Notes under the pieces: model-generated
What the model was told of the DNA's origin: nothing
The model's database searches: none
Seen by the model: only the letters and a program-made list of their open reading frames with translations
Part shown: positions 1-64,000 of the stretch, piece by piece
How the letters are laid out: each line of letters starts with the position of its first letter
How positions within the stretch are numbered: the first letter of the stretch is position 1
Translations under genes and position numbers: made by a program
From: Pelagomonas calceolata
Lineage: Eukaryota; Sar; Pelagophyceae; Pelagomonadales; Pelagomonadaceae
Length of the DNA: 64,000 bases
Reading direction: 5' to 3'
Assembly (NCBI GenBank): GCA_918797485.1
Contig: CAKKNE010000003.1
Coordinates: 1,612,001-1,676,000, forward strand

Positions 1-1185
1 CCGGATACAAACGTCATCGACGCCGAAGTGTCCAGCACTTAGGGTACCTGTTTGAATCTGCTCGCCTCGGTGGCCATTGATGTCGTGCTTGTGGACCGAA
101 TAATCTACGAAACCCCAGCCGTTGAAGCCCGCGTCGAACAATTCCATGACGTAGGCGTGGTCGTGGCAGCCCGTGTCCCTCGCGGCGCACTGGTTCGGGC
201 AGTACGCCGATTCCCCAATAGAAAAGGAGCACACCGCCGGCGATATACCGGAAGAGACCTGCTGCAACCTCCCAGCTGAATCCGCGGCCTCGACCACCCA
301 ACTACCTTGCCCCTCGAACTTGGCATCCGAATGCGCTTCAAACACGTAGCAGCCGTCCGCTAAACAGACGTCGACCGGGTCTTCATTCATTGCCGCTCCT
401 GGCGCTACGGTGCCCGTCGTGACCTCGGAGTAAGAACCCGCGATGACCGAGTACAGAGCGTAGTCCCATGTAGTGTCGTGGGGGTTCGCTACACTTATCG
501 ACCCCTTCTGCCTGACCCCACAACCCTGCGCTTGCGGATCCCGGCAATTGTACGGCGAGTTACACTCACCTTCGCACGTCGCCTTGCAGCAGTCGCCGCC
601 GTCCCAATTACACGCCGCGGTATTGTAGCACCCGTCCCGGTCGCATCTCCCATCTCCGACCCACGCCGGGTGCGGGACGTCACAACTGGTGGAGGAGCAC
701 TCCTTCGGGACCGCGGCGGGCGCGGGCGTGCCGTCCGTGTCAACGGCCTGGGCGCACGACGCCCAGACGCTACATAATAGAGTTGCGGAATGAGATGCAG
801 GATCTATATGAGGACAGAAGTCCCGGCTCTTCATGAACGTTACTATTTGTTCGCATCCCCAGTCCTCGGCGTCGTCCGGTAAATCAATATCGTCGTCGTT
901 CTCCTCCGTGACTAGTGACAGGATGCAGGGCGCGCAGCCACTGCTTGACAGGTCGGCCTCGCACTGGCCGAACGCCGTCAGGCACGCCGCGTCGTAGTCG
1001 ACGGTCTGGTCGAGGCGGCGCGTCGCCGCCTCGCGCGCGCCGAGGAGCCAGTTCGGCGCCGTGGCCGTCGCGGCGGTCGTCTCGGGCGCGCCGCGCGGCT
1101 TGGCTGCGGCTAGCGCAGACTCGGCTTTGGCCAGCCAATCGGCCCCGACGAGCGCCGGAAGCGCCAGTAGCGCTACGCGCCACAT
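1..1185 (-). CDS. Secreted protein with a Lin-12/Notch (LNR) repeat, 3' partial
   Basis: An open frame starts at the ATG at 1185 and reads without a stop to the window edge, giving at least 395 residues; the C-terminus lies outside. The N-terminus (MWRVALLALPALVGADW) is a clear secretory signal peptide, so the protein probably enters the ER and is secreted or surface-exposed. About residues 165-199 carry an LNR signature: CDVPHPAWVGDGRCD, then CNWDGGDCC, with cysteine spacing and D/N residues typical of this calcium-binding module. The rest is cysteine-rich and acidic, with no other domain I recognise. In animals LNRs occur in Notch and in metalloproteases; in algae the role is unknown. The gene shares a divergent promoter region with the gene at 1434. 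Confidence 0.8.
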   Translation of the reverse strand, partial: MWRVALLALPALVGADWLAKAESALAAAKPRGAPETTAATATAPNWLLGAREAATRRLDQTVDYDAACLTAFGQCEADLSSSGCAPCILSLVTEENDDDIDLPDDAEDWGCEQIVTFMKSRDFCPHIDPASHSATLLCSVWASCAQAVDTDGTPAPAAVPKECSSTSCDVPHPAWVGDGRCDRDGCYNTAACNWDGGDCCKATCEGECNSPYNCRDPQAQGCGVRQKGSISVANPHDTTWDYALYSVIAGSYSEVTTGTVAPGAAMNEDPVDVCLADGCYVFEAHSDAKFEGQGSWVVEAADSAGRLQQVSSGISPAVCSFSIGESAYCPNQCAARDTGCHDHAYVMELFDAGFNGWGFVDYSVHKHDINGHRGEQIQTGTLSAGHFGVDDVCIR

Positions 1186-1276
1186 CGTGGCAAGCGACAG
1201 CGAGCTCCTATACTCTGTGGACGACGAGCGTGGCCAGCTGCCTCGCAGGCCGAAGGCAGAGCCTGTGACCTAGCTG

Positions 1277-1300
1277 GCTAGTGTCTTTACAGCAGCTAGC
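1277..1300. promoter_or_regulatory. GCTAG-dyad promoter element, copy 1
   Basis: Reads GCTAGTGTCTTTAC then AGCAGCTAGC. It lies between divergent genes, 92 bp from the ATG at 1185 and 134 bp from the ATG at 1434. It is one of 17 related sites in the window. Confidence 0.6.
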
Positions 1301-1433
1301 TCGATTATTTTTGAGTTGGACTCGACGCGACGAATTGCGCGCTTCCCTGCGGCCGCGGGGGCGAGGTCTTGATATAGTCTGAATACTGAGTCCCCGGCGG
1401 CGTCGCTCGCGCTGGGGTTTGGAGATTTATCAA

Positions 1434-2465
1434 ATGGCTGAAATAATTGACAATGCTCCTCCGGCCAAACGCGCGAAGCCGGCGCCGCTCGCGGACGAGA
1501 AGGCGCCGCGGCCGCGCAACGTTCTCCTCGCCGAGTTCGAGGGCCTCGCGAAAGCGGACGCCTCCCAGGCGCTCCGCGACGCCGGCGGCGACCTCGACAA
1601 GGCGCGCGCGATCCTGCGGAGCAAACGCGAGCCGCCGGCCAAACGCGCCAACGCTTCGGACGACGACGACGCGCGGCGCCGCCAGGAAGCGGCACCTGCG
1701 TCGCCGTCCGGCACCGCCTTGCTCGCACAGCTACGCCGCGAGCGAGAGGCGAGACGCGGCCCTCCGCCCGCTCCCGCGCCGGCGCCGCCGGCGCTTCCCC
1801 GACAAACTTCCATTCAAGCGTTCGAGCTCTCCGCGGCGGCGCAGAGCGCCCGCGATGTGCCGGGCCGCATCGATCGCGGCTTCACGAAGATCGTCGACGG
1901 CGTCCTGACGGCCGGCGACGCCGCGGAACTCATTCGGCTCGCCGCGCAAAAGGGTTACCAGGTCGCGACCATCAAGGGACAAAACCGGACGCAAGCCGCG
2001 CGGCAAAAGGCCCTGAAGAAGCGCAACGGCCTGCGCTGCATGGTCAACGCGCCGCGCCTCGCGGACCAGATCTTCGATCGGTTGCGGCCGTTTCTACCCC
2101 CGCGCAAGCGGGACGGGAACGGTGCCGAGTGGCGCCTCGTGGGCCTCAACGAGCGCCTGCGGTTCCTGAAGTACAACCCGGGCATGCACTTCCTACAGCA
2201 CCCCGACGGCCACTTCTCCCGCGGGCGACGCGAGCGCTCGTTCATCACGTTGCTCCTCTACTTGAACGAGGGGTACGTCGGCGGCCACACGACCATCTGG
2301 AACCGGGTCGGCGGCCAGAGCTCGCGGCCCGAGGACGGCATTCCGGTCCCGCCGCGCGTGGGCATGGCGCTCGTCCACGACCACATCCTGCTCCACGAGT
2401 CGCCAAAGCTGCGCGTGGGCGTCAAGCACGTCATCCGGACGGACGTCATGTACGAGCGCGTATGA
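1434..2465 (+). CDS. 2-oxoglutarate/Fe(II) dioxygenase with N-terminal UBA-like segment
   Basis: 343 residues from the ATG at 1434. Residues about 30-64 (core ALRDAGGDLDKARAIL) look like a UBA/CUE-type helical ubiquitin-binding fold. A low-complexity proline/arginine linker follows. Residues about 150-343 are a prolyl-4-hydroxylase-like double-stranded beta helix. Candidate iron ligands are H257 and D259 in QHPDGHF and H321 in LLHESP, with a basic residue about ten positions later to bind 2-oxoglutarate. The family hydroxylates proteins or small molecules; the substrate is unknown. The UBA-like segment suggests a ubiquitin-linked target, which is inference. There are no introns. Confidence 0.75.
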   Translation: MAEIIDNAPPAKRAKPAPLADEKAPRPRNVLLAEFEGLAKADASQALRDAGGDLDKARAILRSKREPPAKRANASDDDDARRRQEAAPASPSGTALLAQLRREREARRGPPPAPAPAPPALPRQTSIQAFELSAAAQSARDVPGRIDRGFTKIVDGVLTAGDAAELIRLAAQKGYQVATIKGQNRTQAARQKALKKRNGLRCMVNAPRLADQIFDRLRPFLPPRKRDGNGAEWRLVGLNERLRFLKYNPGMHFLQHPDGHFSRGRRERSFITLLLYLNEGYVGGHTTIWNRVGGQSSRPEDGIPVPPRVGMALVHDHILLHESPKLRVGVKHVIRTDVMYERV

Positions 2466-2565
2466 GAACAACGAACGGGGCGGTGTAAGGAGTGATTGTG
2501 ATCACGATCTAGGGGAGAGAGTCGCTAATTGAGCTAGCCCCTCTGCACGGACCGAGTGAGTTTCA

Positions 2566-2587
2566 GCTAGCGGCGTAAGACACTAGC
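2566..2587. promoter_or_regulatory. GCTAG-dyad promoter element, copy 2
   Basis: Reads GCTAGCGGC, GTAAGA, CACTAGC, the consensus form. It is 187 bp upstream of the GTF2H3 start codon, in the 309-bp gap between two same-strand genes. No other feature is seen in that gap. Confidence 0.6.
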
Positions 2588-2774
2588 AAGCTGGCTCGAG
2601 CTGCGGCGCGCTCGTAGTTTGTGCCCGCTGAGCACGTATAAATCACACGGTGGACGTTTCTGCACTGCGCCAACCATCACCGAACAGCTGCGAGGGCCCT
2701 GCGTGCGCTCCTACACCCCTGAGGCTGCAACCCACTGCTCCGCGAGCAGCACGCCGCGCCGCCGCGCACAAGCA

Positions 2775-3557
2775 ATGGCCGTCACCGACGCCGCCCCACC
2801 CCCATCACTAGCGCCGCCGACGCCGCTGCTAGGAATAGTGGTCGAGGTCTCGCCCAACACGACGCCGTCGTCGTCTTCCCAGAGCTACGCCAAGGTCGTG
2901 GAAGCTGTTGTAGCTTTGAGAAATGCGCACCTGCTGTGCCACCACGGCGGCGAGGTGTTAGTTGTCGCGGCTCTGCCGGGCGCGACGCAATTCATCTCGA
3001 GCGACCAACAGAACGGCGGCGCCGCGACCGCGAAACAACTGAGAGAGTGCGCCGAGCGCGCGGACTCGGAGCGAAAGACGCCGGCCGCCGTCGCCGCTGC
3101 TTTAGGAAGATTCCTCTGCTACGCTTCACGTAAAACGTCGACGGCGCGCTGCGTGCTGTTCAAGTGCGGCGAGGACGACGCCGCGCAATATCACGCGGTC
3201 ATGAATTGCCTGTTCGCGGCGCGGCGGCGGAAAATTCTCGTGGATGCCGTGTCCCTGGGCGCGAAGCCCAGTCCGCTGGCGAAGCTCTGCGCGCATCTGG
3301 CGAAAGGCGCGTTCACGCACAACCCGCCCCATCTGAGGGATAGGTTGGTGGCCGTGGCGCTGGCGACGTTCGGCGCGGACGCCGAGTGCCGGCAATCTTT
3401 GTCATTACCGGCTTTACACGAGGCCGACTTCCGAACGGCGTGCCTCTGCTGCACGCCGCCGAAGATCCTGGACCGGGGCTACGTCTGCGCGACGTGCCTG
3501 TCGGTGTACTGCCGGGCGGACCACGAGTGCCCCTGCACGAAGGCCCTGCGGAGCTAA
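2775..3557 (+). CDS. GTF2H3: TFIIH subunit p34 (GTF2H3/Tfb4)
   Basis: 260 residues from the ATG at 2775; the frame is open further upstream but only through non-ATG codons. It has a von Willebrand A-like fold (strands around LLGIVVEVSP and VLVVAALPGA) and a C-terminal zinc-binding segment, CLCC....GYVCATCLSVYC, then HECPC. This is the diagnostic Tfb4/p34 arrangement (C4-like finger containing 'GYVCxxCLS'). In the TFIIH core, p34 pairs with p44 to support the XPD helicase in transcription initiation and nucleotide excision repair. At 260 residues it is slightly short of animal p34 (about 308), with loops trimmed. Confidence 0.9.
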   Translation: MAVTDAAPPPSLAPPTPLLGIVVEVSPNTTPSSSSQSYAKVVEAVVALRNAHLLCHHGGEVLVVAALPGATQFISSDQQNGGAATAKQLRECAERADSERKTPAAVAAALGRFLCYASRKTSTARCVLFKCGEDDAAQYHAVMNCLFAARRRKILVDAVSLGAKPSPLAKLCAHLAKGAFTHNPPHLRDRLVAVALATFGADAECRQSLSLPALHEADFRTACLCCTPPKILDRGYVCATCLSVYCRADHECPCTKALRS

Positions 3558-3584
3558 GTTTATTTTGTGTTATTTTGACCTCGT

Positions 3585-3659
3585 GCCCCTTCTACCCTCT
3601 CTGCCCCTCCTACCCCCGGCGCTCTACCCCGTCTGCCCTCTCTGCCCCTTCTACCCCGG
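3585..3659 (+). repeat. Pyrimidine-rich tandem repeat
   Basis: Several degenerate copies of a CTGCCCCTTCTACCC-like 15-17-base unit follow the GTF2H3 stop codon. It lies in the 3' gap between two convergent genes and is probably untranslated. Confidence 0.6.
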
Positions 3660-3660
3660 G

Positions 3661-3710
3661 CGCGGCGATGGCGTGCTTGGGAGAAAGTCCGCCGTCACGC
3701 CATCGCCGCG
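3661..3710. repeat. Perfect hairpin between convergent genes
   Basis: Arms CGCGGCGATGGCGTG (3661-3675) and CACGCCATCGCCGCG (3696-3710) are exact 15-bp inverted copies around a 20-base loop. They sit between the 3' ends of GTF2H3 (3557) and the minus-strand gene ending at 3732. The arm core ACGCCATCG recurs inside introns of this window. It could be a small inverted-repeat element or a 3'-end signal. Confidence 0.65.
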
Positions 3711-3731
3711 AGACTTTTCTAACACAGTAAC

Positions 3732-5084
3732 TTAGGATTTGAACGTGACGGCTCCGAACAGCGTCGAAACCTTCTTCTCCCCCGCGGGCTCAGCTGCGGG
3801 CTCCTTACCGGCCTCGAGGTCCTCCGCGGACGCCCGAGCCGGAGATTCGGGGGGCGGGTCGGCCGCGGTCAAGGGCCGCGACGGCGCCGCTGTTTCGGAT
3901 GCGACGGCCGTCGAAGGACGCGACGACTCGCCCGCCGTCGGCGGTCGAGACGACTCCACGGCCGTCGACGGCCGCGACGACGGCCGCGACGACGGACGTG
4001 ACGATGACGCGGCGGTCGAGGGCCGCGACGCCTCGAGGTCCGTATCAGACGCGTCGGTCGTCGTGTAGGTCTCGGCCGTCGACGGCCGCGTCTCGGCCGT
4101 GCCGGGCCGCTCGCCCTCGTCCTTCTGCAATTGAATCACGGCACGAACCGCCCGGTCGCCCTGGGCCACGTCGTTTTGGCGCGCGCGCTCGGCGCGGCGA
4201 GCCTGCCGCTTCGCGTAGCGCTCGTCCTGCTCCTTTATGCGCGCCTCGGTTTCCAATTGCCGTTGATAGTTCGACCACTTCGTGATGCGGTCGTCGGCGC
4301 GCACGCGGACTTCGTTGTCGATCTTCGCCGGAGACATAAAACCCGGTGACGCCTCCCACGGCCTTACGGAACGCGGTCCGACATAGAAGAGCGCATACAA
4401 CCAAAGGAACAAAGCGCACACGTAGAAGAACACGGCCAGGTGAAAAAACGGCGCCGCCGTTAAGGCAGCGTTCGACAATACATTAGCTACGATGCCAAAG
4501 GAGCCCACCACGGCGATCCCCACACAGTACCGCCACAATCTATTACGACGTTTGACACTTCTACGAAGTCGTCGCGGCATGGTCCTTTTATAGCACCGCT
4601 TCTTCCAGGCCTCCCGCTCCTCCACCTCGTGCCGCTGTGTTTTTTCCAGATGTGTTCGCACTTTGTCCACAACTTCTTGTTTGGCGATGGCCTCCTTCTC
4701 GGCAGCTCTCTCTTCAGCAGCAATGCGCGCGTAGTAGGTCTGCTCGAGGTGCGCGTAGTCCTTCTCTTTCAGTTTTCTTTCCCTTCTGTAGACCTGGGCT
4801 TCGTCGAGGATCTCCTTGATGCCCGCGCGCATTTGATTTGTCAATTTCTTATCTAGAATTCTTTTTTCCAGGAAATTGATATATATCGCTAACTGGTCGT
4901 CGGCCATCTGCCTCAGTCGTGATGGCATGTTACATTCCAGGTCCGACTCGTTCCGGATGTCGTCGATGAGCTCCCCAAGAGTGACGGCGCGCTTCTTGCC
5001 CGGGACGATGTTACCCCGTCGGTCGCCCTGGACTTCCACCCGTTCTGCGGTCGCGAGCTTCGTGGCGAGGCCCTCGTCGGCCAT
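3732..5084 (-). CDS. Two-helix membrane protein with coiled coil and RPSTA repeats
   Basis: 450 residues from the ATG at 5084. There is no family I recognise. Residues 1-170 are charged and helical, with a likely coiled coil. Two hydrophobic helices follow (about 185-207, YCVGIAVVGSFGIV; and 212-238, FHLAVFFYVCALFLWLYALF) with a very short loop, suggesting a hairpin in the membrane and both ends on the same side. A basic coiled-coil stretch comes next, then about 80 residues dominated by (S)RPSTA-type repeats, rich in potential phosphosites. RPSTA-like tails are common in flagellar proteins of protists, but that link is only suggestive. Confidence 0.75.
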   Translation of the reverse strand: MADEGLATKLATAERVEVQGDRRGNIVPGKKRAVTLGELIDDIRNESDLECNMPSRLRQMADDQLAIYINFLEKRILDKKLTNQMRAGIKEILDEAQVYRRERKLKEKDYAHLEQTYYARIAAEERAAEKEAIAKQEVVDKVRTHLEKTQRHEVEEREAWKKRCYKRTMPRRLRRSVKRRNRLWRYCVGIAVVGSFGIVANVLSNAALTAAPFFHLAVFFYVCALFLWLYALFYVGPRSVRPWEASPGFMSPAKIDNEVRVRADDRITKWSNYQRQLETEARIKEQDERYAKRQARRAERARQNDVAQGDRAVRAVIQLQKDEGERPGTAETRPSTAETYTTTDASDTDLEASRPSTAASSSRPSSRPSSRPSTAVESSRPPTAGESSRPSTAVASETAAPSRPLTAADPPPESPARASAEDLEAGKEPAAEPAGEKKVSTLFGAVTFKS

Positions 5085-5244
5085 GGCTGCCCTTGCCTAG
5101 TTGTGGTTGTTGGGGGGGGCTCAACGGTGGACCATCTCGTCCCTGCGTGCGCTGGGCGCCCAGGGCTGCCGCTACGATGACTGTCGTCCCCTGGGGCTGC
5201 GTGTGGAGGGCGTTATTGCGGGCGCGTTGCGAGCTTGCTCCTTT

Positions 5245-5267
5245 CTAGTGCCTTACATGCCGCTAGC
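5245..5267. promoter_or_regulatory. GCTAG-dyad promoter element, copy 3
   Basis: Reads CTAGTGCCTTACATGC then CGCTAGC. It lies in the divergent intergenic region, 160 bp from the ATG at 5084 and 105 bp from the ATG at 5373. Confidence 0.6.
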
Positions 5268-5372
5268 TGCGTTGCATACGCAGCGGCTCATTTGAGGCTC
5301 CTGGAACACTTACAACACACAGGACTGGTCGCAGACATAGCTGGCATAGCCACGACCCAGAGCACAAGCCAG

Positions 5373-5930
5373 ATGGCCACGCAGCGACTGCTGCGATATG
5401 CAATTGCGATAGGTTGCTGTGCAGCTCTCGTCGCGCCGCCGGCCAGGATACAGCGCTGCGCGCCGAGGCGCGCGACGGCCGAGGCCGCCGAGGCCGCGAA
5501 GATCATCACCGACAACCTCGAGGCCTTCAGCCAGGCCGCGACCGCGACGGACGCGGGATTGGCCATGGCGCGGATCTACGACGCCATCCCCAAGGACGAC
5601 TTGAGCTTGGACGCCGTGAACCCGGAGACGGGCTTCCTGGGCCAGGCCGAGCGGTTAGATGTTTTTCGTGAATTGGCGTCCAGGAGAGACGAGAGCGGCC
5701 TGTGGACGCAAGACAACGTCGAATCGTTTAAAGCCTTGCGGGCGGCGCTGGACCCGCTCCACGTGACGGACCTCAAAGGGTATTTATCATTCGCCGGGTT
5801 GTTGGGCGGCGGCTTGTACATCGCCGCGCTCTGGGTGCAGCAGACGCTGCCGGAGATCTTCCCGGCGGTGTACCTGTTCCTTGCGGCCTGTTTTTCGGCG
5901 CCCGTGCTTTTTGCGTACTTCCTGGCGTAA
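5373..5930 (+). CDS. Plastid-targeted membrane protein, function unknown
   Basis: 185 residues from the ATG at 5373; the frame is open upstream without an ATG. The N-terminus (MATQRLLRYAIAIGCCAALV, then APPARIQR) looks like a signal peptide plus a basic transit segment, the bipartite import signal of secondary plastids. The middle is soluble and helical (DAGLAMARIYDAIPKDDLSL). The C-terminus has two hydrophobic helices, GYLSFAGLLGGGLYIAAL and AVYLFLAACFSAPVLFAYF, so the mature protein is probably anchored in a plastid membrane. I do not recognise the family. Confidence 0.7.
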   Translation: MATQRLLRYAIAIGCCAALVAPPARIQRCAPRRATAEAAEAAKIITDNLEAFSQAATATDAGLAMARIYDAIPKDDLSLDAVNPETGFLGQAERLDVFRELASRRDESGLWTQDNVESFKALRAALDPLHVTDLKGYLSFAGLLGGGLYIAALWVQQTLPEIFPAVYLFLAACFSAPVLFAYFLA

Positions 5931-5964
5931 GAGTGTGTCCGTATCTTTGTCCCCGAGCCGTGCC

Positions 5965-5986
5965 CTAGTGTCTTACAGACGCTAGC
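5965..5986. promoter_or_regulatory. GCTAG-dyad promoter element, copy 4
   Basis: Reads CTAGTGTCTTACAGAC then GCTAGC. It is 188 bp upstream of the LCMT1 start codon, in inverted orientation relative to copy 2. Confidence 0.6.
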
Positions 5987-6174
5987 TGCTTGCGGAGCGC
6001 GACCGCTAAAAAAGGCCGTACCATCGACCGCACAGCGCCAAAATCGCTCTGTGATCCGTTTGCAGTCCCCTCCTACTGCGCTGAAAGTGATAGGCTCGCG
6101 CAAGCTCCGCAACCCTCATTGCTCTCAGTGCTCTCCCAAACTACACCAACAAAAAACGCCGTCGACGACACCAC

Positions 6175-7083
6175 ATGGAGCTCAGCCGCAGCACCGCGAA
6201 GGCCAAACGGGCCTGCGCCGACAAGGGCTACGTCGCCGACCCCTTCGCGTCCTTGCTGTGCGAGGGCGACGCCGCCGGAGATCCACTCCTGCATCGGGGC
6301 TACTACGCGCGCCACCGCGCCGTCGACGCGGCGCTGCGAAGCTTTGTGAGGTTGCACCCGCGGGGCCAGATCGTCGCGTTGGGCGCGGGTTTGGATGGCA
6401 GCTTTTGGAGGTTGAAGGCCACGGGCTGTGAATGCGCCTATTTTGAAGTAGATTCAGATCTAGTAGTGGCGGAGAAGCAGCGGTTGATAAGAAACCACCC
6501 TATTTTGATCGAGGCCGTCGGGCAGTACGCGGCCGGCGTCTCGGGCGCCGAGGACGACCGCGGCTCGTATCGACTCATTGGCGGCGATCTGCGGGATATG
6601 AGTACGGTCGCTTCGGCGCTCGAACGGGAAGGCTTGGATGCAACGAAGCCGACGCTGGTTTTGTGCGAGTGCGTCCTCGCGTACCTCGACAGCGATCGGG
6701 GCGATTCTGTGATAGCCTGGGCCCGCGCGACTTTTGTGGATGTCTTCGTCGTGTGCTACGATGTCGTGAAGACCTCAAAGGCCTTCGCGAAGGTGATGCT
6801 GGACAACTTCCGCGCGCGGGGCGCGCCTTTGCTGGGAGCGGCGGAAAGTTTAGAGGACGTGGAGAAACGCTTCGGCGCCTTCGCTTCTCGTAATGTGAGA
6901 GACATGCGGCGCGTCTACGACGCGTTGATCGCGGCCGCGCCGGACGAGCTCAAGCGCATTTCAACACTGGAGATCTTCGACGATCCCGACCAGTTCGCGC
7001 TGATCATGTCGCACTACTGCCTCGTGTTTGCTGCGTCGGGCGCCTGTGTGCCGCTCGTCGGGGCCTGTAGTGGTGCTGGGTAA
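6175..7083 (+). CDS. LCMT1: Leucine carboxyl methyltransferase 1 (PP2A methyltransferase)
   Basis: 302 residues from the ATG at 6175, close to the usual 320-335. LCMT1 transfers a methyl group from S-adenosylmethionine to the C-terminal leucine of the PP2A catalytic subunit, which controls which regulatory B subunit binds. Family marks are the N-terminal DKGYVADPF, RGYYARHRAVD, the SAM loop IVALGAGLDGSFWRL, the acidic EVDSD after motif I, and LVLCECVLAYLD in place of the family's 'ECVLVYL'. It is a soluble, single-exon gene. Confidence 0.93.
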   Translation: MELSRSTAKAKRACADKGYVADPFASLLCEGDAAGDPLLHRGYYARHRAVDAALRSFVRLHPRGQIVALGAGLDGSFWRLKATGCECAYFEVDSDLVVAEKQRLIRNHPILIEAVGQYAAGVSGAEDDRGSYRLIGGDLRDMSTVASALEREGLDATKPTLVLCECVLAYLDSDRGDSVIAWARATFVDVFVVCYDVVKTSKAFAKVMLDNFRARGAPLLGAAESLEDVEKRFGAFASRNVRDMRRVYDALIAAAPDELKRISTLEIFDDPDQFALIMSHYCLVFAASGACVPLVGACSGAG

Positions 7084-7991
7084 TTTTTTTGCTCGATCAT
7101 CTGCGCGTCGCGTCGACGGCGTTGTGCCAGCCTTATCCCTTGTCCCCGGGCCACACGCGGCGCCCCATGTCCGGGCCCGCTATTCTCACCTGGAACTGCA
7201 TACTACGCGGTGGCTGTGGAGGAACGCGCCGCGTCGACGGGCGCGAGTTGGCGTAGAACTCAGCGCGCCATTCGTCGCGATGCGACTGGACGGCTCCCCT
7301 CCGGTACGCCATCGACGCGACAGCAAAGGATAAAATTACGCCGCCGCGGCGTAAAAGTAGCTAGGGGAACAGCTTCAGCATCGGCGCTAAGCAGCCCATC
7401 GAGCCCCGCGCCCGCCGTAAAGGAGCCCGCGGCCCCCGAACAGCTGCCCGCTTTGCGCGCGCAGCCCGTCGGGCACCATGTCGAAAGGACGAGATGCGAC
7501 CACCATCACGGACAGCACGGGACGGCGTCGAATAACCAAGCTTTGGGACGGGGCAGCCGCCGCGCGCTGCGGGCGCCGCGGGGCCGGCGGAGAGGCCAAG
7601 ATTTCCTTCCCCCCTCGTGTCTGGGAGCCGCGACGGGCCGCCTCTGTATTCGACGTCGGAGATACGGTCGGGGCTGAGTTGCCGAAGGTGCCCCTGGCCG
7701 AGGGCGCGGCGCCGGGGGGAGGGCCCCCAAAGCTTCGGCGGCGGAACGGTGGACGCGACGCCGTCCTCGGGACCGCGTCGGCTCGACGGCGTTTGGTCGT
7801 GCGCTCGACGCCCTCCCCAGAGAACGGCGCCCGCGCGCTGCGAGCGGCGAGCACCCGAGGGCCCCACTTCACGCCATCGACGCGACGTAATTACGTCTGC
7901 TCGATGGCGCGCGAGCCGCCCAACACACACAAGAGAGAGAAAGTACGAGAGGCGACCGCGCCCCCCCCGCGCAGTGGACGAGCACGGCGAG
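7084..7991. other. 908-bp gap without a confident gene
   Basis: Several frames are open on both strands because of high GC, but none shows a recognisable domain or start context. ACGCCATCGACGCGAC-type elements occur at about 7309 and 7872, the same sequence that marks introns elsewhere in the window. The 5' exon of the dynein light chain that follows probably lies here, but I could not place it. Confidence 0.5.
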
Positions 7992-8213
7992 ATGAAGCAG
8001 GAGGCCTACAACCTCGCGGCCTACGCCGTCGAGCAGTTCGTGACCGAGATGGAGATCTCGAAGCACATCAAGGCCCAGTTCGACGAGAAGTACGGCCCGA
8101 CGTGGCACTGCATAGTAGGCTCGGACTTCAAGCTCCAGTGCACGCACGAGGCGAAGCACTTCATCTTCTTCTACCACGGCAAGACGGCCGTCGCGCTCTA
8201 CAAGTGCGGTTGA
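7992..8213 (+). CDS. LC8-type dynein light chain, 5' end unresolved
   Basis: 73 residues from the ATG at 7992 to the stop at 8213. It matches the LC8/DYNLL fold closely: helices AYAVEQFVTEMEISKHIK and AQFDEKY, then GPTWHCIVG, then THEAKHFIFFYHGK and the ALYKCG end (LFKSG in classical LC8). LC8 is a dimeric hub on dynein intermediate chains and many other partners. Typical LC8 is 89 residues, so about 15 N-terminal residues are missing. A possible splice acceptor (CCGCGCAG) lies just before 7979, which suggests an upstream exon. Alternatively, translation starts at 7992. Confidence 0.75.
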   Translation: MKQEAYNLAAYAVEQFVTEMEISKHIKAQFDEKYGPTWHCIVGSDFKLQCTHEAKHFIFFYHGKTAVALYKCG

Positions 8214-8292
8214 CCATGGCGGCGTTTTATCTCTGTGTGTGTGTTTTCCCTCTCCCCGTGCGCGTGCGTAATATACACGTTCACAACTCACT

Positions 8293-8455
8293 CGTCGTCT
8301 ACATCGCGGGGGGCGCGACCTACGAGGAGGCGACGAAGGTCGCCGAGCTCAACGCCAGCGGCGGCATCCAGGTCGTGCTCGGCGGGTCGTACGTGCACAA
8401 CTCGGGGACGTTCCTGGAGGATCTGGACGACGCGTTCGGGCGGGGCGGGGTGTGA
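8293..8455 (+). pseudogene. VPS45 3'-end fragment carried by the left repeat arm
   Basis: Encodes the last 53-54 residues of VPS45 (from VVYIAGGATYEEATKV to DDAFGRGGV) plus the stop, identical at protein level to the end of the intact gene at 13337-15037. There is no start codon or upstream body, and the copy begins exactly at the repeat-arm boundary. It is therefore a by-product of the inverted duplication and not an independent gene. Confidence 0.9.
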
Positions 8456-8877
8456 TAATCTTTTTCTAGTACTGGGTTCTTCTTCTACCGTCTGCGAGAC
8501 GGCCGTCGCCACCATCGATCTCATTCGTGACCGAAAGCGCTCGCGGCGTAAAGGCAAGATCGGCACGCGCGCGACGAGGCGCCGGGGCTGCCCCTCGCGC
8601 CTTGGCGCCCACGTGATCTCTCCGGGGCCGCGCGGGACCCGCGGATACGGGGCCGGTCGGGCCTTTTTTGGGCAAAAAAAAAATCAAACCCACCACCCTC
8701 CACCCTCGTCGCCAGCCCGCCCCACGCCCCCACGCCCCCCCTGCCCCAAACCCCCACAAACAAACCACCCCCCCCAAAGCCCCACACACGCGCGGGCGCA
8801 CACGCAAGCCCCAAGGGCCCCAAACGCGCGCGGGCGCGCGCACACACACGCGCGGGGCGCAAAAAGCAAAAAAAAAT

Positions 8878-8978
8878 TCCGCGATCGGGACTCGAACCCG
8901 AGTCTCTTGGGTGAAAGCCAAGTATGATAACAGTCGGGTTTTTAGCTATCGCCAAAAACACACCTACACTATAGCGGA
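8878..8978 (-). tRNA. tRNA-Glu(TTC) with D-loop insertion, copy 1
   Basis: Minus-strand copy of the gene at 12810-12910. The anticodon stem-loop (CTTGG, CTTTCAC, CCAAG) gives anticodon TTC. The T arm is TCGGG TTCGAGT CCCGA. The D-loop holds about 30 extra bases. In this copy the acceptor stem has one mismatch (3' strand TCGCGGA against 5' TCCGCTA), which is absent in the other copy. A run of ten T residues downstream fits a Pol III terminator. Confidence 0.75.
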
Positions 8979-9350
8979 ACAGCTCTCCATCGGTAAAAAC
9001 GCGGCGCTCAGTTGTCTGAGACTGGTGAAACGAGCGGCCGATTAGCTACTTTTTTCTGAAGCTGGGTTTGTGAACAGGCCATCGGGGAAACCCGTGATTC
9101 AGGGTTTGACCCGCTTGCCTCGCGTCAAATCGCGCTACGCTGGCGAATAAGGGAAAGCTCGCGTGCACGAACCGGGCATCGAGCCACTTCGAATCCTAGC
9201 TGCAGAAATCGTGCGGTCGCGTCCTCCCACGGATGCGCTCGGATCGTCTGACCACGGGCCGAGGCTGGAGGATGCGCACGCGGAGCCGAAGCGGTCTCGT
9301 GGGGCTTGCGCAACGAGGCGGGGCTTGGCGGAGCTCGGGCTGCTGGCGGA

Positions 9351-10034
9351 ATTTGTGACGTGTCGCGTCGATGGCGTAAAGGGGTGCGCGTCTCCGCCCA
9401 GCCCGCAGCGCTGCAGCTCCAGCAGTCCAGGCGTGTCAGGGAGCGGGCGCGGGACATTTGCGCGATGCCCGCCCAGGGACGAAGCCGCGTCGACAGCGTC
9501 GCGGCGACGCCATCGGCTGTGCAGGGTGACGCCGCCCGAGGCGCCATCGACGCGGCCCGCGCCCGCATGATCGATCGACGCGGCTCCGTCTCGTCACCGA
9601 GCCAGATGAAGAATGTCTGCTGCAGCGCAGGATGACCACTTCACGAAAGTGTGTGTCCTAGCCCGTGCCGTTTCGACGACCCTCGCGTCTCGCCACCGCC
9701 ACCCGGACTTACCTTTGATACCGTGAACTTAGAGGCTCGAGCTACGATGCCGGGAGTCGTTGTTTGGAGGGTGTAAAATCACGCGCTGGTCTAAGGCATT
9801 GCTGTAGTCCTTGAGCTATCCCCACGCGCGGCGGGCCCAGGCGACTTCCGGCCCGGTTTCTCGTTCGGGCAAGTCCACATACGTCTCCTAAGGCTCCTCG
9901 AGACGTTTCTGGCCGCCGCCCGCGTGTTTGCAGTGTGTGCGGCGACCGAGTGCCTCACCTCCTTGCAGCTGACAAAAACAGCGTGCGCGAGGCCGCTGAT
10001 CACCCAGAGGAACCGCAGGGAGCAGCGGACGACA
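9351..10034. other. Start of repeat spacer, no confident gene
   Basis: 684 bp between the left repeat arm and the plastid-targeted gene. It carries at least two ACGCCATCGACGCG-type elements (about 9365 and 9540) and a weak 109-residue plus-strand frame with no recognisable domain. I see no RNA gene or promoter dyad. Confidence 0.4.
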
Positions 10035-10658
10035 ATGCGGAGCGTCTCCATCTTGGCGCTGGCTGTCGGCGCCGGCGCGTTCGCGCCGACCACGATCACA
10101 CGACCGTCGACAGCGCTCGCCGTGCACCGACCGCGCGTCGCGGCGCCTAACACGTCCAACTTCAAAACATCAATTGCGGCTGGACGCGCGGTCGCATGGC
10201 TGGGTTACGGCCGCCGCACGGCCCCGAATTACACGCCGCGCACACCACCGCTGTAAAAGCGGATCAATAGACACCTGACCGCGCGCGGCGCCACCGGTCG
10301 TCCGTCCCGCCCGCTGGAGGCGCCGCCACACCCCCTCACACGCGACCACCGCAGGCAACTCAAGGCTGCGAAGAAGGCGAATCGGCTGCGCCCCAAGAAG
10401 AAGATGCCGTCGGACATTAACAGGAAACCGCCGCCGTACGACGTCGAGCCGCAGTATTACGAGGGCCGCCCCGACGAGTACGTCGTCGAGTCGGAGGGCT
10501 CCGACGACTTCGACAAAAACGCCCACATCGCCAAGGTGCTGGCGGACCTCGAGGCGCAGGCGGACTACGATAACACCGACGCCGCGGAGGAGGAGAAGAT
10601 CATGGCGAGCGTCAAGTACCCGGATCCGGCTGTCGCATTCGTCGCCATGGCCAAGTAG
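10035..10658 (+). CDS. Plastid-targeted small acidic protein, two exons
   Basis: Exons 10035-10252 and 10355-10658 with a 102-bp GT-AG intron (donor GTAAAAG, acceptor CACCGCAG) join in frame to give 173 residues. The N-terminus, MRSVSILALAVGAGAFAP, is a signal peptide ending in the AFAP motif that directs cleavage and import in secondary red plastids. A basic transit segment follows. The second exon is lysine-rich (LQLKAAKKANRLRPKKKMP) and then strongly acidic (YYEGRPDEYVVESEGSDDF). I do not recognise the family. It is the only convincing gene in the spacer between the repeat arms. Confidence 0.72.
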
Positions 10659-10740
10659 AAGAAGTAATGGCCTGTGTATTTAGCGTGGCGTGGGCCCGCA
10701 AAGCGGGCCTCAGCCGCCGTCCAGGCGGCTTGCAAGGCGG

Positions 10741-10950
10741 GCTAGCTAGTCCTCAGCACTTTTTCGTCGAGCGTATGGTGGGCTAGCTAGTCCTCCGCAC
10801 TCGCGCGACGAGCGCGCGGTGGGCTAGCTAGTCCTCAGCACTTTTTCGTCAAGCCGTGTGGCGGGCTAGCTAGTCCTCAGCACTTTTTCGTCGAGCGTAT
10901 GGCGGGCTAGCTAGTCCTCAGCACTTGCGCGACGAGCCGAGCGCGCGCAG
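10741..10950. repeat. 41-42-bp minisatellite, five copies
   Basis: Five direct copies start with GCTAGCTAGTCCTC at 10741, 10782, 10823, 10865 and 10907. Each continues with AGCACTTTTTCGTC or a GC-rich variant. A GGGCCCGC/GCGGGCC hairpin precedes the array. The GCTAGCTAG core resembles half of the promoter dyad. Confidence 0.85.
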
Positions 10951-11039
10951 GAGCGGGAATTAAGCTCTGAACTCAGGCTTCACTATTCGGGGGTCAGTCG
11001 GAGAGGTCTGTTTTCAAAAGCCATCCGACTAGGCCTGTA

Positions 11040-11095
11040 TACATGTATACGATATGTATGTATATATACATATACACATATATATATATATACGG
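11040..11095. repeat. TA/TATG microsatellite
   Basis: An AT-rich simple repeat made of TATACA, TATG and (TA)n runs, unusual in this GC-rich window. Confidence 0.8.
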
Positions 11096-11099
11096 ATTC

Positions 11100-11120
11100 C
11101 TAGTGTGTCGATACGCTAGG
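11100..11120. promoter_or_regulatory. GCTAG-dyad element, copy 5 (orphan)
   Basis: Reads CTAGTGTGTCGATACGC then TAGG, nearly identical to the copy at 52055. It is the only copy without a gene start within 350 bp. It may mark an unseen transcript in the repeat spacer. Confidence 0.45.
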
Positions 11121-12443
11121 TCACCAGGTCTTGCGGCTCGCCAAAATACACCAGCGATTGACAGTGCCTTCTACCGTCCAAATGGTACATCATATCAACT
11201 CCAGCCCAGTTTTCATCCACAATCGACGGAACCGGAGCCGACGGCCCGCGCTCGGAGGGCGGGAGAAGAGTTCTACTCGACAACTCCCGAGTTTATGTTC
11301 GTTTCCTTCCGTTTGTTAGTGGTAGAGTCCATCCAGCCCGCCTCAACATTTACTGAGCCCAGTCTCCTGATCCGTACGAGCCGCGGGATTCGACGACTTC
11401 GGTACCACGCGTTTGTACAAAGCAGGGCTTAAAACCTAAAACTGCGAGTATCAGCGACGCCACCATCCAGATGGACCATAACGCCGTTGTTCTATTCACA
11501 ATCGACCGACTTGCCCGTTCTCCGCGGACGACTGTACGTTGACGGAGCACCGGAAAGGCCCCAGATCGGTGGTTTGTAAAATAAATTTGCGTTTCAGGCG
11601 CTTCGGTTGCGGGACGGGCCAGCTAACCGGGCTGAACACGCACTACATTCGATTACTTGTACCGTAGGCTCCCGGCGGCTCGTCGGTCTCGGGACCCCAC
11701 GATCTTGCTTAGATTGGCATCAAAATCGGACCTGCGACCATCAGCTCGTGTAACATCACCATGGACCATGACGCGATCATTTGTTCCATGATCGACCGAC
11801 TTACGCGAGGTCCAGATAAAGATGTTCACGTCCCAAGCGTGGGCAGCCAAAAGTACCCTTCTTATAATGTAGATGTCATATACTTGTAGTTGACTATCGG
11901 TGGGGTAGTATGGGACCCAGAGAGACCGCTATTACGATTCCTGGGGGGCCTCGGGTAATTGACGTTTTGACGGGGGACGGGGCGCCATCGGGCCCAAATT
12001 GCATACTTTTTTCGGATGTAGATCGGCTCGCGGACGCCCTCCGGGATAGGTCTGGGGTCGGGTAGTCGCCTTGACCGCATACGCCGGTTCTTGGAGCTCC
12101 CCAGAGAGCTTTGGATTGAGAAGTTGGCGGACTTGTGCTCAAGCCCGATTAGTGGCTGAGGACCTGTACTGATATGTATCTACCGATCAGGCCGCCCACG
12201 CACGCGGCGTAGGCGCTTGCACGTGACTAGTATCGACCCTAGGCGACCCCAGGGAGACCTCCGGACCGCAAATCGACAGGATTCCACCGGCGCGGCCGCC
12301 ATGGCGGGACCGTCAATATCGCGAATTAAAAATTTTTTTTTTTCGCCCCCCAGTAAGTGTCGTATCGATATCATTGGACTATTAGCGAACCGAACGATGT
12401 TCAAACGGGAGTGTATGTTATCAATATTACGAGAAGGTGGTTT
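11121..12443. other. 1.3-kb lower-GC spacer with no confident gene
   Basis: No frame shows a recognisable protein. A diverged direct repeat is visible: about 11459-11540 and 11744-11830 share ATGGACCAT and then ATCGACCGACTT. A run of T/A bases occurs near 12328. GC content is lower than in the flanks, which suggests DNA of different history or long noncoding status. Confidence 0.45.
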
Positions 12444-13499
12444 GAGCAGCCCGACCTCCGCCGAGCCCCGCCGCGTCACTCAAGCACCACGAGACCGCTT
12501 CGGCTCCGCGTGCGCATCCTCCAGCCTCGGCCCGTGGTCAGACGATCCGAGCGCTTCCGTGGGAGGACGCGACCGCACGATTTCTGCAGCTAGGATTCGA
12601 AGTGGCTCGACGCCCGGTTCGTGCACGCGAGCTTCCCTTATGCGCCAGCGTAGCGCGATTTGACTCGAGGCAAGCGGGTCAAACCCTGAATCACGGGTTT
12701 CCCCGATGGCCTGTTCACAAACCCAGCTTCAGAAAAAAGTAGCTAATCGGCCGCTCGTTTCACCAGTCTCAGACAACTGAGCGCCGCGTTTTTACCGATG
12801 GAGAGCTGTTCCGCTATAGTGTAGGTGTGTTTTTGGCGATAGCTAAAAACCCGACTGTTATCATACTTGGCTTTCACCCAAGAGACTCGGGTTCGAGTCC
12901 CGATAGCGGAATTTTTTTTTGCTTTTTGCGCCCCGCGCGTGTGTGTGCGCGCGCCCGCGCGCGTTTGGGGCCCTTGGGGCTTGCGTGTGCGCCCGCGCGT
13001 GTGTGGGGCTTTGGGGGGGGTGGTTTGTTTGTGGGGGTTTGGGGCAGGGTGGGGGGCGCGTGGGGCGTGTGGCGGGCTGGCGACGAGGGTGGAGGGTGGT
13101 GGGTTTGATTTTTTTTTTGCCCAAAAAAGGCCCGACCGGCCCCGTATCCGCGGGTCCCGCGCGGCCCCGGAGAGATCACGTGGGCGCCAAGGCGCGAGGG
13201 GCAGCCCCGGCGCCTCGTCGCGCGCGTGCCGATCTTGCCTTTACGCCGCGAGCGCTTTCGGTCACGAATGAGATCGATGGTGGCGACGGCCGTCTCGCAG
13301 ACGGTAGAAGAAGAACCCAGTACTAGAAAAAGATTATCACACCCCGCCCCGCCCGAACGCGTCGTCCAGATCCTCCAGGAACGTCCCCGAGTTGTGCACG
13401 TACGACCCGCCGAGCACGACCTGGATGCCGCCGCTGGCGTTGAGCTCGGCGACCTTCGTCGCCTCCTCGTAGGTCGCGCCCCCCGCGATGTAGACGACG
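12444..13499. repeat. Right arm of a 1.06-kb inverted repeat
   Basis: Reverse complement of 8293-9350 with few differences. This arm includes the genuine 3' end of the VPS45 gene, the tRNA-Glu gene at 12810 and a G-rich tract at about 12950-13090. The arm ends inside VPS45 coding sequence (about 13499), so this is probably the source and the left arm the copy. Confidence 0.9.
12810..12910 (+). tRNA. tRNA-Glu(TTC) with D-loop insertion, copy 2
   Basis: 101 nt against the usual 72. The acceptor stem TCCGCTA/TAGCGGA is perfect. The anticodon stem CTTGG/CCAAG holds loop CTTTCAC (anticodon TTC, glutamate). T stem TCGGG/CCCGA holds loop TTCGAGT. U8, A9, A14 and A21 equivalents are in place (TAGTGTAG ... 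TTATCAT). About 30 extra bases sit in the D-loop and can pair with themselves (GTTTTT/AAAAAC around GGCGATAGCT). A T-run follows as terminator. A cleaved ectopic intron would explain the conserved rest of the tRNA. Confidence 0.8.
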
Positions 13500-15037
13500 A
13501 CCTCGGCCGGCCTCAGGGCCTGGACCGGGGCGCCGGTCACGCACGGGTACCGCGCCTCGGGCAGGCGGTTTTTCGAAACTAAATCCAGCGTTTCCAGCAG
13601 GAGCGGCACATGCTGCGCGTAGACGTTCTCGATGCCCTCGAGCGACGACTTGACCTGCTTGCTAAACTTGGCCAGCAGCGACGTGTCGCCGCCGAACAAG
13701 CCGGCGGTCCTCGCACTCCGCCCGCCGTAGCGCAGCAGCGCGTCGACGAGGCTCACCCGGTCCGGCGCCACGCGGTGCTCGGCCAGCGCGAGCTTGAGAC
13801 CCTCGACGTTTCCCGTCTGCTCGTAGCGCAACGCGTAGAGCAGCGCGAGGCGCAGCTTGTCCTCGCCCCCGATCCGGCCGTCGCCTATCCTCGCGAGGAC
13901 CTCGCGCCGCTGCGACGCGCCGTCGTCGTGGCACGCGAGCTCCTGCTCCAGCTGCGACACGTCCATGAGCGAGTGCGTCTCGACCAGGCGCGAGAGCTCC
14001 GAGATCAGCGCCACGTGCTTGGACACGTTGAGCGACTTCGACCGGAACGCCGGATACCTCTCTAGAAACGACTGCATGTCGTCGATCGATTTGATGTTCT
14101 CGTTGAGCTTCGTTTGGCGCTGGTAGTCGTCCAAGAGCTGCTTGACGGCCGTGCCCAGATCTCCAAAGTTCGCGTGCTGGTGCTGGGCGTAGAACGGGTC
14201 CGCGGCCGCGCTCAGCACGACCTCGTCGAGGTTCGGGTCGCCGCGCGCCGACGCCGTGCCCTTGAGCCGGACGCGGTTGTTGTTGACGCCCAACAACTCG
14301 TGGACCATGGCCTGGTACGTCCACTGCGAGAGTAGGGGCGTGACGCAGTCGTCCGCGCGATCCAGGATCAGCAGGAGGGGCCCGCCCGTGTCCGACGCCG
14401 TCGCCCGCCTTTTAAAGTGGAAGATGCCGTCCGCGGCGACGGCGCGCTGGACCTCCGTCGCGATGGCCTTGGCCACCGTCGAGGCCGACGAGTAGCGGAT
14501 CGTCGCCGGCTGGACCTTCAACGCCAGTAAAGAAGAGAGGACGCCGTCGACGTTCCTCCTCAACAAATCGGCGGTGGGCCGCGTCGTATTTAGGCGCAGC
14601 GCCTGGCGCTGGTTCAAGGTGAATAAAGCATCATTGACGGGAACGAAATCGGCGTAGAACTCCTGGACCTGCCGCACAACTTCCAGATCATCGGACTCGG
14701 CGAGCTCGCGCAGCTGCGCCCGCGGCGCGACGTTCGCGAAGTAGAGGTGGTACTCGCCGAAGCGCGGGTCCGCGAGCTCCCTCCTTAGCAGCGCAAAATT
14801 GGCCGCCGTCGGCCGCACGAACGCCGCCGCCTTCAGGTGGCGCATCGGCTCGTGGCCGCGCGCCTGGTCGAGCCGCTCCACCAAGAACACGTCCCGATCT
14901 AGAATTTCGGTCTGGCTGTAGACGTTGGCCACTGTCTTCGTCGTCTCCGCGTCCAACAACAACACCTTCATGCCCGGGTTGTTCGGGTCGCTCACGATGC
15001 GGTCGACGTAGGCGCGCGTCGCCGCGAGGACGTTCAT
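13337..15037 (-). CDS. VPS45: VPS45, Sec1/Munc18-family SNARE regulator
   Basis: 566 residues from the ATG at 15037, the usual VPS45 length, in a single exon. VPS45 binds the syntaxin of the trans-Golgi/endosome system and promotes SNARE assembly for transport to endosomes. Diagnostic stretches are PGMKVLLLDAETTKTVANVY, SQTEILDRDVFLVERLD, YHLYFANVAP, LLLILDRADDCVTPLLSQWT, and the C-terminal VVYIAGGATYEEA. Its last 54 codons lie inside the right arm of the inverted repeat, so a truncated duplicate exists at 8293-8455. A promoter dyad is 193 bp upstream. Confidence 0.95.
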   Translation of the reverse strand: MNVLAATRAYVDRIVSDPNNPGMKVLLLDAETTKTVANVYSQTEILDRDVFLVERLDQARGHEPMRHLKAAAFVRPTAANFALLRRELADPRFGEYHLYFANVAPRAQLRELAESDDLEVVRQVQEFYADFVPVNDALFTLNQRQALRLNTTRPTADLLRRNVDGVLSSLLALKVQPATIRYSSASTVAKAIATEVQRAVAADGIFHFKRRATASDTGGPLLLILDRADDCVTPLLSQWTYQAMVHELLGVNNNRVRLKGTASARGDPNLDEVVLSAAADPFYAQHQHANFGDLGTAVKQLLDDYQRQTKLNENIKSIDDMQSFLERYPAFRSKSLNVSKHVALISELSRLVETHSLMDVSQLEQELACHDDGASQRREVLARIGDGRIGGEDKLRLALLYALRYEQTGNVEGLKLALAEHRVAPDRVSLVDALLRYGGRSARTAGLFGGDTSLLAKFSKQVKSSLEGIENVYAQHVPLLLETLDLVSKNRLPEARYPCVTGAPVQALRPAEVVVYIAGGATYEEATKVAELNASGGIQVVLGGSYVHNSGTFLEDLDDAFGRGGV

Positions 15038-15230
15038 GGTGCTTTCGCGGCCGGCGCCTTAACTGTGCCAGGAGCGTGCTTTGTGCTGCTTTTGGTGTGT
15101 GCGCTTCCTGGCGCGCCGACGGCGTCGCCGGCGGCCTAGATCGAAACCAGTGGTAGGTAACGACTGCACGGTGCAGTCCTGCGCCCCTCCCTTGCCCTTA
15201 TCGGCCAACAACAGCCTCGCGCCCTCGGCA

Positions 15231-15252
15231 GCTAGCGGCGTAAGACACTAGC
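15231..15252. promoter_or_regulatory. GCTAG-dyad promoter element, copy 6
   Basis: Consensus form GCTAGCGGC, GTAAGA, CACTAGC, 193 bp upstream of the VPS45 start (minus strand). The rest of this 320-bp gap shows nothing else. Confidence 0.6.
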
Positions 15253-15357
15253 ACAAAGCCCCAGGGCTCCGCAGCCTCCGCCCACTAGTCCTAGCACCGT
15301 AACATACCTGTGAATTCGGCAAACACTGGCACAAGAAGACAATCACTTAGATACGGG

Positions 15358-16425
15358 CTAGTAATAATCTCCGGGGAAGCGGCTCGCTCGCTTGACCGCC
15401 AATAAGTATTCCTCCTCCCAAGACGTATCATACTGCTCCATGTGCTCGAGGTCCACTCGATCGTCCAAATGAAGGATTTCCTCTACTTGACGTACCTTTC
15501 CCGGCAAAGTAGGGAAATCTTGTCCCCCCCCAAACCCGTGAGAATCAAAAGCAATCCCGCTCAGTTCTTCTGCCGCCACATCCGCAGCGTAGGCCGCGGC
15601 AAAGGCCGACGCCTCCCGTTCGCCCCAGCCCCGCGTGAAGTCGTCCAGGTCGGGAACCGGTCCCTTATAATATCTGCCAAAGAAGCAACGAAAGAAATCC
15701 ACCGCCACCGCCGCGTCAGTCCAAGACTCCAACGCTCCGGAGACATAGCCAACCACGAGATTGCGGCGTTCCGCATGGTGCTCCACCCACGGCCAGGTGA
15801 TAGGAGTTCCTATATGCTCCGCCCACCACCTAATTCCGGAAACGGATCTGCCTCCCTGACTACTCGGGGACTCCGTGTCGAAGTCCCAACGTATCAGCTG
15901 AGTCTTAGCGTAGACGAAGCGATGAGCCGGTTCCAAGAGCCTCACAATGCGTTCCAAACCGTCGAGAGACGGCTCGATGAGTGCGAGCAAACGGCCCTCT
16001 AGTAAAGCGGCGCGCTTTCCACCGCCTCCAGTATAGGTGAATAATATTCTCAGAGTCTCGTTCGGGTCCACCGCCCAGGCCGCTCGGCAGAGCGCGAGTG
16101 ACGAGGCTGGTACGTCGCGCTCGGCGGGCGTGCTCGCGCCGCGGTCCTGGGCCACGCGGCCAGCAGCGAGAATCAATTGCGTGCCATGCTCGGCGACGAA
16201 CTTTACCGGTTTCCACCGCCCGCGCGTTAACACGAACCGCGCCGCGGACCGCACGAGCTTGGTGACCCGCTCCGCCTCGTGAACGTCGTCCACCACCATA
16301 AGGAATTCCATGACCCTTTGTAGGAGCTCTGGCGGCAGCGATAACAGCGTCCCCGCCGGGTCTTCGACGTCATTTTGTAGCGTCAACGCCGACAGCTCCT
16401 GCGCCTGAGCATCGGCCTGAGCCAT
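15358..16425 (-). CDS. F-box-like protein, function unknown
   Basis: 355 residues from the ATG at 16425; an upstream extension has no ATG. Residues about 24-45 (LLSLPPELLQRVMEFLM) resemble the first helices of an F-box, which would dock to Skp1 in an SCF ubiquitin ligase. The remainder is helical and tryptophan-rich (RWWAEHIGTPITWPWVEHHAE, FFRCFFGRYY), with no substrate-binding repeat I can name. The C-terminus is acidic. The F-box reading is plausible but rests on one short segment. Confidence 0.65.
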   Translation of the reverse strand: MAQADAQAQELSALTLQNDVEDPAGTLLSLPPELLQRVMEFLMVVDDVHEAERVTKLVRSAARFVLTRGRWKPVKFVAEHGTQLILAAGRVAQDRGASTPAERDVPASSLALCRAAWAVDPNETLRILFTYTGGGGKRAALLEGRLLALIEPSLDGLERIVRLLEPAHRFVYAKTQLIRWDFDTESPSSQGGRSVSGIRWWAEHIGTPITWPWVEHHAERRNLVVGYVSGALESWTDAAVAVDFFRCFFGRYYKGPVPDLDDFTRGWGEREASAFAAAYAADVAAEELSGIAFDSHGFGGGQDFPTLPGKVRQVEEILHLDDRVDLEHMEQYDTSWEEEYLLAVKRASRFPGDYY

Positions 16426-16576
16426 GTGCCTTTTCGCAAGCAGGCCCGAATGCGTCGCGCAAAAGGAACAGAAGTCGCCGCCCACTACCGACGCGCCAGA
16501 AGCGCAGCCCGCGACGCCCCAAGGTCCCACCGGGGCTGCTCACGGCGTGCAAAACAAGGCTGACCCTCTCAGTAAC

Positions 16577-16595
16577 CTAGCTGTAAGACACTAGC
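16577..16595. promoter_or_regulatory. GCTAG-dyad promoter element, copy 7
   Basis: Shortened form CTAGCTGTAAGACACTAGC. It is 152 bp upstream of the F-box-like gene and 24 bp before the end of the next minus-strand gene. Confidence 0.55.
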
Positions 16596-16618
16596 AAACC
16601 GCTTAGCCTTACCGAGAC

Positions 16619-17812
16619 TTACTCCGACGCCATGTAGTGCGACGAGTTCATATCGTACACGTGCGTGTCGAGCAGCGGCTTCTCAAAAGTATGAGTAGCG
16701 CAGACCGGCGCGACGTAGACGTGCTCGTCCGTCTTCTTGCCTCGAATACTATCGAGCAGCTTCCGCCCATTCAACTGCGACGCCGTCGCATCAAATCCGC
16801 GACGACGCTGGTGTCTCGCTGAGGGATGCACCACTAACTCCGGCGACTTGCACGAGTCGAACGCGTTCGCCTGCCGCATGTCTAGATCGAGATTCGCGCA
16901 CTTTTGCCTCTGGATGGAAGCGTGCTTCTCCGCCCTACGTTTGGACGACCACTTGATGGTCCCGATGTGCTCATGTTGCCTTGCTTGCTGCTCCTTGTGT
17001 TTCAACCTCAACTTCTCATGGGCGACGTCAAACCTGGCAGCCATCATCGCGTCGTACTTGCGCCGCGCCGGGCCCTCGATCTTGTCGAGCATCCTCCGCA
17101 CGTTCTTCGCATCGTCATATTGCTTCATTGCTGCCAGTGAAGTTTCTGCGCGTCTTAGCTCAAGTACTCTACAAGAGTGGCGCTGCAAGGGCGGCACCGC
17201 CACCAATATAGCATGGTCGAGATTCTCATGCTCAATAGCTTGGCGCTTCGCCAGACGCGCCCGCAGCGCCTTCATCTCGCGTTTTTCGTCCCGCTTCCGC
17301 TCTTTCTCATTTAAGGCAATGCTACGAGCTAACCCCTTCTTCGCCTGCTCGAACATCTGGCGCTGCTGCGCCTGGTTGTGCTCGATCTCTCTCGTCTGAA
17401 GACCCGCGAAGCCGCGCTTCACGTTGTCCAAGTTCGCGTTCAGCTGCTTGGCCCGGTCGTAGGCCTCGACGCGGCCACTTCCGGTAAGTCGCTTGATCTC
17501 CGCCGTGATGGCCCTTTCAATATGCTTCCACATCTTGATCTGCTCTCTTCTCGATGTCCTATCGTCCGGTCTCAGGCCGAACAGCACGAAGGCGTCCTCC
17601 ACAGATTTAATGTCTCCAATATCACCATCGACATCATCAAAAGAAATGGTCGACGTCTTGCGCTCGTGTAAGGTGTGGAAATGCGTCCGGGCCGTCTCCG
17701 CGAAGCCCTGCGGGAAGACCGTCGTGCCCAGCCGGTCGTCATCCAGGTCCGTGGTCGCGTCGAGGGCGCCGCGGAAGCTTTGGTGTAAAGGAGGGGGCGC
17801 CTCGGCGGCCAT
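16619..17812 (-). CDS. Coiled-coil protein, function unknown
   Basis: 397 residues from the ATG at 17812. Most of residues 95-310 are charged helix with heptad-like patterns (AQQRQMFEQAKKGLARSIA, KERKRDEKREMKALRARLAK), indicating long coiled coils. The N-terminal 90 residues are acidic and include a DDVDGDIGDI stretch. The C-terminus is unstructured and basic. Proteins of this build are common among ciliary and cytoskeletal components, but no family is recognised. It lacks a promoter dyad within 350 bp. Confidence 0.7.
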   Translation of the reverse strand: MAAEAPPPLHQSFRGALDATTDLDDDRLGTTVFPQGFAETARTHFHTLHERKTSTISFDDVDGDIGDIKSVEDAFVLFGLRPDDRTSRREQIKMWKHIERAITAEIKRLTGSGRVEAYDRAKQLNANLDNVKRGFAGLQTREIEHNQAQQRQMFEQAKKGLARSIALNEKERKRDEKREMKALRARLAKRQAIEHENLDHAILVAVPPLQRHSCRVLELRRAETSLAAMKQYDDAKNVRRMLDKIEGPARRKYDAMMAARFDVAHEKLRLKHKEQQARQHEHIGTIKWSSKRRAEKHASIQRQKCANLDLDMRQANAFDSCKSPELVVHPSARHQRRRGFDATASQLNGRKLLDSIRGKKTDEHVYVAPVCATHTFEKPLLDTHVYDMNSSHYMASE

Positions 17813-18421
17813 CGTGCTACCTAGGTATGGGTGGCGGGGGCTGCCCTAGGCTGCAGCGACGGCGTGCGTGCGCTAGCCTTGTTGTTGTGACGGCCTCAGC
17901 GGCCGCGACGACGAGTGTGGTTGCTCCTGCGGCTTGTCCGGGCAGCGTCCTGCGGCTGCCGAGCGCTTGCTTTGGGAGATGATGGCGCTACATCGAGAGC
18001 TAGAGCCGAGGCTCAAACGCGCGCGAGGACTCCGTGGCGCGAGGGGTCTCTCGTCATTCGGGGATCCGTCCATCTGTTGCTGACCCCAGGGCAACACTCA
18101 GAAAAAATATTAGTGGCGCGGACGCCGCGCAGCTCGCCGCGCGGACAGGACCTCCGCCGCCGTCGCGCCGCATCTCCCAGCAACGGGGTGCTCGAAGCGT
18201 ATAGGAGACCGTTCACGACGCAATAGCTCCTCAAGGGACCCGTCGCCGACGACCCTATCAAAGTCGACGGACCCGTCGTCTCGTATAGCGTGCTGCCTCG
18301 CAATGAAGTCGTCGGCGACGCCCGCGCATGCCTCCACGCCATTCATCCTCAACGTGTGGTAGAGCTTGCACTCGACGCAGACCGACTCGTGGAGATCGCG
18401 CTTGTGGACGTCTCGGACCGC
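17813..18421. other. 609-bp gap without a confident gene
   Basis: Several short open frames occur on both strands, none with a domain. The region ends in the TPR-family relic. No promoter dyad is seen. Confidence 0.4.
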
Positions 18422-18583
18422 GACGCCACGCTCGGCGATCTCCGCGAGAGCGTGACGACGCTCGAAGAATTGGAACGGACCGCGCGGCGCGTGCTCGGCG
18501 GCGCGCACCCACTCACTTCGGCAATTGAGGAAGCGCTTGGAGGCGCCCGAGCCCAACTCCGCGCCCGCGAGAAGCAGTCGTAA
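18422..18583 (+). pseudogene. C-terminal relic of a MYND/TPR family gene
   Basis: About 53 codons ending at a stop encode DATLGDLRESVTTLEELERT, then RRVLGGAHPLTSAIEEAL and a RAREKQS tail. This is the same last-repeat signature as the intact MYND/TPR gene at 39230-40351, whose end reads ASLDDLHEAVATLES and FGPAHPETQKAQEALKGA. No upstream TPR, zinc finger or start codon could be found in any frame. It is a host gene fragment, possibly left by family expansion. A minus-strand 148-codon frame overlaps it but looks like its shadow. Confidence 0.6.
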
Positions 18584-18605
18584 TAAACCAAAATCTTACG
18601 AGCAC

Positions 18606-19811
18606 TCAGTCCCCCCCGTCGTTCTCCCGCTCGACCTTCGTCCCCAATCTAGTCGACCAGGGGCAGTCCTGCGGGTCCGGCTCCACGACCCCGCCGTCAT
18701 AAACGAGATCAAAGCCCCCGACCGACCGCTCGTCGCCTCGCAACCGCCCTTCCACATCGACAATGTCCAAACAATCATGCAGCATGTCGCACTTCAACTG
18801 ATAGTCCTCCTTCGTATTTGCTGATAGGGACGGCGACGCGTTGACCTCGATGAGCCACGGCTTGAGCTCGTCATCGATCAACACATCATATCCGTACAAC
18901 TCGAAGCAGTGCTTGTCCGCGATCATGACGTGCTGCACCGCTATTAATGAACGTACTACAACTCTTTCAATAGCCAGGAACACGCGGTCGACCGCCGCCA
19001 TCCCGTGCTCGGCAGCTAACAACAGTTTGACAGACCGCAGGTCCTTCTTCCCGCCGCTTCGCGCATCATAATTCTCCGCCGTTTTTTGAATCGCAACATT
19101 AGTTAAATGGACGAAGTTATTGGCGATGTCCGCAGGGTCACTCGAGTACCGCGTGTGCGAGAACCGCGCGAAGCCGCCCCTATACATGTAGGCGACTAAC
19201 GGTGAAAACGATGTAACAAGGACATATAATCGCATATCGAACTTCTTCCCACCGACGAGATAGGGGTTCTCGATATACCTCTGGACGATATACGCCTCCG
19301 GTTCCGCCCTGGGTGGATCCTTGTCGTCCTTGTTTAAGTGTCTGTAAGGATCGGTCCGCCACTCCGAGATTTCGGATAACCTAGAAAACAGGAAGATACC
19401 CCGACCCTGTGCTGACCCAATCGGCTTCATGATCCACACACCTCCCGATCTTTTAAACTCTTCCACGAACATGGCGTACTCCCGCGGCAGCACGAAGGAC
19501 AGAGGCATGAAGTCGTAGGCTTTCGCCTGGTCGACCTGCCCATCTCTCTGCAACCCGCGCTTCATCCTTTTTAAATTTTTAACTAATAAGTCCTTCCGGC
19601 ACAGCTCCCGCCCGTTCCGGAAATGGTTCAACCGCTGGTGCGGTTCCAGATGCATCGTGTCGAACACCTCGTAGACCCACTCGCGCTCGGCCCAGTGAAA
19701 ATCCCAGTCCGTGTCACTGTCGGTCTCCTTCCAGCCGCGCGCCGTCATGACGTCATAAATGGTATTGGCGAAGGACGTCCTAAACTTAATTGTGGGGCGG
19801 CGGCGGGGCAT
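18606..19811 (-). CDS. Tubulin-tyrosine-ligase-like polyglutamylase, TTLL9-like
   Basis: 401 residues from the ATG at 19811. The TTL ATP-grasp fold is evident: IKFRTSFANTIYDVMTARGW near the N-terminus, LPREYAMFVEEF, VWIMKPIGSAQGRGIFLF (nucleotide-binding loop), YIVQRYIENPYLVGGKKFD, RLYVLVTSFSPLVAY, FVHLTNVAIQKTAENYD and PWLIEVNASPSLSANT (metal-binding E and N). Order and length fit TTLL9, which adds glutamate side chains to axonemal tubulin. It supports a flagellate stage or flagellar ancestry. There is no intron. Confidence 0.88.
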   Translation of the reverse strand: MPRRRPTIKFRTSFANTIYDVMTARGWKETDSDTDWDFHWAEREWVYEVFDTMHLEPHQRLNHFRNGRELCRKDLLVKNLKRMKRGLQRDGQVDQAKAYDFMPLSFVLPREYAMFVEEFKRSGGVWIMKPIGSAQGRGIFLFSRLSEISEWRTDPYRHLNKDDKDPPRAEPEAYIVQRYIENPYLVGGKKFDMRLYVLVTSFSPLVAYMYRGGFARFSHTRYSSDPADIANNFVHLTNVAIQKTAENYDARSGGKKDLRSVKLLLAAEHGMAAVDRVFLAIERVVVRSLIAVQHVMIADKHCFELYGYDVLIDDELKPWLIEVNASPSLSANTKEDYQLKCDMLHDCLDIVDVEGRLRGDERSVGGFDLVYDGGVVEPDPQDCPWSTRLGTKVERENDGGD

Positions 19812-20038
19812 CTTGTCGTTGTTTTCGTTATTGTTACGGCGCGGCGGCGGGCGTGCGCGCGGTGGCTGTATGTGCTGTTGGCAGCTTTTTGCTTTGATTG
19901 CTCTGTGTGAGCTTTTTGGACGCAAACGTTGCAAGCGCTGGCTGTGCGACGGCGTTTGGTGACTGCGGGCAGTCCGGCTCGTGCCAAGCCTGTCGCTGTT
20001 GCTCGGGAGCTTGAAAAACCGCGCTGCCGGCCAAGCTA

Positions 20039-20060
20039 GCTAGCGGTGTAAGACACTAGC
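20039..20060. promoter_or_regulatory. GCTAG-dyad promoter element, copy 8
   Basis: GCTAGCGGTG, TAAGA, CACTAGC. It lies between divergent genes, 228 bp from the TTLL9-like ATG and 346 bp from the ATG at 20406. Nothing else is seen in this 594-bp gap. Confidence 0.6.
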
Positions 20061-20405
20061 AGGCAAGTTAACGGCTCGCCCGGCCCGCCCAGCAGTCACG
20101 AGGCCTGAGATCAAAGCCAGGGAAGCATAGAAGAGGTCCAGGAAAACCCCGCGGGGCCCAGCGCTTGAGACAGGCTCTCTGGCCCCAGCGCTGCCAAAGA
20201 GGCTGCCCAGACGCGCGACGTGTCGTAAACGGGGCAGCCGCAGGGCACACTTCACCCCAATAACGCCGCCGAGGCGCACCGGGGACGGGCACCCCGCCAG
20301 CATCAGCCCCAGGCTGCTGCAGTGAGTGAGAGCGCCCAGCGCGGACGCGGCCGACGCGGGGCACCGCTCGCACAAAGACACAAACGACAGCAGACAAAGA
20401 CAAGG

Positions 20406-23400
20406 ATGCCCGTCATCAAGTACAAGACGAAGGAGGAGGAGCTCCAGGCCCGCGTCGACGCCATGGCCAAACCTAAATTCGCGACGAAGGCCGAGGAGGA
20501 GAAAGCAAGGGACGCGCGCGCCGTCGAGCGGGCCAAACGGGCTTCTTTTGATGATGCCAAGGCCACGGAGGAGGAGAAGAGCGAGCCCGAGAAGAAGAGC
20601 GTCGGCTTCCTCGCGTCATTAGATACTGATGGCGACGGGAAAATAAGCGCGTCCGAGATGCTGGCTGGTGGTAGTCGAGCTTTGAGGTCCGCGGGCAGCG
20701 CCGTGTCGTCGTCGATGGCGTCAGCATCGGGCATGGACCTCGATGGCGACGGCGTCGTCACCGCAGCAGAAGTCGCCGAGGCCGCGCGAATCCAAAAGGA
20801 AAAGGCGTACCAGGCGTATCAGGCGACGAGAAATGAGTTAAATACCTGGAATGAACTTAGGAGGTCAGGAGACTATGATGAACTGTTAGATAGGATGGGC
20901 AACAAGCTGTACAGCGTCAAAGATGCGATGTCGAGGCGCCTCGAGAAGCTTGCTAAGGATGACGACAGCTACGGTTCGGAAGAAACGGTCGATGCGCCGC
21001 TGTTCGAGCCCTTGACGAAGCATTTTACGTACCCGAAGGATCGGCCGAAACCCCTCCCAGACCCGGACTTCGCGCTACACATTGGGTACCGAGATGCGAT
21101 CGACAAGGCGAATCGAATGAGGAATGAGAAGCTGAGGAAGGCCGCTATACGCATAACAAGACCCACAGAGAAAGGCCACGACGGCATATTGAGAATAGGT
21201 AGTCGTAGAAGGAGATCAGAGGCGATCTCGCGCCACGAGCTGGGCCGACCGCAAACACCGGGAACGCCCTCCAAACATTTCAAAGGGAGGCACCACTACC
21301 CGAAGGGCGAGGGGGCACCCAGTCCTACGGTTGCCGACCGGTTGAAGAGGGGCGCGTCGAACCTGTTCGACGACGTCCGGAACTTTTCCGCGGGCGGCGT
21401 GATGAAGTCCGGCAAAGGCGCGGCGAGTAACATGATGGGCAAGGTGCAGCGCGTGTCCTTCGACTCCGTCGAATCTTCGCTAGGCAAGGCGGGGTCGTCC
21501 GTCGTCTCGTCGTTCAGCAAAGTGGGCTCGTCTATGAAACACGGCCTGGACGCGGACGGCGACGGCCACCTGTCTGCGGCCGACTTGGCCGGCGCCGCGA
21601 AGCAATCCGCTAAAAACATATTAGGGGGCGCGAAGTCGATGTTCAAGGGCGTCAAGGGCGTCGGAAGTTCGATCAAGAGCGGCCTCGCGCACGGCCTCGA
21701 CGCCGACGGCGACGGCAAGATTGAGCTATCGGACTTCACAAGTAGAGCAAAATCTGGAGCAAAGTCGCTCGTAGCCTTACCAGGTGCCGCGGGGAGAGCG
21801 GTCATGTCCGCGGGAGGGGCCCGGGCGCCGGCACCAGCACCAGTTATGGAGATAGAGTCTCCCGTGAGACCGACGTCGGCCGGTGAATTTTTCCCAAGAC
21901 GGTCCGCCTACTACGTGCGCCAGGCGCCGCCAGGAAGTACGGACGAAGACAAGATGTGGGGCGCGCAGCAAGGTTTGAGGGCGCGCGGTCTACGTAGAAG
22001 ACTGGCGAACGCCGTTCGAGCATTGGCGTCACATGTAGGCAATGATCATGAACAAACGAAGGCAGGGTGGTTGTGGTTCCTGGAAAAGCACGGCGCCTGG
22101 AAGCGCCGGTTCTACGAGTTACATGGGACGTCATTGATCGCCTTCGACGGCCCGCGCCAGTGGCGGCCCAAGGAAGCTCGAGTTGAAAGGAGAAGAATAG
22201 AGTGCGGCTGGGCTGTTTGTCATGCTAAATTAGTAGATGAGATCGCACACCGGAACGCTGGTTTGGCCTTCTTTGCACCTCATAGAGCGCGACAACAGGC
22301 GAAGGAGCCTGATGGATTGGCGTCCGTGTTTCTGTCTGGTATCGAGTCGGAGGCGCCCCTGTCGTTGACGGTCTACGGAAGGGAGGAGAAGGAGGACGTC
22401 GCAGTGTTATTCAGAGCGGAGCGCGACGAAAGTTCCGACAGCTGGGCGGCGGCCATCCGCCAGGCGTGTCTACGGGCGAATTTGAACTGTAAAGAACATA
22501 AAGAACAGGCGGCCGCGTCTCTCTTGCAGGATTTGGCCACGGCCCAGGCGCTGACGGCGCATCGCCGCGATTCTGTGTTCGGTGAATTGGAAAGGAAGGG
22601 TTTATTAGATAGAAGAGGCGTCACGCGCGTCAAGGAGGGGTTTGTCGAGCTGGCGTACTTGCCTCCGGTGACGGCCGTCGATCCGGAAATAAGGCAACGA
22701 GCGGAACAAGCTGAGGTGACGTGGCTCCGGGCCTTCGTGACGCTCGGTGAGGACGCGGCTTTACACATCGGCACGGACGCCGCGGAGGCGAGGTCTCATG
22801 AGCCCCTCATCGTGCTGTCGTTGCGGAACTGCGCCTTTGAAATAGACTTTGAGAGTAGAAAGGGCCATGTGGAGTTGCGATTAAAAACGAGACTAAGGGA
22901 GGTGCGCTTCCGGCCGAAACATAAGGTCGCGCTGGAGGCCTGGCTCACGGCGATGAGGGATGTCCTCGCACAAGCAACGAGAGCGAACGACGTCCCGGGC
23001 GCAACATTGATGGAGTTCCGACCGAGGGATGGCCCGCTCATGGGCAAGGGCGCCGTCGAGAGCGACGCGGCGCTGGCTACGTTGTTACACGCGGCGGACG
23101 ACGTGTTAGACGTATCGTTGGAGGACGTGTTACTATCGAATGAAATGAGGGACGCGTTCCGCTCTTTTCTAGGGGAGAATGATGTCGTGGTGGACACTTG
23201 GCGAAGTGCCGGCGCTTTATTGGATTGCATGCGGAAGCATCGGATTGACATGAGGCACGCTGGTAATAAAGAGATAGAAGCCTCGGCCAAGGCTGCGGAC
23301 ACGGTTGACGAGTTAAGAGACCAGCTGAAACTCGTGTGGTCCCACAAGACGAACGAGTGGAGCAAGGCTGGTTCATTACCTGAGGGAGTGCTGAAAGGAC

Positions 23401-24974
23401 CCTTGCATCGCGAAGCGTGGGAGGCGTTATGTCCTGTCGACCAGTATGGGGATGAGCGCGACGTGGAGGATGTCTTGGTGGAGCCCTCTTATGATGATCT
23501 CTTTGCACAAGTAAGGGCGCAGTGTTATACATACTTGGTGCCGAAACTGGAGACGTTCCGCGACGCGCCGAAGTTCGAGTACGTGGCGCGGCGGTTTTTG
23601 AATTTGACTGAAATAGAGGACCCCGATCCAATAAGTCACGTCGACGACGCTCTGACAGCGCTCCAAGCTCATGGAGACGCGCTCCCGTCAGATGACGAAA
23701 GTTCGTACGACTCGGAGGAGGAGTCGTATTCGGAGTCGTACTCTTCCTCCGAAGACGAGGAGTCTTTAGCGGAATCGTCGTTAGCGAGTGCGCCGCCCGT
23801 CGTACCACCAAAGGAGGTAGATCGGAGCAAACCGCTACCGTTGGGTAGACGTTTAGTACTGTACAACCCCGTGCCCTGGACCCTGACCAAACCAGACAAG
23901 GGCGCGCCCATCGCGCGCACATCAAAGAAGGACCACCAGACGCCCAAGAAAGGCAACGTCGTCAAGGGTGAAGTGTATGTGACTTTGGGCGACGGCGTGA
24001 ATGAAATCGGTCGAGGCGGGGATTGCGCCGTCGTGCTGCACACGGACGCGCGGTGCTCAAGGGTCCATGGGAGGTTCGAGGTCGAGCCGCACCCTCATGC
24101 AAGAGAAAATTGTCCTACTTGTCAGTTCGATCGGTCGAGCGTCGACGCGTGCCGGAAGTTCTGCGACGAGTGCCGGTGTTTTATATGTAAGAAGCCTGCG
24201 AGATTATGTAGCGACTGGTCCGCGCACTGCCTCGCCGCGTCCACCTCAATCCAGAGTCAGCAACGGCGCAAACTTTATGAACGGCGTCGTATCAAGAACG
24301 GCGAGCCGAAGTTTGAAGAAACGTTAACGGCTCGATGTTTTTATGTGGATCTCGGCTCGTCACGAGGCACGTTGGTGAACGGCAGTCTGGCGCGAGGTCG
24401 CGTGCCGCTGCGACCCGGGGACTCTATCAAGATTGGCCATACCTCATTAACGTTCGCGATCCAACAAGCCGGCGCGGCGAAGCCTTTGCGCTGCGAGCCC
24501 GACTCCGAGTCGTCCGATGATGATAGTGAACCGAAGAAGAAGCCGAGCCTGCTCAAGGACATGATGCGTTCCACCCTGTCGGGCATCACGGCGAAGAAGG
24601 AGCTCGGCATCGACAGTGACCAGCAGGATATCGACCTGAAGAAGGCCGAGAGGGACACGACGGCGCTCGAAGGCGTGGGCAGCAAGGACGAGCGCATGAA
24701 GCGCTTGAACGCGATGCGGTCGAAGACGCAGTCGGCCGCGGAGCGGCGCGAATCTACGAAACACATGGGCGACATGGGGGGCCGGTCATCAAGTCCGGAC
24801 GTGCACAAGCTCGCCAAAAAAAGGGCGAACTCGCCGATGGACGAGCTCATGTCTTCTAGGCACGCGACCCAAGAGGACGAGAACTCCTTCGGGTCCCAGG
24901 GCAAGGAGCACTCGGGTTTGGGCTTTCTCAAGAAGGCCGAGAAGAAGAAGAGCTTCAAGTGGGGGAGCAAGTAA
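20406..24974 (+). CDS. EF-hand / PH / RGS-like / FHA scaffold protein
   Basis: 1522 residues in one exon from the ATG at 20406. Four canonical EF-hand loops are visible: DTDGDGKISASEM (about 73), DLDGDGVVTAAEV (111), DADGDGHLSAADL (382) and DADGDGKIELSDF (432). A PH domain starts near 552 (WLWFLEKHGAWKRRFYELHG), and a second PH-like fold spans about 742-855. Residues about 900-1075 resemble an RGS fold (SLEDVLLSNEMRDAFRSFL). A C-terminal FHA domain (about 1191-1352) has EIGRGGDCAVV, CSRVHGRF and DLGSSRGTLVNG, but is split by a cysteine-rich insertion (CPTCQF, CDECRCFICKKPARLC). The architecture suggests calcium- and lipid-regulated signalling that reads phosphothreonine; this is inference. 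Confidence 0.85.
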   Translation: MPVIKYKTKEEELQARVDAMAKPKFATKAEEEKARDARAVERAKRASFDDAKATEEEKSEPEKKSVGFLASLDTDGDGKISASEMLAGGSRALRSAGSAVSSSMASASGMDLDGDGVVTAAEVAEAARIQKEKAYQAYQATRNELNTWNELRRSGDYDELLDRMGNKLYSVKDAMSRRLEKLAKDDDSYGSEETVDAPLFEPLTKHFTYPKDRPKPLPDPDFALHIGYRDAIDKANRMRNEKLRKAAIRITRPTEKGHDGILRIGSRRRRSEAISRHELGRPQTPGTPSKHFKGRHHYPKGEGAPSPTVADRLKRGASNLFDDVRNFSAGGVMKSGKGAASNMMGKVQRVSFDSVESSLGKAGSSVVSSFSKVGSSMKHGLDADGDGHLSAADLAGAAKQSAKNILGGAKSMFKGVKGVGSSIKSGLAHGLDADGDGKIELSDFTSRAKSGAKSLVALPGAAGRAVMSAGGARAPAPAPVMEIESPVRPTSAGEFFPRRSAYYVRQAPPGSTDEDKMWGAQQGLRARGLRRRLANAVRALASHVGNDHEQTKAGWLWFLEKHGAWKRRFYELHGTSLIAFDGPRQWRPKEARVERRRIECGWAVCHAKLVDEIAHRNAGLAFFAPHRARQQAKEPDGLASVFLSGIESEAPLSLTVYGREEKEDVAVLFRAERDESSDSWAAAIRQACLRANLNCKEHKEQAAASLLQDLATAQALTAHRRDSVFGELERKGLLDRRGVTRVKEGFVELAYLPPVTAVDPEIRQRAEQAEVTWLRAFVTLGEDAALHIGTDAAEARSHEPLIVLSLRNCAFEIDFESRKGHVELRLKTRLREVRFRPKHKVALEAWLTAMRDVLAQATRANDVPGATLMEFRPRDGPLMGKGAVESDAALATLLHAADDVLDVSLEDVLLSNEMRDAFRSFLGENDVVVDTWRSAGALLDCMRKHRIDMRHAGNKEIEASAKAADTVDELRDQLKLVWSHKTNEWSKAGSLPEGVLKGPLHREAWEALCPVDQYGDERDVEDVLVEPSYDDLFAQVRAQCYTYLVPKLETFRDAPKFEYVARRFLNLTEIEDPDPISHVDDALTALQAHGDALPSDDESSYDSEEESYSESYSSSEDEESLAESSLASAPPVVPPKEVDRSKPLPLGRRLVLYNPVPWTLTKPDKGAPIARTSKKDHQTPKKGNVVKGEVYVTLGDGVNEIGRGGDCAVVLHTDARCSRVHGRFEVEPHPHARENCPTCQFDRSSVDACRKFCDECRCFICKKPARLCSDWSAHCLAASTSIQSQQRRKLYERRRIKNGEPKFEETLTARCFYVDLGSSRGTLVNGSLARGRVPLRPGDSIKIGHTSLTFAIQQAGAAKPLRCEPDSESSDDDSEPKKKPSLLKDMMRSTLSGITAKKELGIDSDQQDIDLKKAERDTTALEGVGSKDERMKRLNAMRSKTQSAAERRESTKHMGDMGGRSSSPDVHKLAKKRANSPMDELMSSRHATQEDENSFGSQGKEHSGLGFLKKAEKKKSFKWGSK

Positions 24975-25013
24975 TCATATGTTAGTGTGTTACTACGCCT
25001 ATGCTACGAGGGC

Positions 25014-25689
25014 CTAGTGAATCTTCGGCTTCGGCGGCTCCGTGACCAGCCCCTGGGCCACAATCCAGCAGATCGATTCGATGGCGAGCATGGCGCAGAA
25101 GGGCGTCACCGAGCCCTTGTTCTCCATGGCCGGGTTGTTCTTCTTGTTCGTCCAGTGCCTGCGCGGACACAGCAAAATGTCACGGCGCCTTCGACTGACT
25201 GAGTGATGGCCACCCAGCCCCGTACGCCTCCATCAGGTCGTTCATGGGCAGGAAGACCTTGATAGTCCATATGTTTCCAAGGACGTAGAGGGTTCCGAGT
25301 GTCTTAGCAAGTGTCGTCTTGCCGCCCGTGAGAGCCACGGCTATCTTCGTGAGGGCAATAATTCCGATAAACGTGCCCCAGCCGTTCGCCGTGCACTCCA
25401 TGCGGTCCGAGTGCGTCTCCGACGTGCCCAGCGGCCTGTGCGTGCGAACGGTGAGTCTGCTTCCGCCATCGACGAGACGCGAGGCACGCACACGCCGTAC
25501 CACCACGATTGCAAATATTCTTCATCTGGCATGATGACCTTGCCCGTCATGAAGTTGTCGCGGATGCCTGTGAATATAACAGTCGGCAAATCAGCGCATA
25601 ACAGTGATTGCTGCGCTGCTGGATCTACCTCCAAGAAAGAAAAAAAGGGCTTGGACCGCGACTATACCATAGGCAGTAGCGTGCGGCAT
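25014..25689 (-). CDS. Four-exon small membrane protein, function unknown
   Basis: Exons on the minus strand are 25629-25689, 25492-25567, 25214-25435 and 25014-25158. The introns are 61, 56 and 55 bp, all GT-AG, and join in frame to give 167 residues. Hydrophobic segments include TAYGIVAVQALFFFLGG, NGWGTFIGIIALTKIAVAL, TLGTLYVLGNIWTIKVFL and FCAMLAIESICWIVAQGL, so about four membrane helices. The N-terminus lacks a plastid motif. I do not recognise the family. The second intron (25436-25491) begins GTGCGTGC, ends GCACGCACAG and contains CGTCGATGGC, so it looks introner-derived. Confidence 0.78.
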
Positions 25690-25889
25690 GGTACCAAAAC
25701 GATCGATGGCAGCAGCGGATGGACAGTTGCGTGGCGCGTGGCGGAACAGCGCGCAGCTCTTCTGGGCAGCCCTGCCTCTGCCTCTCCAACAGCCTTCTCC
25801 GGCACGCCAATACCCGAGAAGCTGTGCCGTAGGAAGACTCGTCGCAACGACTGCCCGTGACCAGTGGGCGAGAGAAGTCAAGGAAACCT

Positions 25890-25913
25890 GCTAGCGGCCT
25901 GAAAGACACTAGC
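25890..25913. promoter_or_regulatory. GCTAG-dyad promoter element, copy 9
   Basis: GCTAGCGGCCTGAA, AGA, CACTAGC. It lies between divergent starts, 201 bp from the ATG at 25689 and 107 bp from the ATG at 26020. Confidence 0.6.
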
Positions 25914-26019
25914 AAGCCAAGCCAGCAGGCTTTGGAGATGAGTTGCTGAACGCTATCACGCATACTAGCATAAATCATTGGCACTCCTGAATTTGCAAGC
26001 GCACAGCCGTGCAGCAGCG

Positions 26020-27603
26020 ATGACAGCACTCAGCAGCAGCCGAGCGCCCCTCGACAACGACGACGTCGAGCCGCTGGGCCTGTCGCTGCTCGAATTGGAG
26101 GAGGAAGAAACGACGGACCACGTCATCGGCGACTTGACCATAACGCTGCGCGGCTACCCGCGGAGCAGCGGCCAGACGCTGCAGTGCACGGGCGAGACGA
26201 CGTGGCGCGGCGGCGACCTCCTGGCGCGGCACCTGTGGCGGCGCCGCGCGACGACGGCCTCCGTGGTCGAGGTCGGCAGCGGGCTGGGCCTCGTGGCGCT
26301 GGCCGCGAAACGGCTCGGCGTCGCGCCGGTCGTCGTCGCGACGGACGGCGACGACCGCGCCCTGGATAAATTGAGGAGAAATTGCGGGCGCGAGGTCGCG
26401 GTCGAGCGGCTGCGCTGGGGCGATTCTGAGGATGTACGCCGCGTCCTCGCCCACGCGAAAACCGGCTTCTCCCTGGTCCTCGGCGCCGACGTCGCCTACA
26501 CGGCGGAGGCCGTGGCGCCGCTGGCGCGGACGTGCCGCGCGTTACTGGCGCCCGGCGGTCAAGTGATTATCGCCTACACGCGGCGCCACGTCGATGCCAA
26601 CGAAGTTCTCGAGGCCTTCGCGGACGAGGGGCTCGTGATGAGGCGCGACGCTTTGTCAGATGACGAGAGGGAAGATGCTGGCGATCGGGTGTGGTACTTT
26701 TCATTGGTGGAGCCCCCTTCATTCGAGTCGTCGGAGGACGAGGAGGAGGAGCCCTGGGCCTTCGATGTCGAGCAAGCGGCTGAATCACTAGCGTCGGAGG
26801 GCTACGCGGTCGTCGAGAACGCGACGCGCGGCCTCGCCCGTACGTTGAGGAGGGAAGTCCTGAGCCTCGCGGAGCACTCCTTGCTAAGAGCGTCGCCGAA
26901 CGCGCTGCGCACGTCGACCGGAAGGGAAGTCAGGGCCAAGACGAACGTCGAGGAGCTCCAGATCCATATTCGGGGCGCGCCGATTCTAGATGACGCGGCG
27001 GTTGTTGCCGCCCGGAACCTCTGCCCGGCGCTCAGAGACTTTGGGAGCAGCGAAGCAAGGGTCCTCGGCTCGAAACTATCATCAAAACTCGGCGCTTCAC
27101 TAAGAGTGGACGAGGTCAAGGCCGCGGTGCACGGCGCCGGCGGCTGCTTTCCCGCGCATCTGGACACGACGGACGCGACGGGCCGCTGCGTGACGGGTAT
27201 TTTGTACCTGGCGGCCGCCGACGTGGCGGGCGGCGAGCTCCGAATCTACCCGTCGTCGGGCGGCCCGCCCGTCGACGTCGCGCCGTCGCTGGATACGCTC
27301 GTGCTGTTTTCTTCTACCACAACTTTACATCGGACGCTGCCTCTGAAACGCGGTTCGAGGCCGCTTGTGTCGTTCTGGTTTTCATCTACAAAACCTCTGT
27401 TGGCGGACCGGACGGCTTCCAATAAGCTGGTCAAGCTCCTGCACGCCGGCGACTACGCCCGGTCCTTCCGCGACGCGTTTACGGTGGACGGCGCGGTCGA
27501 GGACGCGCTGGCCCTCGACGCGGCGGCGAACGCGGCCGCCGAGGCCGCGCTTTCTGATGATGAGCGGGCGACGCTCGAGGCGTGGCGGCGGCGGCTGGCG
27601 TGA
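26020..27603 (+). CDS. Fusion of a METTL-type methyltransferase and a 2OG-Fe(II) oxygenase
   Basis: 527 residues from the ATG at 26020, single exon. Residues about 10-240 are a seven-beta-strand methyltransferase of the family-16 (METTL21/EEF2KMT) type: ETTWRGGDLLARHL, SAM motif I VVEVGSGLGLVALAAKRLG, ATDGDD, and LVLGADVAYTAEAVAPL. An acidic linker (EDEEEEPW) follows. Residues about 260-475 are a PHD-type prolyl-hydroxylase fold with FPAHLDTTD (H and D iron ligands), VTGILYLAAADVAGGELRIY, TTLHRTLP (distal H) and SRPLVSFW (R for 2-oxoglutarate). A protein that both methylates and hydroxylates, perhaps the same target, is implied but not proved. Confidence 0.88.
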   Translation: MTALSSSRAPLDNDDVEPLGLSLLELEEEETTDHVIGDLTITLRGYPRSSGQTLQCTGETTWRGGDLLARHLWRRRATTASVVEVGSGLGLVALAAKRLGVAPVVVATDGDDRALDKLRRNCGREVAVERLRWGDSEDVRRVLAHAKTGFSLVLGADVAYTAEAVAPLARTCRALLAPGGQVIIAYTRRHVDANEVLEAFADEGLVMRRDALSDDEREDAGDRVWYFSLVEPPSFESSEDEEEEPWAFDVEQAAESLASEGYAVVENATRGLARTLRREVLSLAEHSLLRASPNALRTSTGREVRAKTNVEELQIHIRGAPILDDAAVVAARNLCPALRDFGSSEARVLGSKLSSKLGASLRVDEVKAAVHGAGGCFPAHLDTTDATGRCVTGILYLAAADVAGGELRIYPSSGGPPVDVAPSLDTLVLFSSTTTLHRTLPLKRGSRPLVSFWFSSTKPLLADRTASNKLVKLLHAGDYARSFRDAFTVDGAVEDALALDAAANAAAEAALSDDERATLEAWRRRLA

Positions 27604-27676
27604 TGGTTGTGTAATGTTGTTGAAGTTGTCGAAACACCTGCCCAACACCGTTTTTCAACCGAATTCGGAAAAAAAA

Positions 27677-27700
27677 GCTAGCGGCCTTCAGACACTCTAG
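27677..27700. promoter_or_regulatory. GCTAG-dyad promoter element, copy 10
   Basis: GCTAGCGGCCTTC, AGACACTC, TAG. It is 117 bp upstream of the ankyrin gene start. The right half is slightly degenerate. Confidence 0.5.
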
Positions 27701-27816
27701 AAAGCAGCTGCCGGTTGGCGCACGCACACGAAGCTCGCACGCGTGCAGCGACCAAAACAGGGGCTTCGGGCTGCCTATTTACGCCCACCGGCTGCTTGCC
27801 GCACCGGCGGTCAAAA

Positions 27817-28884
27817 ATGGCTGCCCACCTCAACGCCCACAAGCCGGCAACAGCGTCGCGCTGGGTCGTCGCGCCGACGCGCCTCGCGAACGAGACGGCG
27901 ATCCACTTCCACGCCCACGCGGCCGACGCGCACCACCTGAAGCGCGCCCTGGACGCCGGCGGCGACCCGGACGGGGCCGCGCTGCTGGCGCACTTCAGCC
28001 CGCCGCTCCATCTGGCCGCGGCGGCGGGCTGCGAGGCCTGCGTGGAGCTTTTGTTAAAGCGCGGCGCGGCCCTCGTCCAGGACTCGAAGAGGAGAGGAGG
28101 GCGGACGGCGCTGCACCAGGCGGCCATCGCCGGCGCGCCGAAGTGCGCGGAACTATTACTGGAGGCGGGCGAGGACGCGAATGTGTGTGATACCGCCGGC
28201 GATACCACTCCTCTGCACGCCGCGGCCTTTGCTGGACACGCGGCCGTCGTCGAGGTGCTCTTGGAGCGCGGCGCCGACGCTTTGCTGCGGTCGAAGTCCG
28301 GCGAGACGCCTCTCCATGCCGCCTGCCGAGGACGGAGAGACGCGTGCGTCGCGCTGCTCGCGAAGCACGTCGCCCACGACAAGGCCCTGTCGCAGCTGCC
28401 GGGTGTGGTGGATCACCTCACGGCGCCGATCCAGACCGGCGACTTGTATTCAAGACCGTCGCAGCAGGCGCGCGCCGCGGGCAGCGAGGCCTGCGCCGCG
28501 CCCATCGACGCCGTCGTGCGCGACTGCCAAGCTAGGTTGTACCCCAAGGACCCGCGCGCCTCGGCGAAGCCCTGGGCCACCGCCATCGCCTCGCGGCACC
28601 ACGGGACGCCTCGACGACCGCCGCCCGAGCGCATGAAAAAGCCGGTCAACGACCAGACGGCGCGCGCGAAGCCCCTCGAGGACAAGCCGACGATTAATAC
28701 AAGGAACTGGACGTCGTCGAACCACGGCCACGCCTTCGGCCAGACGCGGTGCGCGCTCTGCGACCCCATCGCGAAGGACGAGCGGGGCCGGCGATGCAAC
28801 GCAACCCATGGAACGGCGCAGCACGCGGCCTGGACGGATATGCGGCGGGCGCACCTGTCCGCGGGCGGCGTCGTTATTCCTTGA
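27817..28884 (+). CDS. Ankyrin-repeat protein
   Basis: 355 residues from the ATG at 27817. Four to five ankyrin repeats lie between residues about 35 and 190, for example SPPLHLAAAAGCEACVELLL, RTALHQAAIAGAPKCAELLL, TPLHAAAFAGHAAVVEVLLE and ETPLHAACRGRRDACVALL. The C-terminal 160 residues are basic and lack a known domain, though TRCALCDPIAKDERGRRC could bind a metal. Ankyrin repeats mediate protein contacts; the partner is unknown. Confidence 0.85.
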   Translation: MAAHLNAHKPATASRWVVAPTRLANETAIHFHAHAADAHHLKRALDAGGDPDGAALLAHFSPPLHLAAAAGCEACVELLLKRGAALVQDSKRRGGRTALHQAAIAGAPKCAELLLEAGEDANVCDTAGDTTPLHAAAFAGHAAVVEVLLERGADALLRSKSGETPLHAACRGRRDACVALLAKHVAHDKALSQLPGVVDHLTAPIQTGDLYSRPSQQARAAGSEACAAPIDAVVRDCQARLYPKDPRASAKPWATAIASRHHGTPRRPPPERMKKPVNDQTARAKPLEDKPTINTRNWTSSNHGHAFGQTRCALCDPIAKDERGRRCNATHGTAQHAAWTDMRRAHLSAGGVVIP

Positions 28885-28895
28885 ACTTGTCGTGG

Positions 28896-28942
28896 CGATG
28901 GCGTGCCCCTCCGTAGAGTTGGGGACCGCTCGTACGCCATCG
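28896..28942. repeat. Short inverted repeat between convergent genes
   Basis: CGATGGCGT (28896-28904) and ACGCCATCG (28934-28942) pair around a 29-base loop. They lie just after the ankyrin gene stop and before the 3' end of the convergent dehydrogenase gene. It has the same core as the hairpin at 3661-3710. Confidence 0.5.
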
Positions 28943-29083
28943 ACTCGACACTCCCCCGCAGGCGGCGAAAGCGCAAGGAGGACAAGCTCGCGCGGACGCG
29001 CGGGCGTTTGGCGCCCGGAGAGGTGCCGTGGAACCCGCACTAGTCCACGCCGTCGACCAACCAGGGGTAAGTTCTAGTTGTTC

Positions 29084-30289
29084 TTACGCGGCCAACTCGG
29101 CAACTTTCGCGGCGACGAGGTCGCCCATCTCCTTGCAGCCGACCAACGTCTCGTCGGCGTTGCCCTCGTTGACGATGTCCCTCGTGCGGTAGCCCGCGTC
29201 GAGCACCGCCTCGACGGCGTCCTCGAGCAGCTTCGCGAGGTCCGGTTGCAGCAAATCGTACTGGCACATCATCGCCGCGGAGAGGATCATGGCCAGCGGG
29301 TTCGCCGCGTCCGTGCCCGCGATGTCCGGGGCCGAGCCGTGGATGGGCTCGAAGACGCCGGGACCTTCTGAGGGGAGCGACGCGCTCGGCAACATGCCCA
29401 AGCTTCCGACGAGCATCGACGCCTCATCACTCAAGATGTCCCCGAAGATGTTGCCGCAGACGATCGTGTCGAACTGCTTCGGCCACCTGACTAATTGCAT
29501 GGCCGCGTTATCTACATACATATGAGAAAGCTCGACGCCTTGCCCGCACTCCCCATGCACGCGAATCACGACGTCCTTCCAGAGCTGCGACACGTCCAGC
29601 ACGTTCGCCTTGTCGATGGAGCAGCACCGCCCTTGTCTTTTTTGGGCCACGTCCATGGCGACGCGCGCAATTCTTTCAATTTCGGGCTCGGAGTAAATCA
29701 TGTTGTTCTGGCCCCATCTCACACCAGCATCGTCGGTGTAGATGCCCGCGGGCTTGCCAAAATACACATCGCCGCACAGCTCGCGCACGACCATGATGTC
29801 CACACCCTCAACCACCTCTCTCTTTAATGACGAGGCATCCAACAACTGCGGGATGGCCTTCGCCGGTCTGAGGTTGGCGAACAGCCCGAGCTGCTGGCGC
29901 ATCGCTAATAGTCCAGTCTCCGGTCTTAATTCGCGCGGGTTGCCGTCCCACTTGGGCCCGCCGATCGCCGCCATCAAGATCGAGTCCGCCGCCTGGCAAC
30001 TCTTCAAGGTTTTGTCCGGCCAGGGCGTGCCCTCCTTATCAATGGCGCAGCCGCCCAACAACTGCTCGTCGAAGTCAAAGGTGACGCCCTTGGTCTTGCC
30101 CGCCGCCACTAAAGCTTTGACCGTCGCGGTCGTGATCTCGGGGCCGATGCCGTCGCCCGGTAGCAACGTGATCTTGTAGGAGTCCTGGGGCGCGGCGACG
30201 GCGCGGAGCTGCGTTTTCGTTGGCTTCGGTGCGGGCGGCGCGATGAGGGCGTCGCTGCATGCTGCGAGGAGGGCTAGCGAGAGCTTCAT
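29084..30289 (-). CDS. 3-isopropylmalate dehydrogenase, plastid-targeted
   Basis: 401 residues from the ATG at 30289. It oxidatively decarboxylates 3-isopropylmalate with NAD+ in leucine synthesis (LeuB/IMDH). Marks include KITLLPGDGIGPEI, AAIGGPKWDGNPRELRPETG, LLAMRQQLGLFANLRP, VVRELCGDVYFGKP, the Mg-binding CGNIFGDILSDEASMLVGSL and GVFEPIHGSAPDIAGTDAAN. Residues 1-30 (MKLSLALLAACSDALIAPP) form a signal peptide plus transit-like segment, placing the enzyme in the plastid. It is single-exon, with a promoter dyad 157 bp upstream. Confidence 0.95.
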   Translation of the reverse strand: MKLSLALLAACSDALIAPPAPKPTKTQLRAVAAPQDSYKITLLPGDGIGPEITTATVKALVAAGKTKGVTFDFDEQLLGGCAIDKEGTPWPDKTLKSCQAADSILMAAIGGPKWDGNPRELRPETGLLAMRQQLGLFANLRPAKAIPQLLDASSLKREVVEGVDIMVVRELCGDVYFGKPAGIYTDDAGVRWGQNNMIYSEPEIERIARVAMDVAQKRQGRCCSIDKANVLDVSQLWKDVVIRVHGECGQGVELSHMYVDNAAMQLVRWPKQFDTIVCGNIFGDILSDEASMLVGSLGMLPSASLPSEGPGVFEPIHGSAPDIAGTDAANPLAMILSAAMMCQYDLLQPDLAKLLEDAVEAVLDAGYRTRDIVNEGNADETLVGCKEMGDLVAAKVAELAA

Positions 30290-30445
30290 GGTGCAGTCGC
30301 TGTCTGTTGTTTGCGGGTGTAGTTGGCTGGTGCAAGCAAGTGATTATCTCTGCCGAGGACGCACTCACGTTGGTGGGCAGTCTTTGCACGAGGAGCTCAA
30401 GCTTTGCTGCAGCACGCTCCTGATAGCCAAAAAACGTGAGTGGTT

Positions 30446-30467
30446 CTAGTGTCTTACAGCCGCTAGC
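30446..30467. promoter_or_regulatory. GCTAG-dyad promoter element, copy 11
   Basis: CTAGTGTCTTACAGC then CGCTAGC, 157 bp upstream of the dehydrogenase start codon on the minus strand. Confidence 0.6.
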
Positions 30468-30503
30468 TTGTGGTGGGTTCAATAAAGCGACTCTCTCTCT
30501 CTC

Positions 30504-30890
30504 TTAGCCACAGGATTCGAAAGAGAAATTACTCGGGTTCGGGAGCCCGACGTGCTTTCCGAGCGGCGCCTCGCCGCCTTCGCGAAGAACACCCGCGTGG
30601 TCGAAGCGCAGCGCGTCGGCCGAGCCCGCGGGTACCAACACGAGGCGCGGCGCGCCGTCGAGCGCTTCCGGGAGATGATCCGTCGCCGAGGGCACCACCT
30701 CCCCCACGACCTCCCCCATGATTGGCTCGGCCGTGGCGACCGGTAAGCCCCGCGCATACTCTTCCGCGTATGCTTCCGCCTGCACATACTCTTTCTCCAT
30801 GAGTGCGCTGCCGCCTGTAAGCTCTGCTATGGCTGCCCTTGTCAAAAAGCCGGGCAGTTCTTCGAACCCGCACACGAGGAAGCCTCTCAT
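30504..30890 (-). CDS. Short paralogue of the divergent gene at 31037
   Basis: 128 residues from the ATG at 30890. The stretch APRLVLVPAGSADALRFDHA and the following GVLREGG match residues 20-48 of the neighbouring plus-strand protein (GPRLVLTSKGAADAIYFENA, then HALRQPGG). TAEPIMGEVVGEVV resembles that neighbour's C-terminal MAEPVQGVVVEGVVVAGEV. In this protein the order of the two segments is swapped and the long central part is missing. It is either a truncated, rearranged duplicate or a gene whose downstream exon I did not detect. Function unknown. Confidence 0.55.
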   Translation of the reverse strand: MRGFLVCGFEELPGFLTRAAIAELTGGSALMEKEYVQAEAYAEEYARGLPVATAEPIMGEVVGEVVPSATDHLPEALDGAPRLVLVPAGSADALRFDHAGVLREGGEAPLGKHVGLPNPSNFSFESCG

Positions 30891-31036
30891 TGGATGAAGA
30901 GTCTACAAGGAGGGTTGTATGGGCTTCATAGGCCTCGACCTCCCGAGATTTTTCCAAGCAAGCTCGACAGCCAGAGGAAAAGCCCCAGGAGTGTGAAAAA
31001 AAGGCTGCCGGAGCCGATTGGCCGAGTAGTTAAGCG

Positions 31037-32098
31037 ATGGGCTGTGTAATCTCTGCCGAAGACTACACGCCGCCGGGCACCGGCGCCACCGAAGACGGCC
31101 CACGCCTGGTCCTCACATCCAAGGGGGCAGCCGACGCGATCTACTTCGAGAATGCGCACGCGCTCCGCCAGCCCGGCGGCGCGCTTCTGACGCTGCGCAA
31201 CGGCATGGCCGTCGTGCCGCGGTACGACTATCCGCGCAAGATCATGGAGTGGAGCTACATCGAGTTGGGATTGGGCCCACGCCACATGGCCATGCGCGTC
31301 CGGCTGGACGGGGAGTTCCTCGTACGCGTGCACGACGAGCGCGTGTTCGACATCGCGTGGTGGAAATACGAGGTCGGGAATCACCTTAGTATCCTGAGGT
31401 CGACGGCGTGTCATCCCGGCCATACGCGCTACGGCAACGGCGGCCGCAGCTTTGTCGTAAACCCAGACGGGACGATCTCCCCGAAGTGTGCGCAGCACCT
31501 CGTCCTGGGCGCCGGCATTCCAACCTTCTCCTTCGTGCCGGCCGGGTCGCCGCTCGTCTGCCGCTTCCAGCACGCCAAGGCGCTCGCCGCCGGCCAACAG
31601 GTCCCGCTCACGCTGGCGAGCCACCCGGGCCTCGCCGTCGTCCAGGTCTTCGACGAGCCGCGCGAGGCGTTCGGCGAGTGGCACTACAAGGCGCTCGGGC
31701 TCGGTCCGGCGAGTAAGGCGGTCGTGGCCTCGCGCCAGGGATCGTTCTTCGTCGACAAGGCCGGCTGGTACGTCTGCCCGAGCATGATGAATATACATCA
31801 GGGCAATCACACGGATTTAGTAGTAAACCGGCACAACCATCCGGCCCGGATACACGAGGAACATCGCAAACACGGTGGCAAGCGCCCGCTCGACTTCGAG
31901 TTCCACGCCGACGGCTCCGTCGCCCCCGCGTCGGCGCCGCACCTGCGCCTCGGCTGCTCGTTCCCGCCAATAGGTGGCTCCGCGGTCGCCTCGGAGGAGC
32001 AGTACGAGTCGCCCATGGCCGAACCCGTCCAGGGCGTCGTCGTCGAGGGCGTCGTCGTCGCGGGGGAGGTGATGGGCGTCGTCGCCAAGGAATACTAG
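31037..32098 (+). CDS. Uncharacterised protein, probably acylated at the N-terminus
   Basis: 353 residues from the ATG at 31037. The start MGCVIS fits N-myristoylation at Gly2 and palmitoylation at Cys3, so a membrane-associated cytosolic protein is likely. The body contains two similar blocks (around PRLVLTSKGAADAIYFENA and STFSFVPAGS-like IPTFSFVPAGSPLVCRFQHA), each followed by a 'GLGP' stretch (YIELGLGPRH; KALGLGPAS), suggesting an internal duplication of a beta-rich unit. The tail repeats GVVVEGVVV-type motifs. No family is recognised. It shares a 146-bp divergent gap with its short paralogue. Confidence 0.7.
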   Translation: MGCVISAEDYTPPGTGATEDGPRLVLTSKGAADAIYFENAHALRQPGGALLTLRNGMAVVPRYDYPRKIMEWSYIELGLGPRHMAMRVRLDGEFLVRVHDERVFDIAWWKYEVGNHLSILRSTACHPGHTRYGNGGRSFVVNPDGTISPKCAQHLVLGAGIPTFSFVPAGSPLVCRFQHAKALAAGQQVPLTLASHPGLAVVQVFDEPREAFGEWHYKALGLGPASKAVVASRQGSFFVDKAGWYVCPSMMNIHQGNHTDLVVNRHNHPARIHEEHRKHGGKRPLDFEFHADGSVAPASAPHLRLGCSFPPIGGSAVASEEQYESPMAEPVQGVVVEGVVVAGEVMGVVAKEY

Positions 32099-32157
32099 GC
32101 CCAGTCAGGGCCGCCAGGCGGCCTAGGTCTAAGCAATTAACCCACCCCAACCATTAC

Positions 32158-35148
32158 TCAGGGCGCCCGCAGCAGCGCGCAGATCGCCGCGAGCCCCAGC
32201 GGCGCGAGCGACCGGGCCGTCGTCTTGACGCAGACCTTGCACGCCGCGACGCCGCTCTTGAACGTGAGCTCCACCAAATACTCCGCCTCCGGTCCGAGCA
32301 GCTGCACCGAGAAGTAGGCCACTTCCGATCCGACCTGGCCCGGGACGGCCCGCCGCGCGACGGGGTGGCACCGCCGCGCCGCGAGTTTCGCGACCGCCGC
32401 GTCTATGGAAGGACCGGTCGGTAAATCAGCCACAGTAGCATAACTCTCATTGGCGTCGTCGATGGCCTTCCACCTCGCTATGAAGGCCGACCGATCCACC
32501 GTCGCGTCCGCGGCAAACACGGCGTCCAGCGGGCACGGCGCGGCCAGGTAAAACACGGCCCCCGTGTCCGCGTTCTTTAATGCTATTTGCACGTTCACGC
32601 CGGCACCCGCCGTCATGGCCGGCACCTGCGACAGCATCTTCGCGTCGCCCGCTCTCAGCCTCACCCGTTTCGGTCGCGTCGTTCCTGGCAACAAAGGAGG
32701 GTCGAACTGGAGCGAAGGTGCGTCCGCCGGCGCCAGCCCAAAGGGCGACTTGTTCAGCTGAATTTGCAACAAACGAACAGGCTGCGGCCCCGCGTTCGAC
32801 ACCTCGAGGTCCAGCGCTATCGTCCGCTGCTCGCCAGCGTTGAACGCCGCGGCGATGCCAACACCTCCTGATTGTTGCGACGGCTGCAACACAGAAACGG
32901 GCTTGCGCAAGGGTGCCGGTGCTGGTGGTGGGGTATTTGCGCCAAACAACGCGGACCCGCCGAAGGGGTCGTTTTGTGAAGGGGCCATCAGATCACCGCC
33001 GAAGATGTCTCCGGACGGTTGCGACGGCGGCACGACGGGGTCGCCGCCAAAGATGTCGCCCAAGGCGTCGGCCACCAGCGCGTCGCCACCAGACTTGGGA
33101 GGTTCGGGCACGGCCGCGGCGACGGGGCCCATGTCGAGCAGATCCAGCAGGTCCCCACCACCACCCTGTGGTGCTGGTGCCGGTTCCTCGTCGTCAGCAG
33201 GCGCGTCGTCGAAGTCGTCGTAGGTCTCCTCCTCCTCCTCCTCCTTCAGAGTCTTCTCGTTCACGAACGCTTCGGGCGGCTTGTGGTACACCGAGGCTAG
33301 GGTACCGATCTGCGACAGTAACAAATCCAGCGTCGCCTCATCCAACTTCGCCGTGTCGTCTTCCACGGGCGGCTTCGGTCCTAATACAATAGCTTTTGCG
33401 GCCTCCGGGTCATTCGAGAGTAACCTCCAGTATATATAGCCTCTATCCCTCAGGTCGGGGTCGTCCGTGCACTCCGTGGACATGGACAACACAGATTGCA
33501 CCATCTGCTGCGCCTCGCCTCGTTGCGGGGACTTGAGGAAGAGCTTCACACACGCCGTGAGTAACTGTAGGCGTACCGCGTGCTCGGACTCGCGGAAATC
33601 TTCCAGGAAGCCGCTCAATAGTTCATCAGCATTCTCTATACTATCAGCATATTCCCCGACGATCCAGATCATCGCTTCTTTGGCTTCCGGTTCGTCTAAC
33701 GACTCGAGATTTTCGCATAGAGCCCCTATTATGGATTCGTATCTGTTCGGATACCTCCGGAAGATATTCGCGACCACGACAACCGCAGCTTGCACAACAT
33801 AAGGCACGCGCGCCTTGATCAACTCCAGCAACACGTTCACGCATCGTTGGGCGGCATTCTCGAGCTTCACCGCGACGCGACCCACGGCCTTGATGGCCGT
33901 GCGCACAAAGTCCACGTCGACCTCCTGCGAGTACTCCTTGAGCTCCAAGAGCACTTGATCCACCGTCCGGTCCGAAACCAACCGGATCATGATTTCCAGC
34001 TTTTCCAATTTGACGTAGAGCGGGTCATTATATCTACAAAAGAAGATCTTGATCTCGTTCTCTAGTATTCTTTGATCTCGCTGCACGATCAAATTCACGT
34101 TCCGCAACGCCACGTAGCAGAGCTCGGGCTCGGCGGTGTTGACCATCGTCACGAGCGGCGGACTCAATTTCTTCCTATAACCAACACAAAGTTCGGATTC
34201 TGGATCCAAAGCCTCGTGCATGTACTGCAAGATGACCTTGATCGCCGACAGCACCACGGCACTATTCGCGTGCTGCAGCCGCGGCATGACGCGCTCGATG
34301 ATGCGCTCCGCGTCCTTCGCCTCTTCCGGGACGTACTTCGCCAACGCATCCAAAATACTAACTTGCCCCCACTCCGTGCACTCGTTTAAAGCCGCTAAGA
34401 GCTTCTGGAGTTTCGCGGACGACATGCCCATGACGTCGTCGCTTCCTTTGTCCTCGTCGGCGATTTCACTGAGAGCGGCCACCGCGTTCGCCACCACGGT
34501 CGGGTTCGCGTCCGCCACTAAGTCTCGCAACAGATCCAGGAAGCCCCGATCCTTCACGAGATCAGGCGAGATGTCGTGCAGTTTCGCGACGCACACCGCG
34601 GCCGTTTTTCGCACGTAGGGATCTTCATCTTTGAGAGCGCGTTCCAAAGGCTCACATAAATACTCCGTGATCCTCTCGACGCGTATGCAGCCCATCGTGC
34701 GAATAGCTAACGCTCGCACGAGCGGATTGGGGTCCGCGGCGTCGCGCACGAACGTATTCACGGCTAACAGCGCCAGATCCGGATGCGTCTTCGCATGGTT
34801 CACCAAATATAAGTAAACAAGCTTCTTCAGCTCGATGTTGCCCGTCTGGATGCAGTTTAGGACGTCGGGAAATAACGCCGACACGTCCTTGCCCACCGTC
34901 ATATTAGCAATAACCTTCTTGACGGCGTTGATTTTTTTATCTTTCGACGCGGCCTGGAGTTCCAACCTGATTTCCTGCGTCTCGCCTTTTTTTGTACTGG
35001 AAAAGAAGCGGCCGTCGCCGCCGGCGACGTTCGGGGCAGAAACACCAGCAGCACCCATGGCCTGGGCCATGGACTTCTCCATGCCCGCGGCGCGCGCCAT
35101 CTTCATGGCGCGGCTCGCCGCTTCTCTTTGGAGTTGCGAGGCGTTCAT
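32158..35148 (-). CDS. AP1B1: AP-1/AP-2 beta adaptin
   Basis: 996 residues from the ATG at 35148. This is the large beta subunit of clathrin adaptor complexes. The trunk of HEAT/armadillo helices starts with GETQEIRLELQAASKDKKI and NAVKKVIANMTVGKDVS, and includes VYLYLVNHAKTHPDLALLAV and IRTMGCIRVERITEYLCEPL. The hinge has an acidic stretch and a clathrin box, LLDLLD, plus an NDPFGG motif. The C-terminus is the two-lobed appendage (from about 740). Many protists use one beta for AP-1 and AP-2, so the symbol marks the family only. The extra N-terminal 45 residues are unusual. Confidence 0.93.
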   Translation of the reverse strand: MNASQLQREAASRAMKMARAAGMEKSMAQAMGAAGVSAPNVAGGDGRFFSSTKKGETQEIRLELQAASKDKKINAVKKVIANMTVGKDVSALFPDVLNCIQTGNIELKKLVYLYLVNHAKTHPDLALLAVNTFVRDAADPNPLVRALAIRTMGCIRVERITEYLCEPLERALKDEDPYVRKTAAVCVAKLHDISPDLVKDRGFLDLLRDLVADANPTVVANAVAALSEIADEDKGSDDVMGMSSAKLQKLLAALNECTEWGQVSILDALAKYVPEEAKDAERIIERVMPRLQHANSAVVLSAIKVILQYMHEALDPESELCVGYRKKLSPPLVTMVNTAEPELCYVALRNVNLIVQRDQRILENEIKIFFCRYNDPLYVKLEKLEIMIRLVSDRTVDQVLLELKEYSQEVDVDFVRTAIKAVGRVAVKLENAAQRCVNVLLELIKARVPYVVQAAVVVVANIFRRYPNRYESIIGALCENLESLDEPEAKEAMIWIVGEYADSIENADELLSGFLEDFRESEHAVRLQLLTACVKLFLKSPQRGEAQQMVQSVLSMSTECTDDPDLRDRGYIYWRLLSNDPEAAKAIVLGPKPPVEDDTAKLDEATLDLLLSQIGTLASVYHKPPEAFVNEKTLKEEEEEETYDDFDDAPADDEEPAPAPQGGGGDLLDLLDMGPVAAAVPEPPKSGGDALVADALGDIFGGDPVVPPSQPSGDIFGGDLMAPSQNDPFGGSALFGANTPPPAPAPLRKPVSVLQPSQQSGGVGIAAAFNAGEQRTIALDLEVSNAGPQPVRLLQIQLNKSPFGLAPADAPSLQFDPPLLPGTTRPKRVRLRAGDAKMLSQVPAMTAGAGVNVQIALKNADTGAVFYLAAPCPLDAVFAADATVDRSAFIARWKAIDDANESYATVADLPTGPSIDAAVAKLAARRCHPVARRAVPGQVGSEVAYFSVQLLGPEAEYLVELTFKSGVAACKVCVKTTARSLAPLGLAAICALLRAP

Positions 35149-35802
35149 TTTGTGCCGTCCCTTGCTCGCGCGCGGTCAGGGTCGGCGACGCCCCTGTGGT
35201 TTCAGGGCGCGCGGCAGCCGCTTGCGCAAATTTCCGGTGGTCTCCGCGCTCGCCCCGCGCCGCACGAGCCCCCGAGCTACGCAACGCGTGCAGCGCGTGC
35301 GGTCGCCGCCTCACAGCAGTTTTGGTGCTTGGCGCGCTGGTTGCGCGCAGCGGTGCCTCGAAAGCTGGACCTTGCGCAGCGATGAGGATAGAGCAGGCAA
35401 ATAGCGCCGCAGCAACGCGCGTTGGGCACGCGGGAGGTCAAAAATGGCCGACCAAAATGCGAGGGAACCCGTTTTGATGGTTTAGGCCCTTCGAGGCGGA
35501 CGCGTTTCAGGCATCTTGATCGACGCAGGCTCGCCAGGGATCGCGTCTTGCAGGCTTTGACTTTTGCTCGAGTGCTGAAACTTTTGGAGCTTTGCAACCA
35601 AAAAGACGAATTATCCGCGCGCGAGGCAAGCCGACGTAACCAGTGGACACGAACGCTGTGCAAGACGTGCTCTGAAACGATTCGGACACAGAAGACTGCT
35701 CGCCGAACGACGCCGCAGCCGTATTCCTGCAGCAAAGCACAGCAGGAGTAGAATTCGAGCCGCGCGTGAGCAGCGCGTGACTTGTCGTGAGCCGAGGCAA
35801 CC
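35149..35802. other. 654-bp divergent gap without visible elements
   Basis: Lies between the starts of beta adaptin and CHMP2. No promoter dyad, RNA gene or coding segment is apparent. Open frames here are GC-driven. Confidence 0.5.
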
Positions 35803-36504
35803 ATGGGCAACACCTGGGGCCGCAAGGTCCCGCTCAAAGAGGTGCTGCGCAAGAACAAGCGTGAGATCAATAAAGCGGTAAGAGAGCTCGACCGCGAACG
35901 AGCCAACCTAGAGAAGCAGGAGCTAAAACTCGTCGCCGACATCAAGAAGTACGCCAAGGACGGCCAGATGGGCCCCGTCAAGATCATGGCGAAAGATCTC
36001 GTGCGAACGAGAACATATATAACGAAATTTATAGAGTTAAGATCGCACTTGAACGCCGTCGCCCTCAAATTACAAACGGTCAAGTCCCAGGAGGCCATGG
36101 CGCGCGCGATGAAATCCGTCACGGAAGCCATGGTTAGGATGAACAAGACCGTGAATATTCCTAGCATCCAGAAGATCATGGTCAATTTTCAAGTGGAGAA
36201 CGAGCGCGCAGAGATGACCCAAGAGGTCATGGGCGACATGCTCGACGATGCCATGGCGGAAGACGGCGACAGCGACGAGGAGGAGAAGATTGTCGGGGCC
36301 GTCTTGGACGAGATCGGCATCTCGTTTGGGGACACGATCCCGGACGCGCCGGACGCGATGGCGGCGCGGCCGCAGGCGGCGCCGGTGGCAGTAGCTGATG
36401 CGGTCGGTGGTGGTGGTGGTGGTCCGCCCCCACCGCCGGGCGGCGGCGGCGGCGACACGACGGTGTCCGACCTCGAGGCGCGGCTGAACAACCTGCGCAA
36501 ATAG
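35803..36504 (+). CDS. CHMP2A: ESCRT-III subunit CHMP2/VPS2
   Basis: 233 residues from the ATG at 35803. ESCRT-III filaments cut membrane necks in multivesicular bodies, cytokinesis and repair. The SNF7 helical core starts KEVLRKNKREINKAVRELDR; VDLVRTR-like KDLVRTRTYITKF and EAMARAMKSVTEAMVRMNK are typical of CHMP2. The acidic autoinhibitory segment (MAEDGDSDEEEK) is followed by a Gly/Pro-rich linker with polyglycine and polyproline runs. The last residues, DLEARLNNLRK, are a MIM1 motif that recruits VPS4. There is no intron. Confidence 0.95.
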   Translation: MGNTWGRKVPLKEVLRKNKREINKAVRELDRERANLEKQELKLVADIKKYAKDGQMGPVKIMAKDLVRTRTYITKFIELRSHLNAVALKLQTVKSQEAMARAMKSVTEAMVRMNKTVNIPSIQKIMVNFQVENERAEMTQEVMGDMLDDAMAEDGDSDEEEKIVGAVLDEIGISFGDTIPDAPDAMAARPQAAPVAVADAVGGGGGGPPPPPGGGGGDTTVSDLEARLNNLRK

Positions 36505-36604
36505 TCGCTGTTTTTAATATCGTGTACCAGTATCCTGTGCCCGCTCGCGGCGAGTGTTGGGGAGACGTGCACGCCATCGACGAGCAAATCACACACCTAC
36601 ATTT

Positions 36605-37312
36605 TTACCTCCGAGCCGCCCTTTCCCGCCGCCCCGCGTCCTGCGCCTCGGCGGCCACGCACGCCTCCTTGACGGCATCCACCAACTCCTTCAGCCCGTC
36701 CTCGAGCGACTCCGGCTCGTCGAGGGGCTCCTCGGGCGGCGCCTTGCCCTCCAAACAAAGGCGCGCGTGCTCCGCGGCCTCGTGCGCGCGGATCCTATCC
36801 GAAATGAGCACCGCCCGCTCGACGACGGCCTCCTCGCTCTCCTCGTGGTCCGTGTACGGCGGCGCGTCGGGCCCCGCCAGCATCTCCTTGATCTGTTGCC
36901 GCGCGTCGGCGGCGGCCGCCCTCAATCGAGCTGCCGTCGCGCGCCGCTGTCTAGCCTCCTCCTCGAGGTGCTGCTTTAGATTCGAGCGCGCCTCGGGGAT
37001 GCGCAGCTTCCCGACCTCGGAGTGCATCTCGTCGAAGAGCTTCTGGAGCGCTTCGCCCTTGGACTCGACCTGCTGCTCGGCGTCGAAGGCCTCGCTCGAC
37101 GCGGCCAACCGTAGCAGTTCGCAGAAGCAGCGCACCGCCTCGCGATTCAACCTCTTGATGACGGCGCAGTGCTCCGCGACGGGGCGCTCCGCCTCCCAGA
37201 AGCTGTCGTCCTCGTCGGGGCTTCCGAAGCTCCTTAATTTCTTATTTTTCGGCGGGCGCGGCGGCACGAGGTCGTCGTCGCGGTACCAGGCGGGCGGGCG
37301 GGGGAGCTCCAT
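36605..37312 (-). CDS. MED7: Mediator subunit MED7
   Basis: 235 residues from the ATG at 37312; a longer frame has no upstream ATG. MED7 belongs to the Mediator middle module that links activators to RNA polymerase II. The N-terminus (MELPRPPAWYRDDDLVPPRP) keeps the family's proline-rich 'PPPPxY...PPxPP' start, followed by RSFGSPDE. A helical region then includes IKRLNREAVRCFCELLRLAA and LFDEMHSEVGKLRIPEARSN, matching the conserved MED7 core, then a long coiled coil that pairs with MED21. The 3' end faces CHMP2 with a 100-bp gap. Confidence 0.82.
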   Translation of the reverse strand: MELPRPPAWYRDDDLVPPRPPKNKKLRSFGSPDEDDSFWEAERPVAEHCAVIKRLNREAVRCFCELLRLAASSEAFDAEQQVESKGEALQKLFDEMHSEVGKLRIPEARSNLKQHLEEEARQRRATAARLRAAAADARQQIKEMLAGPDAPPYTDHEESEEAVVERAVLISDRIRAHEAAEHARLCLEGKAPPEEPLDEPESLEDGLKELVDAVKEACVAAEAQDAGRRERAARR

Positions 37313-37559
37313 CTTTGTGTTGGTGGTGGTGCTTGCGAGCGTCCGGCGCGCGCGATTGACGCACGAGGTCGCCGCTGCGCCGACGCGGCGACGGCGTGCA
37401 GCGGACTCGGTGCTTGCCGCGGCCGACAAGCGTCTGTCACTCGCTCGCTGTCACTGAGGTGCTCCGCTGGCGTGTTGAGCTACCTCTCCTTGCTAGCAAC
37501 CCCCTGCAGTGCTGTTTATAGCGCTATTTTTGGCAAAAATCGCGTGAAAAACCCGATCT

Positions 37560-37578
37560 CTAGTGTCTTTACGCTAGG
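37560..37578. promoter_or_regulatory. GCTAG-dyad promoter element, copy 12
   Basis: CTAGTGTCTTTACGCTAGG, a shortened form. It lies in the 579-bp divergent gap, 248 bp from the MED7 start and 314 bp from the HDAC start. No other feature is seen in the gap. Confidence 0.55.
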
Positions 37579-37891
37579 AGGTCCTTGCTTCGCTCTCCTC
37601 GCTCGCGGCCTATAGCCTCTTATTTTGCCCAGCGAGGCGCCCAGAGAAGCGACACACCACCCCGCAGCCGCCCGCGGGCGCCTGAAAAAATCTGGCGCTT
37701 CAAACGAGCTCTCCAGAGCCGTGAGAGCCCCCGGGTGACCTGCAGCGAGAATCGCGCCCGGCCGGCGCGCGGGCCCCTCCTGAGCCCAAGCGCGGAGCCC
37801 CGGTGAACCGCCCAAGCGCCAGGGCGCGCCGCGCACGACCTCAAGCCGCCCCGAGAAAGGCTTCGCCCGGCCTCACAAAAAGTCGTCCAAG

Positions 37892-39187
37892 ATGGTCAAG
37901 CAGCGCGTCTCCTACTTCTACGACACGGACGTGGGCCACTTTTACTATGGCCCGGGCCACCCCATGAAGCCCCACCGCATCAAGATGGCCCACCACCTCA
38001 TATTATCTACTGGGTTGTATAGGAAGCTCGACGTCTACCGGCCCCACCTCGCGGCGCCTCTAGAGATGACGCGGTTCCACTCCGACGACTACGTCAAGTT
38101 CCTCTCGAAAGTCTCTCCCGAGTCGACGAGACCATTCTTGCAACAGATGGCCCAATTCAACGTCGGCGAGTGCACGGACTGTCCCGTCTACGAGGGGCTC
38201 TTTGAATTTCAACAAATAGCGTCCGGCGCTAGTATTGATGGCGCCGTCAAACTGAACCACGGCGCCTGCGACGTGGCGATTAATTGGAGCGGTGGCCTGC
38301 ATCACGCGAAGAAAGCCGAGGCTTCCGGTTTTTGCTACATCAATGATATTGTACTAGCTATTTTAGAACTCCTAAAGTACCACGCAAGGGTACTATACAT
38401 CGACATCGACATCCACCACGGCGACGGCGTGGAAGAGGCGTTCTACTGCACGGACCGCGTGATGACGTGCTCCTTTCATAAATACGGCGACTTCTTCCCG
38501 GGCACGGGGGCCATCACGGATTTGGGAGCGAAGAAGGGCAAGTACTACAGCGTGAACTTCCCCCTGAAGGAAGGCATGGACGATGCATCCTATCAATCTG
38601 TGTTTGAACCGGTCATCGAGAAGATCATGGAGGTGTATAAACCTACCGCTATAGTATTGCAGTGCGGTGCCGATTCCTTGACTGGGGATAGATTGGGCTG
38701 TTTCAATCTGACGCTCAAAGGACATGGGGAGTGTGTGAGGTTCGTGAAAGGCTTTGGCGTACCCTTACTTGTTTTAGGAGGTGGTGGGTACACCATCAGG
38801 AACGTCGCCAGGTGCTGGGCCTACGAGACGTCAGTCGTACTAGACACTCCCTTGGGAGAAGATATACCTTATAATGACTACTACGAGTACTACGCCCCCG
38901 ATTTCAAGCTGCATTTGACGCCGTCCATGGCCATGGAGAACCTGAACGAGCGGGAGGAGCTGGAGCGGACGACGCAGGAGGTGCTGGAAAATTTGAGTGC
39001 TCTGAAGGGTGCACCTTCCCTGACATTACAAGATGTGCCGCCGGACTGGGCGACGCGCGACGCCGGGGCCGCCGCCGACGCCGCCGATCCTGATGTGAGA
39101 CAAATGACTGATAAGGACGGTGCCGAGAAGGCCGAGCATCCCGCCGAGTTCGAGCCGAAGGAGGGCGCGATGGACACGACGGACTAA
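37892..39187 (+). CDS. Class I histone deacetylase (RPD3/HDAC1 type), copy A
   Basis: 431 residues from the ATG at 37892. Removes acetyl groups from histone lysines in co-repressor complexes. The N-terminus [50 protein letters not shown], zinc-site [33 protein letters not shown] and the catalytic-tyrosine loop [19 protein letters not shown] are all intact. The tail ([18 protein letters not shown]) is close to that of the second HDAC downstream, so the two are paralogues. It is single-exon and shares a divergent promoter with MED7. Confidence 0.97.
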
Positions 39188-39229
39188 GTAGTGATTACTA
39201 AGCGTCGCGGCGATGGTGTGCCAGTGGGG

Positions 39230-40351
39230 CTAGACACCTCCCTTGGCCAGCGCCTCGCGCGCCCCTTTCAGCGCTTCCTGGGCCTTCTGCGTCTCAGGAT
39301 GCGCCGGTCCGAAAATGCGCTTCCACAAATGCGCAACGGATTCAAGCGTCGCCACGGCTTCGTGCAGGTCATCAAGAGAGGCGCCTTCGTCCAAGTAGAG
39401 CACCCGCGCGTAAGTCCACCTCATCCTGAGCGTCAGTACATTTTCTTCTCCGAGAGTGCGTCGCGCCACGGGTATCGTTTTTCGAAAAAGTGACTTGGCT
39501 TCTTCGAAGCGCTGTAGATCATGAAGGGACACCGCGTAGTTGCCGGCTGCTCGGAGGGTGTTGGAATCCTCCTCGCCGTGTAACTTTAAACGTCCAGAGT
39601 ATACATCTCGCTCCATGCTTAGGGCCTTTTCTATGTTTCCAAGCATTGAATACGTGCTCGCAAGATTGCCCTGCACGACGAGGATGGCGTCTTCTGATTC
39701 GCCAAGTCGCCGCGTCATAGCCAATTCGGCCTCCTGTACGGTCAACGCGTCCGCGAGGTGTCCTGCAGAGGCTAAACCCATCCCCAGCAGCCCCATCGCG
39801 TTACTCCGAAACTGATCCGTCTCCGGCCGGCCCAAGTACGTCTTCCAGCACGCCCACCCGAGCGCGCACCGCACGACGCCGTGATATTCTTGCTCGCACA
39901 TGCTACACGCGTACCACCGGCGGTACCGCTCATCCAACACCTTGGCGCCCAAATTGTTCTCCTCCGCCTCCGCGAGCAAAATCTTCGCCTGCTCAGCCAA
40001 GCACGACACATGCGCGAAGCCCGCCGTCCCGCGGCACGCGCACCCGCGCACGAGACCCTCCTTCGTTTTCCAATGGAGGGCCTGCGTGCAGATGAAGCAC
40101 GTCTGGCCCTTCGTGTCCTCGGCGCACGCCTCCGCCGCGACCACTACGGCCTCCGTGTATCTCTTGTTGGCATTATATTGCTCGGCGCCGCCTGCCTTTT
40201 TTATTTGTTTGCAGAGCTTGTCGTGGCCGCCCTCTTCCCAATGTTTTTTCTGGCATTCGGCGCCACAGTAGCGCGTGCTGCAGCGGCCGCATTTCTTGCC
40301 CAAAGTTAGGCCAAGCTCGGTGGCGCAGACGGCGCACTGCGTGAGGATCAT
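39230..40351 (-). CDS. MYND zinc finger / RING-CH-like / TPR protein
   Basis: 373 residues from the ATG at 40351; the open frame upstream overlaps the next gene in another frame and is not used. Residues about 6-45 are a MYND finger (CAVCATELG, CGRCSTRYCGAECQKKHW). Residues about 80-150 look like a RING-CH finger (CFICTQ, GCACRGTAGFAHVSCL, YACSMCEQEY), which could give ubiquitin-ligase activity. The C-terminal half is kinesin-light-chain-like TPR (NLASTYSMLGNIEKALSMER, NYAVSLHDLQRFEEAKSLF, WTYARVLYLDEGASLDDL). This family is strongly expanded in Aureococcus. It is wedged between two HDAC genes. Confidence 0.88.
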   Translation of the reverse strand: MILTQCAVCATELGLTLGKKCGRCSTRYCGAECQKKHWEEGGHDKLCKQIKKAGGAEQYNANKRYTEAVVVAAEACAEDTKGQTCFICTQALHWKTKEGLVRGCACRGTAGFAHVSCLAEQAKILLAEAEENNLGAKVLDERYRRWYACSMCEQEYHGVVRCALGWACWKTYLGRPETDQFRSNAMGLLGMGLASAGHLADALTVQEAELAMTRRLGESEDAILVVQGNLASTYSMLGNIEKALSMERDVYSGRLKLHGEEDSNTLRAAGNYAVSLHDLQRFEEAKSLFRKTIPVARRTLGEENVLTLRMRWTYARVLYLDEGASLDDLHEAVATLESVAHLWKRIFGPAHPETQKAQEALKGAREALAKGGV

Positions 40352-40424
40352 CCTATATGTGGTCAAATCGCTCGGGGGCAGCCCTACGATGCAAAATCCC
40401 TGCACAAGCTTGAGCTGCGTAAAG

Positions 40425-40447
40425 GCTAGTGCCTTACAGCCGCTAGC
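40425..40447. promoter_or_regulatory. GCTAG-dyad promoter element, copy 13
   Basis: GCTAGTGCCTTACAGC then CGCTAGC, 74 bp upstream of the MYND/TPR start codon, the closest spacing in the window. Confidence 0.6.
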
Positions 40448-40532
40448 TGCCGGCGGGGCAGCGCGAGACGCCGTCGCCGCGACGCCAAAGAAGGAGGTAG
40501 AAAAGTTCTTGTTACGCCATGGGAGCAGGAAC

Positions 40533-41909
40533 CTAAGACGGCGGCGCCGCCGGCGCGCCGCCACCTTCCGCACCAGAAGGGAAGAACTCCGCCGGGTGCT
40601 CCTTGTTGTCCGTCGTGCCTCGTTGATCGGGGTTCGTGTCCATGGCCTCGGCCTGCGACACGGACTCGGACGCCTCCTGGACCGCCGCGGCGACGGGCGC
40701 CGCCGCCGCGGCCGCGGGCGCAGCAGCAGCGTTGTCCGCCGACGTGTCCATGGCGCTCGCGTCACCACTCTTGATCTGAACACCAGGGACGGGCTCGACG
40801 TCGTCCAAGACCGAGAAGAGCTGCGCCTTGACGTGCTGCAGGTACTCCTTGGAATTAAGATTCTCCATGTTGCTCACCGGCATATGTAATCTATAGTCGG
40901 GCCCGTAGTACTCAAAATAATCGTTGTACGGCAGGACGTCCTTGATCTCCGTTCCGAGGAGCACCGACGTTTCGTACGTCCAGACGCGCGGGACGTTCCT
41001 CAAGGTGTAGCCACCGCCACCCAAGACTAACATGGGCACGCCGAAGCCCATGACGTACTTGACACAATCTGCATGACCTCTCAGCGACAGGTTGAAGCAG
41101 CCCAACCTATCTCCAGATAAACTATCGGCACCACATTGCAACACGACCGCACCGGGCGCAAATCTTTCCATGATCTTGCCGATCACCGGCTCAAACACCG
41201 ACTTGAACGAGGCGTCGTCCATGCCGTCATGTAACGGAAAGTTGATCGCGTAGTTCTTGCCCGCGTCGTAGCCGACGTCGTGTACATCCCCGGTACCCGG
41301 GAAGTACTCGCCGAACTTGTGGAAGGACACCGTCATGACTCGGTTGGTGGTGTAGAAGGCCTCTTCGACGCCGTCGCCGTGGTGGATGTCGATGTCGATG
41401 TATAACACGCGCTGGTGGCGCTTGAGCAACTCGAGAATACCAAGCACACAGTCGTTGACGTAGCAGAACCCCGACGCTTCCGACTTTTTGGCATGATGTA
41501 GACCCCCGGCCCAGTTGATGACTACATCACTCCATTGTTGATTGAGCCGAACAGCACCGCCAATACTCCCAGACGTGTACAATTGGCAGAACTCAAACAG
41601 CCCGTCAAAGACGGGGCAGTCCTCGCCGACGTTAAAGCGCTGCAACTGCCTTAGGTACTCGTGCATGTTGTCCGGCGTGATGATCTTGAGAAAATTTACG
41701 TAATCGTCACTATGGAACCTCGTGAGTAGTGCCGCGTTCACGGGCTTCGGCCGGAAAACCTCCATCATGCGGTAGAGGCCATAATTCACGACGAGATTAT
41801 GGGTCATGCGCACGCGGTGGGGCTTCATCGGGTGGCCCTGGCCGTAGTGGAAGTTCCCGATCTCGGCGTCGTAGAAGTACGACACGCGGCGGCCGTTCGA
41901 GGCGGCCAT
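40533..41909 (-). CDS. Class I histone deacetylase, copy B
   Basis: 458 residues from the ATG at 41909. It shares with copy A the segments [74 protein letters not shown] and [19 protein letters not shown], so all catalytic residues are present. The C-terminal tail is longer, alanine-rich, and contains [14 protein letters not shown], comparable to the [11 protein letters not shown] of copy A. Divergence over the body is clear, so this is an old duplication and not a recent one. Confidence 0.97.
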
Positions 41910-42442
41910 GGTGGTCTAGGGGCGCGATCCGATGTGAGAGAAGGCTGCGCGTGGACCTGGGGCGCGCTACTGTTTCGGTCAATAGGTCGCCGCCTGGCGC
42001 CAATTCCTGCTGCTACGGCCTGGGAGCTGTCTTTATCGATGCAGCGATCACCGGATACCTCTTGGCGCCCAACCTGAAGACTGTGGCAGCTCCTGGTGAG
42101 CTCTTCGCCTCTAGCGCAGGCAAAATGTGTTTGCGCCGCGATGGGCTTGGAGACCACTTGCGACGAATTTTGGTCTCCAAAAGCCACAAAGGAGGCTTCC
42201 GAAGGCTCCGCTATCGTTCCCCGGTGCCCAAAAGGCATACCTTAGCTCCAGAGGCCGACCACCTTTGAGAGAGGAGACAAAGGGCCTCTGCGGCGTAAAT
42301 CGCGCCATAGCGACAGCCTGTGCATCAGTTGTGCGCTTCAGGCATCGATCTGATATCTGTTTCGAAGGCCTACGAAGTTTCGGCATCGGTGCGTACCGGC
42401 AAGCCGCAAAACGAGCCACCCAGCTCGAGCTGTCATAGCAAA
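41910..42442. other. 533-bp divergent gap without a clear element
   Basis: Lies between HDAC copy B and the TPR-Aha1 gene. A partial GCGGCGTAAA at about 42288 recalls the centre of the promoter dyad but lacks both GCTAG arms. No gene is seen. Confidence 0.4.
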
Positions 42443-43927
42443 ATGAGCGCGATGGCGGACGCCAGCGACGCAAATACAATGGACCCGGCCGGCGGCCTCC
42501 TCAAGTTCTTCATTGGCGAGGACCCCGTGCAGCGCTGCCTGCGCCACCCTTTACTGAGGGAGTACGTGACCGACGCGGCGTTCTGCAGACGACTGCGAGA
42601 ATTACAAAAGAAGTGCGAGGCCGCGACGACGCCGGAAGCCATGGGCGAACTCACCAGATTGATGCTGCACGACCCGCGCCTGACGCAGTGCTCCATGGCC
42701 GGGGCGGGCATGAATTTGACTGTCGAGAGTGAAGATATCAAAAAGGCCGAGCGCACGGGCGACGTCGAGAAGATGTCTCCCATACGAGTGGACGACGTCG
42801 TCGCCGCGCAAGAAATGTGTCAAGATTCAGCGACGGCCAAGGCGGAAGGCAACGCGCGGTTTGCAGCGGGCGACAGCGCTGGTGCTTTGGCCTTCTGGGC
42901 GCGAGCACTAAGGTTGGATCGCGAGAACGATGGCCCTGACGACATGGCGCTGGCCGCGGCGTTGTACGGCAACATCGCTGCGGCCTTGCTCAAGCTCGGG
43001 TATTGGAGTCGCGCGGAGCAGGCCGCTTCGAGGGCCGTAGCGTACTGTGACGTCGTGGAGAACGTGAATGTGAGGCGGCGCGCTTTGTATCGACGCGCCC
43101 TCGCGCGGGAGAAGCGGCGGGACGTCGCGCGGGCCTATTCTGACGTGCTCGAGGCGCGCGGCCTGCGTCCGAACTCTCCCTTCTTCACGCAGTCGACGCG
43201 TCGAACAACACAGGCCCAGAAGCTCGACCCGCCTCCCGCCGAACTTAAACTCTTGAACCGGGACGCGCGGCGCCTCCTCAAGCTCACGAAGCACGCCGAT
43301 GAAGCAAGGAAGGCTCGAGTCAAGCGCCGCGCGGAAGAGGCCCGGGCCGCGCACCAGCGGACGGCCGGCGTCGGGCTAGCAAGTAAACCGGCATCATCAA
43401 TGCCGGTGCCCGGCTCGACGCTAGGCTACCTCGAGGAGAGCGACCGCTCGCGCTGGGCCGAGGCGCGCCTCGCGGAGCTGCTCGAGAATGTCGAGGTCGA
43501 CCTCGGCCAGGGCGCATGCGTGGCCATCACGACGTGTCTATCAAACGAATCCTCGGTCAGCGCGTCGGTCACGCGGAAGCGGGGCCAGCGGAGTCTGTAC
43601 TACGACATCGACGTGAAATGCGCCTGGCGCGCGGAGTGGCGCGGCTTCGACCTGTCGCCCGCCAAGGACGGCCCCCGGCCGCTCGAGGGGTCCATCCGGC
43701 TCTACAACGTGAGCCACGAGACGCGCTACGAGCCCGGCGCCGACCCGACGGTGGCCTACATGTACCAGGTCGGCTACAAACTGCCGCGGCCGGACTGGTT
43801 CGACGGCTCCGCGGCGACGGCCGCGGCGCCGCCCTGGGCGCGGACGTTGATTGATGGGGCGCACGAGTTGTACGCGGCGGCGGCGGGCGCGGTGGACGCG
43901 CTCGTGCGGGAGATGACTGAGAAGTAA
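42443..43927 (+). CDS. Hsp90 co-chaperone: STI1-like / TPR / Aha1 N-domain fusion
   Basis: 494 residues from the ATG at 42443. Residues about 20-105 resemble an STI1/DP-type helical segment (EDPVQRCLRHPLLREYVTDA). Residues about 128-250 are a three-motif TPR (ATAKAEGNARFAAGDSAGAL, ALYGNIAAALLKLGYWSRAE) of the clamp type that binds the EEVD tail of Hsp90/Hsp70. From about 338 the protein becomes an Aha1 N-terminal domain (RWAEARLAELLENVEVDLGQ, LYYDIDVKCAWRAEWRG, GSIRLYNVSHE), which stimulates Hsp90 ATPase. I know these as separate co-chaperones, so the fusion is notable. Single exon. Confidence 0.82.
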   Translation: MSAMADASDANTMDPAGGLLKFFIGEDPVQRCLRHPLLREYVTDAAFCRRLRELQKKCEAATTPEAMGELTRLMLHDPRLTQCSMAGAGMNLTVESEDIKKAERTGDVEKMSPIRVDDVVAAQEMCQDSATAKAEGNARFAAGDSAGALAFWARALRLDRENDGPDDMALAAALYGNIAAALLKLGYWSRAEQAASRAVAYCDVVENVNVRRRALYRRALAREKRRDVARAYSDVLEARGLRPNSPFFTQSTRRTTQAQKLDPPPAELKLLNRDARRLLKLTKHADEARKARVKRRAEEARAAHQRTAGVGLASKPASSMPVPGSTLGYLEESDRSRWAEARLAELLENVEVDLGQGACVAITTCLSNESSVSASVTRKRGQRSLYYDIDVKCAWRAEWRGFDLSPAKDGPRPLEGSIRLYNVSHETRYEPGADPTVAYMYQVGYKLPRPDWFDGSAATAAAPPWARTLIDGAHELYAAAAGAVDALVREMTEK

Positions 43928-44141
43928 TGTGATTTAAGACAACTTATACAACTGGATTCTCACGCACAGTCCGTCAGTCCAAAGAATCCGGGGTGAGCGA
44001 ATCGAGCGCGCCCGGGCAGTGTTTCTGGTGCTCGGGCCAGTGCGCGCGCTGACAGGCCTAGGGTTAGGGTGGGTTTTTTACCCGAGGCTGAGGCTGAGGC
44101 TAGTTACGTCGCAGGGTTCCCCGTACCCCTCCCGTACCCTC

Positions 44142-44165
44142 GCTAGAGTCTTACATGACGCTAGC
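44142..44165. promoter_or_regulatory. GCTAG-dyad promoter element, copy 14
   Basis: GCTAGAGTCTTACATGAC then GCTAGC, 193 bp upstream of the ATG at 44358. It is the only visible promoter element before the two overlapping ORFs. Confidence 0.55.
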
Positions 44166-44357
44166 TCGCTTTTGCGTGCCCGGTCGACGCATTTACGCGT
44201 CCTGCGCACCGATCCTGAAATAAGTACGCGCAAGACGCATCTCTGTATCCATCGCTGCGTACCGCGCGGCCACAGCTCATCGCTCTCAGCCGCAGCGCAA
44301 CACTGAGCGCGCCACAGCAGCGACGCCAGCGACGCTGGCCGCAAGCAAAACAACTGC

Positions 44358-44585
44358 ATGCCCACGGAGACGCGGCCGCCGCGCAGTATTCCCAGTCCGC
44401 CGCCGAGACGGCGCCGGGACATGCCGCGCGCGGACCGCGGCCGGCAGCAGCTCCTGGACGACCTGGGCTACGTGCAGCCCATCTTTCGGGCGGGCAACTC
44501 CGGAGACTGCACGATTATTAAATCCGTCGCTTTGTTGCTAGTGGTTATTGGTCTCGTGGTGTTTGTAGGAAGGTTCGCGGAATGA
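44358..44585 (+). CDS. 75-residue single-helix membrane protein overlapping the next ORF
   Basis: From the ATG at 44358 to a TGA whose first two bases are shared with the next start codon (sequence ATGA). The N-terminal 50 residues are basic and proline-rich, then LLDDLGYVQPIFRAGNSGDC. The C-terminus, IIKSVALLLVVIGLVVFVGR, is a single membrane helix four residues from the end, fitting a tail-anchored protein. The family is not recognised. Either both ORFs are read from one mRNA, or the 75-codon ORF is a regulatory upstream frame. Its membrane helix makes a real product more likely. Confidence 0.55.
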   Translation: MPTETRPPRSIPSPPPRRRRDMPRADRGRQQLLDDLGYVQPIFRAGNSGDCTIIKSVALLLVVIGLVVFVGRFAE

Positions 44586-46156
44586 GTTACAGAAGGGACA
44601 AGTGGCGCCAGTACGCGGGCGACGAGCCGGAGCCGGGCAGCTCCGAGGACGAGGCTTATGCCGCTGTGGATGCCAAAGTGGCCTACACGCGCCAGAGCGT
44701 CCAAGAACGGGCGGAGAAGTGGGACGCGATCGAGGCCTTCGAGGCCTACAAAGCGGCCAAAAGTAGCTCGAAGACCTTACATCCTCCAAAGCACCGCGGC
44801 CTTTGTGCGTCCGTGCGCCCCCAGCAGGGCGCCGAGGCTCTGGTGTCCTTCGTCTGCAAACCGCGAGACGGGGGCAAGTCCGAAATAGGCGGCACGCGCG
44901 TGTCGGTGGTCGCGGGCGAAGAGCATGATGAAAAGTGGAAGCAGGTGCTGAGTCGAGAGGTCTTAGATATGAGGCGGGGCGAACGTATTGAAGCGGACAT
45001 TGATGATGAATTGAAGCTGGACTGCTGCCTCCACGCGGTGCGCGTGTCGCGGCAACTGGCGCCGGTCGACGCGGAGATCTACAAGGGCCACGGCACCGTC
45101 TCAACAAAGCGCATGGAGGCCCCGAAGCCCGGCGGGAAAAGGCCCCGGTTCGGCGGGACCGCTACTGTAAGATTAGTGATTGCCGACGATGATCGGGATG
45201 ATGATGCTCTATTCAAGGCTTCCGAGGGCGTCGACCCGCAAAATATAAAACTGGGCCAGGGCGACGTCTGCGAGGGGCTGGAGGTCGCTGTTTTAGCTAT
45301 GCGCCCCGGCGAGGGGTGTATTGTCACATGCGACGGGGCCTACGGCGACCCGTGCTATGCCGTCAGAAAAGTAGGTTTAGGGCCCTCGATCCGGGCGGCC
45401 GTCCGCTTGGATGCCGTGACCGAAGGCGACGAGGACGCGTCGTACCTCAAGGAGCGCGGCGCGATGCTTTTGGGGGAGGGCGAATGTCGACGGGCCGAGG
45501 CGTGTTTTACGAGAGCGGCGCGGCGCGCCGAGGCCCAGCTCAAGGCCCTGGACGAGGACGACGACGAGGCGTTCGCGAAACTCAAAGACGTCCTCGCGCG
45601 GTGTTTGCTGAACGTCGCGCTCTGCTGCAAGAAACGAAACGGTAGGAGGGATGAAATCGCGGTGCTAGACGGTGCCTTAGGTGTTTTAGGTGATGACGTC
45701 GACGAAGCGGTGGCGAGCGAGGTCGAGGCCGCCATGTCTTCGGCAACTCTGTTGCTCAGGGCCAAGGCGCGCCTGCGGCGGGGCGCCGCCCGCGGTTTTC
45801 TGGGAGACGCCGACGCCGCGGCTCAGGATTTGACCGCGGCCGACGCGCTCGCGGCGCGCATCGTCGACGAGGTGCCCGCGGCGGCGGCGCTCCGGCGCGA
45901 CGTCGTCCGCGAGCGGCGCGTCCAGGCAGCGGCGGCCGCGCGGCGCCGGAAGCGCGAGAAGGCCGCCTTCGCGGGCAAGACGCTTTTTGACGAGCGGGAC
46001 GCGGCGGCGCGCGAGGCCTCGGAGGCCGCGGCGAAGGCGCGCCACGCCGCCGAGGAAGCTCGACGCGACGCGGAGGGGTGCCGGCGCGCCCAGGCCATCG
46101 CCGCGCAGGCGCCGGACGACGAGGAAGTGGAGATTGGGGACATTAGGAGGCTCTAA
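44582..46156 (+). CDS. FKBP-type isomerase domain with TPR, divergent
   Basis: 524 residues from the ATG at 44582. Residues about 185-285 look like an FKBP fold (TATVRLVIADDD, NIKLGQGDVCEGLEVAVLAM, RPGEGCIVTCDGAYGD), with a first weaker FKBP-like unit before it. A TPR follows (YLKERGAMLLGEGECRRAEA, LKDVLARCLLNVALCCKKRN), then a long arginine/alanine-rich coiled coil. The order FKBP-FKBP-TPR is that of FKBP4/5-type Hsp90 co-chaperones. Several active-site aromatic residues are not evident, so isomerase activity is doubtful. It lies next to the TPR-Aha1 gene, another Hsp90 helper. Confidence 0.72.
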   Translation: MSYRRDKWRQYAGDEPEPGSSEDEAYAAVDAKVAYTRQSVQERAEKWDAIEAFEAYKAAKSSSKTLHPPKHRGLCASVRPQQGAEALVSFVCKPRDGGKSEIGGTRVSVVAGEEHDEKWKQVLSREVLDMRRGERIEADIDDELKLDCCLHAVRVSRQLAPVDAEIYKGHGTVSTKRMEAPKPGGKRPRFGGTATVRLVIADDDRDDDALFKASEGVDPQNIKLGQGDVCEGLEVAVLAMRPGEGCIVTCDGAYGDPCYAVRKVGLGPSIRAAVRLDAVTEGDEDASYLKERGAMLLGEGECRRAEACFTRAARRAEAQLKALDEDDDEAFAKLKDVLARCLLNVALCCKKRNGRRDEIAVLDGALGVLGDDVDEAVASEVEAAMSSATLLLRAKARLRRGAARGFLGDADAAAQDLTAADALAARIVDEVPAAAALRRDVVRERRVQAAAAARRRKREKAAFAGKTLFDERDAAAREASEAAAKARHAAEEARRDAEGCRRAQAIAAQAPDDEEVEIGDIRRL

Positions 46157-46458
46157 TATGGCTTTGTAGTTTTTTTTGTTGATGCTCGGTCTCGCGGCGT
46201 CCCGAATCACCCGCACGCTTTTGCGCCCCTTTTTTCTCTTATACGTCTCCAGATACGCCTCCCGTTCGCGTGACGCCTCCTGGACTCGGTTTCGATTACG
46301 CGGCTATCGAGAGCGTGCCTCTCCGATGACAAGGACTGGCTGTTGCGGAGCGCCGGTGAAACCCCCGGTCGTCGACGCAAACGCCGTGAAACAACGAGCT
46401 GACAAGCCTACCGTCGCCCTCGCAGCGCACCGCTATCGACTGAGCTCTTTTTTGGCTG

Positions 46459-46635
46459 TCACAGACACCGAGAGGCTAAGATAGCAGCCGAACGCCGTCG
46501 ACGCGAAGATATTGCGCGTCTCACAGACACCGAGAGGCTAAGATAAGCAGCCGTACGCCGCCGACGCGAAGATATTGCGCGTGTCACGGACATCGAGAGG
46601 CTAAAATCAGGACGCCGTCGACGCGAAGATATTGA
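46459..46635. repeat. 62-bp tandem repeat, about three copies
   Basis: Copies begin TCACAGACACCGAGAGGCTA and end in GACGCGAAGATATTG; the third is shortened by a few bases. The array ends just before the BolA start codon at 46644, so it forms the BolA leader or promoter. Confidence 0.85.
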
Positions 46636-46643
46636 CAAACAAC

Positions 46644-47144
46644 ATGGCGGCCCACAGCGAAGCCATCGCCGTGAACGATGAAGGGATCGTCCTACGCACG
46701 AGCCTGCCGCCGAAGCCGACGCCCGCGACGCCGCTCCGACGACAACAGTTCGTCTGCGACTGCATGGAGGCGGAGCCGGAGCTCTCGACGTCGCCGTCCA
46801 GCGTCGTGGACTTCCCGGACCTGCCCTGCGGCATCCTGCCGCCGGCGCTGCCCATCGTGACGAACGACCCGCTCGGCGTCGACGCGGCCGTGCGCGGGGC
46901 CGTGCCGGGCGTCGTCGAGCTCCGCCTCGTGGACACGACGGACGAGGCCCACGTCGCCGTCGGCGCGGCCGACGGGCGCGCGATCGCGGCGCACGGGCGG
47001 CAGCTCCAAGTCTACGTCGAGGCGACGTCGTTCCGGGGCGTGCGGCCGCTCCAGCGCCACCGCCGCGTCATGGGCGCGCTCGCCCCCCTGATCGACAGCG
47101 GCGTCCTGCACAGCGTGCAGATCAAGTGCGCCGCGGCGCCCTAG
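46644..47144 (+). CDS. BolA-like protein
   Basis: 166 residues from the ATG at 46644. The last 85 residues carry the BolA fold: VELRLVDTTDEAHVAVGA, then LQVYVEATSFRGVRPLQRHR, VMGALAPLIDSGVLHSVQIK. The helix-turn-helix-like RHRRVM and the H before IK fit iron-sulphur cluster binding with monothiol glutaredoxins. The first 80 residues are not conserved and do not form an obvious targeting signal. BolA proteins act in Fe-S trafficking in cytosol, mitochondria or plastids. AATAAA-like sequence follows at about 47200. Confidence 0.8.
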   Translation: MAAHSEAIAVNDEGIVLRTSLPPKPTPATPLRRQQFVCDCMEAEPELSTSPSSVVDFPDLPCGILPPALPIVTNDPLGVDAAVRGAVPGVVELRLVDTTDEAHVAVGAADGRAIAAHGRQLQVYVEATSFRGVRPLQRHRRVMGALAPLIDSGVLHSVQIKCAAAP

Positions 47145-47235
47145 AAGTCCCCCTTTCGTGTGTGCCCCGCCCCCAAGTCGTTTGTAAGATCGTTTCAAGT
47201 CAATAAAAATGCACACAAAAGGGAGCTTACGCGTC

Positions 47236-47994
47236 TCAGGCCGCCCGGAACGTCTGGATGATCGCCGGGATGTAGCGCGCGACCTCGGGGTTCTGGGACA
47301 GCGTGTCCACGGGCGCCGACGCCCAGGCCGTTAGGACCTTGCCCTCCCTTCGCAAGGAGACGCAGACCTCCTTGCGGACGATGGGAACATCATTGGGAAT
47401 CTCGAAGTAGGCCTTGCCCTCGAACTCGACCCTATCAGGGGCTTTCACGGCCGACGAGACCAATCTAGCTGACGACCAGCCGAGCTCGGCAGCTCTATCG
47501 TCGAGGAGCTTCCGCGCGAACCTCGCCGCCGCCGCCTCCAGCGACTTGGCGCCGTTCTTCTTGACGGCCTGGATGGCTGGCCAGTCCACATTACTCAGGG
47601 GCTGGCACGTCACGGCGATGACGGCGCCCTGCCCGAGATCCGTCGCGGCGAACCGGGTCCCTCGCGGCGGCGCGCCTCCTAGGAGTTCGGGGAGCGGCTG
47701 CGTGCGCATCCAGTTGTTCGAGGGGTAGGCGACCTCGAAGCCGTCCTCCAGATCCCGAAAGACCCGCGCTTGATCATTTGTAGGTAATTTCGTGTCTACT
47801 TCCGCCCAACGCGGGCCCGCCCAGGCCTGGTCGGCGCGCGCTGATTGCGGTAGCGCCAACGCGGCGGCCGGCAGGGTTAGGACCTGCCTTCTTTTCATGG
47901 CGGCGGCCGGCGCCTTGGGCGCCTGCTGCTGCTGGAATTTGAGCGCTGAGCTCACTGCCGGCAAAATGAGCAGATTTCTCGAGGCGAGACGCAT
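47236..47994 (-). CDS. PsbP-domain thylakoid lumen protein
   Basis: 252 residues from the ATG at 47994. The leader has three parts: a signal peptide (MRLASRNLLILPAVSSALKF), a transit segment, and a twin-arginine lumen signal, KRRQVLTLPAAALALPQSARA, ending in an ARA cleavage site. The mature part starts DQAWAGPRWAEVDT and contains FEVAYPSNNWMR, the hallmark PsbP start, then the two-layered sandwich core (ARFAATDL..AVIAVTCQPL, AYFEIPNDVP) and ends ARYIPAIIQTFRAA. PsbP-like proteins help assemble or stabilise photosystem II. It is probably Tat-exported. Confidence 0.85.
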   Translation of the reverse strand: MRLASRNLLILPAVSSALKFQQQQAPKAPAAAMKRRQVLTLPAAALALPQSARADQAWAGPRWAEVDTKLPTNDQARVFRDLEDGFEVAYPSNNWMRTQPLPELLGGAPPRGTRFAATDLGQGAVIAVTCQPLSNVDWPAIQAVKKNGAKSLEAAAARFARKLLDDRAAELGWSSARLVSSAVKAPDRVEFEGKAYFEIPNDVPIVRKEVCVSLRREGKVLTAWASAPVDTLSQNPEVARYIPAIIQTFRAA

Positions 47995-48352
47995 CGTTTT
48001 TGCTGCGGTGCGTGTTTGTGGTGTAGATTTTGGTCCTGTGGCGGTCTCGATGAGCGGTTTTGACTGCGGCGGTCTTCTATGGTGCCAAAATCTCTCACCA
48101 AGACCTCCTGCCTGCCAAGCACGCGCTCACAAGTCGCAATGGGGTACGCCAACGGATTCGCGCCGTGACGCCGCCCCGAGGGCTCTTCGTCAAGCCCGGG
48201 AGTGGGCTCGTTCGTTCGGCTGATTTGGAGCTAGCAAATTTGACGCAATTCTAAAAACGCGCCGCCGCGGCCGAGAACGACTCCGCGTAAGACCGGCCGT
48301 GTGGCTAGGCGGCCTAGCTTCAAAGCAAGTTCACAAACCAAATTACCACCTA
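47995..48352. other. 358-bp gap without visible elements
   Basis: Lies between the PsbP-like gene start and the 3' end of the S9 peptidase gene. No dyad, repeat or RNA gene is recognised. Confidence 0.4.
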
Positions 48353-50531
48353 CTACTTCCGCTCCTTCAAGGGAAACGACGCCGTGTTCCCCTCCGGCGG
48401 CACGAAGGCCTCCGCGCGGCCGCCGAGGTGCTCCTTCAGGAACAGCTCCGTCCGCCCGTTGAAGTCGATGCGGTTCGGCGGCCGCGCCCACCCGTGCCCT
48501 TCATCCGGATACAAGACGTACTCCACCGGGATGCCCTTGTCCGCCATGGAGAACGCGATCTGGTCCGCCTCCGCCTGCTTGACGCGCGGGTCGTTCGCGC
48601 CCTGGCCGATGAGTAACGGCGCCTTGATGGCGTCAACATGATATAAAGGAGAGATCTTCTCGTTGAAGGCCTTATCTTCATCCACGTCGCCGATCTTCTT
48701 CAGCATGTCGTTCCGCAGGGGACCCCAGTACGGCGGTATGCTATCTAACAACGTCTTGATGTTCGACGGGCCCACGATGTCCACACCGCACTTGTACAGA
48801 TCGGGGGTGAAGGTCAAGCCCGCCAGACACGCGTAGCCGCCGTAGGAGCCGCCATAGATGCACACGTTCTCCGGGTCCGCAATGCCCTGGTCCACGGCCC
48901 ACTTCACGGCGTCCGTCAGGTCGTGCTGCATCGCACCCACGCCCCACTCCTTGTCTCCTTTATGCAGGAAGGACTTGCCGTAGCCCGAGCTCCCCCGGTA
49001 GTTCACTTGTAAACAGGCATACCCGCGATTCGCGAACCACTGCGCGGCGCTGTTGAAGCCCCAAAAATCTCTGGCCCACGGCCCGCCGTGCACGCAGAGC
49101 ACCAGCGGCGTCGGCGTGTCGGCCTTGGCGCGCGTCAGGTACGCGACGAGCTCGAGCCCGTCCCGCGCTTGTATGCGAACGTCCTCCATGTGCGCGAACC
49201 TGTGTGGAAATCACGCCATCGGGCCGACACGCCACGGGGACAACGTCGCGTCGATGGCGTGGGGCGCCCGAAATTTGATTGCCACACAGGCGCGAACTTG
49301 TAATCAGAAAGCGCCGGCTGGCTCACGAAGAGCGGCGTCAGCTTGTGCGACGCCGTGTCGTACAGCGAGTACTCCGTCGGCCCGTCGTCCCTGCGGAACG
49401 ACACGACCCAGGTCGCCTCGTCGCGCGTCTTCGACACTAATGAAACTTCCGCTTTGTCGGGGCCCATGCCCTCGAGCCGGTCGAAGTGGCCCTTCAGCTC
49501 CTCGTCGAAGAAGGTCCGCTCCGTGCGCGCGTAGTTGAACGACACGGCCCGGACCTCCTTCGTGTCCTCGTCTAACATGATGCCGCCGCAGTCCGCCTTA
49601 TCGTTAAAGGCGATGACCTCCGTCGTCGACCCGTCGGACAATTTGACTTTGGTCAGCGCCGTCGTCTCGCGGCCGACGGACGACGTCATGAGCGCGTGCT
49701 CGCCGTCGCCGCAGAAGTCGACCATGCCGCCCTCCTCGCCGTAAGGAAAGACGGCGAGGTCGCGCCACTCACTTTTGGGAGAGTCGCGGACCAATACGGT
49801 CTTGGACGAGTCAGGGTTGACCCGAATGCCCTCGCGCACCTCGAAGGACTCGTCTTCCGAACCCCAGCCGACGATACCGCCGGGGTTCTCCGTGTCCAGC
49901 TCGATGGCCCCCGACTCTAATTGGACGCGGTACATGTCGAATTGAGCTTTATCTCTAGCATTGACCGCCACTAACAGTTCGTCGGGGAAGCGCTTGTTCG
50001 TGATGACGTTCTGGGCCTTCGCGCCGTCGAAGGGCGTCAGGTCTCTCGCTTTTGATCCTTCCTTGCTGACGTCGACCGCGAACAAATGGAAATTCTCGTC
50101 GCCGCCGTCGTCCTGCAGATACAGCAACGTCTTCGAGTCCTCGGCCCAGAAGATCTGGCGGATGCCCCGGTACGTGTCTTCGGTCACCACCCTATCGTCG
50201 CCGCCCGCCGCGCTGCGCACCCACGCGTTGAGCACGCCGTCGACGGGCTTCAGGTAGGCTAATTTGGAGCCGTCCGGCGTGACGGAGGGGGCTGCGTACC
50301 TGTGTGTGCACGGCGTCGCGTCGACGGCATGTCACGGCCAGCCGCGGTCGCCGATACAATGATTCCTACGCCGGCACAGTACTCGGGGTTGCCGAAGAGG
50401 ACGTCGCGCGGCACGAGTTCCGCGTCAGCCGCGGAGAATTTCATTGCTGCTGTGCGCATGGGCAGGCTGCGGGGTGCAGTGAACGCGGCTGACGCGGCAA
50501 TTGCTACAATTGCTACAGAATGTTTGAGCAT
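48353..50531 (-). CDS. Plastid S9 serine peptidase (acylaminoacyl-peptidase type), three exons
   Basis: Minus-strand exons 50383-50531, 49286-50299 and 48353-49199 join in frame to give 669 residues. The N-terminus, MLKHSVAIVAIAASAAFTAP, is a signal peptide with an ASAAFTAP plastid motif. An S9 seven-bladed propeller follows (DVLFGNPEYAAPSVTPDGSK, QIFWAEDSKTLLYLQDDGGD). The C-terminal alpha/beta hydrolase has the nucleophile in YGGSYGGYACLA (about S505), aspartate in IGQGANDPRV (about 591) and histidine in YPDEGHGWARP (about 622). It likely cleaves acylated or short peptides in the plastid. The 3' intron is a recognisable introner. Confidence 0.9.
49200..49289 (-). mobile_element. Introner in the S9 peptidase gene
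   Basis: 90-bp element with inverted ends CTGTGTGGAAATC and GATTGCCACACAG. It is flanked by exact 8-bp duplications GCGCGAAC (49192-49199 and 49290-49297, plus-strand reading). An inner CGCGTCGATGGCGT is present. The intron removed is 49200-49285, so four element bases and one duplication stay in the mRNA, adding the four residues PVFA in frame. Confidence 0.9.
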
Positions 50532-51134
50532 TTTGAAAACGTGAGTCGTGCGTTTGCTCTTTTGCAGCAGCACGACAGCTACACCAGCGTTTTGGGGTGT
50601 GTCCAGCTAAGCTCTGCGAGCTAATCGTGCGGGTTCAGAGCGACGGATCGTAGGCGTCGCGGGGACGCGGATTGAGAGCAAACGGGTGCGAGAAGACGAG
50701 TGTTTCAAAAACGTTGGGAGAGGCACGCGCCGCTCCTCGATGGCCAACACAGCATAGACGCGCATTCGACTTGGCTGATTGCTGCTAATTTTGCGTTGGA
50801 TCCAGCGTCATATGCAAGAGTACACATATCGTACTTCGGCAGCGCATATTTTGCTGCTTATCGCTCGACGGGTACGCAACGAGCCTCAAAATGCCAGACC
50901 TCCCCAGCTAGCGCTTCGGTAGCGCCAACGGGGCATCGAACGCAACTCAATAATCGTTCAGCAAGGCACCACACGCAACGCGCATCGCTCCGTTCGTTTG
51001 TTGGCTGCACAATTTGAAAAATTGTGGACGCGGTCGACGCATCGATGCGACGAGCGGGCCATGGGATCGCGGTAGCGAACGCCACGATCGCGGTAGCACG
51101 AACGCCATCGACGCGGCACTCCTTCGCAGGCAGC
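50532..51134. other. 603-bp divergent gap without a dyad
   Basis: Lies between the starts of the S9 peptidase and the next plastid gene. It contains GTCGACGCATCGATGCGAC (about 51030) and ACGCCATCGACGCGGC (about 51107), related to introner inner sequence, but no coding segment or RNA gene that I can support. Confidence 0.4.
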
Positions 51135-51841
51135 ATGAAGGTGACGTTCGCCCTACTCGCGGGCTCGGCTGCGGCCTTCGCGCCGCCGCGCGCGCCGCCG
51201 ACGGCGCGCCGCGCGCGGCCCGCGCGGCCCGTCGCGGTCCGGGCCTCGTCGCTGCCCGACCTGCTCCTCTCGCTCGAGCTGCCGACGCTCGTGGCCCCGA
51301 GGGAGTCGCAGCTCCCCTTCACGAGCCCGTTCTTCATCGCGTTCTTTATCTTCTCCATCATCGGGGGCCTGCCCTTCCTCGCGTGGCTCAGGCTGTCGTC
51401 GCTGTGCGTTTCGGAGTCTCAAACTTTGGAGTGCCTTCGACGCGGCGATGGCGTGCTGGTGGCGTAGAAGTACGCGTCGCCGCCCGCGAGAGACCGGTCG
51501 ATGTTCCACGCAGGGAGGAGGACCCGGAGGCGCCGTTCGACCTCAACGGCGCGGCGCGCGAAAAGGGCGTCGAGCTGCCGAAGCTCCCGGGCTTGCCGGA
51601 CTTTACGCTCCCGAAGCTCGGCAACGACCTGCGCGAGATCGAGCTCCCCGACGCCGTGGCGGACAAGGTCGGCGCCTGTGTGAAAATCAAAATTTTACGG
51701 CGCGTTCGCCGAGAAATACACCCGACGCACTGGTTGATTTCCACACAGGTCGGCGCGAAGGAGAGCGGCCAGCTCATCGATCTGTTGCCCTGGAACCGGC
51801 CGGACTACCCGCTGAAGCCGAAGAAGGGCTCGGGCCTCTAG
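51135..51841 (+). CDS. Plastid-targeted membrane protein, three exons
   Basis: Exons 51135-51403, 51514-51679 and 51749-51841 join in frame to 175 residues. MKVTFALLAGSAAAFAPPRA is a signal peptide ending in the AFAP plastid motif, then an arginine-rich transit region. One membrane helix follows (FFIAFFIFSIIGGLPFLAWL). The rest is soluble, with PKLPGLPDFTLPKL and a lysine-rich end (YPLKPKKGSGL). The family is not recognised. The second intron (69 bp) is an introner whose length is a multiple of three without a stop, so retention would also keep the frame. The first intron contains CGCGGCGATGGCGT. Confidence 0.78.
51676..51748 (+). mobile_element. Introner in the plastid membrane protein gene
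   Basis: 73-bp element with ends CTGTGTGAAAATCAAA and TTGATTTCCACACAG, flanked by exact duplications GTCGGCGC (668-675 and 749-756 within 51xxx). The intron is 51680-51748. CTGT plus one duplication remain, adding residues CVGA in frame. Confidence 0.92.
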
Positions 51842-52054
51842 GCATTGTGTCGTGGGGTGTAACGGCACTCTATACATAGACCAGGTAGCGGCGCCTCGAC
51901 GGCGTCTGGCTTGTAGTAAATCCTTGGTCCACCGTAGTCTATCACGGTCGCGTCTACTAGTGGGCAGAGCCCACGACGGTCGGTTATTTCTATTACGCTA
52001 CTACTACACTATTTGGCCGACCCCCTGGGAGGGACACATCTCTACGTATGCAGT

Positions 52055-52075
52055 CTAGTGTGTCGACACGCTAGG
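52055..52075. promoter_or_regulatory. GCTAG-dyad promoter element, copy 15
   Basis: CTAGTGTGTCGACACGC then TAGG, 150 bp upstream of the DUF218 gene. The rest of the 383-bp gap shows nothing I recognise. Confidence 0.55.
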
Positions 52076-52224
52076 TAATTATTTTTTAGCTCATCATCAC
52101 CTGCTCTAACGGTGTCTGAGGCATCTCTGCACTTGTCATTGATCGCCCGCAAGCAGCACACCAACAGCACTGTGCATCTATTGCAGCTGGAGTCACTCCA
52201 ACCAGGAGCAATCAACAAAAAGCA

Positions 52225-52951
52225 ATGGTGACTGCAGCCCTCTCCCTAGCGCTCACCGCATACGTCGCCACGATACTGCACCGCCTCGAGACATTCGAAC
52301 CGAAATTCAACAGAACAGACTACACCCATGTCGTAGTGGCGGGCGCATGGCGCCTCCCCAATAAAACCCTGAGCGCGACCTTTGCGAGACGAGTCGACCG
52401 CGGCGACGAGCTCGCACAACAATTCAATGCAACGCTGGTCTTCACGGGTGGTCTGGGCGACTCGCGAGCAGCAAAAAAATACAGCACGTACGGCGGCCCG
52501 ACCCTCTACGAGGACAAGTCGCGCACGACGCTCCAGAACGCCATCGAGACGGCCCGCGTCGCGCCCGACGCGACGTCGATCCTCGTGGTCTCGTCGCCGT
52601 ACCATCTGGGACGGTGCCTCGTCTATTTCCAGAGAGCTTTCCCGAATAGCGTCGTCGACGTCGCCGCCGCGTTGCCGGATAAGAGGAATGACGGGAGCTG
52701 CGGCCGCTTCTTCGAGGGCTTCTACTGGGCGAAGACCTGCGTGCTCGGGCTGCCGTACGGTGGCCGCGTCTAAATCAACCAGCGGTCGCGTCGATGGCGT
52801 GGGGGTGACGCCGTCCACACACAGGTACGCGGGCTCGATTAGAGAACTCGGCGCGTGGGCCAAGAACATCCTCCAAGGACATTTGTCCTTGCGAGGCGAC
52901 GCGATCGACTTCCTGAAGCGCCTCGACCTCAAGAAGAAGGGAGTAACATAA
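52225..52951 (+). CDS. DUF218/YdcF-like protein, two exons
   Basis: Exons 52225-52754 and 52825-52951 join in frame to 218 residues; without splicing the frame stops at 52773. An N-terminal hydrophobic segment (MVTAALSLALTAYVATIL) acts as signal or anchor. The DUF218 core is visible: YTHVVVAGAWRL, LVFTGGLGDSR, the conserved LYEDKSRTTLQNAIET (family 'SrnTyeNa') and SILVVSSPYHLGRCLVYFQR. Bacterial relatives (SanA, ElyC, YdcF) act at the envelope; the eukaryotic role is unknown. The 70-bp intron starts GTACGG and its acceptor is followed by GTACGC. Confidence 0.82.
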
Positions 52952-52957
52952 CGAACA

Positions 52958-55870
52958 TTAGAAGTAGCTCAACCCGTCCCCATCACCTTGTTCGGCCATG
53001 TCCAGGAGGCTGTCCAGCAGAGCGTCCGGGTTCGGGGCCGCCGGCGGTTCAGGAGAGACGACCGTGTCGATCTGGTCTCTCAATAGACGCTGCCACGGGT
53101 GTAGCAGATCCGCATAAGTCCGGGGCTTGCGCTTCGGGCGGCGGCGCCGCGGTTTTCGGGGAGAAGCCCCACCGAAGACCGACCTCAAAGAATCCACTCC
53201 CCGCTCGGGCTGGACCGTGCCGAAGACGGACGCGAGCGAGTCCTGGGGCTCGAAGTGCGACGCGCCGCCGTCGAGCGCGTTCAGCAGGCTCGAACCGAGC
53301 TTCGCCGTCGGCGTCGGCGGCGGCCGCGGCTTCGGTGGCGACGGCGCGGGTCTCGAGTGGGCGGCGGCCCACGTCGCCTGGGCGGCCTCCTCCCTTAGAA
53401 CGGCCGCCTTTTGTTTTATGGACGCCACGAACGTTGAATCGCGTGGCTGTCTGGACGCAACGCTTGGAAGGTTGTCGTCGAAGGCCGTCGGGTTCTTGGC
53501 GGGCTTCGTCGTTGTATATGTGGGCTCCTGGACCTTTTCTCGCCGGTTCCGCGGCTCCGCGAGAGCCTTGAGCACGTTGCGCCTTCGCCGGCGGCGCTCC
53601 GCAGCTTTTAAACCTTTGCGGTCCCCACTCACGTCATTCTCGTCCTGCTCCCTTAGTAATAACAGCCCTGCCTCCTTCTGGGCCTTGCGCTCATTTGATG
53701 AAGCCAGATACCGCGCCCGCCGCGCGGACAAGTCCGCGTGCACCTCGGCGCAGTTTTGGCAGACGGCGCACTTGTCCCACCTTCTCACGCGCTCTTCGCC
53801 GATCTTCTGGGCGCGCCGTTCATCTAAGACGCGTAACGCACCGATCGCGCTCTGCACGTCATGAGCATCGGCCCGGAGATCGACGGCAGGCAGCCGCCCG
53901 TGATTCAATAAAGCATGAGTCTTCTGCACACTGAAAGGTTGGGAGGAGCATAGAATGGCCGCGTCCGACTCCTCCCCAAAATCATCTTCAAAAACGATGC
54001 GCAGGTGCAGGCGCCACCACCCGTTCGTCGACGTGCCATTCAGGTCCGGCGGCACGACCCAATCTATGGATTGTTGACTGCCCGGGATCCTTTTGATGAC
54101 CTCCCGCGTCGTCACGAGGAACTCGTCCTCGACCGTGCTTGCCGTGGGCACGAATTCGACGTCGATCCTCAAATTTTGTGGCGGCGGCCCGCGGCAGACC
54201 CATCTTATTTCGAGGGTCTGGCCGGGGCAGGCCTGCGTGTCCTGCGTCGGGTGCGCGAGGAAGATCGAGGGCCGCGACCACTGGAGATCGAGGAGAGGTC
54301 GCGGCTGGTCGCACCTCGTGGAGGTGGTCTTGAGGCACCACCTCACGAGTTCGTCGGGCCAAAAATCTAAAGCTTCGCCCGTGCAGGCCTCTCTCTTGCT
54401 TTCTTCGACGGCGGACCGCATGGCTCGGTGCAAACGTTCGCTCTGTTGAGCGGGCGCGCCGTCCGTTCCATCAGTTTCGTCGATGCGCGCCAATCCACAA
54501 AAACCCCCGGGGCAGGGCCCGATGGCCGCGCCGTGGGCCCTCCCTGATGAATCACCGAGGACGCTCCCCGCGTCCGAGCCGCCCCGATGCAAGGGCTGCA
54601 GGAACTCGACCTCCAACGCCCGTTCGAAGGTCATGGCCGGCGCGTCCGGCACGCCGTTGTCGACGACGCGCGTCGCCTTTTTTTCATCTAAGGCCCAGAC
54701 CGACGTTAATGATCGCACGCGAGTACCCGTGCCCGCCTCGATGCCCCTCACTAATGAACGAACAACACCATCCAGCGCCTCCTTCAGATGCAACGACTTC
54801 AGGGGCGCCCAGGTCGACGCCTTGGACGACGAGCCGTACTGCCTGAGGCCATTCTGCTCCACATGCACTTTCGTGAGAGGAGTGTCGTGCCTAAACGCAT
54901 GCTTGAGGCGCGTCCCCGGCACGTTGCAGACCACCGCTTTACCAGAGATGGCGCCCCACTTCTTCGGGTCCGCGCTCAGGGGGAGGACGTCGTCGTCCCG
55001 GACAATCAGAGCCACGTCATTCCCAGGAGCGACCTTGGCGCACCGGTTTCGAAACGCCTCGACGGACACGTTCCGCTGGGCCTTCCTTAGGAGCTTGCCC
55101 GTTACATTATCGGAAAAGATCCACTTCGTGGGAGTACCCTCACTATACAACACCGCGTCGGCGACGCAGAAGCCGTCGAACGCGGGTAACGTGCCGCCCT
55201 TCTCCTGGGCCTCTTGGTTATTGCGTCGCTCTCTAGCCTTCCACAGGGCCTTCCAGACGGCGCAGGCCGCGTCGCCGCCGCGGTGGTTTGCCGAGATTGA
55301 CGAAGCGTTGTCGTCGTCAGGCTGCGTCGTAGAGCGACCATCGAGAGCCGCCTCCATCATCGCGATTCGGTGATCATAGGAACTCTTCTTCGTCGAAGCT
55401 TTATGCGTCATACTGCGGTTGCGCGGCAGCGCCAGCGACGCCTCGTCCCGGAAGACCGTACCGGGCCTAGCCGCACCACAAAAGGGCCCCGCGTGGATCG
55501 TGTCCCGCTTCTGATCTTCTAAATTGCGCCGCTTCCCTCTCCCTTCACTTCGGAAGCGCCGCGACGAGAAGGTCTGCGGGATACCGTTTGCTGGCGTCCT
55601 TGGAGGCTCGTACGAGATAGGTGTGCCCGGCGGGAAGGGCAATGACGGAGCATCATCAAAATGCATGCGCAGCGACGGCGCCGGCGCGACGTAGCGCCGC
55701 GCGAGTTCGCTCGTCTCGCGGACGCGCATGCGCGACTTGAACGTCGAGGCCTCGTGGCCGCCCGGCGCCTGCTGTTGGGGAGGCGGCGCGTCGAAGGAGA
55801 CGCGTCTCCTTAGTCTATGCTGGGCGAGGTCGCCCGGCGACGCGAAGGCGATGTCCGGGGGCCGGCTCAT
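52958..55870 (-). CDS. Large uncharacterised protein with a beta-sandwich-like domain
   Basis: 970 residues from the ATG at 55870; the frame is open upstream without an ATG. The N-terminal 330 residues are low-complexity and basic. The centre has globular sequence (DVALIVRDDDVLPLSADPKK, TFERALEVEFLQPLHRGG). About residues 580-690 resemble a beta-sandwich (ACPGQTLEIRWVCRGPPPQN, NGWWRLHLRIVFEDDFGEES), possibly of the Ig or Kre9/KNH type. A CAVCQNC pair and long charged helices follow. Function unknown. Its stop codon lies 6 bp from the stop of the convergent DUF218 gene. Confidence 0.75.
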   Translation of the reverse strand: MSRPPDIAFASPGDLAQHRLRRRVSFDAPPPQQQAPGGHEASTFKSRMRVRETSELARRYVAPAPSLRMHFDDAPSLPFPPGTPISYEPPRTPANGIPQTFSSRRFRSEGRGKRRNLEDQKRDTIHAGPFCGAARPGTVFRDEASLALPRNRSMTHKASTKKSSYDHRIAMMEAALDGRSTTQPDDDNASSISANHRGGDAACAVWKALWKARERRNNQEAQEKGGTLPAFDGFCVADAVLYSEGTPTKWIFSDNVTGKLLRKAQRNVSVEAFRNRCAKVAPGNDVALIVRDDDVLPLSADPKKWGAISGKAVVCNVPGTRLKHAFRHDTPLTKVHVEQNGLRQYGSSSKASTWAPLKSLHLKEALDGVVRSLVRGIEAGTGTRVRSLTSVWALDEKKATRVVDNGVPDAPAMTFERALEVEFLQPLHRGGSDAGSVLGDSSGRAHGAAIGPCPGGFCGLARIDETDGTDGAPAQQSERLHRAMRSAVEESKREACTGEALDFWPDELVRWCLKTTSTRCDQPRPLLDLQWSRPSIFLAHPTQDTQACPGQTLEIRWVCRGPPPQNLRIDVEFVPTASTVEDEFLVTTREVIKRIPGSQQSIDWVVPPDLNGTSTNGWWRLHLRIVFEDDFGEESDAAILCSSQPFSVQKTHALLNHGRLPAVDLRADAHDVQSAIGALRVLDERRAQKIGEERVRRWDKCAVCQNCAEVHADLSARRARYLASSNERKAQKEAGLLLLREQDENDVSGDRKGLKAAERRRRRRNVLKALAEPRNRREKVQEPTYTTTKPAKNPTAFDDNLPSVASRQPRDSTFVASIKQKAAVLREEAAQATWAAAHSRPAPSPPKPRPPPTPTAKLGSSLLNALDGGASHFEPQDSLASVFGTVQPERGVDSLRSVFGGASPRKPRRRRPKRKPRTYADLLHPWQRLLRDQIDTVVSPEPPAAPNPDALLDSLLDMAEQGDGDGLSYF

Positions 55871-56040
55871 GGTCTGGCAGCAGTGGGCAGCGTGGGGCTC
55901 CGACTGATGTCCGCGGGGCTGCTCGGGGCGCTCGAGTGATGCGCGACGAGCGCTTCGCGCCCACGTGCCTTGACGCGACGCGCGGCACGGCGTCCCTGGG
56001 CCTTCGGCAGCACTTGGCAATCAGTTGGCTTGTCACACAA

Positions 56041-56059
56041 CTAGCGCCTTTACGCTACC
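56041..56059. promoter_or_regulatory. GCTAG-dyad promoter element, copy 16 (weak)
   Basis: CTAGCGCCTTTACGCTACC, the most degenerate copy, 171 bp upstream of the ATG at 55870. The rest of this 404-bp gap holds nothing recognised. Confidence 0.4.
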
Positions 56060-56274
56060 AACGCGGAGTATCAGGGCCTTCTGGAGGGCTCTGCGAACGC
56101 TACCGGGAGACGATCACGTTTGGAGACCACTACTTTTGGCTAGGGAGAAGAACTCATTACGCGCCGGCCTCAGAGTGGGCACCTGGGACCTCTACGCGTT
56201 CTTGACGGCCGCCCCGCGCGGCAGGCGGGCAAGAGGCTGCTACGAGACTGGGGACTAGTATCATGAAACACAAG

Positions 56275-59196
56275 TTACACAACAGTCCGCAGCCGCGCCG
56301 ACCGCCGCGCCCGCGGAGCCGCGGACGACACGAACGACGCCAGCGAGTCGTTGGAGTCGAAGCTGCCGCGGGGAGGCTTCTTCTGCGGCGACGCCGCCGT
56401 CTCCCGCAAGATCGCGTCGAGGCCCGGGTCGACGAGTGGCGTTCTGTCACGCGACCGGCGCTTGCGCGGCGGCTTCCGCCGGCGCGGCGCCGGCGACGCC
56501 GCGGCGGCGCCGCGCATGAGCGCCAGGAACGAGGCGTCCTCGTCGTAGGAGACCGTCAGGCCCTTGGCGTGAATGTTGCGGTGGAACACCATCCCCTTCG
56601 ACGCCCGGCCCCTTGGACGCGCAGGCGCCTCCGCGACTACGGGCGTCTTTGGGGCGACTGGTGCCGGCGCGGGTGCCTCGTATGTCTTCTGCGCGTCGGC
56701 GACGGCGAGCATATTTGCTTCGCCAAGGTCGGCCCGCGCCTTGGATGGCGACACTACGGCGTCGTACATGCGGTCGAGTTGCGCTCCGACCTCCCCTTCA
56801 GAATGATGGGGCGTCGGCATCGGCCGGAGCCGCGGCAGCTGTTGAGTTTTGAGGGGCGAGGCCTGCGCCGCCTCGCGGTAGACGCAGAGGTCTCCCTCGG
56901 CGCGCTCCGTGTACGTTTTTGGCCTCAACGAAGCCATGAGCTCCAGCTCCTTCACGTGGGGGTCGGGCGGCGTCGGCGGCGGCGTGGGCTGCTTCGGTGG
57001 TGGTGTTTTCGGGCGCCGCGGCGGCGGCTGTTTCGCGAGGACAACCACGGTCTCCTTGACGACCTTGGCGGGCGACTCCGGCGGCGTATATAAGCCCGCG
57101 ATCGGCGACCACTCGCGCGGCGGCGGCGGGCTTTTGATGGGAGACTCGACGACCTTCTTCTTCTTCTTGTGCGAGGCGAGCCAGAGCGGCGCCCTCGTTA
57201 TGGTCTTCTTTTTCACTGGAGCCGGCACGACGCTCTTCTTCTGTGGTGCCGCCACCGGCTTAGCCTTCTTCTTCTTTAACAAAGGCTCTCGATAGAAGCG
57301 CCAGCGCCAGACCCTCACATCATCGTCGTCGACCACGGACACGGCCTCCAGCAGGTTCCAGAGCGTCGTCGCGACGGCAACATTTCTACAAACGGGCCCG
57401 ACGCGCCGCCCCGCCTCCCGCGCGTCCCTGGCGGCCTTCTTCACTTCAATGGAAGTCCGCGTGTCGGCCCACGCGTCCGCTAGTTGCAATAAACTGAGCT
57501 CGAAGCGCCTCAAATCAACGACGCCCATCGCGCGGTGCTTTCTAGCAGCATCGTCGACCCTGCGATCCTGGTCCCAGTCCCGCTCCGCAATTTCCCTAGC
57601 TTGCTTCTCGTCGAAGCCGTCGGGGGTCCCCCGCCTGTGTGGAAATCAACCAGTGCGTCGGGTGCACCCGACAATTCTTCACTAAGTCGTTTCTCGGCGA
57701 CGACGCGGCCGTCCTAGCTCGGTCGAGCGGTGAGGAATTCACACCGCCACGCCGTCGAGCAGGCGTCGCGTCGATGGCGTGGAGGACGACGCGATGATTC
57801 AGCACGAACGCGCCGTAAATTTTGATTTCCACACAGTCCCCCGCAGATCCTCGGCCTCGGCGTTCCTCACGCATAGGGCCTTCTGTAAATTGAGCGAAAG
57901 TTCAATGTACTCCTCGTACTCGAGGGTTCCCGTCTTGTCTTGGTCCGCGAGGCGCCAGAACTGCTCCACGATGCGTCGCACGTCCACATCCAGCAAACAC
58001 GCGTCGACTTCTAAGAGCTGGCCGTCCGTCGCACTGTTGAAATCGACATTTATACTCTGAGACGCGTACGAATCAAAGGCCCTTTCGTGCTTCGCCTGGG
58101 CCCGGCCCATGCCGTACACGCCGTAGCCTCTTCTTTTACTAAGGTCGGCGGAGGGCGTCTTGCAGCGGCGCTTCCTTTCATTTCGCGCTTTCACCAGCGG
58201 ATCCTCCGCCTCGTGGAACCACTCGACGAAGGCTTCGATCGTAATCTCTCCCCGTTCACCTCTTTCGTAAACCAGCTGCTCGGCGTCCTGTAATCTACAA
58301 TTCGTGTTCAACCGCCGGGCCATGTCGTGGAGTTCGTTCGCATCTAACGACAGCGATTTGTCGTCGTCCACGAGCGCGAACATATCTCCTATACCCATAT
58401 TTCTTAGTTTCATCTCCTCCGTGAGGCGTGTGCGCAACGCGTCGAGGCGCGACGCTCCAGAAAAGTGCTCTCGGAGTTCAGTCACGGTGTCTACTAACTC
58501 AGGTTGGCGTCGCGTCGGCCACCTACTTAGATGTTGTCGCCGTTTCTCGGCCATCACGGCGGCGCGTTGCTTCTGCGTCGCTTCGCTCAGGGCGGGCTTC
58601 GGCGCCAGGACGTACTCTAGAGCGGTTGAAGAAGACCGGACGTAGGAGCTCCGCGGCCGCGGTCGGTCGCCGTCGTCGTCAGACAATGGACTTTGTAGGA
58701 ACTCCTCGGGCTCGCGGAACTTTTTGGGAGAGAAGAACTCCTCGTCGGAGTCGTACTGGATGGGCGTCGCGGGAGGCGTCTGGTACTCGAGCGACCGGCG
58801 CCGCCGTTCGGCGCCATTCGACGGCTCGTCGGGCGCCGACGCGTAGCCGCAGGCGTGGCGTTCCTTCTTTATGAGTGTGGCGGGCGGCCGCGGCCGCGGC
58901 TTGCGCCGGCGCACGCCCTTTGTGGTGGTTCGGCACGTGAGGTCGGCCGCCTGCCAGAGCGCGGCCTCCTTCTTGGGCGACGCGCCGCCTGTCGTCGCTT
59001 CGCTGCCTCCGGAGGCGCCGTTCTTCGGCGCGTCGAGGGACCGCTTGGCGGCCGCGACGGCGAGCGCGCTCGGCTGCTCGGGCCGCTTGGCTGCGGCCGG
59101 CTCCTCTGGGGAATTCAGCGCCAGCAGGCTGCGGCGGGAGTAGTGGACATTAGCCACGTCGCTCTCCAGCGGCGGTAGGTCGTCGTCGCTGTCCAT
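56275..59196 (-). CDS. EF-hand protein with basic low-complexity tail, two exons
   Basis: Exons 57833-59196 and 56275-57634 join in frame across a 198-bp introner to give 907 residues. Two EF-hand-like loops lie in the first exon: FALVDDDKSLSLDANEL and WRLADQDKTGTLEYEEYIEL. After the junction comes DGFDEKQAREIAERDWDQD, then a helical segment (MGVVDLRRFELSLLQLADAW) of a type I associate with ciliary EF-hand proteins. The last 350 residues are proline- and lysine-rich (LLKKKKAKPVAAPQ, SPPPPREWSPIAGLYTPPES). A calcium-responsive ciliary or cytoskeletal role is possible. Without the splice the first ORF ends soon after the second EF-hand. Confidence 0.82.
57635..57836 (-). mobile_element. Introner in the EF-hand gene
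   Basis: 202-bp element with ends CTGTGTGGAAATCAA and TTGATTTCCACACAG, flanked by exact 8-bp duplications TCCCCCGC (57627-57634 and 57837-57844). Contains GTCGCGTCGATGGCGT. The intron is 57635-57832. CTGT plus one duplication stay, adding residues VRGT in frame. Confidence 0.93.
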
Positions 59197-59336
59197 CGTT
59201 GCGCTGGGGGCAGCCTTTTGCGGCTGTTGTCCAGCGCTTCGCACAACGGGTTAGATTGGCGTCGAGCGCGCGCCGGTCGGAGCCGTCGATCGAGGCGGTG
59301 CCACTCGTGTTCATGCGCAGCGCTGCTCTGACGATT

Positions 59337-59359
59337 GCTAGCGACCGAGAGGCACTAGC
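59337..59359. promoter_or_regulatory. GCTAG-dyad promoter element, copy 17
   Basis: GCTAGCGACCGAGAGG then CACTAGC. It lies between divergent genes, 141 bp from the ATG at 59196 and 191 bp from the ATG at 59550. The arms are perfect and the centre differs from consensus. Confidence 0.55.
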
Positions 59360-59549
59360 AACAGCGCAAGGCCTGAAGCTAAGGCTGAGTTGCATGCTGT
59401 GTTGTCAGTCTGTGCTTGCCTGCATGCACATCAGATAGCCGCGTCGTGGTGCGCTCTAATACTTGCAATTGCTAGCCACTTGTTCCTGCGTTCGCATTGT
59501 TCGTAACTTGCACAGCTCTGCTGCAGTCACACTGCAACAGCGGCGCGTG

Positions 59550-60812
59550 ATGCGACTAGTGCTCGGCTGCGTCGCGCTCGCCGCGGCGCTGGCGCCCACG
59601 CGACCAAACTGTCGACGGCGGCGACCCGTCATGGCGACCGACGACGACACAGCAATAGAAGACAACGCGCCGATGACCGAAGCCGAGGCCATCAAGCACT
59701 TCGCGACGATGCAGCAGGCCGCCGACGACCGGGCCTTCTTCACGGACGGCGAGCTCGCCAGCGTCACGACGGCGCTGGAACGACTCGGCTTGGACCACGA
59801 CCGGTCCGCGGGCCTCAAGGAGGTCCTAGGAAGAAGCGCCCACCTCGACTACAAGCGATGGCACATGACGCGCGCCACAGCCACATCTTTAGCGAACGAG
59901 CTCCCTCCCGTAAGTGATATCGAGTTCGCCAACGCGTTCAAGCGGGTGCTGGAGGGCGGCAACTGGGCCCCGGCCTCCATCTACGCCGCCGCGAAGCAGT
60001 CGAAGAACGACCGCGACCGGCCCTGGGTCGTTTTAGTGACGGGTCTGAACGGTGTGCGAAAAACGACCGCGATTTACGAGCCCTGGTTCGAAGCAGCTCT
60101 GGCCGAGGCCATCGTGGGGCCGGATGGTTCTAGAGGAGCGCCGAAGCGCGTCCAGCTGCCCACCGGTTCGAACTCGTTCTTCCGACAGCTCGACTTTGTC
60201 GTGGCGACCGTGGCGCTCACGCAATTTGAGAAGCTCTACGCCATCAAGGATGTCAGTGAGTACGCCAAGGCCAAGGCGGCCATCTTCGCGAGATATCGGA
60301 CGACGTCGGAGATGGTCGGCGCGTTACTGGTCGAAGAAGCATCTAGAATAAACGCGAACGTGTTGGTCGAGACGTCGGGCCGGGATGTAGGGATGTTTTC
60401 GTACATCGATCATTTCTTTGACGACGATTCCTACCGCAAGCTGGCTTTAAACTTCGAGATCGATGATATAGCGTTCGCGGAGGCGTCGGTCGACCGGCGC
60501 ATGGCGGGCGAGATGGAAAGGGGACGGGAAGCGGTGGAATCGGGCGACGCCGGGCGCGTCGTGGACGCGAACCAGGGCGGGCCCTATGGCTCTGCGGTGC
60601 TCGCGGGCGTCCAGGCCGCGTCTAGGGAGACGTGGCGGCGTATTTTGGACGACGAGGCCGACGGCGTCGGCGCGTCGTGGTACAAGGCCGCCTTCCGCAT
60701 CACGCCGCGCGCCGACGAGCCCTGGACGCTCGCCGCCGACTGCGATGACGCGACGGCCTTCGAGTTCACGCCGCTGCGGCGGCGCGCGGACCCCGAGGGG
60801 CGGAATTTCTAA
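59550..60812 (+). CDS. Plastid-targeted P-loop protein with altered Walker A
   Basis: 420 residues from the ATG at 59550. MRLVLGCVALAAALAPTRP is a signal peptide with a transit-like follow-on. About residue 164, VLVTGLNGVRKTTAIYEPWF looks like a P-loop, but the usual glycine before lysine is arginine (GxxxxRKT). The surrounding strands (VVLVTG; NVLVETSGRDVGMFSY) suit a nucleotide or kinase-like fold related to zeta/chloramphenicol-phosphotransferase-type kinases, a loose suggestion only. The C-terminus is acidic. The stop is 28 bp from the stop of the convergent WD40 gene. Confidence 0.7.
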   Translation: MRLVLGCVALAAALAPTRPNCRRRRPVMATDDDTAIEDNAPMTEAEAIKHFATMQQAADDRAFFTDGELASVTTALERLGLDHDRSAGLKEVLGRSAHLDYKRWHMTRATATSLANELPPVSDIEFANAFKRVLEGGNWAPASIYAAAKQSKNDRDRPWVVLVTGLNGVRKTTAIYEPWFEAALAEAIVGPDGSRGAPKRVQLPTGSNSFFRQLDFVVATVALTQFEKLYAIKDVSEYAKAKAAIFARYRTTSEMVGALLVEEASRINANVLVETSGRDVGMFSYIDHFFDDDSYRKLALNFEIDDIAFAEASVDRRMAGEMERGREAVESGDAGRVVDANQGGPYGSAVLAGVQAASRETWRRILDDEADGVGASWYKAAFRITPRADEPWTLAADCDDATAFEFTPLRRRADPEGRNF

Positions 60813-60840
60813 AGTAGGTATGTAGTTAGTCCTAGGTAGC

Positions 60841-63800
60841 TCAGGATTTCGGCACCTCCCACACCTTGAGCGTCTGGTCGCGCGACGCAGACACGACGCA
60901 CCGCCCGTCCGGAGAGATAGCAACGCCCTGGACCTACGACGAAGCCAGATCATCACAAAAGTACCAAAAAAAGCGGACGCCGCGCGACGCACGGTACGCG
61001 AGTGCCCGTTCAGCGTCGCCACGCATTCGCCGGTCGCCACGTCCCACACCTTGAGCGTGTTGTCCCACGAGCCAGACACGACGCGCCGCCCGTCCGGAAA
61101 CACGGCAACGCACTCGACCTACGACGAAGCCAGATCATCATAAAAGTGCAGTGGACGCCGCGCGACGCACGGTACGCGAGTGCCCTTTCAGCGTCGCCAC
61201 GCATTTGCCGGTCGCCACGTCCCACACCTTGAGCGTGTTGTCCTGCGACGCGGACACGACGCGCCGCCCGTCCGGAAACACCGCGACGCAATTGACCTAC
61301 GACGAAGCCAGATCATCACAAAAGTACAGTGGACGCCGCAACGCACGCCGTCCGAGTGCCCTTTCAGCGTCGCCACGCACTCGCCGGTCGCCACGTCCCA
61401 CACCTTGACCACTCCTGGTTTCTCCCATTCCCCATCACAAGACACGACGCTCCGCCCGTCCGGAAACACGGCAACGCCATAGACCTACGACGAAGCCAGA
61501 TCATCACAAAAGCACAGTGGACGCCGCAACGCACGCCCTTCGAGTGCCCTTTCAGCGTCGCCAGGCACACGCCGGTCGCCACGTCCCACACCTTGAGCGT
61601 CCTGTCCAACGACGCAGACACGACGCGCCGCCCGTCCGGAAACACGGCAACGCTCTCGACCTACGATGAAGACACATCAGCACAAAAGTACAGTGGACGC
61701 CGCGCAACGCACCCAATTCGAGTGTCCTTCCAGCGTCGCCACGCATTCGCCGGTCGCCACGTCCCAGACCTTGAGCGTCTTGTCACCCGACCTAGATACG
61801 ACGCGCCGCCCGTCCGGAAACACCGCAACGCTCGTGACCTACGACGAAGCCAGATCATTACAAACGTACAGCGGACGCCGCAACGCACCCAATTCGAGTG
61901 CCCTTCCAGCGTCGCCACGCATTTGCCCGTCTCGATGCCCCACACCTTGAGCGTGTTGTCCCACGAGCCAGACACGACGCGCCGCCCGTCCGGAAACACG
62001 GCAACGCTCGTGACCTACGACGAAGCCAGATCATCACAAAAGTACAGTGGACACCGCGCGCCGCACGGATTTCGAGTGCCCTTCCAGCGTCCGTAGCACG
62101 GCGAGCTTGGACAGGTCCACGCCTTCGAAGAACGGCATGAACCGCAGTTTGCCGCGCGACGCCGTCGCGACCGCGCTCGCGTCCCAGATCGACTGCGTGA
62201 CCTTGATTGGCTCGGCTCGGCGGCGCCGTCGCATCTGGTAGTCCTTGTGCGTGCCGCAGACGCCACACTCTTGAGTCTGCGCGCCGTTAGGTCGCTTGCA
62301 GACGGAGCACGTCCAATTCGAGGGCGACCACTGCTTTACAGTCTCGGATAGATACGCGCTATGCCCCTCGTCGCTCTTTTTCGTCGCCTCCGGTGCATTC
62401 AATTTGGCCGCAGTGGTCGCTGCAACCACGACGTCATCGGCAGCCGCCTCCGCCCGATTCTCGCGCTCCGCGGCCTCATCAAATTCTTCATCAGCGTCGA
62501 GCTCTACGTGCCCTAGGAACTCGAGCCAGCCGCCCGGTACCGCTTCATTCACAACAGCAACCGCGAGCTGCGCGCGAGTCATCGCGCGATACAAACGCGA
62601 CCGCGTCTCGAGCACGCCCGCGCCGCGATCGATGACTTGGTCCAGCCCCACACAAATAACGACGAGCCGTTCCAAACCGTCCATGTTGTCGACCGTATCG
62701 ACGACGAGCCACTGCTTCGAGCTGTCGCGCGCTTCGGTTTCGACGCGCGGCCAGACCGCGCTCGCCATCGCCGCGTCGACGAGCTCGAAGCGCGCGAAGG
62801 TCAGCGTGATGTCACTGCGCAGCGTCCAATTTTTATTTAGGTAGAAGCTCCAGCCCTTGTGCGACGCATAGGCTTTGCAGGACTTGTCGCCATGCGCCTT
62901 GCCGACGCACCATGAACCCGATGAACGCTCGTAGAGGTAGAGCCCGTTCGCGGCGCAATAATACGCGGCGCCACCGATCCCACCCGTTTCGCGGTCGAGG
63001 ACATAGGTGCCGCAAGCGGCTGGAGGCTGGTCGGAAGTCGACGCGAGGGTGGCGCTCATCGGGGCGAAGGAGTCGAGAGCGCGGTCTAGCGGTCCGCGGA
63101 GCCGCTCGACAAACGCGTCGTCGGGTCCCACGACGGCGACACGGTCATCCAGATCGTCAAGGTCCGCGAGCTGGCGCCGTATGGCCGCAATTGCTTCGAC
63201 GACCTCACGCGCATAGATATCATCCGTATCATCCTCTACTGGAAAGATCCGTGCCACGAGCGGCGGCCCCGGCGATGCCGTGTACGTCGACATCTCGGCT
63301 TTTCGGCCGGCATCGAGCTGGAACGCGGCGGCGCCAGCGACGATGCGCTTCGTCGACCGTACCACCTCGGAGAGCGTCGCGACCGCAACAGCCTGATCCC
63401 GAGGCAAGTTTACTAGCGAGCGCGCAAGCTTCTCCGCGTCAGGCGTTGCCTCCGTCGCCTGCGAAGCGTCGCTGAGGAACACGAGGGTCGCCTCCGCTGC
63501 GTTCACTCCAGCGAGCTGCTCGCGCAGCTGCAAGTCTTCCGTGAGATGATGCGCCTCGTCCACCACGACGAGCGCATACTCGCATTTTTGCGCGGCGCCA
63601 AGCGAGAGTCGCCGCCGCGCACCCGCCGCTTCGACGCGCACGCGCCGCGGCCCGTTTTCGAACGGCGCCACCAGCACGTGAACGCGGTCGACGATCCGAT
63701 CGACCGACTCTTGCGATGCGTAGACGAGCCACTTGCAGACGAAGAACGCCAATGCGGTATTCCGCGCGACGAACAGAAGCATCGCCCTGGGATCAGAGCT

Positions 63801-64000
63801 GAGGACCTGTGCCATGCGCTGGATTGCAAAGAACGTCTTGCCCGCGCCCGCGTGGGCGAGCAGCACGGCAACGGGCTCGCGTCGGACGGTCTCGAGCTTC
63901 TCGCGCTGGTGCTCCGTGAGCTTGGTGAACCTCATCACGGTCTGCTCGTAGCTTTCGAGGAACGCCCCGCGATTGACGCTGATCCGCTCCCCGCCGGTCG
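60841..64000 (-). CDS. SF1-helicase-like / RanBP2 finger / WD40 protein, 5' partial
   Basis: Runs off the right edge (open frame [18 protein letters not shown] upstream). Eight minus-strand exons: 62067-64000 (partial), 61889-62014, 61713-61838, 61535-61660, 61347-61484, 61171-61296, 60993-61118 and 60841-60933. The first exon carries Walker [10 protein letters not shown], Walker [27 protein letters not shown] and the SF1 motif-VI-like [17 protein letters not shown] perfect RanBP2 finger follows ([19 protein letters not shown]). Each later exon encodes one WD40 blade ([22 protein letters not shown]). Introns are 50-59 bp, all phase 0. The role is unknown; the build is that of a sensor with an NTPase and a repeat-based recognition face. 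Confidence 0.87.
60934..62066 (-). repeat. Tandem array of WD40 exon-plus-intron units
   Basis: Six consecutive units of about 176-189 bp, each a 126-nt exon (138 nt in one) and a 50-59-bp intron, plus a seventh intron. Both exon and intron are nearly identical between units; introns share GTGCGT at the donor and CTTCGTCGTAG at the acceptor. This shows duplication of whole genomic units. Confidence 0.93.

Follow-up and report, generated by a model that had tools for sequence, protein, structure and literature searches.

Analysis of a 64,000-nucleotide stretch of the Pelagomonas calceolata genome (the window; positions 1612001-1676000 of contig CAKKNE010000003.1, here C3) revealed a gene whose C-terminal part encodes a seven-blade WD40 array, and which belongs to a family of at least eight loci, seven of them distinct, a count that the DNA search gives as a lower bound. 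The array anatomy, the modular make-up of the family, the homogenisation of its repeats and a non-synonymous excess at the top-face positions of the HET-E model, all read from the genome sequence, suggest a small family of intracellular recognition proteins that may work like the fungal HET-D/E/R (HNWD) proteins on modules not of the NLR type, a reading to which we assign a probability of about 0.57.

Structure of the window gene

The genome sequence used here comprises 32,445,274 bases in 8 contigs, and the available portion of PMC9481584 describes an assembly of 32.4 Mb with six nuclear contigs, plastid and mitochondrion. The window gene lies on the minus strand, with its start at C3:1676982 (982 nt past the window end), and consists of exon 1 followed by seven blade exons that end at window position 60841. 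Its features, in window coordinates and in the order of the gene, are as follows.

62067-64000, on to 64982 (C3:1674067-1676982), minus: exon 1, 972 aa
62547-63923, minus: SF1 / Schlafen-group-3-like helicase NTPase, residues ~354-812, Pfam score over cut-off
62793-63065, minus: insert between the helicase halves, residues ~640-730
62217-62327, minus: RanBP2-like zinc finger, residues 886-922, four Cys kept, sub-threshold
62015-62066, minus: intron, 52 nt
61889-62014, minus: blade exon 1, 126 nt
61839-61888, minus: intron, 50 nt
61713-61838, minus: blade exon 2, 126 nt
61661-61712, minus: intron, 52 nt
61535-61660, minus: blade exon 3, 126 nt
61485-61534, minus: intron, 50 nt
61347-61484, minus: blade exon 4, long-loop variant, 138 nt, 46 aa
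61297-61346, minus: intron, 50 nt
61171-61296, minus: blade exon 5, 126 nt
61119-61170, minus: intron, 52 nt
60993-61118, minus: blade exon 6, 126 nt
60934-60992, minus: intron, 59 nt
60841-60933, minus: terminal blade exon 7, 93 nt including the stop

The seven repeat copies occupy 60841-62014 on the minus strand at a spacing of 176-188 nt, in agreement with the seven blades in tandem exon-intron units described in an earlier sequence-only reading of this DNA. The exon sizes given there (six of 126 nt, one of 46 residues) needed correction, as five exons are of 126 nt, one is of 138 nt and the terminal one is of 93 nt. The residues listed as variable (2-3, 16, 18, 20 and 41-42) were found as described, and the core called invariant proved nearly but not fully so, with WGIETG in blade 1 and WDVATG in the others. 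The recurrence of the array at seven further places in the genome, with 79-85% identity, indicated that it is more than a chance pattern. The introns, predicted from the sequence, are of 50-59 nt with GT..AG borders, and since the lengths of 50, 52 and 59 nt are not multiples of three, the frame is kept only if they are removed; the blade exons are thus probably spliced together. By count, the terminal blade and the strand from exon 1 would close a seven-blade ring. The intron pattern, allowing up to three mismatches, had 51 matches in the genome; all of them are confined to the eight arrays, and an introner-like origin was not supported.

Exon 1 encodes, in order, an N-terminal helical domain (beyond the window), the helicase-like NTPase, the insert, the RanBP2-like finger and the first propeller strand. 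The Pfam scan of exon 1 gave 29 bits for the SLFN-g3 helicase family (PF09848, cut-off 24) and 24.8 bits for ResIII (PF04851, cut-off 22.5), and GAGKT and DEAH are present in the exon, which we take to be helicase motifs. The SF1-helicase-like NTPase of the sequence-only reading was borne out by these scores, whereas the RanBP2 finger stayed below threshold (12.2 bits, cut-off 27) with its four cysteines retained. Stretches similar to the insert occur in a 724-aa frame at C4:2397620, which by eye resembles calpain, and in a 530-aa frame at C1:4841705. For the N-terminal 240 residues, the predicted model (pLDDT 73) shows a bundle of helices plus a long helix, and its comparison with known folds gave no significant match.

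The Pfam scan at E<=1 matched no NACHT, NB-ARC or ROC-COR domain in exon 1, and no N-terminal Schlafen core or further Schlafen domain. The Pfam scans of the window gene, whose N-terminus is predicted to be helical, gave no HET domain either. No STAND NTPase scored over its cut-off (nSTAND_NTPase5 11.8-20.3 bits, cut-off 34; nSTAND6 11.9 bits, cut-off 27.7), and the helicase families outscored the nSTAND families in the scan of the family proteins. As NACHT and HET were looked for and not found, the window gene is not a member of HNWD, nor does it encode an NLR protein, there being no NACHT, NB-ARC or HET match in the Pfam scan. Just upstream of the window gene, at C3:1678157-1679980 on the minus strand, lies a patatin-like phospholipase (PF01734, 90 bits), with no evidence of a link between the two genes. 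Patatin domains are known immune effectors in other systems.

One array behind different front ends

Paralogues, which the sequence-only reading had proposed to look for, were present with both related and unrelated N-termini, and the DNA search returned two array fragments besides the loci mentioned above. Each distinct gene carries six full units and one terminal unit, and thus seven blades throughout; two of the C6:714 units, whose intron is irregular, were read by eye and left out of the counts, so that 47 of the 49 units were extracted. The loci C1:264 and C5:264 lie in a published duplicated contig end (contigs 1 and 5 have duplicated ends according to the accessible part of PMC9481584), which leaves seven distinct genes. 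These two copies (C1:264277-265540 and C5:264190-265453) are near-identical, with frames broken at different places, and the deposited models, P0013 and P0021, leave out the WD40 array.

The array is preceded by different modules at different loci. C3:840 has the N-terminal domain of the window gene (39% identity over window-protein residues 11-147) and a protein kinase, C3:4036 has a helical bundle and a kinase, and C3:4040, C1:3880 and C1/C5:264 have a RelA/SpoT-like N-terminus and a helicase. In the alignment, the start of C6:714 looks similar to those of the RelA/SpoT-like type; its N-terminus had no database match, and the Pfam scan gave no helicase match. PF09848 scored over cut-off also in both RelA/SpoT-type helicase paralogues scanned. 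A profile of seven RelA/SpoT-like N-termini gave Tas1 (6ox6) as its top match (E 3.3e-4), with GYRD and GELQ invariant in all seven; Pfam RelA_SpoT matched one of the seven, weakly (E 0.036). The residues that we assigned as catalytic in the RelA/SpoT-like synthetase domain of the paralogues are presumed to be so, and the MGxxxS start of these paralogues is presumably a myristoylation site.

All 18 of the 149 listed WD40 matches that read through TAG fall in the eight loci; 150 of 632 candidates were scored in this genome scan, and other genes of the same layout may have been missed. Two relics were seen: at C4:3177 (within C4:3172500-3182499), a frame that looks kinase-type is followed by no more than a decayed blade, and at C5:4979 (within C5:4974500-4984499), an orphan blade lies in surroundings where no gene was seen. 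At C6:457490-458716, a stretch related to the helicase module at 37-64% identity continues in one long frame into F-box-like and RCC1-like stretches, which were named by eye and would make it a helicase-type NTPase joined to another kind of propeller. Long open frames at 17 genome places scored over cut-off for NACHT-type NTPases, and near some of them a frame of equal length matches WD40 (C4:907912 NACHT, C4:911860 WD40), and canonical NLR-like genes may therefore coexist with the array family.

The protein search with exon 1 returned 39 proteins. The Aureococcus protein P0027 combines a RelA/SpoT-like start, a helicase region and seven V/IVSGS motifs, with H, D, S, A, N, Y and R at the equivalents of position 18, and P0022 combines helicase and blades. 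Among 77 database relatives compared, 14 reached an identity of 80% or more with exon 1 of a family gene (80-95%). In all nine with a readable GHSxx pair, the residues at 41 and at 42 are both unlike those of the nearest family gene: MI against DY in P0160 (95% identical), KT against DR in P0007 (94%) and RE against KS in P0001-P0003 (87-88%), with YH in P0004, KG in P0014, KT in P0161 and EL in P0166. P0001, P0002 and P0003 are almost the same protein. The nine relatives, which served in place of a comparison between strains, may be alleles, paralogues or other species. Modules of the family also occur in other company: P0005 has the window-type helicase with an RNA-recognition-motif C-terminus replacing the WD40 array (precomputed Pfam), and P0178, P0190, P0191 and P0193 link PF14312 repeats to the helical-bundle region, three of these four proteins also having a kinase match. 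P0178 has FG-GAP-type repeats with an apparent signal peptide and membrane helix, a receptor-kinase layout.

Searches for close relatives of exon 1 gave none in viral contigs or in prokaryote species genomes, and viral contigs held no relative of the intron pattern or of the RelA/SpoT-like alignment. A search with the propeller alone was uninformative on pelagophyte relatives, as 7945 of 7997 scored candidates matched and the matches listed included bacterial, fungal and unnamed WD40 proteins. Judged by title and start of abstract, none of the matches listed in a literature search on Aureococcus and stramenopile WD40, NACHT and immunity reported the family, and the term wd40 has 0 occurrences in the main text available for the P. 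calceolata genome paper (PMC9481584).

Variable positions and their counterparts in HNWD

To count variation, we used the 29 canonical 42-aa units among the 47 extracted, dropping length variants and terminal units. Positions 42, 2, 18 and 41 carry 13, 12, 13 and 10 different residues (entropy >3 bits), and positions 20 and 3 carry 5 and 4. Weaker variation was found at 37, 31, 16 and 28 (three or four residues, two or three of them common), and 23 of the 42 codons show no residue change at all. In the accessible text of Paoletti et al. 2007 (PMC1805685), positive selection was reported at HNWD codons 7, 9, 25 and 27, which flank the conserved codons 8 and 26; in a HET-E homology model, the selected codons map to the d-a loop and b-c turn of the top face. 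By our reading of the register, these codons would correspond to 42/2 around V1 and 18/20 around D19. The positions 42, 2, 18 and 20 rank 1, 2, 3 and 5 of 42 in entropy, a result with a chance of 1.8e-5 (2 of 111,930 possible sets are as good), and the further variable positions 41 and 3 adjoin them. Through this register, the variable residues would be placed on the top face of the algal propeller as well.

By sequence, the solved structure nearest to the spliced propeller was 2YMU (E 5e-138), presumably a Nostoc WD40 propeller. Like the algal array it has near-identical blades, but its position 18 is Asp in the aligned repeats and Ser in the last one, and its position 2 alternates among few residues. 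It is thus repetitive and not hypervariable, which indicates that repetitive propellers need not vary at these positions.

As far as the HNWD literature available to us describes them, the fungal and algal families are alike in their near-identical WD40 repeats, in concerted evolution across loci and in diversifying selection at four positions, arranged as two flanking pairs 18 residues apart. They differ in that HNWD has a NACHT and a HET domain and the algal gene has neither, that the algal family has one exon per blade, and that HNWD units tend to cluster by gene whereas the algal units do not. All seven distinct algal genes have seven blades, whereas the repeat number of HET-D/E varies, active alleles having 10 or 11 repeats, in arrays that were recently modelled as two seven-blade propellers in work available in part. 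The resemblance to HET-E drawn in the sequence-only reading held for the homogenised 42-residue repeats and the four varying positions, but does not extend to the NACHT and HET domains or, among the seven distinct paralogues, to a varying blade number.

Two other known systems come close. The brown-algal NB-ARC-TPR and LRR-ROCO candidates are likewise stramenopile and have repeats on separate exons; the portions of PMC11378527 at hand, which also cover Zambounis et al. 2012, describe exon shuffling, diversifying selection and a suggested immune repertoire. In that account TPR or LRR repeats are combined with NB-ARC or ROC-COR, whereas the algal family combines WD40 with helicase or kinase. Schlafen group III shares the SLFN-g3 helicase domain with the window gene, which differs in its C-terminal propeller and in having no other Schlafen domain in Pfam at E<=1. 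The literature cited (PMC2873952, PMC1805685, PMC11378527, PMC12222747 and PMC9481584) was available in part.

Homogenisation of units across loci

The non-variable exon stretches and introns of 40 units were compared. Units taken from any two genes differed by 7.5-10.3%, and those of a single gene by 7.6-10.0%; for the 29 canonical units, the mean difference was 0.090 within and 0.092 between genes (permutation p 0.31). At four-fold sites of exon 1, the window gene differs from C1:3880 or C3:4040 by 40-43%, and these two differ from each other by 23%. The nearest unit in another gene stood at the same place for 8.4 of 40 units (6.6 expected, p 0.18), and the long-loop blade is found at places 4, 5-6, 2 and 1 in four genes. 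Equal differences within and between genes, together with unmatched places, imply that the units form a single pool subject to exchange. Duplication in a recent burst, with shuffling afterwards, may instead account for the similarity of the units, and it would strengthen the selection result described below.

The same observations bear on the most serious alternative, in which the genes have no role in immunity, each propeller scaffolds a different endogenous partner of a helicase or kinase, and the top face has changed as these partners diverged after duplication. The top face of WD40 propellers is a general surface for interactions, only about eight loci are present, and helicase and kinase modules are of general use. 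However, homogenisation across loci and reshuffling of places would scramble dedicated partnerships, and relatives of 94-95% identity already have unlike 41-42 pairs, so we regard such paralogue specialisation as unlikely.

Selection at the variable codons

For codons 42, 2, 18 and 41, pN was 0.68, compared with a difference of 0.089 in the introns of the 29 canonical units, a pS of 0.155 for the remaining codons and 0.143 at four-fold sites of the invariant codons. The non-synonymous difference is thus 7.6 times that of the introns (bootstrap 6.2-10.2) and 4.4 times the synonymous difference (bootstrap 3.7-5.3), ratios that come from a counting method in which unit pairs are not independent and which recombination affects, as it does any such count. 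The synonymous difference at the four codons was also high (0.57), in our view partly because of path counting between very different codons. Relaxed constraint, by which the variable positions would be tolerant loops that drift freely, agrees with the surface loops that the equivalent positions form in the HET-E model, as far as published in the text available; free drift should not exceed the neutral level, however, and a pN above it leaves this explanation improbable unless introns and synonymous sites are both constrained.

The localised excess is also left unexplained if the protein is a nucleic-acid enzyme (Schlafen-like or another SF1 helicase) with the array as its scaffold and the repetitiveness as a trace of recent duplication alone. 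The SLFN-g3 match over cut-off and the sub-threshold RanBP2-like finger speak for such an enzyme, but the same array also occurs behind kinases and in a protein that gave no helicase match, and we consider this account just as improbable as relaxed constraint.

Pairs of units with the same residue used different codons in 13 of 65 cases at position 2, 8 of 63 at 18 and 5 of 26 at 42, which suggests that much of the variety at these positions is a shuffled pool rather than fresh mutation; position 41 showed the opposite pattern (28 of 45), its codons being mostly unlike. Among 14 position pairs tested, only the neighbours 2-3 were associated (n=29-47 units, low power), in line with codon variants of a common pool reassorting within the 126-nt exon. 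A mutator targeted at these codons, with selection secondary, would agree with the per-base diversity of 0.55-0.75 at codon positions 1-3 of 2, 18, 41 and 42, but the shared codons at 2, 18 and 42 and the low-powered finding of a single association speak against it and make it highly improbable.

Proposed mechanism and its meaning

In the recognition-protein reading that we favour, the C-terminal seven-blade propeller would act as the sensor, with residues 42, 2, 18 and 20, and in addition 41 and 3, from every blade forming a ring of ~28-42 variable positions on its top face. Units would be swapped and homogenised between loci, introns included, by gene conversion or unequal crossing-over, while diversifying selection would keep the top-face codons unlike. 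The front end, which differs among loci in its mix of helicase-like NTPase, protein kinase, helical bundle and RelA/SpoT-like domain, would serve as switch or output, and a ligand on the top face would release or oligomerise it and so set off a defence or death response. Ligand recognition, switching by the NTPase or kinase, and an immune, pathogen-sensing or self/non-self output are thus proposed parts of this mechanism. The small family and the blade number, constant among loci, count against a receptor; in its favour we counted that the bundle-kinase module has relatives that follow FG-GAP-type repeats and what looks like a membrane helix (P0178).

A broader proposal, which we put forward tentatively as possible though not probable, is that pelagophytes run intracellular receptors equivalent to NLRs without the NLR switch, in which a hypervariable, locus-homogenised WD40 sensor sits on interchangeable outputs (a Schlafen-type helicase, a kinase behind an MLKL/RPW8-like bundle, or a RelA/SpoT-like synthetase), and that the logic of fungal-type allorecognition evolved independently in this widespread ocean picoalga, on other machinery.

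What single-celled algae of the ocean use to recognise viruses, bacteria or one another is, in our view, an open question, and the family supplies named loci, exact codons and a testable surface for addressing it. If the recognition reading is true, it would show that recognition repertoires arise more generally by concerted evolution combined with selection on the top face of WD40 propellers, a route then taken in a stramenopile without the NACHT switch of fungi.
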